Assembly (NCBI GenBank): GCA_021827365.1
Contig: JAKAWK010000006.1
Location: forward strand, 1-37,459
Direction: 5' to 3'
From: Nitrospirota bacterium
GTDB lineage: Bacteria; Nitrospirota; Leptospirillia; Leptospirillales; Leptospirillaceae
Length of the DNA: 37,459 bases
This document shows, one piece after another, positions 1 through 37,459 of this stretch. The notes under the pieces are model-generated. The model was not told the origin of the DNA. It searched no databases and worked only from the letters and a program-made list of their open reading frames with translations. The position numbers were made by a program, and so were the translations under genes. Every line of letters begins with the position of its first letter. Positions within the stretch are counted from its first letter, which is position 1.

Positions 1-131
<131 letters not shown>

Positions 132-1343
132 CTACTCCTTGCTTGATGGTTGACAGTCACGGATCTCCTCCGGCAGAGGCGTTTTCTGGAAAAGCGAGAC
201 AAAAGCCCCCGCAGCCAAGGCCAAAAATGAGACCGCCAGGCCGGAGGAAAGACTCCCGGACCGGTCGGAGATCGTCCCTCCCAAGGCCGGGCCGGCGATT
301 TGTCCCAGGGCGAAGAGCACCGTGAAAAAGGTGATCGACGGGCCCCATGACGTTCGGGGAAGCGAGGAACGTATCATGGCGGTGACGGCCGCCGGAACGT
401 TCAGAAAAGCGAAACCGAAGACGAGAGCCGAAAGCAGCATGACCGGAAGGGAGCGGGAAAGGAGAGGAATCACGGCACCCAGGGAGGCCATCCCGATCGA
501 CAGCCCCATCGACCGTCCTCCGGGATGCCGAGACAGCATCCTTCTCCAGAAAAGAGGCGAGAGGATCACGGAAAGCCCCAACGTTCCCCAGACGAACGCG
601 ATCATGGCCGGACCGAATCCGGCGTTCTCGACCCACTTGACGAAATAGGTCATGTAGACGAGATACCCGGCCCCGAAAAGGAAATATCCCGAAAGAGCCG
701 GAAGAAAGGAGCGCGGAGCCCAGGGTGCGGCGTTTCCTCCATGCACCGGAACCGTCTCCGGAGGGTAGGAAGCCAGGGAGGCCAAAGAGGAAAGACCGGC
801 AAACAGAAAGCCCGCCGCTCCGAGCATCATCCAGGCCCTGGGCCAGAATCCCGGACCGTATTTCGCGAACAGGACCGGAAGGAAGAGTCCCGACAGCAGG
901 ATGCCGAACCCTCCCCCGCCCGTATAGAGGGAAATGGCGGCCCCGCTCCGCCGGGGATCCTGAGGAAACAGCCCGGAGACAAGAACGCCACCGCAGATGA
1001 AGGACAGGGCGGCGAAGATCCCTGCCGCGAGGCGAAGCAGAAGGAGAAGCGGATACGACGCGACGAGTCCCGAGACCAGAACGGAGAGCGAGGTCAGGAC
1101 GAGTCCCCCGAGGAAAAGGTCCCGCACCGGAAAACGGCCGATGACGCGACCCGTCCCTATGGCCCCCGCCAGATAGCCGATCGCGTTGGCCGTATTGAGT
1201 CCTCCGGCTTCGCTGTAGTTCCACCCCAGACGGTCCATCATGGAGGGAAGGATCAGAGCGTAGTCGAAGCGGGAGAATCCGAGGGACACGGCGGTTCCAA
1301 GTCCGATGAGGACGGCCGGCAGAAAGGCGGCGAGATTCCTCAT
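132..1343 (-). CDS. MFS transporter, YbfB/YjiJ-like
   Basis: The 403-residue protein is almost entirely hydrophobic, with about 12 membrane segments, as expected for a major facilitator. The amino end has GFSRFDYALILPSMM followed by GWNYSEAG and an NAIGYLAGA segment, which resemble the YbfB/YjiJ family of uncharacterised MFS proteins. The ORF stays open upstream of 1343, but the ATG at 1343 is chosen because it forms an ATGA overlap with the tetR stop codon and the preceding residues look like out-of-frame sequence. Co-transcription with the adjacent TetR gene suggests an efflux pump under that repressor. The substrate cannot be read from sequence. Confidence 0.85.
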   Translation of the reverse strand: MRNLAAFLPAVLIGLGTAVSLGFSRFDYALILPSMMDRLGWNYSEAGGLNTANAIGYLAGAIGTGRVIGRFPVRDLFLGGLVLTSLSVLVSGLVASYPLLLLLRLAAGIFAALSFICGGVLVSGLFPQDPRRSGAAISLYTGGGGFGILLSGLFLPVLFAKYGPGFWPRAWMMLGAAGFLFAGLSSLASLASYPPETVPVHGGNAAPWAPRSFLPALSGYFLFGAGYLVYMTYFVKWVENAGFGPAMIAFVWGTLGLSVILSPLFWRRMLSRHPGGRSMGLSIGMASLGAVIPLLSRSLPVMLLSALVFGFAFLNVPAAVTAMIRSSLPRTSWGPSITFFTVLFALGQIAGPALGGTISDRSGSLSSGLAVSFLALAAGAFVSLFQKTPLPEEIRDCQPSSKE

Positions 1344-1948
1344 CGGCCGGACCCGGCCGGGGGGAGCGAAGAGCGGATCAGGGTTTCTGCGGCGGAGACG
1401 GCGGCATCGACCAGATCCGGACGTTGTTGGATGTAGGCCTCGGTCACGGCCCCGTCCCAGAGAATGAGCAGCTGCCAGGCGAGAAGATCCGCCTGCGCGG
1501 CGCCCGCCTCCTTCGCCAATGAGGCGAAAACCTCCCGAAGAGCGCTCTTGTACCGGGCCACCCGCCCGTGAATCGGATCCCCCGGGTCGGCCCTTTCCGT
1601 GGCGGCGTTGATGAAGGCGCATCCCCGGAAGCCTTCGGCCTCGACGATCCCCTTGAGCGACCGGAAGGCCCCCAGAAGACGGGACCCCGGATCCTTCCCC
1701 TCCCCGACCGATTCCTCGAGGCCCGTGAGCCGGATCTCCGCGGCATGGTCCAGGACGGCGAGAATGAGATCGTCCTTCGATTTGAAGTGGTAGTACAGGG
1801 ACATCCGGGCCACGCCGGAGCGTTCGATCACCTCGTTGATTCCGACATTCTCGATCCCGTGCCGATAGAAAAGGTCCGCGGCCGTCTCGACCAATTTCCC
1901 GCGGACGCGGGATTCCGCCTTTTCTTTGGATCGCTCTGGAGGCTTCAT
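1340..1948 (-). CDS. TetR family transcriptional regulator
   Basis: The protein has 202 residues. Residues 15-62 form a TetR helix-turn-helix: LVETAADLFYRHGIENVGIN, then the recognition helix region SGVARMSLYYHFKSKDDL. The carboxyl half is an all-helical ligand-binding domain with FRGCAFINAATE, a segment common in TetR regulators of efflux pumps. The gene precedes and overlaps the MFS gene by the ATGA motif, so it probably represses its own operon. A short dyad AGACTTGTCT lies 20 bases upstream of its start. The ligand is unknown. Confidence 0.9.
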   Translation of the reverse strand: MKPPERSKEKAESRVRGKLVETAADLFYRHGIENVGINEVIERSGVARMSLYYHFKSKDDLILAVLDHAAEIRLTGLEESVGEGKDPGSRLLGAFRSLKGIVEAEGFRGCAFINAATERADPGDPIHGRVARYKSALREVFASLAKEAGAAQADLLAWQLLILWDGAVTEAYIQQRPDLVDAAVSAAETLIRSSLPPAGSGR

Positions 1949-1967
1949 GAAGACAATAATACTATAC

Positions 1968-1977
1968 AGACTTGTCT
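1968..1977. promoter_or_regulatory. Candidate TetR operator
   Basis: The sequence AGACTTGTCT is a dyad with 4-bp arms (AGAC/GTCT) around a TT centre, located in the AT-rich divergent spacer between the tetR/MFS operon and the marR operon. AGAC-N2-GTCT half-sites are seen in operators of several TetR proteins. The site is short, so it is only a candidate. Confidence 0.35.
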
Positions 1978-2034
1978 ATATGCAATACTAAAAGAGATTA
2001 GGGTTCCTCCGTCATCCAGGAAGCCTGTCGACAT

Positions 2035-2063
2035 TTGACAACTTGTTTCCATATTAGTAAACT
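2035..2063 (+). promoter_or_regulatory. Sigma-70-type promoter for marR operon, with candidate MarR dyad
   Basis: TTGACA at 2035-2040 and TAAACT at 2058-2063 are separated by exactly 17 bases, close to the sigma-70 consensus. An imperfect dyad with arms GTTT/AAAC at 2045-2062 overlaps the -10 element and could be the MarR operator. The 10-mer TGTCATTATT just downstream (2067-2076) recurs at 3108-3117 inside the promoter of the next operon, which hints at a shared regulator. Confidence 0.55.
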
Positions 2064-2101
2064 GGCTGTCATTATTCAGGAGAGATCTTTCGGAGGGACT
2101 C

Positions 2102-2614
2102 ATGACGCGCTTCGACGAACCAAAGGGCCCGCCGGTCCGGGAAGCCATGGATCTTCCCGACGAGTCGCGGGCGGTGACCGAGATCATGCTGACGGTTTTC
2201 CGGATCAACGGACGTCTTCTGGAAAAGGGAGACGCCCTGGTCCGGACGCTCGGAATCGCCAGCGCCCAGTGGCAGGTGCTAGGCGCAGTTTCTCTTGCGG
2301 GGAAGCCCCTGTCCGCTCCCCAGATCGCGGAGGCGATGGGGATCACCCGGCAGGGCGTCCAGAAACAGCTCAACCGGATGACGAAGGAAGCCCTCCTCGA
2401 AAAGCTCCCGAACCCGCGCCACGAACGCTCGAGCCTGTACTGGCCGTCAGAGAAGGGCCAACGGATTTACTCCGAGGCCATGCGTCGCGAAACGTTCTGG
2501 GCACGGCAGCTCGCGGAGGGCCTCCCCGGCCCGGAGCTTGAGGGGGCGCTCGACCTTCTGAAAGAATTCCATCGTCGTCTCGAAGCCCCGCTTCCCGAAG
2601 AAGGAGAGTCATAA
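2102..2614 (+). CDS. MarR family transcriptional regulator
   Basis: The protein has 170 residues. A winged-helix core spans about residues 55-125: LGIASAQWQVLGAV, then the recognition helix APQIAEAMGITRQGVQKQLNRM, then a wing rich in charged residues (NPRHERSSLYW). The start at 2102 has a GGAGG ribosome-binding site at 2093-2097. The gene overlaps the following membrane-protein gene by one base, so the pair is probably co-translated, with MarR repressing its own promoter. The effector is unknown. Confidence 0.85.
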   Translation: MTRFDEPKGPPVREAMDLPDESRAVTEIMLTVFRINGRLLEKGDALVRTLGIASAQWQVLGAVSLAGKPLSAPQIAEAMGITRQGVQKQLNRMTKEALLEKLPNPRHERSSLYWPSEKGQRIYSEAMRRETFWARQLAEGLPGPELEGALDLLKEFHRRLEAPLPEEGES

Positions 2615-3057
2615 TGAAGTCTGTCCTTCATGCCGCATCCGGCGCTCTGGCCATGCTCTGCATCGCGTCCTTCTGGATCTCGACCGCCGTGTCGGAACTG
2701 TTCCTTGCCCATCCGGCCGTCGCCTTCGTCAAGAGGGCGACCGTCTTTGGCCTGTTTCTTCTCGTACCCCTCCTGATCCTGACTGGGCTCACCGGCATGA
2801 TGCTCGGGAAGGGCCGGAGAGAGCCCCTGATCGCGAAAAAGACGAGACGCATGCGCGTTATCGCCGCCAACGGACTCCTCGTGATGCTCCCCGCCGCCCT
2901 GGTCCTGAACGGGATGGCGGCGGCCGGCCGGTTCGACGCCGCCTTTTTCGCGGTCCAGTCGCTCGAGCTGGCCGTCGGGATCGTCCAGATGGTCCTCATG
3001 GGCCTGAACCTCCGCGACGGCCTCATGTTGTCCGGGAAGCGCACTCCTTCCCTCTGA
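2614..3057 (+). CDS. Small integral membrane protein, unknown function
   Basis: The 147-residue protein has four likely membrane segments, at about residues 8-28, 40-65, 82-105 and 112-135. A basic loop (KGRREPLIAKKTRRMR) lies between the second and third. I recognise no characterised family. Its start overlaps the marR stop, so it is probably expressed from the same message and regulated by that MarR protein. An exporter accessory or stress role is possible but not shown by sequence. Confidence 0.65.
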   Translation: MKSVLHAASGALAMLCIASFWISTAVSELFLAHPAVAFVKRATVFGLFLLVPLLILTGLTGMMLGKGRREPLIAKKTRRMRVIAANGLLVMLPAALVLNGMAAAGRFDAAFFAVQSLELAVGIVQMVLMGLNLRDGLMLSGKRTPSL

Positions 3058-3101
3058 ACGATGGGACCCACCTGATCTCTGCCGCATATTCGAAGTGAAG
3101 A

Positions 3102-3156
3102 TTGACTTGTCATTATTATACGTATATATATTATATGTAAACGTATTAAAGGAGGT
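3102..3156 (+). promoter_or_regulatory. Promoter, palindrome and strong RBS for SRPBCC-EVE-MarR operon
   Basis: TTGACT at 3102-3107 and TATATA at 3125-3130 have a 17-base spacer. The perfect 10-bp palindrome TATACGTATA at 3117-3126 overlaps the -10 region and is a candidate operator, possibly for the MarR protein encoded at the end of this operon. AAAGGAGGT at 3148-3156 is an almost ideal Shine-Dalgarno sequence for the start at 3160. Confidence 0.55.
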
Positions 3157-3159
3157 CCG

Positions 3160-3585
3160 ATGAAGCCGATCGAATGGCGCGTGGATACCTGCGCCACGCC
3201 GGAAGCGCTCTGGAGGATCTGGTCCGATGTCGGAAACTGGCCCCGGTGGGACCATGGGATCGAGTGGGCCCGTCTGGAAGGCCCCTTCGAGGAAGGAACC
3301 GCCGGCCGCCTCAAGCCGAAGGGCGGCCCCGAAGTGCCGTTCGTTCTCCTTTGGGCCGACCCCGAACGGGGCTTCTCCGACGAATCGCGGCTTCCGTTGG
3401 GCCGGCTGAGGTTCGAGCACCGTTGGCGCCCCCTTGAGAACGGGCGGATCGAGATTGTCCATCGGGTCAGCTTCCATGGCCCTATTGGATTTCTGTATGC
3501 ATTTCTCATGGGACCTTCCTTCAGGAGGGATCTTCCGAAGGCCATGGAAACCCTGGCCCGGATGGCCGAAGGGGGCTCTTCGTGA
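3160..3585 (+). CDS. SRPBCC (START-like) family protein
   Basis: The 141-residue protein fits the size of a single SRPBCC hydrophobic-pocket domain. It opens with the typical pattern of a first strand followed by PEALWRIWSDVGNWPRWDHGI, the family's W-x-x-W element, and ends with a long amphipathic helix (about residues 115-138). Such proteins bind small hydrophobic ligands and some are cyclases or aromatases. No catalytic role can be assigned. It is the first gene of a three-gene overlapping operon with the EVE-domain and MarR genes. Confidence 0.75.
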   Translation: MKPIEWRVDTCATPEALWRIWSDVGNWPRWDHGIEWARLEGPFEEGTAGRLKPKGGPEVPFVLLWADPERGFSDESRLPLGRLRFEHRWRPLENGRIEIVHRVSFHGPIGFLYAFLMGPSFRRDLPKAMETLARMAEGGSS

Positions 3586-4034
3586 AGACGCCGGAAGGCT
3601 CCCGGCGCTTCTGGATCGGGGTGGCGAGCCGAGACCATGCGATGCAGGGAGTTGTCGGCGGCTTTGCGCAACTCTGTCACGGCAAGGCGACCCCCCTTCT
3701 CCGGATGGTCCCGGGAGACGGCCTGGTCTATTACTCTCCCCGGGAGCGGTTCGGGGAGAGCGCGCCCTGCCAGCGCTTCGTGGCCATTGGACGGATCACG
3801 GGAAGCGCGGTCTATCCGTTCGACATGGGCCGGGGATTCGTTCCCTTCCGGCGGGATGCCGCTTACGTTCGGGGCGCCGTCGAGGCCCCGGTCCGGCCCC
3901 TTCTTCCCCTTCTGACGTTCGTCCGGGACCCTGCACACTGGGGGGCGGTCTTTCGCTTCGGATTCCTGGAGATCACCTCCTCCGACTTCTCGAGGATCGC
4001 CCGGGCGATGGAGGTTTACGATGAGCGGGTTTGA
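3582..4034 (+). CDS. EVE domain protein (UPF0310 family)
   Basis: The 150-residue protein matches the UPF0310/EVE pattern: WIGVASRDHAMQGV at residues 11-24, GGFAQLCHGKATPL at 26-39, and PGDGLVYYSPRE at 44-55. EVE domains are PUA-like folds thought to bind modified nucleobases in DNA or RNA. The start is a GTG at 3582 in a GTGA overlap with the previous stop, so translation is likely coupled. The presence in a MarR-controlled operon suggests a stress-responsive rather than a restriction role, but this is inference. Confidence 0.8.
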   Translation: MKTPEGSRRFWIGVASRDHAMQGVVGGFAQLCHGKATPLLRMVPGDGLVYYSPRERFGESAPCQRFVAIGRITGSAVYPFDMGRGFVPFRRDAAYVRGAVEAPVRPLLPLLTFVRDPAHWGAVFRFGFLEITSSDFSRIARAMEVYDERV

Positions 4035-4476
4035 CTGGACGAAAAGCCGGTTCGAAAAGGCCGAAGACAGTCCGGGATTGCTGCTATGGCAGGTCAGTTC
4101 CCGATGGCGCCGCATGATCGAGCAAACCCTTGCCCCCTTCGACCTGACCCATCCCCAGTTCGTCGCGCTGGCGTCGATCGCCTGGCTCGGGCGGAACGGA
4201 TCCCCGATCAGCCAGGCCGACGTGGCCCGCCACATGAAACTGGACGTCAATACCGTCTCCCAGGTTCTGAGGTCCCTCGAGAAAAAGGGGCTGATCGAAC
4301 GCAGACGGTCCCCCGACGAACGCGTCCGGAGTCCTGTGCTGACGGAAGTGGGCATCGAGCGCCTCGACCGTTCCCTTCCGGCCGTCGAAACCGCGGACCG
4401 GCAATTCTTCGGAGCGCTGGAGCGGGACCTTCCGGATCTTGTCCGATCTCTCCGGGTTCTTCTCCGGGAGGAATAA
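4021..4476 (+). CDS. MarR family transcriptional regulator
   Basis: The protein has 151 residues. The winged helix covers about residues 35-105: FDLTHPQFVALASIAWL, then SQADVARHMKLDVNTVSQVL as the recognition helix, then ERRRSPDERVRSPVLTE as the wing. The start at 4021 overlaps the EVE gene by 14 bases. It is the last gene of the operon that begins at 3160 and is the best candidate to bind the palindrome at 3117-3126. The gene is convergent with the next one. Confidence 0.85.
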   Translation: MSGFDWTKSRFEKAEDSPGLLLWQVSSRWRRMIEQTLAPFDLTHPQFVALASIAWLGRNGSPISQADVARHMKLDVNTVSQVLRSLEKKGLIERRRSPDERVRSPVLTEVGIERLDRSLPAVETADRQFFGALERDLPDLVRSLRVLLREE

Positions 4477-4590
4477 GCAGGACATTGTCTCCCGAGCATG
4501 GAAGATTCAGGAGCGATGCACCCCAAACCCTCCGACACTTGGTCGGTGACAGTCCGGCCAAATTGGCATCCGGCCCTCGATAGTGAGGAA

Positions 4591-5442
4591 TCATGAACTT
4601 GCCCCTGCTCCTGTCGGGAGGGAAAGAGTCCTTCCGGTCTCGAGTCGAGAGACCGATTCCGGATCGTGAGCCGGAAGATAGACGAGCGGGCGCTGACGGG
4701 AAAAGAGAAGAATCCTTTCAAGAGTATCGACCGCTTTCCATGGATCTGTCGTGACGCCATCCGGCCTCTTTTCCAGCAGGGTCCTCTCGGAATAGCTCGC
4801 ATCGCCGGCGAGAAAATAGCCGACCCCCTCGATCGTGACGAGAACCGACACATGTCCGGGGGTATGGCCCGGCGTGGGAACGATCGTCACGTCTCCGGAA
4901 CGCGTCAACGGATATGCGGCCTGAAAAGGGCCAAAGGCGTCCCGGCCGAAAGGGATTTTCCGGAAATCGAGGCCGGAAGGCCATCGATTCGGAAGATAAC
5001 CCCGGATCCGTCCGAGAAATCCCCGGGCGATGGCAAGTTCTCCGGAAGAAACCCAAATCCGGCTTTTCGGAAAATGATGCAAGCCTCCCGCGTGGTCGGT
5101 ATGAAAATGGGTCAGAACCACCGTCCGGACTTCGGAGGGCGCGATCCCCAACAGGGAAAGCCGGTGACCGATCTCGTCCCCCTCCCCGACATCCATCTCG
5201 ACCGCCCAGCGATAGTAGGGATGCCAGGAAGGAAAATACCCGTCGTCCATCGCGCGGCTCGTTTCTCCCGTATCCACCACGATCGGTCCTTCCGGATGAT
5301 CGATCAGCCAGGCATATATGGGGAGCGGATCTGTCCATTGGGGATCGACGAGGACACGGAGCGGCCCTCCCGGCTTCCGAACACACTGGGCCGACTTGAC
5401 CCGAACGGAACCCGTCCTTAACGGGTAAATGCGAACCGACAT
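4591..5442 (-). CDS. Metallo-beta-lactamase-fold hydrolase, AHL-lactonase-like
   Basis: The 283-residue protein has a complete metal-ligand set: H112-F-H114-T-D116-H117, H193 and H197 in PTPGHTPGH, D214 in LAGDAS and H259 near the carboxyl end. The layout and length resemble the AiiA-type N-acyl-homoserine-lactone lactonases, although many relatives act on other lactones or esters. It follows the SRPBCC gene at 5467-5928 by 24 bases on the same strand and has a GGAGG ribosome-binding site in that gap, so the two form an operon. That operon starts just after a copy of the TetR operator (5962-5979). A LuxR-type regulator lies 11 kb away. No catalytic residue appears to be missing. Confidence 0.8.
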   Translation of the reverse strand: MSVRIYPLRTGSVRVKSAQCVRKPGGPLRVLVDPQWTDPLPIYAWLIDHPEGPIVVDTGETSRAMDDGYFPSWHPYYRWAVEMDVGEGDEIGHRLSLLGIAPSEVRTVVLTHFHTDHAGGLHHFPKSRIWVSSGELAIARGFLGRIRGYLPNRWPSGLDFRKIPFGRDAFGPFQAAYPLTRSGDVTIVPTPGHTPGHVSVLVTIEGVGYFLAGDASYSERTLLEKRPDGVTTDPWKAVDTLERILLFSRQRPLVYLPAHDPESVSRLETGRTLSLPTGAGASS

Positions 5443-5466
5443 GTTTTCCTCCTCCGCTTCCGGTCT

Positions 5467-5928
5467 TCACCATTTCCGAAAAGATTCAACCCCGTCCTTT
5501 TCCGCCCGCGCCTTCAGGGCTTCGTTCATCGCTTCGAATCCGTGACGGACCCGTTCGAACCAGCGCCGGGACAAGAGCAGGACCAGAAATCCCCGAAATC
5601 GCTCCCGGTGCACGAGGTGCATGCTTCCGTCCGCCCGTTCGGTCAAGACAAACGCATGCTCCCCGCTGAAAAGACCTGGGACGGCCAAGGAGCCGAGCCA
5701 CCGGATTTCTTTTTTCTCTTCCAGCGCTAGAAGAGTGGGATGGAAATTCATCGGCTCGCGCTCCGGCATCCGCACCGAAATCGCGATCCGATTTCCCCGA
5801 ATCAACGGCCCTTCGGCCCGGACAATCAGGGGATTCCACTCCCCATATCGAGAGAAATCAGACAATATCTCCCAGACATGGTCCAATGGCGCCCGTATCG
5901 CGATCTCCGTCTCGACAACTACTTCCAT
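5467..5928 (-). CDS. SRPBCC family protein
   Basis: The 153-residue protein has the single-domain SRPBCC layout, with APLDHVWEILSDFSRYGEWNP at about residues 12-32, a central EEKKEIRWLGSLAVPGLFSG, and a terminal helix. It is similar in layout to the SRPBCC protein at 11083-11529 (both share the pattern WNP-I, VPGLF-GEH and a final basic helix), so the two may be paralogues. The ATG at 5928 is chosen because of its GGAGGAG ribosome-binding site; the ORF is open further upstream but that part overlaps the hydrolase gene. The gene is probably transcribed with the lactonase-like gene. Confidence 0.75.
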   Translation of the reverse strand: MEVVVETEIAIRAPLDHVWEILSDFSRYGEWNPLIVRAEGPLIRGNRIAISVRMPEREPMNFHPTLLALEEKKEIRWLGSLAVPGLFSGEHAFVLTERADGSMHLVHRERFRGFLVLLLSRRWFERVRHGFEAMNEALKARAEKDGVESFRKW

Positions 5929-5961
5929 CGGCACTCCTCCTGAACTCGCATGAATTCCATG

Positions 5962-5979
5962 AGTTAGCGATCGATAACC
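5962..5979. promoter_or_regulatory. Second copy of the TetR operator core
   Basis: This 18-base stretch shares 17 consecutive bases, GTTAGCGATCGATAACC, with the palindrome core at 7619-7636. It lies across the last codons of the hydrolase gene and 34 bases before the start of the SRPBCC gene at 5928. The placement fits an operator controlling the SRPBCC/lactonase pair by the TetR protein at 6976-7611. The match is visible in sequence; the binding is inferred. Confidence 0.65.
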
Positions 5980-6986
5980 TTCCGGCCAAAATTTTTTTGG
6001 TCTTGCCCGGCCTGGCCGGTCATGCTGACCCCCATCTCTTTCATCAAGGCCGCGAATCGCCCCGGCTCTTCGTAGTGCGGCATGTGGGCGGAAGACTCGA
6101 ACCACAACAACATCTTGCCTTCCGGCGCATCAAGGAGATCGAAGTAGCGCCGGGTCAGGAGACCCGGTGCGACCTTGTCGTGTCGACCTTGAACGAGAAT
6201 GATGGGGACATCGAGTTTGGGGGCCTGTTGAAAAAGATCCAGATCCTTCATCGCGGGAAGAAGGGCGTCCTGCACGGCGGAGAGTCCTCCGAGCGCCCGG
6301 AACGCCTCTTTAACGGAGTAGTCCGGCGAGGAAAAAAGACGCCAGAGATTCTTGAGTAAGAGCGACCCGTATCGCTCGGTGCGGTGGATGGCTCCGAACG
6401 CCGTCATCCACTTCGCCCGTTCCATAAAGGGCGCGCTCCTCGCATACGGAGGATCTCCAAGTTTTCCGAGGACTCCGAGGGCTTTCTTGTGATTTCGCCG
6501 TATCGCCTCCTGCCACAGAAAGTCCTGGGCCATCGGCTCGCTTTCCGCAAGACAGATGTCCGACCCGACTCCTATGAGTGCATGGACTCCCTTCGGAGAA
6601 CGCCGTGCCGCAAGAACGGACAGGCTGGCTCCGAGAGAAAATCTGAGCAGTGAAAGCTCCGAGACTTCCAGTCGTTCGAGGAGAAAATCGATCACCTCCC
6701 GGATATCGAGCACGAGCCTCTCCAGAGGCGCGTCTCCGAAAGAGACGTCCGGATGGGAGGATTTTCCGCATCCCCGCATGTCCCAGTAGACGACCCGGTA
6801 GGCGTCTTCCCATCGCAAGCGCTTTTGCAGGGCGTCCACCTCGTGAATGATGGGAAATCCTGGTCCAGCCTGGAGAATCAAAAGAACCGGAAGGTCGCGT
6901 CTCCCACCCCTCACGAGAACCCATTGGCGATCGTTCCCGATGGACACACGTTCAAGAAGTCGGACGGATGTACTCTTATTGGCCAT
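5964..6986 (-). CDS. Alpha/beta hydrolase, prolyl-aminopeptidase-like
   Basis: The 340-residue protein has an oxyanion-type segment QAGPGFP (39-45), the family motif YWDMRGCGKS (67-76), and a nucleophile region RFSLG with Ser117. A likely acid is in VQGRHD, and the His is in SAHMPHYE near the carboxyl end. This arrangement fits the prolyl iminopeptidase/proline-type hydrolase group. The nucleophile elbow reads R-F-S-L-G, where the first position is normally Gly, which is unusual. The start overlaps the tetR stop by 11 bases, so the two form an operon. Substrate unknown. Confidence 0.8.
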   Translation of the reverse strand: MANKSTSVRLLERVSIGNDRQWVLVRGGRRDLPVLLILQAGPGFPIIHEVDALQKRLRWEDAYRVVYWDMRGCGKSSHPDVSFGDAPLERLVLDIREVIDFLLERLEVSELSLLRFSLGASLSVLAARRSPKGVHALIGVGSDICLAESEPMAQDFLWQEAIRRNHKKALGVLGKLGDPPYARSAPFMERAKWMTAFGAIHRTERYGSLLLKNLWRLFSSPDYSVKEAFRALGGLSAVQDALLPAMKDLDLFQQAPKLDVPIILVQGRHDKVAPGLLTRRYFDLLDAPEGKMLLWFESSAHMPHYEEPGRFAALMKEMGVSMTGQAGQDQKNFGRKVIDR

Positions 6987-7611
6987 CTCTTTTCTCTATT
7001 CCTTTTTGAACGAGAGCCCGGAGCAGAAGATCTTTGATCTCGTCCTGCCATTGGATCGCCGGCGGATCGCACTCCCGGAAATACAGCATCCGGGCAAACT
7101 GCCCCAGAAAACCGATGGTCAGCGTCACCAAAAGCCCGGTGGTTCCCTCCGGGTCGACCACCCCTTCGGATTTTCCTTTGCCGATCCAGTCGGCCAACAG
7201 TCCGACCAGAGGAAGAGCTCGCGTTTTCTCGTCGACATGGGGCCAATAGAGACGCAGATTTTCGTGGACGTAAAGGACGGAATCGAGACTTTTGTCAAGG
7301 AAACGGACATAAAACTCCACCAAAGCCTCCAGGTCCTCCTGGAACGAATGGCCCGGAGAGAGGGCCTGAGCGACCCCCCGGACCAATTCGCCATAGCAGC
7401 GCTCGAAGAGGTGGATCGCAAGGGCGTCCTTGCTTTCGAAAAACTTGTACAGCACCGTATTGCTGTATCCCGTGGCATTTGCAATATCCCGGAGGCTCGT
7501 TTCGCATAGCCCGTCACGGACAAACAGGCGCAAGGCCTCCCGGAGAATGGCCTGCTTCGAGGGAGGCTCGTCGGGAGATACCGGTGAAAAGGAGGAGTTT
7601 ACCGATCGCAT
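6976..7611 (-). CDS. TetR family transcriptional regulator
   Basis: The 211-residue protein has a helix-turn-helix at about residues 20-65: ILREALRLFVRDGLCETSL, then IANATGYSNTVLYKFFESKD. The carboxyl domain is helical and suited to a small ligand. A near-perfect 30-bp dyad begins two bases before its start codon, the usual place for an autoregulatory operator, and a second core copy precedes the SRPBCC/lactonase pair. It overlaps the hydrolase gene downstream. The likely regulon is therefore tetR-hydrolase plus SRPBCC-lactonase. Confidence 0.9.
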   Translation of the reverse strand: MRSVNSSFSPVSPDEPPSKQAILREALRLFVRDGLCETSLRDIANATGYSNTVLYKFFESKDALAIHLFERCYGELVRGVAQALSPGHSFQEDLEALVEFYVRFLDKSLDSVLYVHENLRLYWPHVDEKTRALPLVGLLADWIGKGKSEGVVDPEGTTGLLVTLTIGFLGQFARMLYFRECDPPAIQWQDEIKDLLLRALVQKGIEKRDGQ

Positions 7612-7612
7612 G

Positions 7613-7642
7613 CTTCAAGGTTAGCGATCGATAACCTTGAAG
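7613..7642. promoter_or_regulatory. TetR autoregulatory operator (30-bp palindrome)
   Basis: Bases 7613-7642 form an inverted repeat in which 14 of 15 base pairs are complementary; the only mismatch is at 7624/7631. The core GGTTAGCGATCGATAACC is at 7619-7636. The site lies immediately upstream of the tetR start codon at 7611. The 240 bases further upstream, to 7885, contain no recognisable gene. Confidence 0.8.
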
Positions 7643-7885
7643 TCAAGGGAAATCCCGTCCTTTTAATCTTCGACTTTTTTGCGAAGGACAGCATGGGTCA
7701 AGGGGACGAGCTTGTTCATTCGGCCAGGAATGGATCGATCATTCATAGCTTATACGTAGGAAATTTGATCCTTATTTGTGGAATCCTATAATTCTCCGCA
7801 TAATCTCATTATGGGATCTTCCTTACTGCTAAGGTCGGAAGAGAATGAGTGTGCAGGGTTCCCTCCCCGATCCGTCCCGTCAGAT

Positions 7886-8512
7886 TTAATACCCCAGGGG
7901 CGAACCCCACTCCCCTTCATGAAGGCGTTGTGAAATCCTGTTTTCGATATTGACGCGCACCAATGGCCAGTCGTCGTCCGTCACCGAATAGACGACCGTC
8001 GTTCTCCACGATCCGTCCCGACGGCGGGCGTGCTTGCGAAGATGCCCCTCTTCGGTCGCGCCCAGCGAAAGGAGGGCTCTGCGGGAGCGGAGATTGAGAT
8101 CATCGGCGTAAAATTCGACGCGGGTGGCTCCGAGGGCGCCGAAGATGTGATTGAGCAAGAGCAGCTTTGACTCTAGGTTGAACACTTTTCCCCGGGCAGT
8201 GGCGGAGATCCAGGTGTACCCTACGGTGATCCGCCGATGGGTTTCGTCCATGTTGTACATTGAGGTCGTCCCAATTATCCGGCCGCTGGACGTCTCAAGC
8301 TGGGTCATTACCTGTCGTCCGCCGGACCGCAGGGCAGATCCCAGGGATTCCATGGAGGGAGGTTCGGATTCGAGACCATACGGGAAGAACTTCAACGTGT
8401 CGGGGTCATCGTGGGCCAGTACCAGTCCATGGATATCGGTCATGTCTGTGGGGCGAAGGCTCACAAAGCGTCCATGAAGCGATGGGGTGATCCCCCAATG
8501 GTGCCGACTCAT
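7886..8512 (-). CDS. GNAT family N-acetyltransferase
   Basis: The 208-residue protein resembles the RimJ/RimL branch of GNAT enzymes: GRFVSLRPTDMTDIHGLVLAH near the start, GTTSMYNMDETHRRITVGYT in the middle with the strand before the acetyl-CoA loop, and the late motif NLRSRRALLSLGATEEG. The family transfers acetyl groups from acetyl-CoA to amines of proteins, antibiotics or small molecules. The ATG at 8512 is preferred because GGAGAAGG lies just upstream; an ATG at 8527 is possible. It follows the cupin gene by 38 bases on the same strand. Confidence 0.8.
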   Translation of the reverse strand: MSRHHWGITPSLHGRFVSLRPTDMTDIHGLVLAHDDPDTLKFFPYGLESEPPSMESLGSALRSGGRQVMTQLETSSGRIIGTTSMYNMDETHRRITVGYTWISATARGKVFNLESKLLLLNHIFGALGATRVEFYADDLNLRSRRALLSLGATEEGHLRKHARRRDGSWRTTVVYSVTDDDWPLVRVNIENRISQRLHEGEWGSPLGY

Positions 8513-8550
8513 TCTGACCTTCTCCATTGTAAACGTCGGATCCAGCCGTT

Positions 8551-8865
8551 TTATTGTATTGGGGACCATGAGACGGCAACGACCCTCTCCGAAAAAACAC
8601 GCCCACTGTGGCTGGTCTTCGGAGGAACCCGGAAGACGTCTCCCGCCCTCACTGCTCGAGTTTCATCGCCCACCCTCATCTCCATCGTTCCCTCAAGGAT
8701 CATCGTAAGGACTTCCTCCGGGTGATGGTGATCGGGAATCAGGGTTCCAGGCTCAAAGTCCAGGTGCCTGAGATGAACCTTTCCCGCGGAGAGTGTCCTG
8801 ACGAGAATTCCTGTTTCGATTTCTTCCGCCGACAAGACGTTGAATGAATAGAAAAAGGGGCCCAT
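8551..8865 (-). CDS. Cupin domain protein
   Basis: The 104-residue protein is a single cupin barrel. Cupin motif 1 is PGTLIPDHHHPEEVLTMILEG at about residues 38-58, with three adjacent His and a Glu as metal ligands. Motif 2 is AGDVFRVPPKTSHS, with a His. The start at 8865 has an AGGAGA ribosome-binding site. The reading frame continues upstream only because it runs into the degraded DUF4336 gene. Function cannot be assigned; small cupins of this type include dioxygenases and sensors. Confidence 0.8.
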   Translation of the reverse strand: MGPFFYSFNVLSAEEIETGILVRTLSAGKVHLRHLDFEPGTLIPDHHHPEEVLTMILEGTMEMRVGDETRAVRAGDVFRVPPKTSHSGRVFSERVVAVSWSPIQ

Positions 8866-8890
8866 TTTTGTCTCCTGGAATTTTCGTGGA

Positions 8891-9600
8891 TCACTTCTTT
8901 TCCCACACCCAGCGGAAAGCGGCCTCGAAGACCGTCCTCCCGTCCTCCCGTTCTCCGGGACCATCGCCCCATGGGCCGGAACGATCCTCGTAAAGGGCCA
9001 CTCCAGCACCCTTTCCACTGAGGCGCGACACAAGCGTCTTCGTCCCAGAGTCCACAGCCGGATTCCCGGGTGGGGGAAAATCGATGGGCGACTCCGAGCA
9101 GCCGTCCCACAAGTCGCGTCATCAGACTCTTGCCCTCCAGACGAACAGAGATCGGCCAGGAGAAGGGAGCGGCTCTCCCAGTGAAAGAACACCGTCTCGC
9201 TGTGAAAGGGCCCCGCCGAAAATTCGTGCTGTTCGATCGCATCCCCCCAGGGGGATACGGCCCGATCCGAGAGCAGAAAGGTTCCGGGCCGGGACGAGTG
9301 GCGTCCGAAAATGGACCGGATCGCATGGAGCTCCGCCAAGGGGAACGCCTCGAGCGACCGATCGAGATGAAGGTCGTGAAATCTTGCCGGGGCGACAGTG
9401 TATCAGACTTCCCCCAGCTCCAAAAGGAGCTGCTTTCTGTCGTCCGTCATCTCCCAGGGAGAATGAACAGGCCTCCGTCCGGGAGAGCGATCACCGTCAT
9501 GCGCTGGCCAAGATCGATACCGAAGATCTGCAGCGGATCCTCGGCGATCCAGAGGCGTGTGTCCACATCTTTGCAGAACGGATTTCCTGGTTCCGGAAGG
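8891..9600 (-). pseudogene. Degraded DUF4336 (metallo-hydrolase-like) gene
   Basis: Pieces of one DUF4336 protein can be followed across several frames. The first runs from about 9590 to 9460 and ends in RMTVIALPDGGLF. The next frame has VHSPWEMTDDRKQLLLELGE and stops at 9403. A third carries VAPARFHDLHLDRSLEAFP and LAELHAIRSIFG through to ESRSLLLADL. Later pieces include SVERVLEWPFTRIVPAHGA and the end VFEAAFRWVWEKK at 8893. At least three or four frameshifts are needed to join them, so this is not a functional gene. Its promoter-proximal end abuts the truncated MBL gene. Confidence 0.75.
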
Positions 9601-9622
9601 AAGAGCCGGTTTTTCCTTCCGG

Positions 9623-9934
9623 TCAGATTCCCTCGGCCGACTGTTCGGAGGCGACCGCATCGACCCCGGCGGTGGCGATTACAGGGATCTTTCCGAAGCC
9701 TTCCAGAAGATCGCCCGTCCCGTTGTAGTGGTCGGGGTGGCCGTGGGTGATGAAAACCGCCTTAATGGGCTTGCCGAGCACGTCGGCACGTCGGCGAAGC
9801 GCCCGGGCGTCGCTCACGGTCATCATCGTGTCCACGGCGACCAGCGACTCTGCCGTTTCGACCAGAAAGACGTTGGTCAGAAAAGTCTCCGGTCCCGAGG
9901 TGACTGTGTGAATTGTGAACTCCGGCGTCGACAT
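9623..9934 (-). pseudogene. Truncated metallo-beta-lactamase-fold protein
   Basis: The ORF encodes 103 residues with a good GGGGAGG ribosome-binding site. It contains the amino half of an MBL domain: ETFLTNVFLVETAESLVAVDT, then the metal motif ITHGHPDHYNGTGDLLEGFG. It then stops at EQSAEGI, without the later His, Asp and His ligands that the fold needs. The DNA after the stop reads as a different protein (the DUF4336 remnant). The gene was therefore cut, probably by a deletion that joined two neighbours, and is unlikely to be active. Confidence 0.7.
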
Positions 9935-9969
9935 GCCTTTTTCCTCCCCGGCGTTTTTTAGACTCTCTC

Positions 9970-10653
9970 CTATTTCCCGAGGATTCGGATCATGCGGTTT
10001 CCTCCCCGCTGGAATTCATAAGGAACCGTTTCAATCGAAATATTGAAGCCTTCTTGTTCCAGATTTTCCCTAACTGGTTCCAGATGGCGGGATGGAACGG
10101 CTCCTAACTCGAGAAGTGGAAATACTCTTACCTCCCGGGCCACTCGGCAAAGCTCCCGGATCGACTGGAGATGAAAATCGAAGGAAAGGTGGGGGCTGTA
10201 AAGAAAGAGGTAATGAGAGCAAAGGGCGAGTCCGAATTCGCCGGTGTTGAAGGGAAGTTCCGGTAGGGAGGTGTCGAGATACCGCCCCTCTTCGAGGCCC
10301 CGAGTATAATCCTCTAGAAATGCGTTCATGGCCTCCCGGCGCGTATCCCCCAGACTCTCCACGGAAGGGATGGAGGTCCACAGAAACTCATGGGCGTTCT
10401 TTCGGGTTTCATCGAGAACGGTGTCGAAAACCTGGTCGATCCTTTCCCGAATCTCCTCGCGGGAAAACCGGTAAATTGGATCGACTGACACAACCGCGCC
10501 GCCCCGCTTGGTCAGTCCGTCATTGAAGCTTGCCGGTCCATCGGCACATCCCAGAATTCTTTCCGAGAGATTTTCCTCCGAAAGGGCGAACATATCCCGG
10601 TATTCCTCATAGGAGCGCCCCCAGGGGACGATCTCGTTCAGAGTAAAGGCCAC
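9970..10653 (-). CDS. SAM-dependent methyltransferase-like protein
   Basis: The 227-residue protein starts with FTLNEIVPWGRSYEEY, followed by ILGCADGPASFN and VVSVDPIY, which together form the SAM-binding loop and the acidic end of the second strand of a class I methyltransferase. Later, FGLALCSHYLFLYS resembles motif IV. The GTG at 10653 is preferred because AAAGGAGAT lies directly before it; the longer TTG start would place this ribosome-binding site inside the coding region. Substrate unknown. Confidence 0.7.
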   Translation of the reverse strand: MAFTLNEIVPWGRSYEEYRDMFALSEENLSERILGCADGPASFNDGLTKRGGAVVSVDPIYRFSREEIRERIDQVFDTVLDETRKNAHEFLWTSIPSVESLGDTRREAMNAFLEDYTRGLEEGRYLDTSLPELPFNTGEFGLALCSHYLFLYSPHLSFDFHLQSIRELCRVAREVRVFPLLELGAVPSRHLEPVRENLEQEGFNISIETVPYEFQRGGNRMIRILGK

Positions 10654-10664
10654 TCGATCTCCTT

Positions 10665-11062
10665 TCAAAAATATGGAAAAAATCGTTCAGGATTTCCATT
10701 TCTCGCAAGACGGTGCCCGAAGCCCGTCAGACATGAAGTGTTCGAGGCAAATGCCAGGAATGAGGAGACGTTGCGTTGGCGTACCAGCATGACGCAATCC
10801 CACCCTTCATCCTCTGGACCGATCAGATAAGATCCCCCTCGCCAAGGAAGATCAGATCGACGCCGCTTTCCCTCAGACAGGGAAGCGTGTGAGCGATATT
10901 GCGCTCATAGGCTTCGGCTCCGCTTGTTGGGGCAGAAGGCGCCAATTCGGGGCTGGCCGAATAATCGGCGACTTTGCGAAACCGAAGCAGGTTCAGTACC
11001 ACCACCTCGCCTACGATCCTACGCGAAAGCAGGTCTCGAACCGAATTCCGCTTCGGCCCCAA
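10665..11062 (-). pseudogene. Frameshifted DUF1330-family gene
   Basis: The first part (11062 to 10823) reads EVVVLNLLRFRKVADY, then SGAEAYERNIAHTLPCL and ends at LGEGDLI. This is the common DUF1330 pattern (a ferredoxin-like dimeric barrel). One frame over, the sequence continues YLIGPEDEGWDCVMLVRQRN with a final FLAF segment, as expected for the rest of the domain, and ends near 10665. The break is near base 10828. A simple indel explains it. Confidence 0.7.
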
Positions 11063-11082
11063 GTGGTTGATGCTGGAAAGCC

Positions 11083-11529
11083 CTATTCGGGAGCTTTCTC
11101 GATCCGTTCTTTCAAGGCCCGGTTCATGGACGCAAAGGCCTCCCGGACCGGTTCCCGGATCCGGGCCAGAAGCGTTCCCGCAAGAAGGCCGGAAAAATCT
11201 TCTCCATGGGTCAACGCTGTCCGCTCCGGACCCAGGGGGTCGATCCGGAAATAGTGCTCCCCATCGAAGAGTCCCGGAACGACTAGGCGCCCGCGCCAGC
11301 GGAACTCCCTTCCCTCCTCGGCCACCAGCACCGTCGGACGGAAGGTCATAGCCTTTCTCCCCGGAAGCGTCATCGTGACACGGAGGACTCCTCCTTTCAT
11401 GGAGGTGCCGGATATTTCCCTGATGAACGGATTCCAGAGTGGATAGTCCGGAAAATCTAAAAGGACCGACCAGACCTGCTTCGGGGTGGCCGAGATCTCG
11501 ATTTCCGTCATGATTTGGTGAAGAGCCAT
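11083..11529 (-). CDS. SRPBCC family protein
   Basis: The 148-residue protein has IEISATPKQVWSVLLDFPDY near the start, then LWNPFI, RWRGRLVVPGLFDGEHYF in the middle, and an amphipathic helix at the end, the SRPBCC single-domain layout. It is the third SRPBCC protein of the window and is closest in pattern to the one at 5467-5928. The start at 11529 has AAGGA upstream; an in-frame ATG six codons later is an alternative. It probably shares a transcript with the DUF4188 gene upstream. Ligand unknown. Confidence 0.75.
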   Translation of the reverse strand: MALHQIMTEIEISATPKQVWSVLLDFPDYPLWNPFIREISGTSMKGGVLRVTMTLPGRKAMTFRPTVLVAEEGREFRWRGRLVVPGLFDGEHYFRIDPLGPERTALTHGEDFSGLLAGTLLARIREPVREAFASMNRALKERIEKAPE

Positions 11530-11571
11530 CTTTTTTTCCTTGTAATTCGAGGGATCATTTTTTGAAGCCGG

Positions 11572-12063
11572 TTATTCCCCTGATGTGAGTTCTGGTTTCG
11601 CCGGATCTCTCAGATGACCCAATCGGCCCCGTGCTGAAAACATCGGCCCTTTGGCCGCCGCGACAGGTGCAAAACGAAGGAATCCCGTTTCTTCCACCAT
11701 GTTCCCGTAAAGGGCTTCCATCCCTCCCCGCATGAAGTATGTCTCATGCCAGATGCCGGTCCCTCCCGTATCTCGAAGGAATTGATTCCACCAGGCACGA
11801 TGAGGGTCCGAATGGGCCCAATCTTCCAGTGATTCAAAGTCCTTCCAATACTGCCGCATGCCGATGTGAAGCGGAAAGAGCGAAAAGAGAAGGGGTTCAT
11901 GCAATAGAAGGCCTTCCGGGCGCGCCGCAACAGACCGCGATATCTTTGGTCCGATACCGATCACTGTTTTGATGCCGGAGATCCTGTTGACGCGCATTCC
12001 AAGGTAAATGACAATCAAATCTGGAAACTTAGTAAGATCAACGGTACGGCGGGCCATAGTCAT
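11572..12063 (-). CDS. DUF4188 family protein (monooxygenase-like)
   Basis: The 163-residue protein matches the DUF4188 pattern: VIYLGMRVNRISGIKTV at the start, RQYWKDFESLEDWAHSD in the centre, and GIWHETYFMRGGMEALYGNM near the end. The family has a dimeric alpha/beta barrel related to antibiotic-biosynthesis monooxygenases and haem-degrading enzymes; the true reaction is unknown. GGAAGGAG precedes the ATG at 12063. It lies upstream of the SRPBCC gene on the same strand with a 42-base gap. Confidence 0.75.
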   Translation of the reverse strand: MTMARRTVDLTKFPDLIVIYLGMRVNRISGIKTVIGIGPKISRSVAARPEGLLLHEPLLFSLFPLHIGMRQYWKDFESLEDWAHSDPHRAWWNQFLRDTGGTGIWHETYFMRGGMEALYGNMVEETGFLRFAPVAAAKGPMFSARGRLGHLRDPAKPELTSGE

Positions 12064-12297
12064 TCCCGATTTCTCCTTCCAGGATCTTCGTTCCTTTGAT
12101 GCCGAACAGGGATTTGAAGAGTCTCACATGACGAAGACGAGCAGTGAAAAATAAGCATAAAATCGTTGGCTCTTCCGGGAGTCGCAGGGGCAAGCATGGA
12201 GATTTTCCCTCAGTGTGTATGGACAAGAATCGCGCCAAGCTTTGATCCTGATCGGGACATCGTATGATGGTCGAGGGTTCTGTCCGGACCCTCACCA

Positions 12298-12672
12298 TCA
12301 TTCCATCGAATGCAATCCGATCATGTTTCCTTCCGTATCGAACACCAACGCGATGAATCCGTATTGCCCGATGGAAAACTTTTCCTTGAAAATTCTTCCC
12401 CCGTGAGAGGCCGCCCTTTTGGCCTGAACAGCGCAATCCTCGCAAGCAAAATACACCACGGTACTGTTTGCACCGGAAGGAAGCCCTTCCATTTTGACGA
12501 GTGCCCCGGTGGCTCCACAACTGCCCTCCACCCATGGGAATCTCCATAACTCCATTCCCGGCAGCGGACTTTCCAGCTTTGTGAGGCGCGCTTCGAAGAC
12601 GGATTCATAGAACGACTTGGCCCGATCCATGTCCTGGACGCAAACCTCAAACCAGTTGATCGGATTGTTCAT
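12298..12672 (-). CDS. VOC (glyoxalase/bleomycin-resistance) family protein
   Basis: The 124-residue protein has two VOC beta-alpha-beta-beta-beta modules. The first starts NWFEVCVQDMDRAKSFYESV, and the second has YFACEDCAVQAKRAASHGGR and FDTEGNMIGLHS. This is the size of a single-chain VOC subunit that dimerises around a metal site. Such proteins include glyoxalases, dioxygenases and drug-binding proteins; which one cannot be told. The spacer of 234 bases to the DUF4188 gene contains nothing recognisable. Confidence 0.8.
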   Translation of the reverse strand: MNNPINWFEVCVQDMDRAKSFYESVFEARLTKLESPLPGMELWRFPWVEGSCGATGALVKMEGLPSGANSTVVYFACEDCAVQAKRAASHGGRIFKEKFSIGQYGFIALVFDTEGNMIGLHSME

Positions 12673-12771
12673 GAGATCCTCCAGTTTGTTGGCAGTGAGC
12701 GGATCATTGACCTCCTACGGAATTGATTCCAGTTTACAAGTCCGGATGAGATCCCGCTTCTCTTATCTTGC

Positions 12772-13578
12772 TCACATCGATGGAACAGGATCCGGTCTTC
12801 CGAGACAGGCCAGAAGGGCCACGAGAAGCGGCGGGTCGAGCGGACCCGGAGAGCGAAGGGAGAGCTCGATGCGATCCGGATCGGACATGTCGGCGAGGGG
12901 CAGAACTCCGACCAGGAGATCGTCGCCGGGAATCAGGTAGGAGCTCGGGTCGTGGAAGGAGGAGATGCCGGCGGCCATGAGAAACCCTTCGGGAGCGCCC
13001 CCGGGAATATGGAAGGCACCCGGACCCATCAGAAGGGTGCCCGCCACAGGCCACCGCTCCGGGATCGATTTGGGGAAGAGTCCTACAAAGACGGGGCCGG
13101 AGAAAGACGATGGAGCCCGGACCGTTCCTCGAAGACCCGGGTATTTGCGCCACTTTTCCTGGCGATCGATCCGGATTTCGAGATCTTTCGGCGTAAAGCC
13201 GTCCACCAGTCTCCTGAAGGCGACGGGGGAGACGCAAACAAGGGACGAGAAGCGGCTGGTGAAGCTGCCCAGACTGCTGAAGCCCAGATCGAAGCAGATG
13301 TTCGTGACTTTTTCCGGGGTTTTCAGGAGAAGAGTCTTGGCGAATTCGATACGGAGGGCGGCCAAGTACTCTCCCGGGGGGATCCCCACCGCCCGGCGAA
13401 ACTGGCGGATGAAGTGCCATGGCGTGATCCGCGCCTCTTCGGCCAGTTCCGGGATGGATGGAGGGTTCCGAAGGAAGCGCCGCATGGTGCGGATGGCGTT
13501 CTCGGCCTGTTTTTCGAAGGCCTGTGATTTTTCCTGAGCGAGCTCTTCGGGTTGGGGCAGGAGTCCGACCGATATCAT
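12772..13578 (-). CDS. AraC family transcriptional regulator
   Basis: The 268-residue protein has an amino-terminal AraC-type double helix-turn-helix at about residues 25-125 (ITPWHFIRQFRRAVGIPPGE, then NICFDLGFSSLGSFTSRFSS, then VSPVAFRR). It is followed by a carboxyl domain of about 130 residues that resembles the effector domains fused to Rob/SoxS-like regulators (GyrI-like size). The order (DNA-binding domain first) is less common than the reverse. It is the last gene of a run of overlapping minus-strand ORFs with the small exported protein. Confidence 0.85.
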   Translation of the reverse strand: MISVGLLPQPEELAQEKSQAFEKQAENAIRTMRRFLRNPPSIPELAEEARITPWHFIRQFRRAVGIPPGEYLAALRIEFAKTLLLKTPEKVTNICFDLGFSSLGSFTSRFSSLVCVSPVAFRRLVDGFTPKDLEIRIDRQEKWRKYPGLRGTVRAPSSFSGPVFVGLFPKSIPERWPVAGTLLMGPGAFHIPGGAPEGFLMAAGISSFHDPSSYLIPGDDLLVGVLPLADMSDPDRIELSLRSPGPLDPPLLVALLACLGRPDPVPSM

Positions 13579-13581
13579 GGT

Positions 13582-13779
13582 TCACCGTTCTCCGGGCCGG
13601 AGGAATTGTACAGACTCTTGCGGCCCAAGGCCCGGATTCATCGAAAGCGCCGAAGATAGCGGAGGTTCGGAGACATCCAGCAGGCTGTCCGCATGCGAAG
13701 GGAGCCTCGCCAGGAGAAGAAAAAAGGGGACCGCGAAAATAAGCATGACCGACCCTACCAGTTTGATTGCGGGTTTCAC
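13582..13779 (-). CDS. Small protein with signal-like membrane segment, unknown
   Basis: The 65-residue ORF starts with GTG in a GTGA overlap with the preceding ORF and ends 4 bases before the AraC gene. Residues 5-25 are strongly hydrophobic (VGSVMLIFAVPFFLLLARL), followed by HADS, which could be a signal peptidase site. I recognise no family. The overlap suggests coupled translation. Because the preceding ORF is a chimera, expression here is uncertain. Confidence 0.35.
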   Translation of the reverse strand: MKPAIKLVGSVMLIFAVPFFLLLARLPSHADSLLDVSEPPLSSALSMNPGLGPQESVQFLRPGER

Positions 13780-14057
13780 TCCACCCCCTCGGGGCCAAGA
13801 ATGACCCCGAACTCGACACCGGATTCAAAATTGAGTGTCGTGTTGACGATGTCGCTCCTTTCGTCCAGACACTCCATGAACGGACAGACCTCTTCGAAGG
13901 CTGTAAACATGTTGTCGGCCACGATGATCGATCCGGCCTTCAGGAGAGGGTCCACTTTTTTGAAAATTTCGAGATATCCGTTGGCCCAGATATCGTAATA
14001 GTCCAGGTCGAAACGACTACCTTCCTTGAAGGGGTATAGAATGCTGAGGTTGACCAA
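13776..14057 (-). pseudogene. Chimera of EthD-type start and O-methyltransferase end
   Basis: The 93-residue ORF starts with TTG at 14057, with AGGAGA upstream. Its first 20 or so residues, VNLSILYPFKEGSRFDLDYY, match the EthD-family amino terminus. From DIWANGYLEIFKKVDPLL onward it reads as the carboxyl third of a class I O-methyltransferase: SIIVADNMFTAFEEV, then a final strand pair. Neither half is complete: the methyltransferase lacks its SAM-binding part and EthD lacks most of its barrel. The simplest reading is a deletion that fused two genes in frame. Confidence 0.6.
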
Positions 14058-14242
14058 GAGGTCTCCTTCCTGTTCTGTGGATGTTGCAGGGCCTGTTTCC
14101 GTCTTTCGGATCCGAAGCGGTATAGGAGAAGATCTCCCTGTCTTTTCGCGGTCAGAATTCGAGGACTTTCTGATAGTGGCCGTCGATCACCAGCAATCCG
14201 CGCTTCAAGGCTCCTGTCCTCTCATTGCATAAGCCTCTTTCG

Positions 14243-14415
14243 TCAGAGATCCATCACCAGATACTCCACCGGTGCTCCGTCCGCATTCTTGATGCATTCT
14301 CCTTGTTCGACAAAGCCGGTCTTTTGCACAGGCGGATGGCCGTCGGATGGTTCTTTCGCACGAGCGAGAAATAAAAGCTGTTCCAGTGAACTCCGACTCC
14401 CATCAGGAGCTTTGA
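14243..14415 (-). pseudogene. GNAT acetyltransferase 3' remnant
   Basis: One frame reads RKNHPTAIRLCK, and the next continues KTGFVEQGECIKNADG, then PVEYLVMDL and a stop at 14243. Together they form the typical GNAT ending (N-x-x-A-I-x-L-x-x-K-x-G-F). A frameshift separates the parts near 14335. The upstream half of the gene is missing and the region overlaps the end of the next gene. The roughly 185 bases between here and 14057 show no intact gene. Confidence 0.6.
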
Positions 14416-15287
14416 ATCGGGGTTCCCTGATGAAAGACCAGCCTCCATCCCCGGTCGGTTCGGGTCCACACGGAACTGCGGAGCGTATGACGAACGGTTC
14501 CGTCAGGATCGCGGAGAATGCTCTGGTAGGTCACCAGGGCGACCGAGGACAACAACAGCCTTGCGGAAAAGTTCGGTAGGGGAAGCTTTGCCCCGATCTC
14601 CCGCGGAGGGGTCCGGATCGTGACCTGCCTGTCGTAGATGCGCCCCGAGCTTCCGAATTCGAAAAAACCCTCTGCCAAAATATTCTCCATCCGCTCCTGG
14701 GAGAAGCGGGTGTCCGGAAGCCACAGGCTTTCCTCCAGCTTTTTTAAATCCTCCGCTTCCTCCCCGGACAATGCCGTGGGACCGGGAAGATCCTTCAACG
14801 GTCCATCAGGGAGATTCTCCTTTTCAGCCAGGGGGAAATCCGGTCGGACGGAGGATTTCTCCCTGCCGGGGGAGTGCCCGGAAATCACCGGGATATACCA
14901 TTTGGGCCTCATTCGCCCGAAGTCCGTGCGGACATTGCTGCGAAGGCCCCTCTTCGGATCGAGCACGACGGCTCTTCCGGAGTCGCGGGCGAAGACGACC
15001 CAGTGCCAGGAAGGGACCCCCTTTTCGAGATGCCATTTGATCGCCAGCAGAGCGAGGTCGGGAAGCCGCTCCCAGGAGGAAAAGGGAGTTTCCCCCAAAG
15101 GCGCCTTTGCGCCGAAACGGTTCAGAAGAGCCCGAACATGCGACGTTTCAGTCCACAACGCCCTGTCGTGGGGAAAAATGCCCAGAGACTTTGCCGTTTC
15201 CCGCACTTCCCGGTATGAAAGGCCGGTGATCGCAGCCACGCTGGCGATTCCGCAACCTGTTCTGTCGATCTGAACGACAGGATTCAC
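14403..15287 (-). CDS. C39-like cysteine-peptidase domain fused to DUF4440/SnoaL-like domain
   Basis: The 294-residue protein has two parts. Residues 5-135 look like a papain-fold/C39-type peptidase: Cys12 in RTGCGIAS, then YREVRETAKSLGI, His95 in SWHWVVF and Asp110 in VVLDPKRG, in the right order for a Cys-His-Asp triad. Residues about 185-290 resemble DUF4440 (NTF2-like): LWLPDTRFSQERMENILAEG, ALVTYQSIL and a final WRLVFHQGTPI. A charged linker of about 50 residues joins them. There is no export signal, so it probably acts in the cytosol. Substrate unknown. The fusion may be genuine or the product of rearrangement. Confidence 0.65.
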   Translation of the reverse strand: MNPVVQIDRTGCGIASVAAITGLSYREVRETAKSLGIFPHDRALWTETSHVRALLNRFGAKAPLGETPFSSWERLPDLALLAIKWHLEKGVPSWHWVVFARDSGRAVVLDPKRGLRSNVRTDFGRMRPKWYIPVISGHSPGREKSSVRPDFPLAEKENLPDGPLKDLPGPTALSGEEAEDLKKLEESLWLPDTRFSQERMENILAEGFFEFGSSGRIYDRQVTIRTPPREIGAKLPLPNFSARLLLSSVALVTYQSILRDPDGTVRHTLRSSVWTRTDRGWRLVFHQGTPIQSS

Positions 15288-15364
15288 CGAATTGGTTCTC
15301 CGTCAAAGAGTAGTCTGAAGCGAAAGAAGTCGGAATATCCTACCGCCTTCCTGTGAATCACATA

Positions 15365-16188
15365 TTACAACAAGGGAATGTCGATCTCTCCCGCCAGATA
15401 TGTCACCGCTCTTCCCGAGAGAAGAACCCGTTCTCCCCTGACTTCGCAGAAAACGCTCCCGCCCCGCTTCGACAGCTGCCGGGCTGTCATCACGTTTTTT
15501 CCCAGCAGCTCCGCCCAGTAGGGGCCAGCGCACAATGGGAGGAGCCTGTGACCGGATCCTCGGAAACGCCGACCTTCGGAGCGAAGTAGCGGCTGACGAA
15601 ATCGATCCCCTTTTCAGACGTTCCTCCCGGAGCTGTGACCGCGATCCCCGGCCAGTCCAGGGAACCCAGAATCGCGTGGTCGGGGTTGAGAGAGCGTAGA
15701 TCCTCAGCGCCTTCGAAGACGGCGATGCAAGTCTGTCCGGTCAGGACCTCCACCGGGACGTTTCCCAACCCCATAATCAATTTGTCAGGAGGCGGACAGG
15801 GTTTCGGTGGACGTGCGGGAAAGTCCATGACAAGGAGTCCGTTTTTCTCTTTGACGACGAGATCGCCACTCCGGGTATCGAAAACGAGTGAATTCCCGGG
15901 ATAACCGAGGTGACGAAAGAGAACGTGGGCCGAAGCGAGAGTGGCATGGCCGCACAGGTCGACCTCGCAGGCCGGGGTGAACCATTGGAGTTGAAATTCC
16001 GGTCCCGAAGGGACGAAGAAGGCGGTTTCGGAGAGGTTGTTCTCGGAGACGATGGACTGGAGAAGGGCGTCGGGCAGCCATGATTCGAGAGGAACGACCG
16101 CGGCGGGGTTTCCCTCTAAAGACGATCCGAGAACGCATCGATCTGGAACAGCCTGAGCTTCAAGGATCCTCGTATTTTCCCTTTTCAT
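15365..16188 (-). pseudogene. PhzF family isomerase gene, frameshifted near its 3' end
   Basis: From the ATG at 16188 the protein shows the PhzF pattern: GNPAAVVPLESWLPD, the catalytic-type Glu54 in NNLSETAFFV, CEVDLCGHATLASAH, and late SEDPVTGSSHCALAP. At about 15521-15524, in a run of four G, the frame is lost and the ORF stops at 15490. Restoring one base gives YWAELLGKNVMTARQLSKRG and continues to a TAA at 15365, the expected full length of about 274 residues. Either a real frameshift or a homopolymer error explains this. The family isomerises small metabolites. Confidence 0.75.
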
Positions 16189-16277
16189 CTTTAGAAATCT
16201 TAGAGGGGAGAGGGCCACAAAACAAGCTGTCAGAATTGACAGGTCGCACCGGGGCCTCCTTCCCCGACGTCCCGACC

Positions 16278-17075
16278 TCAGTCGATCAACCCCAGCGAGA
16301 GGGCAGTCGCCACCGCCTGGGCGCTGTTTCTGGCCCCCAGCTTGCACATGGTGTTCCGGAGGTGGAACCAGACAGTACGTTCGCTGATTTTCAGAGCCTG
16401 AGAGATTTCCCACGAGGTCAGCCCCTCTTTTTTCCAGCTCAACACCTCTTTCTCCCGCGCCGTCAGGGGAACTCCGGAGAAAGAAGGAGGCGAAAAGAGT
16501 TTCGAGATCGCCGAATGAAGATGGGGAAGGAGGCACTCGAGCAGGACCATGTGCCGCTTGTGCCGGGGAATCTCGCACCCGGAAAAGGAGAAGCAGCTCC
16601 CGGCCGACCGAAAGGGCGGGCGGTATCCCATCGTCACGCCCTCCTCCAGACCGAAATTCCGGGCGCAGTCGATAAACTCCTTCTCCTCCTTCCGGGTAAC
16701 CTCCCGATAGGTCTGTGTCCAGATCTGGGTTCCGTACTCCCCAAAATGCTTCCGGAACACGGGGTCGACAAGGTGGAACCCCCGTTCCAGGTACATGGAA
16801 AGCCAGGAGAGGGGAAATCCCCCGTTGACGATCCAGCCGGTCTCAAGAGCCGGAAGCATTCGGGGATCGGCGGAGGGAATGCCGGCCACGATCCCCGTCG
16901 TCGGGACAAGTTCGGCCACTTCCCGGAGGAGATTTTCCATATCCTCTCTGCTTCGGACGGAGAGGCTCCGGTAGGCTGTTTCCGAAAGGGAAACAAGGTC
17001 GGATTTCGAGAGACGAGAGAATTTTTGCCGCATGACACCCAGGTTCGTCCTATTTAGCCCCGATATTCGCTTCAT
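16278..17075 (-). CDS. LuxR family regulator with autoinducer-binding domain
   Basis: The 265-residue protein starts at ATG 17075 with GGGAGGA upstream. Residues about 40-180 look like an autoinducer-binding domain: WLSMYLERGFHLVDPVFR carries Trp, Tyr and the DP pair typical of AHL pockets, followed by IWTQTY and GLEEGVTMGY. The carboxyl end is a LuxR helix-turn-helix: LTAREKEVLSWKKEG, TSWEISQALKISERTVWFHL and a final TALSLGLID. No luxI synthase is in the window, so it is a LuxR solo here. It may respond to a foreign or host signal. Confidence 0.85.
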   Translation of the reverse strand: MKRISGLNRTNLGVMRQKFSRLSKSDLVSLSETAYRSLSVRSREDMENLLREVAELVPTTGIVAGIPSADPRMLPALETGWIVNGGFPLSWLSMYLERGFHLVDPVFRKHFGEYGTQIWTQTYREVTRKEEKEFIDCARNFGLEEGVTMGYRPPFRSAGSCFSFSGCEIPRHKRHMVLLECLLPHLHSAISKLFSPPSFSGVPLTAREKEVLSWKKEGLTSWEISQALKISERTVWFHLRNTMCKLGARNSAQAVATALSLGLID

Positions 17076-17819
17076 TTGTCCTCCCTTTGGGCAGATGACC
17101 GTTTGGATGGTCCCTTCGAGCCTCTTTCTGAATCCTTCGGTTCCGATTGGATTATTTTCAAGTCCGTGGAAAAATGAGGGGCCGGACCGTACACTCATTT
17201 AATTACAGACGATTGTCCTCCTCCATTAGGGACTGGGGAAAAAAGACGAATACTCCAGCATCAGGGCGCCATTCGGGTCTGATATGGTGGGAGCATCCTG
17301 TCATGATCATGACTATGTTACTATCAATGATTTATTAATATTTAATTTAATGACGCTTTTCCCCTTTAGAGGTTTAGGGAACAGTCCGGAGTGGAATGAG
17401 AGGCTAGGACGGTTGGCAAAGGTAATATCCGCGGATAAAAAACACGCATGTCAAAGATTCGTCGTGGATAACCTTTCTCTTAGGGGGATAGAACCTGTTT
17501 TTCCTGGAAGTAGCAAACACAAACCGAGGATTCTCCAGAGACAGCTCGCATTCCTGTTCAAATGGTCCTAGATCCCCTTTTGAGTTCGAAGGTGGCTTTG
17601 ATCGTCTTCTGACAATCCTTCCCGCTTATGAATTTTTAGCCTCATTCTGGTCAAGCGGTCAAGGATAGGTCATGAAGAAATTGAGTGAGACTGTCCACAC
17701 ACAACTCAGATCCAGCTTCCCATCAATGCCCCTGCCGGGCCTCCTACTCCCTTTCCACACCGACCGTTGAGCGGGCTAAATACCTCTGTAGTACTAGGTC
17801 GATCGATAATCAAAAAAAT
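17076..17819. other. Gene-free AT-rich stretch
   Basis: No ORF in these 744 bases has a convincing family match, a ribosome-binding site or a codon pattern like its neighbours. Short AT-rich blocks occur at 17200-17350 and 17760-17820. No tRNA-Leu-like repeat was found that would mark the element's left end. The 10-mer CGATCGATAA at 17800-17809 is shared with the TetR operator at 7613-7642 but without its flanks. Confidence 0.6.
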
Positions 17820-17861
17820 TTTACTTCATGTATTGATTTATATTTTTACATGATGTAAATA
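17820..17861 (+). promoter_or_regulatory. Promoter with paired dyad operator for the Dot/Tra operon
   Basis: TTTACATGATGTAAA at 17845-17859 is a perfect dyad (7-bp arms around one base). A degenerate copy, TTTACTTCATGTATT, lies at 17820-17834, 25 bases away centre to centre. Seen together, 17820-17832 and 17847-17859 form a 13-bp inverted repeat with 12 of 13 matches. TTGATT at 17833-17838 and TAAATA at 17856-17861, 17 bases apart, make a plausible promoter whose -10 is covered by the second dyad. A leader of about 210 bases follows before the first gene at 18079. Confidence 0.6.
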
Positions 17862-18078
17862 TATCCTATGCTTTTCTGCCAATCCTCCACTGGGCGTCCA
17901 AGAAGTCCGGAATATCAGGATCCGGAGGGGTTCGCAAAGAAGGCATGCATATCACGGATAATCAGTTTCCACCCCTGAAGTGAAGAGATACTTCTATCGG
18001 AAGACAGGTTCGCTTTTCTGATTACTCGGAGGGTTCCAAATCGTTGACGGGAGTCGCGCCGGAGGGAGGAGCAGTTGG

Positions 18079-18945
18079 ATGGAGAGACAGGATGGGAGTG
18101 ATCGAGAATTTCCCCGACAAGTCGACAAAAAGGGTGTCGATCACATGACTGGGCAGAGATCAAATAAACTCTGGCGGGACAAATTTCACTCCTGGTGGAC
18201 GAATCAACCCCTGGGGATCAAGGGAACCCTTCTTGTCGGGGGGATCGGCACGAGCGTCTTTCTGACCGTGTTCACGTTCGAAAAGCTCCACACGTCCCCA
18301 CCTCCCTCCCTGACCGCCTTACCCGTCCCGGGCACGGTGGGGCTCCGCTCCCGGACTCCGATCCGACCGTTATCACCCATTTCCGTCAACGTATCAGGCA
18401 TCCGGTCTGCGGGAGAACCGGCTCTCCGGACTGCTCCCCTGTCCTCTCCACCCGGCCCGGCTCAAGGCATGACCCCCACCCCGAACCCGTCAGATGATCG
18501 AGTCCCTGCCTCCCAGTATCCCGTTCCATCCCCCGAACTCCTCGGACGCCAGATGGGGGCGCTAACGGTGGAAGTGGCCAGTCTTTCCGAGGCCGTCCGA
18601 CGGCTGGAAGCCGAAAACACCGCCCTCCTGAGAGGCCAGGAATGGATGGAACAAACGATGTCCCGGAACCTCACGCCCCGGAAGGCCGCCGGCGATCCGG
18701 TCCGCTCCCAGTCCTCGGCCCCCCTAGCGGACGACCGGTCCGCATCATCTCCACCTCCCTCCTCTCCCGTCCTGTCCGGCTGGCGCGTGATCGGGGTTTC
18801 CGGGACGGGGGCGGTCCTCGTGGACCCCTACGGCCAGGACCATCTGGTCCGGAAAGGCCGCGAGCTCCTGGGGGTCGCCGTGACGGGGATCGACCCGGAG
18901 ACAGGGGCAGTCGCGTTCTCTGACGGGGAAGTGTTGAAGCCGTGA
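18079..18945 (+). CDS. DotF/TraP-like inner-membrane protein of type IVB secretion system
   Basis: The 288-residue protein has a cytoplasmic amino end and one membrane helix at about residues 48-65 (GTLLVGGIGTSVFLTVFTF). A long Pro/Ser-rich linker follows, then a predicted coiled coil at 160-190 (LGRQMGALTVEVASLSEAVR) and a small carboxyl domain (SGWRVIGVSGTGAVLVDPYG). This layout fits TraP of IncI plasmids and DotF/IcmG, which contact the core complex. GGAGGGAGGAG precedes the ATG at 18079. Its stop overlaps the next start as GTGA. It is the first gene of the cluster. Assignment rests on layout and position more than on conserved sequence. Confidence 0.6.
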   Translation: MERQDGSDREFPRQVDKKGVDHMTGQRSNKLWRDKFHSWWTNQPLGIKGTLLVGGIGTSVFLTVFTFEKLHTSPPPSLTALPVPGTVGLRSRTPIRPLSPISVNVSGIRSAGEPALRTAPLSSPPGPAQGMTPTPNPSDDRVPASQYPVPSPELLGRQMGALTVEVASLSEAVRRLEAENTALLRGQEWMEQTMSRNLTPRKAAGDPVRSQSSAPLADDRSASSPPPSSPVLSGWRVIGVSGTGAVLVDPYGQDHLVRKGRELLGVAVTGIDPETGAVAFSDGEVLKP

Positions 18946-19460
18946 ACGTCTTTTCGCAGATGGTGGCCGAGTACGCCTCGCTCTTTTCGATGCTGACGAT
19001 GGCGGCCGGCGCCCTGGGGATCGGGCTCGGGGGCTACGGCCTCCGGAACATGGCGCTCTCGAAGCTCCAGCGGGAACCCGGGGTCGCCGGCCTCTGGCCG
19101 TTCGCCTCGGGGGCCATGCTGGTCAACGCGGGCACCTGGATGGACGGGGTGAGCCAGACCTTCCTCCAGACCTCGAGCTACCACGCCCTGGCCTATTCCG
19201 GCGCCTCCGGGCCCGGAGCCTCCGCCTTCGTGGCTTTCGCGGTCGACACGGTGCAGCTCGCGGGCTTCGTGGGGGTCATCCGCGGCCTCTATGGCCTCCG
19301 CCTGGAGACGCGCGGGAGCGGAGCACCCGGTGGGCGGGCCACCTCCCTGGGACAGATCGTCTTCGGGACGCTGGCCGTCAACATCGTGCCCACGCTCCAT
19401 CTCGCGGGCAACACGATCGGAGGCCCCCTCCAGTCGTTCATCAACCGGGTGGTCGTGTAG
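18942..19460 (+). CDS. TraQ/DotE(IcmC)-like membrane protein
   Basis: The 172-residue protein has about four hydrophobic segments (near 13-35, 50-66, 104-122 and 138-160). It resembles in size and position TraQ of IncI plasmids, which is related to the DotE/IcmC group of small inner-membrane Dot/Icm proteins. It starts with GTG in a GTGA overlap with the DotF/TraP-like gene. The motif GPGASAFVAFAVDTVQLAGFVGVIRGLYG contributes the third membrane segment. Function within the channel is unknown even in model systems. Confidence 0.55.
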   Translation: MNVFSQMVAEYASLFSMLTMAAGALGIGLGGYGLRNMALSKLQREPGVAGLWPFASGAMLVNAGTWMDGVSQTFLQTSSYHALAYSGASGPGASAFVAFAVDTVQLAGFVGVIRGLYGLRLETRGSGAPGGRATSLGQIVFGTLAVNIVPTLHLAGNTIGGPLQSFINRVVV

Positions 19461-19487
19461 ACACGGCCGAAAAAAAGGAGAAGACCC

Positions 19488-19964
19488 ATGATCCTGCGGC
19501 ATCCCATGAAACGAATTCTGGAAGAAACCTGGTACCGGGCGGGGGCGACCTTTTCCGCCGCCTTTTGCGGAACGGGAACGGACGGCGACCGGATCCGGGG
19601 CGCCCTGTGCACCCTGGCCCTGTCCGCCGGAGCCTTCGCCCTGTCGTGTCTGTCGGCCTCCGACGCGGGGGCCGTCACCGACCTGAACGGAGCGGCCTCG
19701 AATCTCCAGACCGGCTTCCAGAGCGCGGGACGGGCCCTGTACTACGGGATCGGGGCGACCGGACTCGCCGTGACGGCGGGGGGCATCAACCACGCAAAAA
19801 ACGCCAGCAAGCCCGGCGGCCACGGGAGCGTTTCCCACGGCCTGATGGCGGCCGGCGCGGGAGCGGCCATGACCGGCATCGGCACCTACATGGCGTTCTT
19901 CAATCAATCTACGATGCAGGACACGGGCGGGATGAGCACCAACGCCATGGGCATCCCCCAGTGA
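19488..19964 (+). CDS. TraR/DotP(IcmD)-like membrane protein
   Basis: The 158-residue protein has hydrophobic segments near residues 38-60, 82-100 and 117-137, with small residues (Ala, Gly) dominating the last two, as in the VirB2-like IcmD/DotP and TraR proteins. The first may be a cleaved signal ending at SDAGAV. AAGGAG lies before the ATG. It sits between TraQ- and DotI-like genes, the order P-Q-R being that of IncI tra regions. Its last codon overlaps the next GTG start. Confidence 0.55.
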   Translation: MILRHPMKRILEETWYRAGATFSAAFCGTGTDGDRIRGALCTLALSAGAFALSCLSASDAGAVTDLNGAASNLQTGFQSAGRALYYGIGATGLAVTAGGINHAKNASKPGGHGSVSHGLMAAGAGAAMTGIGTYMAFFNQSTMQDTGGMSTNAMGIPQ

Positions 19965-20665
19965 CGGAAGAAGGCAGACAGCCGGGACGGGACCCGAAGG
20001 CTTCCCCGTCCCGGGAGGACGGAGAGGAAGCTGTGACAGGACCGGTCCTTCCGGACGCGGCCGCCGTCACCGACGCGGTCGGATGGAGCCGGTGGATGGG
20101 CGAGAGGCTCTTCACTCTGCTCGTGGTCTGCTTCGTCGCCCTCCTGGTCTCTGTGACCGGGAACGTCCTCCTGTTTCTGAAGAGGACGCCCCCGGCCTAT
20201 TTCGCCACCACCTCGGACGGGCGGGTCCTCCCGATGGTCGGGCTTGCCGACCCGCTCCGGAGCTCCCGGTGGCTCCTTTCGTGGGCCTCCCGGACCGCCG
20301 TGGACGCGCTGACGATGGATTTCGTGAACTGGCGCCGGACCTTCGCCCGGATCCGGGGGCGCTTCTCCCCGCAGGCCTACGACGACTTCTACCGGGCCTT
20401 CGAGACGGGCGGCATGAAGGCCCTGATCCTGGACCGGCAGATGGTGGTGTCGGCGGTTCCCGAGAACGCCCCGGTGATCGTGGCGACGGGCGTTCTCTCC
20501 GGACGTCGGGCCTGGAAGATCCAGATCCCGATGACGGTGTCGTACGCAAACGGGGCCGGAACGACCCCGAAACATTACGTGATCACGATGATGGTGGCCC
20601 GGGTGCCTACCACGATCAACCCTTACGGGGTCGCCGTGACCCAGTTCGTGCTGGCGGAAGGATGA
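19961..20665 (+). CDS. dotI: DotI/IcmL (TraM) family inner-membrane protein
   Basis: The 234-residue protein starts with GTG at 19961 in a GTGA overlap. A cytoplasmic amino part is followed by one membrane helix at about residues 48-72 (LFTLLVVCFVALLVSVTGNV). A periplasmic domain then carries PPAYFATTSDGRVLPM, ALTMDFVNWRRTFARIRGRF and a final NPYGVAVTQFVLAEG, the DotI/IcmL signature. DotI forms a ring with DotJ under the core complex in Legionella. It is immediately followed by dotH and dotG, the conserved order. Confidence 0.88.
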   Translation: MTEEGRQPGRDPKASPSREDGEEAVTGPVLPDAAAVTDAVGWSRWMGERLFTLLVVCFVALLVSVTGNVLLFLKRTPPAYFATTSDGRVLPMVGLADPLRSSRWLLSWASRTAVDALTMDFVNWRRTFARIRGRFSPQAYDDFYRAFETGGMKALILDRQMVVSAVPENAPVIVATGVLSGRRAWKIQIPMTVSYANGAGTTPKHYVITMMVARVPTTINPYGVAVTQFVLAEG

Positions 20666-20669
20666 GGCG

Positions 20670-21542
20670 ATGAACGGGAGAGCGCTTCCTTCCCTTGGGT
20701 TGGCGACGCTTCTGGGAGCGACGCTCGCCGGACCGGTCCTGGCGGCAGATTCTCCCACACCCGGGTCCTCCGACCCGGCCTTCCGGGAGATCCTCCGGCA
20801 GAACGCGCCCCTGACGCCGGACGAGATTCGGCAGTACCGGCACGTCATGAACGAAAAGCAGCGGGCCACCTACGGGAGCCGTCCGCCGACGCTTCGGCAG
20901 ACCCAGGATGTGGTGCATCTGGGGGGCGGGGCGGCCCCGCTCGTCGTCCGCGTCGCCCCGGGGTACTCGGGAGCGCTCGTGGTCACGGACATCACCGGGG
21001 CCCCGTGGCCGGTGACGCACCACAAGGTCGCCTCCAAACGGTTCCTGGTGGAGCATCCGGGAACAAAGGCCGGCAACACCCTGATCGTGACCCCCCGGGG
21101 GTACTACGGGAGCACCGATCTCCTGATCTTCCTGAAAGGGCTCGACACGCCGGTGGCGGTCCGTCTCGTGAACGATCCCCGGTCGATGGACCTGTCGACC
21201 CGTCTGGTCGTGGCCCGCCCGGGGCCGAACGCCCGGCCGCCCGAAGTGGGGCCCGCCCCCGCCCCGGTGGTGACCGACGTCCAGGAGCGGTTTCTCGCGG
21301 GGATCCCGCCCGCGGGGGCCAAGCGCCTCCGGGCCTCGAAGGACTACGTGTCGGCCTGGGCCTTCGGGGGCCGGTATTTCATCCGGACCCGGGAGGTGCT
21401 GGCCAGCCCCGCCCACCTGTCCCTGTCGCACGGGGAGGACGGCGTGGCCCTGTACGAAGTGGCGCCCGTTCCGGTCCTGATCGTGGACCACGGCGGAAAG
21501 AGCGTGATGGTGACCCTGGAGGAGCCCGACGATGGCCGCTGA
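20670..21542 (+). CDS. dotH: DotH/IcmK (TraN) family outer-membrane core protein
   Basis: The 290-residue protein has a signal peptide ending near residue 25 (LAGPVLAAD). The domain has PDEIRQYRHVMNEKQRA, then VVRVAPGYSGALVVTDITGAPWP, which matches the conserved DotH core that resembles VirB9-like beta domains. With DotC and DotD it builds the outer ring. It is slightly shorter than the Legionella protein, like TraN of IncI plasmids. Its end overlaps dotG by 11 bases. Confidence 0.88.
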   Translation: MNGRALPSLGLATLLGATLAGPVLAADSPTPGSSDPAFREILRQNAPLTPDEIRQYRHVMNEKQRATYGSRPPTLRQTQDVVHLGGGAAPLVVRVAPGYSGALVVTDITGAPWPVTHHKVASKRFLVEHPGTKAGNTLIVTPRGYYGSTDLLIFLKGLDTPVAVRLVNDPRSMDLSTRLVVARPGPNARPPEVGPAPAPVVTDVQERFLAGIPPAGAKRLRASKDYVSAWAFGGRYFIRTREVLASPAHLSLSHGEDGVALYEVAPVPVLIVDHGGKSVMVTLEEPDDGR

Positions 21543-22893
21543 GCCGAAGGACCCGAACAGCCCGAAAGGACGGATTCGCACGGCCCTACTGGGGTACGGC
21601 CGGTTCGCGGGGATCATCGCGGCCCTGGGGATCCTGATCCTGGGAGGGGCATTCTGGGCGCTCCATCGGACCCCCGGCAAGGAAGGGGCCGGGGTCCTCC
21701 TTCCGGCCCCGGCGATCGAGGGAACCGGGAAGGCAGGAACCGCCGCCACCCCCGAGTACCGACGGATGGTGAGCGACCGGAACCGGACCTCCGCGCAGGC
21801 GGCCCTGGCGACCGGAAAGTCGTTCGTGCCGAACCCCCTCGGAACGCCCACGGGGACCGGGAGCGCTCTCCCGCAGACTCCCCCGGCCTCTCCCTCCGGA
21901 CCGCCCCCGGCCCTTTCCGCCCAGGCGGACCGGGACCGGGCGATGCGTCACGCCCGGGAGCGCCGCATGCAGGAGCTTCAGCGGGAGCGGGACCGCCGGA
22001 AGGCGGAGGCCCTCCGGGAGAAGGCGATGCTCGGGGAGATGGCAGCCATCAACGGGGCGGTCTACGGAACGGGACAGGAAACCGTCGGCGTCGCGGACGA
22101 TTCTCCAAAATCGCTACAAAATGCCCCGGGGCCGCCCCGGGGACAGACCGTGTCCGCGAAAAACGCCGGCCCGGCCGGGCCGCCTCCCGTTCCGGAGAGT
22201 CTCCGGAAGCTTCTCCTCCCGGGGAGGATCTATTACGGCGAGGTGGATACGGAGGTGAACTCGGACGTGCCGGGGCCGGTGCTGGCGACGATCGAGACGG
22301 GGAAGCTCAAGGGGGCCCGGCTTCTGGGCGGGTTCACCAAGGCGGGGGACTACGTGGTGCTGAAGTTTTCCTCCATGACGCTTCCGGACGGGGACGTTGC
22401 CCCGCTCACGGCCTACGCCCTCGATCCCCACAAGCTCCAGGCGGGCATGGCCACCGACGTGAACCACCACTACCTCGAACGGTACGGGTCGATGCTCCTG
22501 GGAGCCTTCCTGTACGGGTTCGGACAGGCCGAGATGTACAACGGCGGGACCGGGACGGTGACCCAGTTCGGAGCCCCGGTCTTCATCCCGCAGATGAACA
22601 CCGTCCTCTCCCAGAGCGCCCTGGGGCTGGGCATGGCGGGGCAGCAGCTGGCCTCGGTCACCCAGCAGAATTTCAACATCCCGGCGACGGTCCACCTGCA
22701 CCAGAACGACCCGGTGGCGATCCTGATCATCCGGGCCTCTGCCCCCAAGACCGTCGCGGCGAAGGCCCCTTCAACGGCCCCCGCCCGGCCCGGGACACCG
22801 CTCCCGCCGGTCGGACCCTTCGGGGGCGGGGTCAGCCCCTACGGGGGGTATGGTTATCCCGGGGGGATGCCCATGATGCCGATGATGCCCTGA
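21532..22893 (+). CDS. dotG: DotG/IcmE (TraO) family core channel protein
   Basis: The 453-residue protein has a single membrane helix at about residues 22-44 (FAGIIAALGILILGGAFWAL). A Pro-rich linker and a charged coiled coil (about 130-170, rich in Arg and Glu) follow, then a carboxyl VirB10/TrbI-like domain starting near residue 220 (LLPGRIYYGEVDTEVNSDVP, then GDYVVLKFSSMTLPDG and MLLGAFLYGFGQAEMYNG). The tail is rich in Gly, Pro and Met. It lacks the long repeats of the Legionella protein and resembles the shorter TraO. Confidence 0.88.
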   Translation: MAAEPKDPNSPKGRIRTALLGYGRFAGIIAALGILILGGAFWALHRTPGKEGAGVLLPAPAIEGTGKAGTAATPEYRRMVSDRNRTSAQAALATGKSFVPNPLGTPTGTGSALPQTPPASPSGPPPALSAQADRDRAMRHARERRMQELQRERDRRKAEALREKAMLGEMAAINGAVYGTGQETVGVADDSPKSLQNAPGPPRGQTVSAKNAGPAGPPPVPESLRKLLLPGRIYYGEVDTEVNSDVPGPVLATIETGKLKGARLLGGFTKAGDYVVLKFSSMTLPDGDVAPLTAYALDPHKLQAGMATDVNHHYLERYGSMLLGAFLYGFGQAEMYNGGTGTVTQFGAPVFIPQMNTVLSQSALGLGMAGQQLASVTQQNFNIPATVHLHQNDPVAILIIRASAPKTVAAKAPSTAPARPGTPLPPVGPFGGGVSPYGGYGYPGGMPMMPMMP

Positions 22894-22926
22894 ACGATAA
22901 AAAGAAGCGAAGCATAGGCCCAACGC

Positions 22927-22940
22927 GTGACCCGGGTCAC
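22927..22940. promoter_or_regulatory. 14-bp perfect palindrome between dotG and the next gene
   Basis: GTGACCCGGGTCAC is fully self-complementary and lies in the 63-base gap after dotG, just before the AGGAG ribosome-binding site of the next gene. About two 14-bp palindromes are expected by chance in a window of this size, so only the position speaks for function. Confidence 0.3.
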
Positions 22941-22956
22941 AGACAGGAGCAAAAAG

Positions 22957-23190
22957 ATGGAAAACGATGACAGCGCGAACAAGAATAGCGAACAGCCGGA
23001 ATCAATGTCCGAAACCGAACTGATCGAACGGGTGGCGCGATGCCCCCTTCCGGGTCTCTCCCTTTCGACGCTTCGGAGCTTTTCCCCCGAAGACTGGAAG
23101 GATCTCGAAGATCGGGTCGGAACGGACGCCGTACGGGCGTTGGCGGCGCTTCTGGAGCTTGAGAGGCGGATGGAGGAAGAGGATGACTGA
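22957..23190 (+). CDS. Small acidic protein, unknown function
   Basis: The 77-residue protein is very acidic at both ends (MENDDSANKN at the start, ERRMEEEDD at the end). Its middle, SLSTLRSFSPEDWKDLEDRV, is likely helical. AGGAG lies 7 bases before the ATG at 22957; a GTG at 22927 inside the palindrome is a poorer start. Its stop overlaps the radC start by 8 bases. I recognise no family. Its size and charge recall small regulators or nucleic-acid mimics, but this is speculation. Confidence 0.6.
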   Translation: MENDDSANKNSEQPESMSETELIERVARCPLPGLSLSTLRSFSPEDWKDLEDRVGTDAVRALAALLELERRMEEEDD

Positions 23191-23953
23191 CAGCATCGAG
23201 CCCTTCAATGTCCGGGACCGGACGACCGGCGAGCTCCTCTCGCTGATCGCCCGGAAACCCCTCAGGAACGTCCCGCCCCTTTCCGAGCTTTCCCGGATGA
23301 CCCCGGCGGAAATGGCGGAGCGCCTCGGGATCGACCGGACGGGCGCCCGGACGGTCCAGGCGGCCCTGGAGCTCGCCTCCCGCTCCCGGCCCTTGCCGAA
23401 GACCCGGACGCTCCGAAGCAGTGAAGCCGTTGCCGGGTATTTCCAGGAGCGTCTTCAGAACGACCGGAAAGAAAGTTTCTGGGTGTTGACCCTGAACCAG
23501 AAAAATCAGCCCATCGACTGCCACCGGATCTCGGAGGGATCTCTTTCGACGACCCTGGTCCATCCCCGGGAAGCCTTCATTCCGGCCATCCGGGATTCGG
23601 CGGCCGCCGTGATCTTCGTCCACAACCATCCCTCCGGAGATCCGGACCCGTCGATGGACGACCGGGATCTCACGCGGCGTCTTTCGGAATGCGGAAAACT
23701 TCTTGGAATCCGGGTTCTCGATCACCTGGTGGTGGGCTCCGACGGGCATTACAGCTTCGAGGCCCATGGGGAGATGCGGAGCGAATACGGATCCCGGATC
23801 GCCGATTCCGCCCGGGAAAAACCGGGGGCTCCCGTCCGCCAAGAGCCCGGGCGATCGCCCTCTGCGGGTTATAGACAGCGCCCGGTGGAGCATCCGGAAA
23901 AAAGCGCTTCTCCGGCCCGGGAACGATTCCGGGACGACGGACGGGGCCGATAA
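23183..23953 (+). CDS. radC: RadC family JAB/MPN+ protein
   Basis: The 256-residue protein has helical SELSRMTPAEMAERLGIDRT near the amino end. A RadC JAMM domain follows: ESFWVLTLNQKNQ, then the metal motif VHNHPSGDPDPSMDD with both His, Ser and Asp present, then LGIRVLDHLVVGSDGHYSF. About 60 residues of Pro/Arg-rich tail follow the domain. RadC genes often travel on mobile elements and their role is unsettled. The ATG at 23183 is chosen because GGAGG precedes it and it overlaps the small acidic gene. Confidence 0.88.
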   Translation: MTDSIEPFNVRDRTTGELLSLIARKPLRNVPPLSELSRMTPAEMAERLGIDRTGARTVQAALELASRSRPLPKTRTLRSSEAVAGYFQERLQNDRKESFWVLTLNQKNQPIDCHRISEGSLSTTLVHPREAFIPAIRDSAAAVIFVHNHPSGDPDPSMDDRDLTRRLSECGKLLGIRVLDHLVVGSDGHYSFEAHGEMRSEYGSRIADSAREKPGAPVRQEPGRSPSAGYRQRPVEHPEKSASPARERFRDDGRGR

Positions 23954-23962
23954 TGATCAGCC

Positions 23963-23986
23963 ACGTTCGTTTTCGAAAACGGACGT
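23963..23986. promoter_or_regulatory. 24-bp inverted repeat between radC and the DsbC/G-like gene
   Basis: CGTTTTCGAAAACG (23968-23981) is a perfect palindrome. With the outer ACGT blocks at 23963-23966 and 23983-23986, 11 of 12 pairs match; only 67/82 fails. There is no following T run, so it does not look like a factor-independent terminator. It could be an operator for an internal promoter of the second half of the cluster. Confidence 0.45.
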
Positions 23987-24110
23987 CGGAAGGTCTTTCC
24001 GTCTCCGGGATCGATGCGCACAGAACCCCGAAACCCGGGTACTGGCGGAAATTCGCTCCCCGCTGGGTAGCGAATCGGATTCCTTCCGGACGAGAAAAAG
24101 GAGCCGGTAC

Positions 24111-24959
24111 ATGAATCGAAGAGGGCGAGGTTTTCCGGTCGCCGGAATCCTTTTCCTGGCGATCGCGGGCTGCCATTCGGGGTTGCCTTCGGACAAGGTG
24201 GCAGAGCTGGTCGCAAAGGTCACCCACGGCACCGCCGCCGTCCGGACGGTCTTCGACGGCCCGCCCGGCTCGGGGCTGACGGGGGCGGTGATTGCCGGTG
24301 GGACCCATGCTCCGGTCGTCGTCTGGATCACGCCGGACGGGAAGACCCTCATCGCCGGGAACCTCTTCGACGCCCGGGGGAGGAATCTGACCCGGCTGGC
24401 CACCCTCCGGCTGGCGGACGTGCCGATCCAGACGCCCGCCCCTTCTTCCGTCGCGGCCGCGGCTTCCGGCCCCCCTTCCCCGGTCCCCCTCGCCCCGGAG
24501 GTTTACCGGACGATGGTGGGAGGGGTCCGGTCCCTCCGGGAGGGAGCCGGGAAAAAGAGCCTCTGGATCTTTCTCGACCCCAACTGCCCCTGGTGCCGCC
24601 GCCTCTACGCCGACCTCCGGGCGCATCCCCTGCCGGCGGACGTCTCCGTGAACTGGGTGCCGGTGGCCTTCCTGAAACCTTCCTCCGTGGGCCGGGCCGA
24701 GACGCTCCTTTCCAAGGGCCTTCCGGCCCTCGAGCGGAACGAGGACCGATTCGACGAATCGACGGAGGACGGGGGCGCGCCCGAGACGCACCGGCCGGAT
24801 CTCGAGTCGGCGGTGAAGGAGAACACGCGGATTCTCGTCGCGGCTGGAGGCACGAAGACCCCGACCCTCGTGTTCCGGGACGACAAGGACGGGTTCCGGC
24901 GGTTCGACGGCTACCCGACGCCGGAGGGTCTCTCCTGGATCCTGTCGGAGGCCCAGTGA
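24111..24959 (+). CDS. DsbC/DsbG-like thioredoxin-fold lipoprotein
   Basis: The 282-residue protein starts at an ATG with AAGGAG upstream. Its signal peptide ends in the lipobox LAIAGC, with Cys near residue 20. The middle (about 40-110) resembles the dimerisation domain of DsbC/DsbG proteins. Then SLWIFLDPNCPWCRRLYADL carries the redox pair C159-P-W-C162, followed by SVNWVPVAFLKPSS. Such proteins isomerise disulfides in the periplasm. The next exported proteins of the cluster contain cysteines, which suggests a dedicated folding role. Comparable Dsb-like genes occur in conjugation clusters. Confidence 0.8.
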   Translation: MNRRGRGFPVAGILFLAIAGCHSGLPSDKVAELVAKVTHGTAAVRTVFDGPPGSGLTGAVIAGGTHAPVVVWITPDGKTLIAGNLFDARGRNLTRLATLRLADVPIQTPAPSSVAAAASGPPSPVPLAPEVYRTMVGGVRSLREGAGKKSLWIFLDPNCPWCRRLYADLRAHPLPADVSVNWVPVAFLKPSSVGRAETLLSKGLPALERNEDRFDESTEDGGAPETHRPDLESAVKENTRILVAAGGTKTPTLVFRDDKDGFRRFDGYPTPEGLSWILSEAQ

Positions 24960-24991
24960 ATTCCGGGGTCCGGACACCTTCCGTCCTGAAC

Positions 24992-25038
24992 GGGACCGAT
25001 CGGGTCCCGAGCCTGACAGGTCGAATCCCGAACGGGAT
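24992..25038. other. Two short hairpins in the spacer before the transglycosylase
   Basis: GGGACC (24992-24997) pairs with GGTCCC (25003-25008) over a 5-base loop, and ATCCCG (25025-25030) pairs with CGGGAT (25033-25038). They occupy the only long non-coding gap in this part of the cluster (121 bases). No T run follows, so they are more likely RNA processing or regulatory structures than terminators. Confidence 0.3.
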
Positions 25039-25080
25039 ACCTCCTGTCCGCGACCGGAGAAGCCCCCGGACGGAGGGGAA

Positions 25081-25521
25081 ATGACGGCCATGATCGTCCC
25101 GCTCACGATGGCCTGCCTCTTTCAGGCGGCCCGCCACTACCGGGTGGATCCCGTGGTCCTGGAGGCGATCCGGGTGGTGGAGAACGGCGAGACCGGACAG
25201 GCCCGGCAAAACGCGAACGGGACCAGCGACCTGGGGCCATTCCAGGTCAATTCCTTCTGGATCGGGAAGCTCCGCAAGAAGGGCATCCGGGTGTCGTTCG
25301 CCCGGCTCCGGGACAATGGCTGCCTAAACGCCTTCGTGGCGGCCTTCATCCTGTCGGAGGAAGTGCGGCGCGCCCCGGGAGGTAACCTCCGGACCGCCAT
25401 CGGGCGCTACCATTCCCGCCGGAGGTCCGAGGCCCGGAAGTACCGCGCCCGGGTCCTCCGGGAGATCGTCCGGCTCGAGCGAAACGGAACTTCCTTTCCG
25501 AAAGGGGGCAAAGACAAATGA
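25081..25521 (+). CDS. Lytic transglycosylase (SLT type) of the secretion system
   Basis: The 146-residue protein has a lysozyme-like SLT fold: AARHYRVDPVVLEAIRVVEN, with the likely catalytic Glu at about residue 39, then NANGTSDLGPFQVNS, the usual G-x-x-D-x-G-x-x-Q-x-N motif, and later AIGRYHSR. It would cut peptidoglycan to let the channel through the cell wall. No clear cleaved signal is seen, but the first 15 residues are hydrophobic. GGAGGGG precedes the first ATG; a second in-frame ATG lies three codons later. Overlaps the next gene as ATGA. Confidence 0.8.
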   Translation: MTAMIVPLTMACLFQAARHYRVDPVVLEAIRVVENGETGQARQNANGTSDLGPFQVNSFWIGKLRKKGIRVSFARLRDNGCLNAFVAAFILSEEVRRAPGGNLRTAIGRYHSRRRSEARKYRARVLREIVRLERNGTSFPKGGKDK

Positions 25522-26012
25522 ATCCGGACCGGAAGGCATTCTTTGCAAAGATCGCGTCACTCGGCGGAAGGCTCGCACGGCGCAGGATTGGACGGCCGGG
25601 GACCCGGCCCAGGCTTGTCGAGGCAGGCGGGAGTCTCCTGGTCGTGATCGATCCCGAGCACTGCCTCGTCGTTGCGGATTTTTTCCGGACCGGGGGAGAT
25701 CTCCGGTGGGACCGGGCCCGAAAAAGCCTGGTCTGGACGACGGGCACGGGGGACGAGGCCCAGGAAGAACTGACGATCGGTCTGCCGTCCGCCCCGGACC
25801 TCTCCGCGATCGGGACGGGGGCTCCCCGGAAGTCGAAGCTCCGGGGCTGGGCGATCGGGATCGCCTGTCTCCTGATTCTTCCGCCCCTGTGGGTCCGCCT
25901 TCTCTCCCCGCCTCCCCCGGGACGCCTGGCGTCTCCCTCCGGGTACGTCCCCGGGGCGCTTTTGTCTCCCGGCCCCGTCCGGCGGATCGAAGGAACGGGG
26001 TGGATGAAATGA
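25518..26012 (+). CDS. Single-pass membrane protein of the Dot/Tra cluster, unknown
   Basis: The 164-residue protein has a basic amino end (GGRLARRRIGRPGTRPRL), a small beta-rich part (SLLVVIDPEHCLVVADFF), and one membrane helix at about residues 110-127 (GWAIGIACLLILPPLWV). A Pro-rich tail follows. I recognise no family. Its start and stop both overlap neighbours as ATGA, so it is firmly part of the operon. A cytoplasmic domain anchored at the inner membrane is the most likely topology. Confidence 0.65.
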   Translation: MNPDRKAFFAKIASLGGRLARRRIGRPGTRPRLVEAGGSLLVVIDPEHCLVVADFFRTGGDLRWDRARKSLVWTTGTGDEAQEELTIGLPSAPDLSAIGTGAPRKSKLRGWAIGIACLLILPPLWVRLLSPPPPGRLASPSGYVPGALLSPGPVRRIEGTGWMK

Positions 26013-26365
26013 GACGGGTCCCCCTCTTTTCGAAGGTTCTGCCGGTCTCCTCCCGGACCTTCGCGCGGTTCCGGGAGCTTTGCGCCGCGGGATTCTCCGG
26101 AAGAACGGGAACAAGGCTCGTTCGGGCGCTCTCCGGGAGGGAGTCGCCCACGGGCCGGGAAACCCCCTCCCGGCGGGAGGCGGGAGCCGGGCTCGTCCTC
26201 TACGCCCTGCTGGTCCCCTTCGGGGTCCGGGCGCTCGTCGGCCGCTACTGGGTGACGGGAAGCCTCCTGACCGCGATCGGGCTCGTCGGCTGCCTGGGGA
26301 TCGTCCTCCGAAATCTGGGCTCCCCCTCCCCGAAGGACGGGCCGGGCGACGGAGGTCCGACGTGA
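26009..26365 (+). CDS. Small two-helix membrane protein of the Dot/Tra cluster, unknown
   Basis: The 118-residue protein has a basic amino half and two membrane helices at about residues 60-76 and 82-100 (GAGLVLYALLVPFGVRALVG, then GSLLTAIGLVGCLGIVL), joined by a short turn. No family is recognised. It starts in an ATGA overlap and ends in a GTGA overlap with dotD. The position just before dotD suggests an accessory inner-membrane subunit. Confidence 0.6.
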   Translation: MRRVPLFSKVLPVSSRTFARFRELCAAGFSGRTGTRLVRALSGRESPTGRETPSRREAGAGLVLYALLVPFGVRALVGRYWVTGSLLTAIGLVGCLGIVLRNLGSPSPKDGPGDGGPT

Positions 26366-26892
26366 TTCGTGCACACGGCTTCGGAACGAGTGTCCTTCTT
26401 GCCGGCCTCCTGCTTCCGGCCCTTCTTGCGGGATGCGCCTCTCAGGGAGCGCCGAAGATGGGGACGGTGACCCCCGACGACCGGTTCGTGCTTTCCGAGA
26501 TCCACCGCTCCGCCGGCTCCATCGACCGGCACATCCGGGCCCTGGAACGGGCGAGCCTCCGGAACATCCGCGTCCGGAGCCTTCCGCCCCCCACGGGCGC
26601 GGCCGCGGTCCGGATGACTCTCGACTACGACGGGCCGATGGAGGAGGCGGTCCGGGCGGTGGCCCGGATGATCCGCTACCGGGTCGCGGTGGCGGGACGG
26701 GCCCCGGTGGTGCCCGAGATCGTCAGCGTCCACATGCGCCGGAAAACCGTCCAGGCAGTCCTCGAGGACATCGGGCTCCAGACGGGATCCCGGGTGGGAC
26801 TCAGCCTCGACGCCTCCCGGCGCCGGATCGCGATCCGGTACGGGAACGCCCGGGCGAATGACGGGATTTCGGAAACGGGAGGGGATCCATGA
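26362..26892 (+). CDS. dotD: DotD (TraH) family lipoprotein
   Basis: The 176-residue protein starts with GTG. A signal peptide ends in the lipobox LLAGC at about residue 25. The mature part has helical SEIHRSAGSIDRHIRALERA, then GAAAVRMTLDYDGPMEEAVR and RMIRYRVAVAGRAP, which match the DotD domain, a fold like the N0 domain of secretins. DotD with DotC helps DotH reach the outer membrane. It precedes an inserted toxin-antitoxin pair that separates it from dotC. Confidence 0.85.
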   Translation: MIRAHGFGTSVLLAGLLLPALLAGCASQGAPKMGTVTPDDRFVLSEIHRSAGSIDRHIRALERASLRNIRVRSLPPPTGAAAVRMTLDYDGPMEEAVRAVARMIRYRVAVAGRAPVVPEIVSVHMRRKTVQAVLEDIGLQTGSRVGLSLDASRRRIAIRYGNARANDGISETGGDP

Positions 26893-26917
26893 GCGGGAGT
26901 TATTTCTTGAAGGAACT

Positions 26918-27250
26918 TCAGACGATCCGGATCTCCAGGCGCTTGCCGCAGGCCCGGGCGTACTTCCGGAGCGTTTCGAGCGAGGGGGAGTGCTTCCGGG
27001 ATCCCAGCGACGATTCGATCCGGGCGAGGGAAGAGGGCTTGATTCCCATCCGGTCCGCCACCTCGGCCTGCGAGAATCCGGCAGACTTCCGCGCCGACAA
27101 AAGAGCGTCCAGAGCGACAAACTCGTCCTCCAGCGCATCGTATGCCGTTCGGAAGGCCGGATCTTTCATCCATTCCTCTTTGGTTTTCTCGATGTCAAAG
27201 GCGACCGGTTCGTACCGCTCCTCGTCCTTGACGATCATTTTCCGACCCAT
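26918..27250 (-). CDS. higA: HigA-like antitoxin with XRE helix-turn-helix
   Basis: The 110-residue protein has the Gp49-partner layout: an amino part with DPAFRTAYDALEDEFVALD, then a helix-turn-helix SARKSAGFSQAEVADRMGIK and PSSLARIESSLGS, then LETLRKYARACGKRLEI. It would neutralise the toxin and repress the pair. GAGGTGAAGT precedes the ATG. It lies opposite to the Dot operon, between dotD and dotC, and overlaps the toxin end by 56 bases. Confidence 0.85.
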   Translation of the reverse strand: MGRKMIVKDEERYEPVAFDIEKTKEEWMKDPAFRTAYDALEDEFVALDALLSARKSAGFSQAEVADRMGIKPSSLARIESSLGSRKHSPSLETLRKYARACGKRLEIRIV

Positions 27251-27569
27251 ACTTCACCTCTTTCAGACGTCTGCGTGCAACGATCAAGTCTCTATCCGGG
27301 GTCTTTTCCGTTTTTTTGATGAACCCATGGAGCACGATCACCCGTTTTCCGGAGAGCAGGCAAAAGAATGCCCGTCCGATTCCTTCCTTCCCCCGGGCCC
27401 GGATTTCGAACAACCCTTCCCCCATGGCCTGCATCTAGGGCAACCCAAGGTCCGGGCCGTCCTGAGTCCTCCGTTCGATGATCCGGACAAGACGGACCCG
27501 CACACTTTCCGGCCAGGACCAAATAGCCCGGCGAACGGCCTCGTTGTAATAAGCGATCGTATATTTCAC
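27195..27569 (-). pseudogene. higB: HigB/Gp49-type toxin gene with in-frame amber stop
   Basis: Read from a GTG at 27569 the frame gives KYTIAYYNEAVRRAIWSWPE, then RIIERRTQDGPDLGLP and a TAG at 27435-27437. The next codon in the same frame is ATG, and the sequence continues MQAMGEGLFEIRARGKEG, FCLLSGKRVIVLHGFIKKTE and DLIVARRRLKEVK. Together they form one complete toxin of the RelE/HigB superfamily (PF05973 type). The only defect is the stop, at a position where relatives usually have His, Tyr or similar. A single base change could account for it. No indel is needed. The carboxyl piece could restart at the ATG but would lack the first half of the fold. Confidence 0.8.
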
Positions 27570-27578
27570 ACCAAAAAC

Positions 27579-27596
27579 ATTAACACATATGTTAAT
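27579..27596. promoter_or_regulatory. Operator-like dyad before the toxin-antitoxin pair
   Basis: ATTAACACATATGTTAAT has 7-bp perfect arms (ATTAACA/TGTTAAT) around a 4-base centre. It ends 10 bases upstream of the toxin GTG start, the usual place for autorepression by HigA-type proteins. It is AT-rich, unlike the surrounding GC-rich cluster. Confidence 0.65.
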
Positions 27597-27664
27597 CATG
27601 TGCAAGAAAGCGGGCGTCCCTTCGATCCATGTCTCATCTTCCCCGAAAGAATCGGAGGCTCTCC

Positions 27665-28459
27665 ATGATGGACTACGCCGCCCCGCCGGCCCTGGTGCAG
27701 AAGGCCGACCGGGATGCCGGGTACCTGGAAAAGCTCGAAGGCCTCCGGGGGAGTGCCGCGTTCGCAAAGGCGAAGAAGGACCCCTGGAACGAGGCGGTCC
27801 GGGACGCCGCCCTGGCGCTCGGCACGCGGGCGGGGCTGTCGTGGGAGACCGCCCGCATCAACAAAAGCCTGGCGGGGGTTTCGGCGGATCTCTCCCGGAT
27901 CTTCGACTTCCGAGCCCTGACCCTGGACTCCGGCCGGGTGCTCCCGCCGGTGGTGCTCTCCACACGAGACGCCCAGCGCCTGGAGGACCCGACGACGCTC
28001 CGGAGGGTGACGGTCTCCTGGCGGCTTCTCCGGCCGGCGGTCCTGGCGACGGGGGTGCCTGACTGGCGGACGTACCTGGTCCGCCATTTCGATCCGCCGG
28101 ACGTGGCGAAGGACGTGCCGGGGGTCCTTCTCCCGAAGACTTCCGCCCAGCGACAGGTCTGGAAAGCCGCCCTCCTCGAGGGCTGGACGAACGGGGTCTC
28201 CCAGGCCCGGGAAATCTTCCGGATCGATCTGCGGCGCGCGCGGCGGGACCTTCTGGGCCAGGTCCGGTTCCATGTCCTGGCGCTCGGCCGCCTCGTCTCG
28301 GTGCCGGCCTTCGCCCAGAGCGACCTGGGGGTCGAGAGGAACGGCGACCGGATGGACGCCGGGATCCGGGTCTACCAGATCACCCGACCCACCGCCTTCC
28401 GTGGCCCCGGACGATGGAAAGCCGACCCCTGGCGGGCCCGGCGGGGACCGTCCCGATGA
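27665..28459 (+). CDS. dotC: DotC (TraI) family protein, no lipoprotein signal visible
   Basis: The 264-residue protein matches the DotC domain: DAALALGTRAGLSWETARIN, then IFDFRALTLDSGRVLPPVVL, WRTYLVRHFDPPD, VLLPKTSAQRQVWKAALLEG and LGQVRFHVLALGRLVSVP. DotC is normally an outer-membrane lipoprotein, but no signal or lipobox precedes the domain here. The frame is open only to 27593, which adds no hydrophobic stretch. CGGAGG upstream favours the ATG at 27665. The toxin-antitoxin pair ends directly upstream, so the amino end may have been lost. ATGA overlap with dotB. Confidence 0.85.
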   Translation: MMDYAAPPALVQKADRDAGYLEKLEGLRGSAAFAKAKKDPWNEAVRDAALALGTRAGLSWETARINKSLAGVSADLSRIFDFRALTLDSGRVLPPVVLSTRDAQRLEDPTTLRRVTVSWRLLRPAVLATGVPDWRTYLVRHFDPPDVAKDVPGVLLPKTSAQRQVWKAALLEGWTNGVSQAREIFRIDLRRARRDLLGQVRFHVLALGRLVSVPAFAQSDLGVERNGDRMDAGIRVYQITRPTAFRGPGRWKADPWRARRGPSR

Positions 28460-29730
28460 CGGCCACCCCGTTCTCCCCACCCCGTCCGGTCGCCCTCCTG
28501 GATCCCGAGCCGCCGCTCCTGCGCCTTGGGGATCTGGACACGCTCCTCCGGCGGGCCGTCGAGAAGAAGGCCTCCGACGTGGTCTTGAAGCCGGGGGATC
28601 CGGTCTGGCTTTCCCTGCACGGGGAGTGGGTGCCCGGCTCCACCCGCCGTCTCGTCGCCCCGGAGATCGCCCAGCTGTTGAACGAGACCGCCCGGCACCC
28701 GTCGGCCGCCGCCCAGGTGGGCAAGGGCCTGGCGATGGACTTCGCCTACGAGGCCCCCGTCGACCGCTTCACCCGCTCCCGGTTCCGGGTGAACGCCACC
28801 CAGTGCAGAACCTCCCGGGGAACCGGGATCGAGCTGACGCTCCGGAGCATCCCGGGGGTGCCGCCGGCGCTCTCCGACCTGGGCTTCGAGCCTGCCCTCC
28901 TGGCGGCCCTCTTCCCGCTCTACGGCCTGGTGCTCTTCACCGGGCCGGTCTGCTCGGGCAAGACGACCGCGCTCGCCTCGACCCTGGCTGAAAGCTCCCG
29001 GACCCGGCCCCGCCGGATCCTCGCCTACGAGGCTCCGGTCGAGTACGACCTGGACGGGATCCCCGACCGGATCGCCCCGGTCACCCAGACGGAGATCCCG
29101 AACGACCTCCCGGAGTTCCGTGAGACCGTCCGGAACTCGCTCCGGCGGGCGGGGAACATCGTGCTCCTGGGGGAGTGCCGGGACGCGGAGATCCTCCGGA
29201 GCCTCTTCGAGGCGGCCTCGACCGGGGTGGCCGTCTACTCCACCCTGCACACCAACTCCGTGGCCGAGACGATCTCCCGGGCCGCCGACATGTTCCCCTG
29301 GCAGGAGCGGGACGGCACGGTCCGGCAGATGCTCGCCTCGCTCCGCCTCGTCGTCCACCAGCGCCTCTTTCCCTGTCCGGGCGGGGGCCAAACGGCGATC
29401 CGGGAGTTCCTGGCCTTCACCCCGGAGATCCGGACGCTCCTGGAGAAGGAGAACGAGACCGCCCGAATCGTCTCCCGGGTGGGGGAGCTGGTCGAGCGCT
29501 TCGGCCAGCCCCTGTGGCGGGCCGCCCGGGCCAAGGCGGAGGCCGGACTCATCTCGGAGGAGACCTGCGAGGAGATCCTCCTCACCACGGGCCGGGGAGA
29601 CCGGACTCCGGAGCCGGTCCTTTCTTCGGAACCGTCGGAGGCCGCCCGGGCCCGGACAGACGAAAGGCTGCTCCCGGAAATCCTGTCGACCTTCCGGGAG
29701 CTCCTCCGGAGGCTCGGGAATGTGGCGTGA
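28456..29730 (+). CDS. dotB: DotB (TraJ) family secretion ATPase
   Basis: The 424-residue protein is a PilT/VirB11-type hexameric ATPase. The amino domain has AVEKKASDVVLKPGDPVWL. The Walker A motif GPVCSGKTTA starts at residue 163. An Asp-box-like EAPVEYDLDGI, the Walker-B-type NIVLLGECRDAEI near residue 234, and the His box STLHTNSVAET follow. It powers assembly or substrate release at the cytoplasmic face. The ATG at 28456 forms ATGA with the dotC stop; an upstream ATG at 28414 is less likely. Confidence 0.92.
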   Translation: MTATPFSPPRPVALLDPEPPLLRLGDLDTLLRRAVEKKASDVVLKPGDPVWLSLHGEWVPGSTRRLVAPEIAQLLNETARHPSAAAQVGKGLAMDFAYEAPVDRFTRSRFRVNATQCRTSRGTGIELTLRSIPGVPPALSDLGFEPALLAALFPLYGLVLFTGPVCSGKTTALASTLAESSRTRPRRILAYEAPVEYDLDGIPDRIAPVTQTEIPNDLPEFRETVRNSLRRAGNIVLLGECRDAEILRSLFEAASTGVAVYSTLHTNSVAETISRAADMFPWQERDGTVRQMLASLRLVVHQRLFPCPGGGQTAIREFLAFTPEIRTLLEKENETARIVSRVGELVERFGQPLWRAARAKAEAGLISEETCEEILLTTGRGDRTPEPVLSSEPSEAARARTDERLLPEILSTFRELLRRLGNVA

Positions 29731-29992
29731 CACGGCTCGCCCCGCCCGGATCGGGCTCCATTTCGTGAAGCCGGACGCCCGGCTGTCCGTCTTCCTGCTC
29801 CTCTTCTTCCTGCACACGCGGGAGTGGACGGCGGCGGTGGCGGGATCGGCCGCCCTGTTCTTCGTGGCGGCCGAAAAGCTGGGCTTCGGCTTCGAGACCG
29901 TGTTTCTGGCGCTCCGGGCCGTCGTCCTGGGCCGGAGCCGTCCCGGCTCGCGGGAATGGGTCCCGCGGAGTTGGTTCTTCTACGGACGCTGA
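29720..29992 (+). CDS. icmT: IcmT (TraK) family protein
   Basis: The 90-residue protein has ARIGLHFVKPDARLSVFLLL, then a membrane segment (FLLLFFLHTREWTAAVAGSA) and a second one (ALFFVAAEKLGFGFETVFLA), and ends in WVPRSWFFYGR, all typical of IcmT. The start overlaps dotB by 11 bases. In Legionella IcmT is required for effector translocation and pore formation. Length is within a few residues of the known proteins. Confidence 0.85.
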   Translation: MWRDTARPARIGLHFVKPDARLSVFLLLFFLHTREWTAAVAGSAALFFVAAEKLGFGFETVFLALRAVVLGRSRPGSREWVPRSWFFYGR

Positions 29993-30006
29993 AAAGGGAG
30001 GAAGAG

Positions 30007-30381
30007 ATGAAAAGAGTCGAAAAGGCGAATAGGACGAACGCCGCGGGAACGGCGCTTCTTCTGGGGGTTCTGGGCCTGGCGCTTTCAGGGTGCGCGACGA
30101 TGTTCGCCCAGAAGGTCGTGGCCCAGGGAGGGCCGGAACCCGGTTGGGTGGCGGACCCCGCGGCTCCGCCCGGACGCTATGCGTTCGTCGGGGAAGGCTA
30201 CGACCTCGATCACCTGAAGACCGCCCAGTACAAGGCCTGCGCGGCGGCCGAGCGCAAGGCCGGCGACCGGCGGGACGCCGACGGGAAGTTCCAGGGCCTC
30301 GTGGTCCATTCGTGGTGGAAAAAGACCCGGGGCGTCGTCGGGATCCGCTATCACGCCTACTGCGAGATCGTGACCGAATGA
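30007..30381 (+). CDS. Small lipoprotein of the Dot/Tra cluster
   Basis: The 124-residue protein has a signal peptide ending in the lipobox LALSGC, with Cys near residue 31. The mature part, PEPGWVADPAAPPGRYAFVG followed by LKTAQYKACAAAERKAGD, faintly resembles LPP20-type lipoproteins. No firm family. AGGGAGGA precedes the ATG. It overlaps the next gene as ATGA. Outer- or inner-membrane anchoring is both possible. Confidence 0.6.
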   Translation: MKRVEKANRTNAAGTALLLGVLGLALSGCATMFAQKVVAQGGPEPGWVADPAAPPGRYAFVGEGYDLDHLKTAQYKACAAAERKAGDRRDADGKFQGLVVHSWWKKTRGVVGIRYHAYCEIVTE

Positions 30382-30941
30382 GACCCGGGAGAACGCTCCG
30401 GGGAGCGGCGGCCGCGGGCCTTCTGGGCCTGTCGCTCGCCGTCCCCCCTCCGGCCGGGGCCTGGTTCGCCCTGACGCCGGGCCCGCCGCCTTCAGTCCTG
30501 GAACCCCCGGTGCCGGACTCCGTCTCCGGGGGCTATCCGTTTCCCCCGTCCGTCCGGAGCGGGGACGCGGCGGGTTCCCCCGCTCCCCCTCCGAACCCTC
30601 CTATCCGGGGGCCGTTCCGGCCAGGGCTCATCCAGACCGGGGCGGCCTTCCCGACCCTGGGAGGGGACTACACCCGGCCGGTCCGCGGGTTCGGCCACAA
30701 GGAGCCGGTGCGGGACGTCCTGGCCCAGCTCCTGGGAGCCGGCTGGACGGATCTCTACTGCGGCGTGGCCCCCGGCACCCGGATCGACTGGTCCGGGGGC
30801 CGGACCCTCCCCCGGACCCTGGACCGGATCGCCCGGACCTATGGCCTCCGGGTCCGGGTCGACTGGACCGCCCGGACGATCCTTCTTTCGCGTCCGGGGG
30901 TCCCGGGACCCCCGCTCCGGGACAAAAGGCGGGACAAATGA
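30378..30941 (+). CDS. Exported protein with TcpQ/PilL-like carboxyl domain
   Basis: The 187-residue protein has a signal peptide ending at AGAWFAL (about residue 28). A Pro-rich linker follows, then a domain of about 80 residues: GHKEPVRDVLAQLLGAGWTD, GTRIDWSGGRTLPRTLDRIA and RTYGLRVRVDWTARTILLSR. This is the TcpQ pattern seen in pilus and conjugation proteins that work with secretin-like rings. DotD has a comparable N0-type domain. It probably joins the outer ring. Confidence 0.7.
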   Translation: MRPGRTLRGAAAAGLLGLSLAVPPPAGAWFALTPGPPPSVLEPPVPDSVSGGYPFPPSVRSGDAAGSPAPPPNPPIRGPFRPGLIQTGAAFPTLGGDYTRPVRGFGHKEPVRDVLAQLLGAGWTDLYCGVAPGTRIDWSGGRTLPRTLDRIARTYGLRVRVDWTARTILLSRPGVPGPPLRDKRRDK

Positions 30942-31135
30942 CGGACGAACGGCTCTGTTTCCGGACGGTCAGGATCTGGTCAAGACGGAGGAAGTCCCTT
31001 TTCGGCAACGGGCCGGGACGCCCTTTCCACAGGGTTTTCCCCACCTTCTCCGCCCGGTCGGGGGAAAACCCGGCAAAGGCCCCGGACAGGAGGGCGACGC
31101 CCTCCGCGCCCGAGAGAAGAGAGGAGACGCCATGA
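30938..31135 (+). CDS. Possible small Arg-rich ORF linking TcpQ-like gene and dotO
   Basis: A 65-codon ORF starts in an ATGA overlap with the TcpQ-like gene and stops in an ATGA overlap with dotO. Its protein is very rich in Arg and Pro, without recognisable motifs. The dotO frame is also open here, so coding is unproven. If not translated, this is a 190-base leader for dotO. Confidence 0.25.
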   Translation: MTDERLCFRTVRIWSRRRKSLFGNGPGRPFHRVFPTFSARSGENPAKAPDRRATPSAPERREETP

Positions 31136-34116
31136 TGGCCCGCCTGTTCCGGGGGTTCGACGATTTCTTCTGGGGGCTGTCGGCCTGGTGCGCCCACTCC
31201 CCCGAGAGCCTCTGCGAACTCGAAACCCCGGACGCCGCGGAGCATACGCTGGCCCTCCAGAACGGAGACCTGACAAGCGTCCTCGACCTCTCGGGGAGCC
31301 TGACCCTCCGGGACGGCGAAGCGGTTCGGGAGCTCGCCGCCCTCCTGTCCGAAACCTTCGCGGCCAGTTTCTCCCGCAAGGGGCACACCCTCCAGTTCGT
31401 CTTCGCCCGGGATCCCGAAGGGGGGGCCGGGGAGGTCGCAAAGGCCAGCGCCCCCCTGCGGGCCACCGCCGCCCGGATGAATCTCGACCTGTCGGACTAT
31501 TTCGACGCCCTCGAGGAGGCCCTCTCCCGCTATGTGGCCTCCGAGAGCGCCACCCTCGCGGTCGGAACCTCCCGGGAGCTTCTCTCCCGGGCCGAACGAA
31601 AAGACGAGAAGAGACGGCCCCGGACCGCCCCCCGGGGGAGCGGCGCCCTCCGGCTCGACGCCGGCGTCCCGCTTCTGCGCTCCCGCCACCGCTCCCTGGT
31701 GGAGAGCCTCAAAAACGCCCTGGCCGCCTCCGGGGTCGTCGTCCGGGAGATGACGGCCTCCGAGGTCCTCATGCGGATCCGGCACGCCTACGCCCCGGAC
31801 TTCACGGCCCCCGGCTGGATGCCCCGCCTTCCGGGATCCGGAGCCCTTCCGCTCCGGGCCCCCGATCCGGGGGTCGATCCCAAAAGGGATTTCGGCCACC
31901 TCCTGTGGCCCTCGATCGGGAGCCAGGTCTTCCCCGTCGGGGCCGAACGGGAAAAATGGTGGAACCTCCAGACCGTCCGGATCGGGAACCGCCTCCACGC
32001 CCCGCTCCGCCTAACCCTTCCACCGGAAACCCCCGCCCCCTTCGCCCGGCTGTTCAACGCCCTTCTCTCCGCCCGCCTCCCCTGGCGGGCCTCCTTCCTC
32101 CTGTCGAGCGACGGCCTCTCCCGGCAGGCCACGAAGGCCCTGTTCGCCTCCTTCCTGGGATGGACCTGCGCCGACAACAAGCTTGTGACGCAGGCCCTCG
32201 ACGATCTCCGGGAACTCGCGCAGTCGGGGAAGGCGATCGCGGGCTTCCAGGCCGTCTTCGACACCTGGGCGCCGATGGACGATCCCGGGTGCCTCGCCCG
32301 GCGGAAGTCGGCCCTCGCCCAGGCCGTCCAGGGCTGGGGAAACTGCGAAGTTTCGGACCAGGTCGGGGACCCCCTCCTGGGGGTGGTGGCCTCTCTCCCC
32401 GCCGCGACCCGCTCCTTTCCCGCCCAGCCTTCCGCCCCGCCGCTGTCGGAGGCCCTCTTCATGATGCCGCTCGCCCGGCCCGCCCTTCCCTGGCGGGAGG
32501 GGGCGTGGCTCCTCCGGACCCCCGACGGAAAACTCGCCCCCTACCAGCCGGGCTCCCCCCTCCAGACGGCCTGGGTGGAGATCGGGGTCGCGCCGATGGG
32601 CGGGGGAAAGTCCGTCGCCTTGAACGCCGCCAACCTCGCCCTGTGCCTTCTTCCGGGCCGGGACCGCCTCCCCTGGATCATGACCGTGGACGTGGGGCCT
32701 TCCTCCTCCGGGCTGGTCTCCCTCCTGAAGTCCGCCTTGCCCGACCGGCCGGAGTGCCAGCGGCTCGTCGCCTATCACCGCCTCCAGAACACGAAGGAGT
32801 ATGCCATCAACCCGTTCGGACTCCCCCTGGGCTGCGTGGCGCCCCTTCCCCTCCACCGGACCTTCCTCCAGAACCTCCTGGTCCTTCTCGGCACCCCCCT
32901 GGGGAGCGCGCCCCCGGACGGGGTGGCGGGCCTCGCCGGCCTCGCCGTCGACAGGGTCTACGAGGACCTCGCTCCCTCCGGCCCCCGTCCGAAGCGGTAC
33001 GAGCCGGGCCTCGTTCCGGAGGTGGACGCGGTCTTGGCCGGCCTCCGCCTTCCCGTGGATTCCCGGACGACCTGGCACGAGGTCCGGGACACCCTCTTCG
33101 AGGGCGGCCGGATCCTCGAGGCGGAGCGGGCCCAGCGCCGGGCCGAGCCCACCCTGGAGGACGCGGCGGCGGCGGTCCTGACGCCCGCCCTCTCCGACCT
33201 CTACCGGCCGGGCACCACCCGGGACGTCCCCGACCTCCCCGCCTATTTCTGGCGGTCCCTGGTGGAGGCGATCAACCAGTACCCGGTCCTCTCCCATCCC
33301 ACCGTCTTCGACCTGGGCGATGCCCGGATCGTCTCCCTGGACCTCGACGAGGTCACCCAGGGCTCGGGAGCCCTCGCCGACCGGCAGGCGGCGGTCATGT
33401 ACATGCTGGCCCGGCATGTGCTCACGAGCCGGCTCTTCCTGATGCCGGACCACGTGCCCCTGATCCCCGACCGCTACCGGGCCTACCACGCCGCCCGCAT
33501 CGACGAGATCCGAAGGGACCCCAAGAAGCTCAACTTCGACGAGTTCCACCGGGTGTCGAAGAACCCGGCCCTCGTGGCCCAGGTCGTCCGGGACATCGAG
33601 ACCGCGGTGCGGGAGTCCCGGAAGTGGAACCTGCACGTGGGCCTCTACAGCCAGCAGTTCGAGGACTTCCCCGATGCCCTTCTGGAGCAGGCGACCTCTT
33701 TCTATATTTTCGGCGCCGGCACCCCGCAGTCGGTGGAGCGGATCTCGGAGCGGTTCGGGCTCTCCAAGCCTGTGGCCAATGCTCTCGCCCGGATGAGCGG
33801 CCCCACGGAGGAGGGGGCGAACCTCATCGCCTGCTTCCGGACGAAGGAGGGGATGGTCCAGCAGCTCCTGACCAACACCCTGGGGCCGGTCGCCCTGTGG
33901 GCCTTCTCCACCACCGCGGAGGACGTCGCGATCCGGGACGCCCTGTACCGGATCCTGGGTCCTTCGGAGGCCCGGAGGCGCCTCGCGCTCCGGTTCCCCG
34001 GGGGTTCGGCCAAGAAGGAGGTCGAACGGCGCCGGGCCGAGGACTCCGCCCCCGACGGGGATGCCATCGCCTCCATCGTCCGGGACCTTCTCGCGGTGGA
34101 ACGGAGCGCGCCATGA
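31132..34116 (+). CDS. dotO: DotO/IcmB (TraU) family secretion ATPase
   Basis: The 994-residue protein has an amino half of unknown fold and an ATPase half. Walker A is APMGGGKSVAL at about residues 487-497, and a Walker-B-like region lies at NFDEFHRVSKNPALVAQV. TVDVGPSSSGLVSLLK and ESRKWNLHVGLYSQQFEDFP are conserved VirB4-type segments. DotO forms a hexamer of dimers at the cytoplasmic face with DotB. The ORF is open upstream of 31132, but ATGATG there follows GAGGAG. Length agrees with the Legionella and IncI proteins. Confidence 0.9.
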   Translation: MMARLFRGFDDFFWGLSAWCAHSPESLCELETPDAAEHTLALQNGDLTSVLDLSGSLTLRDGEAVRELAALLSETFAASFSRKGHTLQFVFARDPEGGAGEVAKASAPLRATAARMNLDLSDYFDALEEALSRYVASESATLAVGTSRELLSRAERKDEKRRPRTAPRGSGALRLDAGVPLLRSRHRSLVESLKNALAASGVVVREMTASEVLMRIRHAYAPDFTAPGWMPRLPGSGALPLRAPDPGVDPKRDFGHLLWPSIGSQVFPVGAEREKWWNLQTVRIGNRLHAPLRLTLPPETPAPFARLFNALLSARLPWRASFLLSSDGLSRQATKALFASFLGWTCADNKLVTQALDDLRELAQSGKAIAGFQAVFDTWAPMDDPGCLARRKSALAQAVQGWGNCEVSDQVGDPLLGVVASLPAATRSFPAQPSAPPLSEALFMMPLARPALPWREGAWLLRTPDGKLAPYQPGSPLQTAWVEIGVAPMGGGKSVALNAANLALCLLPGRDRLPWIMTVDVGPSSSGLVSLLKSALPDRPECQRLVAYHRLQNTKEYAINPFGLPLGCVAPLPLHRTFLQNLLVLLGTPLGSAPPDGVAGLAGLAVDRVYEDLAPSGPRPKRYEPGLVPEVDAVLAGLRLPVDSRTTWHEVRDTLFEGGRILEAERAQRRAEPTLEDAAAAVLTPALSDLYRPGTTRDVPDLPAYFWRSLVEAINQYPVLSHPTVFDLGDARIVSLDLDEVTQGSGALADRQAAVMYMLARHVLTSRLFLMPDHVPLIPDRYRAYHAARIDEIRRDPKKLNFDEFHRVSKNPALVAQVVRDIETAVRESRKWNLHVGLYSQQFEDFPDALLEQATSFYIFGAGTPQSVERISERFGLSKPVANALARMSGPTEEGANLIACFRTKEGMVQQLLTNTLGPVALWAFSTTAEDVAIRDALYRILGPSEARRRLALRFPGGSAKKEVERRRAEDSAPDGDAIASIVRDLLAVERSAP

Positions 34117-34754
34117 CCCTCTCCCTCCGGCCGCTCCGGCGTCTCCCGGCCCTGCTCCTTTCTGGCCTGCTCCTGTCGGCGCTTCCGGCTCCGGCCCGGG
34201 CGGCTTCCGCCTGCCACCAGGTCGAGGCCGCCCAGGTGAGCGCTGCGACCTCCACGATGACCAACCTGTCGAAGTCGGTGACCGGCGGGCTCATGACGCC
34301 CGCCGCGGGAAGCGCGGCCAACACGGCGGCCCAGGGATGCCTCTCGTCGCTCTCCTCCATGGGGGGAACCTTCGCCTTCCCGTCCATGTCGGGGATCCTG
34401 TCCAGCATCGAGAACATGGCCTGCTCGATGACCACCGGCATGGCTTCCGGGGCGGTCTCGATCCTCTCCGGCCCCCTGAACTCCTATTCCGCCTACGGGC
34501 TCGGCGGGAGCGCGGGATTCGGGCAGAGCGGAATCACGACCGTCAACTCCGGCCCCCCCTCCATCGTGAGCGGGTCGGCCTCCTCCATCATGGGCGGGGC
34601 CTCCGGAGGCGTGTCGGGCGCCCTCGGGAACGTCGGCTCCACGATGACGACCGGTGCTGGGAGTCTCCCAGGTGCGAACCTTGGGACTCTTCCGGGATCG
34701 AACAAGGCCGGGAACGCGATCTCGAACGGCTTCAACAACATCTACAAACCGTAG
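34113..34754 (+). CDS. Exported Gly/Ser-rich protein, unknown
   Basis: The 213-residue protein has a signal peptide with the cleavage site PARAAS near residue 30. The mature amino half has three Cys (SACHQVE, AQGCLSS, NMACSMT). The rest is low complexity in Gly, Ser and Ala, with SGSASSIMGGASGGVSGALG. It overlaps dotO as ATGA. The place corresponds roughly to TraV/TraW of IncI clusters, but no similarity can be claimed. A surface or adhesive role is possible. Confidence 0.6.
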   Translation: MTLSLRPLRRLPALLLSGLLLSALPAPARAASACHQVEAAQVSAATSTMTNLSKSVTGGLMTPAAGSAANTAAQGCLSSLSSMGGTFAFPSMSGILSSIENMACSMTTGMASGAVSILSGPLNSYSAYGLGGSAGFGQSGITTVNSGPPSIVSGSASSIMGGASGGVSGALGNVGSTMTTGAGSLPGANLGTLPGSNKAGNAISNGFNNIYKP

Positions 34755-34766
34755 GGGAGGAGGTCC

Positions 34767-35984
34767 ATGGAAGGGTTCTTTCGAAAAGGCCGGACGGTCC
34801 TTGTCGGAGCGGGGATCGCCGTCCTCGCGCTTTTTTGGCAGGCCGGAACGGCCCGGGCCTTCCCGGCGACCTGCACCGCCACCCTGACCTCCGGCATCGG
34901 CGCGGTGACCGGAGCCGCCCAGCTCCCGATCACCGGGGCCTTCGGGACCGGCAGCATCATGGCCTCCGCCCTGATCGGCGCCTGGCTCCCGTGGCTCATG
35001 GAGCTCGCCGACTGCTCCGCCCTCTCCGTGTACGTCGGCGAGGAGAACCTCCTGAACGCCCTCAACATCGACTTTTCCACGCTGGAGCAGGACGAGTGGC
35101 AGAACGACACGAACCTCCTGAACGGGCTCACGAACATGGCGGTCTCCCGGGAGTTCGGCTTCGCCGGAAACGGCCAGCCCTCCACCGCCGTGGCGGGATC
35201 CGGATGCCAGTCCGTCGACGCTGCGGCCGCAGTGGTCTCCGGGGAGGAAACCCGCCGGGCGACGGAAGCGGCCTACCGGGTGGCGGCCGCCCAGTACGCC
35301 GGGAACGTGACGGCCCGGTCCCAGACCGCGGCCCACGTCAACGCCGAGCCCCCCGGGGCCTTCTCGGTCGCCTCCCTCTTCCCCCCGGAATCCTCCCCGG
35401 CGATCGATCCGTCGGCCTCTGCCGGAACGGGGTCCGGAGGACCCACCGGACAAGCAACGGAGTACTACATCCAGAACCTGACGGATCCGGAGCCTCCGGC
35501 CCGGCCCACGGGGGCCAATTACGCTACCCCGGCGGGCCGGCGCTACCTGGCCGGAATGAAGGCCTACGACGCCCGGATGAGCCTCGCGCGGGAAGCTCTC
35601 GCCCAGGCGGCCTCCTGGAATACCGCCGCCTACCCGCTGTCCGGGTGGCTGTCGAAGAGCCTGGGGGAGATCGGGGCTCCCGCTCCCCCGGCCAACCCCT
35701 CCGGGATGATCTCCGAAAACCAGATGATGGGCGCCCTGGTCGACGGGCGGTTCGCCAACCCCAACTGGTACGAGGACATCGCCTCCGAGTCCACCTCGGA
35801 CCTCCTGCGGGAGATCGCCTACGAGAACGCGATCCTAATGAAGCTCGAGCTGTTGAACTACAAGGAGGCCCTGATCGGCCGGGCGATGGAGGCCAGCCGG
35901 TACGCCTTCGCGGTCCGGGACCGGGCGAATGGTTCGGACGGAGCCAAAGCCGTCGTCGGCAATGTCGTGGCCCAGACTCCTTGA
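34767..35984 (+). CDS. Large exported protein at end of Dot/Tra cluster, unknown
   Basis: The 405-residue protein has a signal peptide ending at GTARAFPA (about residue 31). The mature part contains three Cys (FPATCTA, ELADCSA, GSGCQSV), a hydrophobic segment at about 62-78, an Ala-rich region and a helical carboxyl end (ALIGRAMEASRYAFAV) that might form a coiled coil. The layout recalls minor-pilin-like proteins such as VirB5/TrbJ, but that is a guess. GGGAGGAGG precedes the ATG. It is the last gene before the integration module. Confidence 0.6.
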   Translation: MEGFFRKGRTVLVGAGIAVLALFWQAGTARAFPATCTATLTSGIGAVTGAAQLPITGAFGTGSIMASALIGAWLPWLMELADCSALSVYVGEENLLNALNIDFSTLEQDEWQNDTNLLNGLTNMAVSREFGFAGNGQPSTAVAGSGCQSVDAAAAVVSGEETRRATEAAYRVAAAQYAGNVTARSQTAAHVNAEPPGAFSVASLFPPESSPAIDPSASAGTGSGGPTGQATEYYIQNLTDPEPPARPTGANYATPAGRRYLAGMKAYDARMSLAREALAQAASWNTAAYPLSGWLSKSLGEIGAPAPPANPSGMISENQMMGALVDGRFANPNWYEDIASESTSDLLREIAYENAILMKLELLNYKEALIGRAMEASRYAFAVRDRANGSDGAKAVVGNVVAQTP

Positions 35985-35999
35985 CGAGGTAACGCTGTC

Positions 36000-36077
36000 A
36001 TGAAGATATCAATCCATCCCCAGGTCGAATCCTTTCTTCAGCCCCGCCTGGACAGCATCCGGAAGGAAGAAAAATGA
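36000..36077 (+). CDS. 25-codon ORF coupled to the excisionase gene
   Basis: ATG at 36000 to TGA at 36077 encodes MKISIHPQVESFLQPRLDSI plus RKEEK. Its stop overlaps the excisionase start as ATGA, and GGAAGGAAG just before serves as ribosome-binding site for the latter. No family. It may act as a leader peptide that tunes excisionase translation. Coding is uncertain. Confidence 0.3.
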   Translation: MKISIHPQVESFLQPRLDSIRKEEK

Positions 36078-36376
36078 ATATTCTCCCTCTAGACCTTGTC
36101 CGGATCGAAAAATTTCACGAACTCACCGGATACACCCCCTCGGCCGTCCGTGGTAAGATCGCAACAGGCGTTTGGCGGGAAGGAGAGCACTTCCTGAAGG
36201 CTCCGGATGGACATATTCTCATTAGCCTGGAGGGATATCAGCGATGGGCCGAGGGACAGGGATCCGAGCGCGTGGAACCAGCATCCAGATCAGCTTCTAC
36301 TGGAAGGGCAAGAGGTTCCAGCCCACGCTACAGATGGAACCTACGAAGGCCAATCTCAAGTACGCCGAACGCCTGA
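36074..36376 (+). CDS. Excisionase-like DNA-binding protein
   Basis: The 100-residue ORF has a compact winged-helix-type excisionase domain in its first 60 residues: IEKFHELTGYTPSAVRGKIA, then GVWREGEHFLKAPDGHI and ISLEGYQRW. The remaining 40 residues are Arg/Ser-rich and overlap the integrase by 133 bases, so they may be only a read-through tail. Excisionases bend DNA and direct the integrase to excise the element. The position before the integrase fits. Confidence 0.7.
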   Translation: MNILPLDLVRIEKFHELTGYTPSAVRGKIATGVWREGEHFLKAPDGHILISLEGYQRWAEGQGSERVEPASRSASTGRARGSSPRYRWNLRRPISSTPNA

Positions 36377-37416
36377 GATCAACGATTCTCCTGGAAATCG
36401 CCCAGGGAACATTCGATCCATCCAAGTATTTTAGAACCGGCCAGGAGACAAAGATTCCGACGGTCCGGGAAGCCCTCGAATCCTGGCTCGTATCGATCGA
36501 AAAGCAAACGGCCAGTTCCACTCTCAGGGATTATAAATCCGCCGTCCGATACCATCTCATCCCGGCCTTTGGCGACCTTCCCCTTGACAAGCTTTCCGCG
36601 CAAGCCGTCCGAACCTGGATGGCAGGACTCAAGGAGATCACCCACAAGCGCATCAACAATATCCTCGTGCCTCTGCGGGGAGCCCTGGGGGACGCCTTCC
36701 ATGATGGAGTCATCGACCGAAACCCCATGGACAGGATCAAGAACCTGCCGCTTGAAACCCGGGAGCCGGACCCGTTCACGCCCGAAGAGGTGAGTCTTAT
36801 TCTCCACACTGCGGAAGGGACGTTTCGGAACCTGATTCAGTTCGCCTTCTGGACGGGACTTCGAACGAGCGAGTTGATCGCCCTCGAATGGGGGGATGTG
36901 GACTGGAAACGTGGATCGGTGTTTGTGCGGAGAGCCATCGTCAGAAATGTCGTCAAGGAGACAAAGACGAAGGCGGGAATGCGCGAGGTGAAGCTCCTCG
37001 ACCCGGCGAGGGAGGCCGTCGAGGCCCAGAAGGAACACTCTCTTCTTCCGGGAGGACGGATCTTCACCAATCCGATCACGAAAAAGCCCTGGAACGACGA
37101 CACGGCGATCATGCGCCACTGGCAGTCGGTTCTCAAAAAGTCAGGGATCCGGTACCGGAATCCCTATCAGACGCGCCACACCTATGCGAGTCTTCTTCTT
37201 TCGGCGGGCGAGAATCCTATGTGGGTGGCGTCCCAGATGGGGCATGCGGACTGGGGAATGATAAGGAAGCGGTATGGACGATGGATCCCTTCAGTGGATC
37301 CTTCCGTGGGTGAGAAAGCCAACCGGATCGCTCAAAAAATCGCTCCGGATGGTGACAATATGGTGACAAGCAGAAAAACAGAGAGTAGCAAAGCATTACA
37401 AATAAACAAAAAGTAG
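36244..37416 (+). CDS. int: Tyrosine-type site-specific integrase
   Basis: The 390-residue protein has an amino-terminal arm-binding domain (SIQISFYWKGKRFQPTL, like DUF3596), a SAM-like core-binding domain (about 75-165, TVREALESWLVSIEKQTASS) and a catalytic domain. Arg207 in TGLRTSEL, the Lys in KTKAG, Arg311 in QTRHTYAS, His334 in GHADW and the nucleophile Tyr344 in RKRYGRW are all present. The first His of the H-x-x-R box is Tyr (YQTR), a change seen in related phage integrases. The stop at 37414-37416 directly abuts the tRNA-Leu CCA end, so this enzyme probably integrated the element there. Confidence 0.92.
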   Translation: MGRGTGIRARGTSIQISFYWKGKRFQPTLQMEPTKANLKYAERLRSTILLEIAQGTFDPSKYFRTGQETKIPTVREALESWLVSIEKQTASSTLRDYKSAVRYHLIPAFGDLPLDKLSAQAVRTWMAGLKEITHKRINNILVPLRGALGDAFHDGVIDRNPMDRIKNLPLETREPDPFTPEEVSLILHTAEGTFRNLIQFAFWTGLRTSELIALEWGDVDWKRGSVFVRRAIVRNVVKETKTKAGMREVKLLDPAREAVEAQKEHSLLPGGRIFTNPITKKPWNDDTAIMRHWQSVLKKSGIRYRNPYQTRHTYASLLLSAGENPMWVASQMGHADWGMIRKRYGRWIPSVDPSVGEKANRIAQKIAPDGDNMVTSRKTESSKALQINKK

Positions 37417-37459
37417 TGGTGCCGAAGGCGGGACTTGAACCCGCACGGGTTTCCCCACA
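37417..37459 (-). tRNA. tRNA-Leu, 3' part (cut by window end)
   Basis: On the reverse strand the sequence ends in CTTCGGC-A-CCA (37427-37417): acceptor strand, discriminator A and an encoded CCA. Before it is the T arm GCGGG-TTCAAGT-CCCGC and a stem-like piece of a long variable arm (GTGGGGAAACCC), as in class II tRNAs. Acceptor CTTCGGC with A73 fits Leu. The anticodon is outside the window. The site is a typical integration target (attR). Confidence 0.8.

Follow-up and report, generated by a model that had tools for sequence, protein, structure and literature searches.

The nearest precedents for the locus studied here are the systems of AcuR and QsdR. According to the accessible part of the report on it, AcuR of Rhodobacter sphaeroides is a TetR-family autorepressor encoded by the first gene of its own operon, acuR-acuI-dddL, the cargo of which serves acrylate/DMSP catabolism (PMC3017554). 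Its inverted-repeat operator (TAATAGAC-n6-GTCTATTA) overlaps the promoter, and the message begins at the ATG of the repressor gene and has no Shine-Dalgarno sequence there, with the downstream genes being translated better; this leaderless design is backed by 5'-end data (PMC3017554). As far as the accessible part of that paper goes, AcuR uses a single operator, and a test for internal promoters found none. QsdR of Rhodococcus erythropolis is described, in the accessible part of its report, as a TetR-family repressor of a lactonase operon, the repression of which is lifted by a lactone, and qsdR and qsdA are arranged divergently (PMC6262395).

The cassette described here comes from a Nitrospirota bacterium and lies in the window, by which we mean the whole stretch of 37,459 nucleotides that was analysed. 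Its layout resembles that of the AcuR system in that a tetR gene is the first of its own operon, an inverted repeat overlaps the predicted promoter and, if TAACNT is the -10 element, the message would begin at or next to the ATG of the predicted repressor. Unlike the AcuR operon, the window cassette contains a second candidate operator with a promoter-like frame inside the operon, and this second site is present in ten of ten tetR loci. As both copies of the site are kept in related bacteria, the self-contained switch looks real but fairly ordinary in kind, with a two-operator layout that appears tidy and conserved.

Results

The four genes of the cassette lie on one strand, separated by short gaps or overlapping, in the order tetR, hydrolase, SRPBCC and metallo-beta-lactamase-fold (MBL) hydrolase (Table 1). 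Judged by its helix-turn-helix domain and its modelled all-helical fold, the tetR product is a member of the TetR/AcrR family: the N-terminal TetR_N domain (PF00440, residues 22-66) scores 40.9 bits against a cut-off of 24, and the AlphaFold2 model (pLDDT 88.5) has nine helices in the all-helical two-domain TetR fold. The model has 449 PDB matches at E<=0.001, and the best 50 of these 449 are nearly all TetR-type regulators. The best Foldseek matches include KstR2 (4w97), at a TM-score on the query of 0.74, and Bacillus FadR (5gp9), at 0.67, but these two share only 16-20% identity with the window TetR, which scores far below the cut-off of the NCBIfam FadR/FasR families. The likeness to KstR2- and FadR-type folds hints weakly at a hydrophobic ligand; neither the FadR/FasR family scores nor the identity of these fold matches supports an acyl-CoA ligand, and no PDB match of the window TetR is labelled as QsdR.

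Table 1. Features of the tetR cassette, its two candidate operator sites and its predicted promoters (positions in the window).
Feature	Position	Strand	Basis and details
tetR, TetR/AcrR-family regulator, 211 aa	6976..7611	-	Pfam TetR_N 1.7e-10; AlphaFold2 model; orthologs
Alpha/beta hydrolase, 340 aa	5964..6986	-	Pfam Abhydrolase_1 3.2e-12; overlaps the end of tetR
SRPBCC (START-like) ligand-binding-fold protein, 153 aa	5467..5928	-	Pfam Polyketide_cyc2 4.1e-14
Shine-Dalgarno AGGAGGAG of the SRPBCC gene	5934..5941	-	Sequence
Metallo-beta-lactamase-fold hydrolase, AiiA/AttM-lactonase-like, 283 aa	4591..5442	-	Pfam Lactamase_B 6.5e-24
Site A, 16-bp core GTTATCGATCGCTAAC (- strand)	7620..7635		Inside the 30-bp dyad 7613-7642; same place in 10/10 tetR loci
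Site B, 16-bp core identical to that of site A	5963..5978		Ahead of the next gene after tetR/hydrolase in 10/10 loci and in G016
Predicted promoter PA	7618..7646	-	-35 TTGACT 7646-7641, 17-nt spacer, -10-like TAACCT 7623-7618
Predicted internal promoter PB	5961..5998	-	-35-like TTGGCC 5989-5984, 17-nt spacer, weak -10-like TAACTC 5966-5961

The hydrolase resembles proline iminopeptidase-type enzymes. In an alignment, its nucleophile elbow (residues 115-119) reads RFSLG in the window species and G005 and GFSLG in L045, L046 and L049, and because Arg replaces the Gly of these loci, the hydrolase may be impaired or disabled. The MBL protein was called a lactone-type hydrolase in an earlier note on this DNA. 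This holds as a family resemblance, with intact zinc motifs (HFHTDH at 112, GHTPGH at 192) and AiiA as the best PDB match (1e-16), but not at the level of the curated lactonase families, since the NCBIfam AttM match (1.7e-24) reaches 86.7 bits against a cut-off of 390 and the AiiA match 80.3 against 375. The protein resembles AiiA/AttM lactonases, yet at scores so far below the cut-offs it can be called only a putative AHL lactonase. QsdA is a phosphotriesterase-like enzyme and not an MBL-fold protein.

Sites A and B have 19 nt in common (GTTAGCGATCGATAACCTT; 5963-5981 and 7620-7638), the sole exact 19-mer direct repeat in the whole window, and the self-complementary word CGATCG lies within their core. 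The earlier note had put the two identical copies in the right places, and their identity extends beyond the 17 bases it gave. Its 30-bp dyad with one mismatch at the tetR start was recovered at 7613-7642 (14/15 pairs), ending 1 bp ahead of the tetR start codon (7611-7609), as was the position of the other copy at the 3' end of the hydrolase gene before the SRPBCC/lactonase pair: the hydrolase stop codon TAA (5966-5964) falls within site B, and the SRPBCC start (5928) follows about 35 bp on. The genome-wide motif scan proposed there, run with GTTAKCGATCGMTAAC at 0 or 1 mismatch over the 2,250,753 bases of the genome (86.8% complete), matched sites A and B only. In 200 simulations with a first-order Markov model of the window, any 19-mer repeat arose in two and a 30-bp dyad of at least 14/15 pairs in none, while the window has one of each. 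Pairing of the outer arms of the dyad reaches 14/15 at site A in the window and in its near-identical relative G005 but nowhere else; the other sites pair at 6-12/15, among them site B of the window at 8/15. As the arms are not conserved, an extended 30-bp (double-dimer) operator was rejected, and on sequence comparison it is the 16-bp core, not the 30-bp dyad, that is the conserved and predicted functional unit.

Orthologs of the window TetR (41-100% identical) were found in nine other genomes, one of them apparently of another phylum. They occur in 7 of the 21 genomes of the family, the window's included, in two genomes from a different family within the phylum and in one Acidiferrobacter assembly, a genus that we take to belong to the Pseudomonadota, a phylum other than that of the window. 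At E<=1e-20, orthologs were detected in 9/395 genomes of the window's phylum, again including the window's, and in 1/369 genomes of the class of G061, namely Acidiferrobacter itself. Most of the recognition-helix region, GYSNTVLYKFF, is conserved among them. Spread of tetR by plasmids was considered and rejected, with a single weak match, covering 42%, among 72,556 plasmid records.

Ten tetR loci were read (the window, L045-L052 and L057); since G000/G005 and G003/G010 are near-duplicates, they amount to about eight independent loci. All ten have site A 7-8 bp ahead of tetR and site B ahead of the following gene. Over the eight non-redundant loci, the core has a mean information of 1.59 (A) and 1.55 (B) bits per column, compared with 0.30 and 0.56 upstream. 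Site B is also kept in G018, G026, G043 and G061, whose loci lack the hydrolase, so its conservation cannot be put down to hydrolase coding. The most diverged site B is that of L057, and the Acidiferrobacter site B fits the consensus only at 3 mismatches and is missed at 1. Before the loci were read, a pattern made from the window only had, among the matches listed, both sites of G001, G003, G010 and G018 and one site of G015, also at the tetR locus. Site A is palindromic, overlaps the predicted promoter of tetR itself and is conserved with tetR. The conservation of the paired sites together with the tetR ortholog lends good support to an operator shared by both places, to a single TetR acting on it and to a local regulon, and both sites A and B are very likely to be operators.

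Across nine genomes, the consensus GTTAKCRNNYGMTAAC gave 19 matches at <=1 mismatch, 18 of which are the two tetR-locus sites of each genome, compared with 10 matches for a reversed control pattern. The sole stray match is at G010:C120:5630-5645, with 1 mismatch. The Acidiferrobacter genome has one match to the consensus (site A) and two to the control, and the consensus is missing from all 21 loci that belong to other TetR proteins. In the 14 genomes of the family in which no tetR ortholog was detected, the consensus matched 4 times and the control 11 times, i.e. without excess, as expected. The only exact match among these 14 lies in G016, which was not among the genomes from which the consensus was made, between an ortholog of the hydrolase and an SRPBCC gene, with TTGACC in front of it. 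Here, the aligned stretch of the hydrolase contains one in-frame TGA and the MBL gene is broken; no clear tetR was seen on the contig, which starts 190 bases before the hydrolase match. The presence of the consensus at the tetR loci is partly circular, because it was drawn from them; its absence elsewhere and the finds made with the window-only pattern are not.

Each core is framed by a TTG-type -35 element and, 17 nt away from it, a TAAC-type -10 element. At site A, TTG is present in 10/10 loci, TTGAC in 8/10 and TAACNT in 10/10, and at site B, TTG is present in 9/10, TTGAC in 5/10 and a TAnnnT -10 in 3/10, and these elements are preceded by an A/T or T tract; in the window, this A/T tract (5998-5988) lies ahead of the -35-like element of PB. 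A sigma-70 scan over this region picked up neither of the two predicted promoters. The tetR start codon follows TAAC by 8 nt in nine of the ten loci and by 7 nt in L057; if TAACNT is the -10, this spacing would leave a leader no room, and a PA transcript would begin at the tetR ATG or within 1-2 nt of it. Going by this layout, site A probably marks an autoregulated promoter, from which a leaderless tetR message would continue into the hydrolase gene, and site B probably a second repressed promoter within the operon, for the SRPBCC and metallo-hydrolase genes. We do not claim a general terminator at site B, because the ten loci have no common hairpin there; a GC-rich stem close before a T-tract was seen only in two f7 loci (L051, L052).

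Only tetR and its two sites are constant across the loci, and of ten window proteins searched, tetR alone matches all ten. In the window's genus, site B is followed by SRPBCC and MBL genes (with MBL truncated in G003 and G010). In G015 and G018 it precedes SRPBCC together with a Methyltransf_24-type gene, in G043 a gene resembling NAD-dependent epimerases and in G026 the beginning of a gene similar to that of G043; in Acidiferrobacter, MBL comes directly behind it. The hydrolase has no match in the loci of G018, G026, G043 and G061 and is split over two frames in G003 and G010. The four-gene regulon proposed earlier fits the window species, G005 and G001; other loci have lost or damaged the hydrolase or carry a different cargo behind site B. 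To judge from the sequences of G003/G010 and G016, the enzyme genes seem to degenerate earlier than the switch.

Discussion

We think it likely that TetR is an autorepressor with two operators, repressing PA (tetR-hydrolase) and PB (SRPBCC-MBL) until an inducer releases it. The two sites, their conservation and their placement are observed, and from these we infer how binding and repression would proceed. At site A, between the -35 and -10 elements of PA, TetR would block tetR and the overlapping hydrolase gene; as the PA message would start at the tetR ATG, tetR would be translated leaderless and weakly. At site B, placed likewise within PB where the hydrolase gene ends, TetR would block the SRPBCC and metallo-hydrolase genes, which appear to have strong ribosome sites. 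The inducer would release both sites and would most likely be a substrate of the enzymes or a relative of it, perhaps a lactone, an ester or another hydrophobic compound. A point against repression as the mode of action is that TetR-family proteins can also activate. Because its gene overlaps tetR and would be cotranscribed with it, the hydrolase would be regulated via site A and not via site B. The earlier idea of one regulator for the hydrolase, the lactone-type hydrolase and the ligand-binding protein agrees with the conservation of the sites alongside tetR, although site B would act on the SRPBCC and MBL genes only.

Site B could instead serve as a roadblock or looping partner, with all four genes on one PA transcript and the repressor either stopping read-through or looping to site A. 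The arrangement of the four genes on the same strand with overlaps or short gaps and the poor -10 of PB would fit this, as would the AcuR operon, for which the accessible part of the report gives no internal promoter (PMC3017554). We nevertheless regard it as unlikely, given that the TTG at the -35 position and the preceding A/T tract are conserved at site B and that the local promoter-like layout is kept while the A-to-B distance ranges from 651 to 1657 bp between loci. With such variation no fixed loop geometry is kept, and DNA looping by fixed spacing was rejected.

The remaining alternatives dispense with TetR as the protein that binds. Another regulator might bind the sites, such as a second TetR or the nearby MarR, whose gene (4021-4476) adjoins the cluster and whose orthologs are located close to it in G001, G003, G005, G010 and G015 (42% in the latter); this is very improbable, as the stretches from G018, G026, G043 and G061 hold no MarR or second-TetR match and tetR is the one protein that matches every locus. 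Scarcely credible is a genome-wide palindrome (an interspersed repeat, a methylation or HIP1-like site) or a chance repeat: the CGATCG in the core is self-complementary and some 19-mer repeat did appear in 2/200 simulations, but the genome has two copies only, and these track the tetR ortholog across genera and into the assembly of a different group.

Returning to the autorepressor with two operators, a broader and more tentative reading, which we would favour somewhat less than its negation, is that the conserved unit is a regulatory frame: tetR, a leaderless promoter before it and a promoter with the same operator behind it, with exchangeable enzyme genes, shared by Nitrospirota and Acidiferrobacter and presumably answering one chemical signal. 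The sites are kept while the cargo varies, and this suggests which genes respond to a shared signal. For an uncharacterised TetR, the analysis predicts an operator, with good support, along with a two-site regulon, and the prediction can be tested directly with two 16-bp sites and one protein. The hosts, which we take to be of the Leptospirillum group, look like relatives of iron-oxidising acidophiles, and little was found in open-licence PMC papers on their TetR regulation. In the same literature we found no published report of this operator, and 14-letter strings of the core matched only one unrelated human SNP paper. AHLs were reported from Leptospirillum ferriphilum in 2025 (PMC12654047); the accessible part of that paper does not link them to the TetR studied here, and that of a review on quorum sensing in extreme environments (PMC4187201) holds nothing bearing on this TetR.

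Several minor observations were made around the loci. At L046, L048 and L093, the operators stay though the hydrolase is split and MBL truncated in G003/G010 and MBL is interrupted in G016. On the - strand of the window, 13797-14012 encodes a C-terminal methyltransferase remnant (residues 165-236 of 236) like the gene after SRPBCC in G015 and G018, and a full-length match to this methyltransferase is present at 10286-10993 of L045. Yet another SRPBCC protein is encoded at 11083-11529 (- strand); it shares 43% identity with that of the cassette, and its gene lacks the operator. Lastly, a convergent cassette of overlapping genes for a second SRPBCC, an EVE-domain protein and the MarR regulator occupies 3160-4476 on the + strand, and genes that look like this cassette by eye (MarR also by tblastn) lie near tetR at 8531-9847 of L049.
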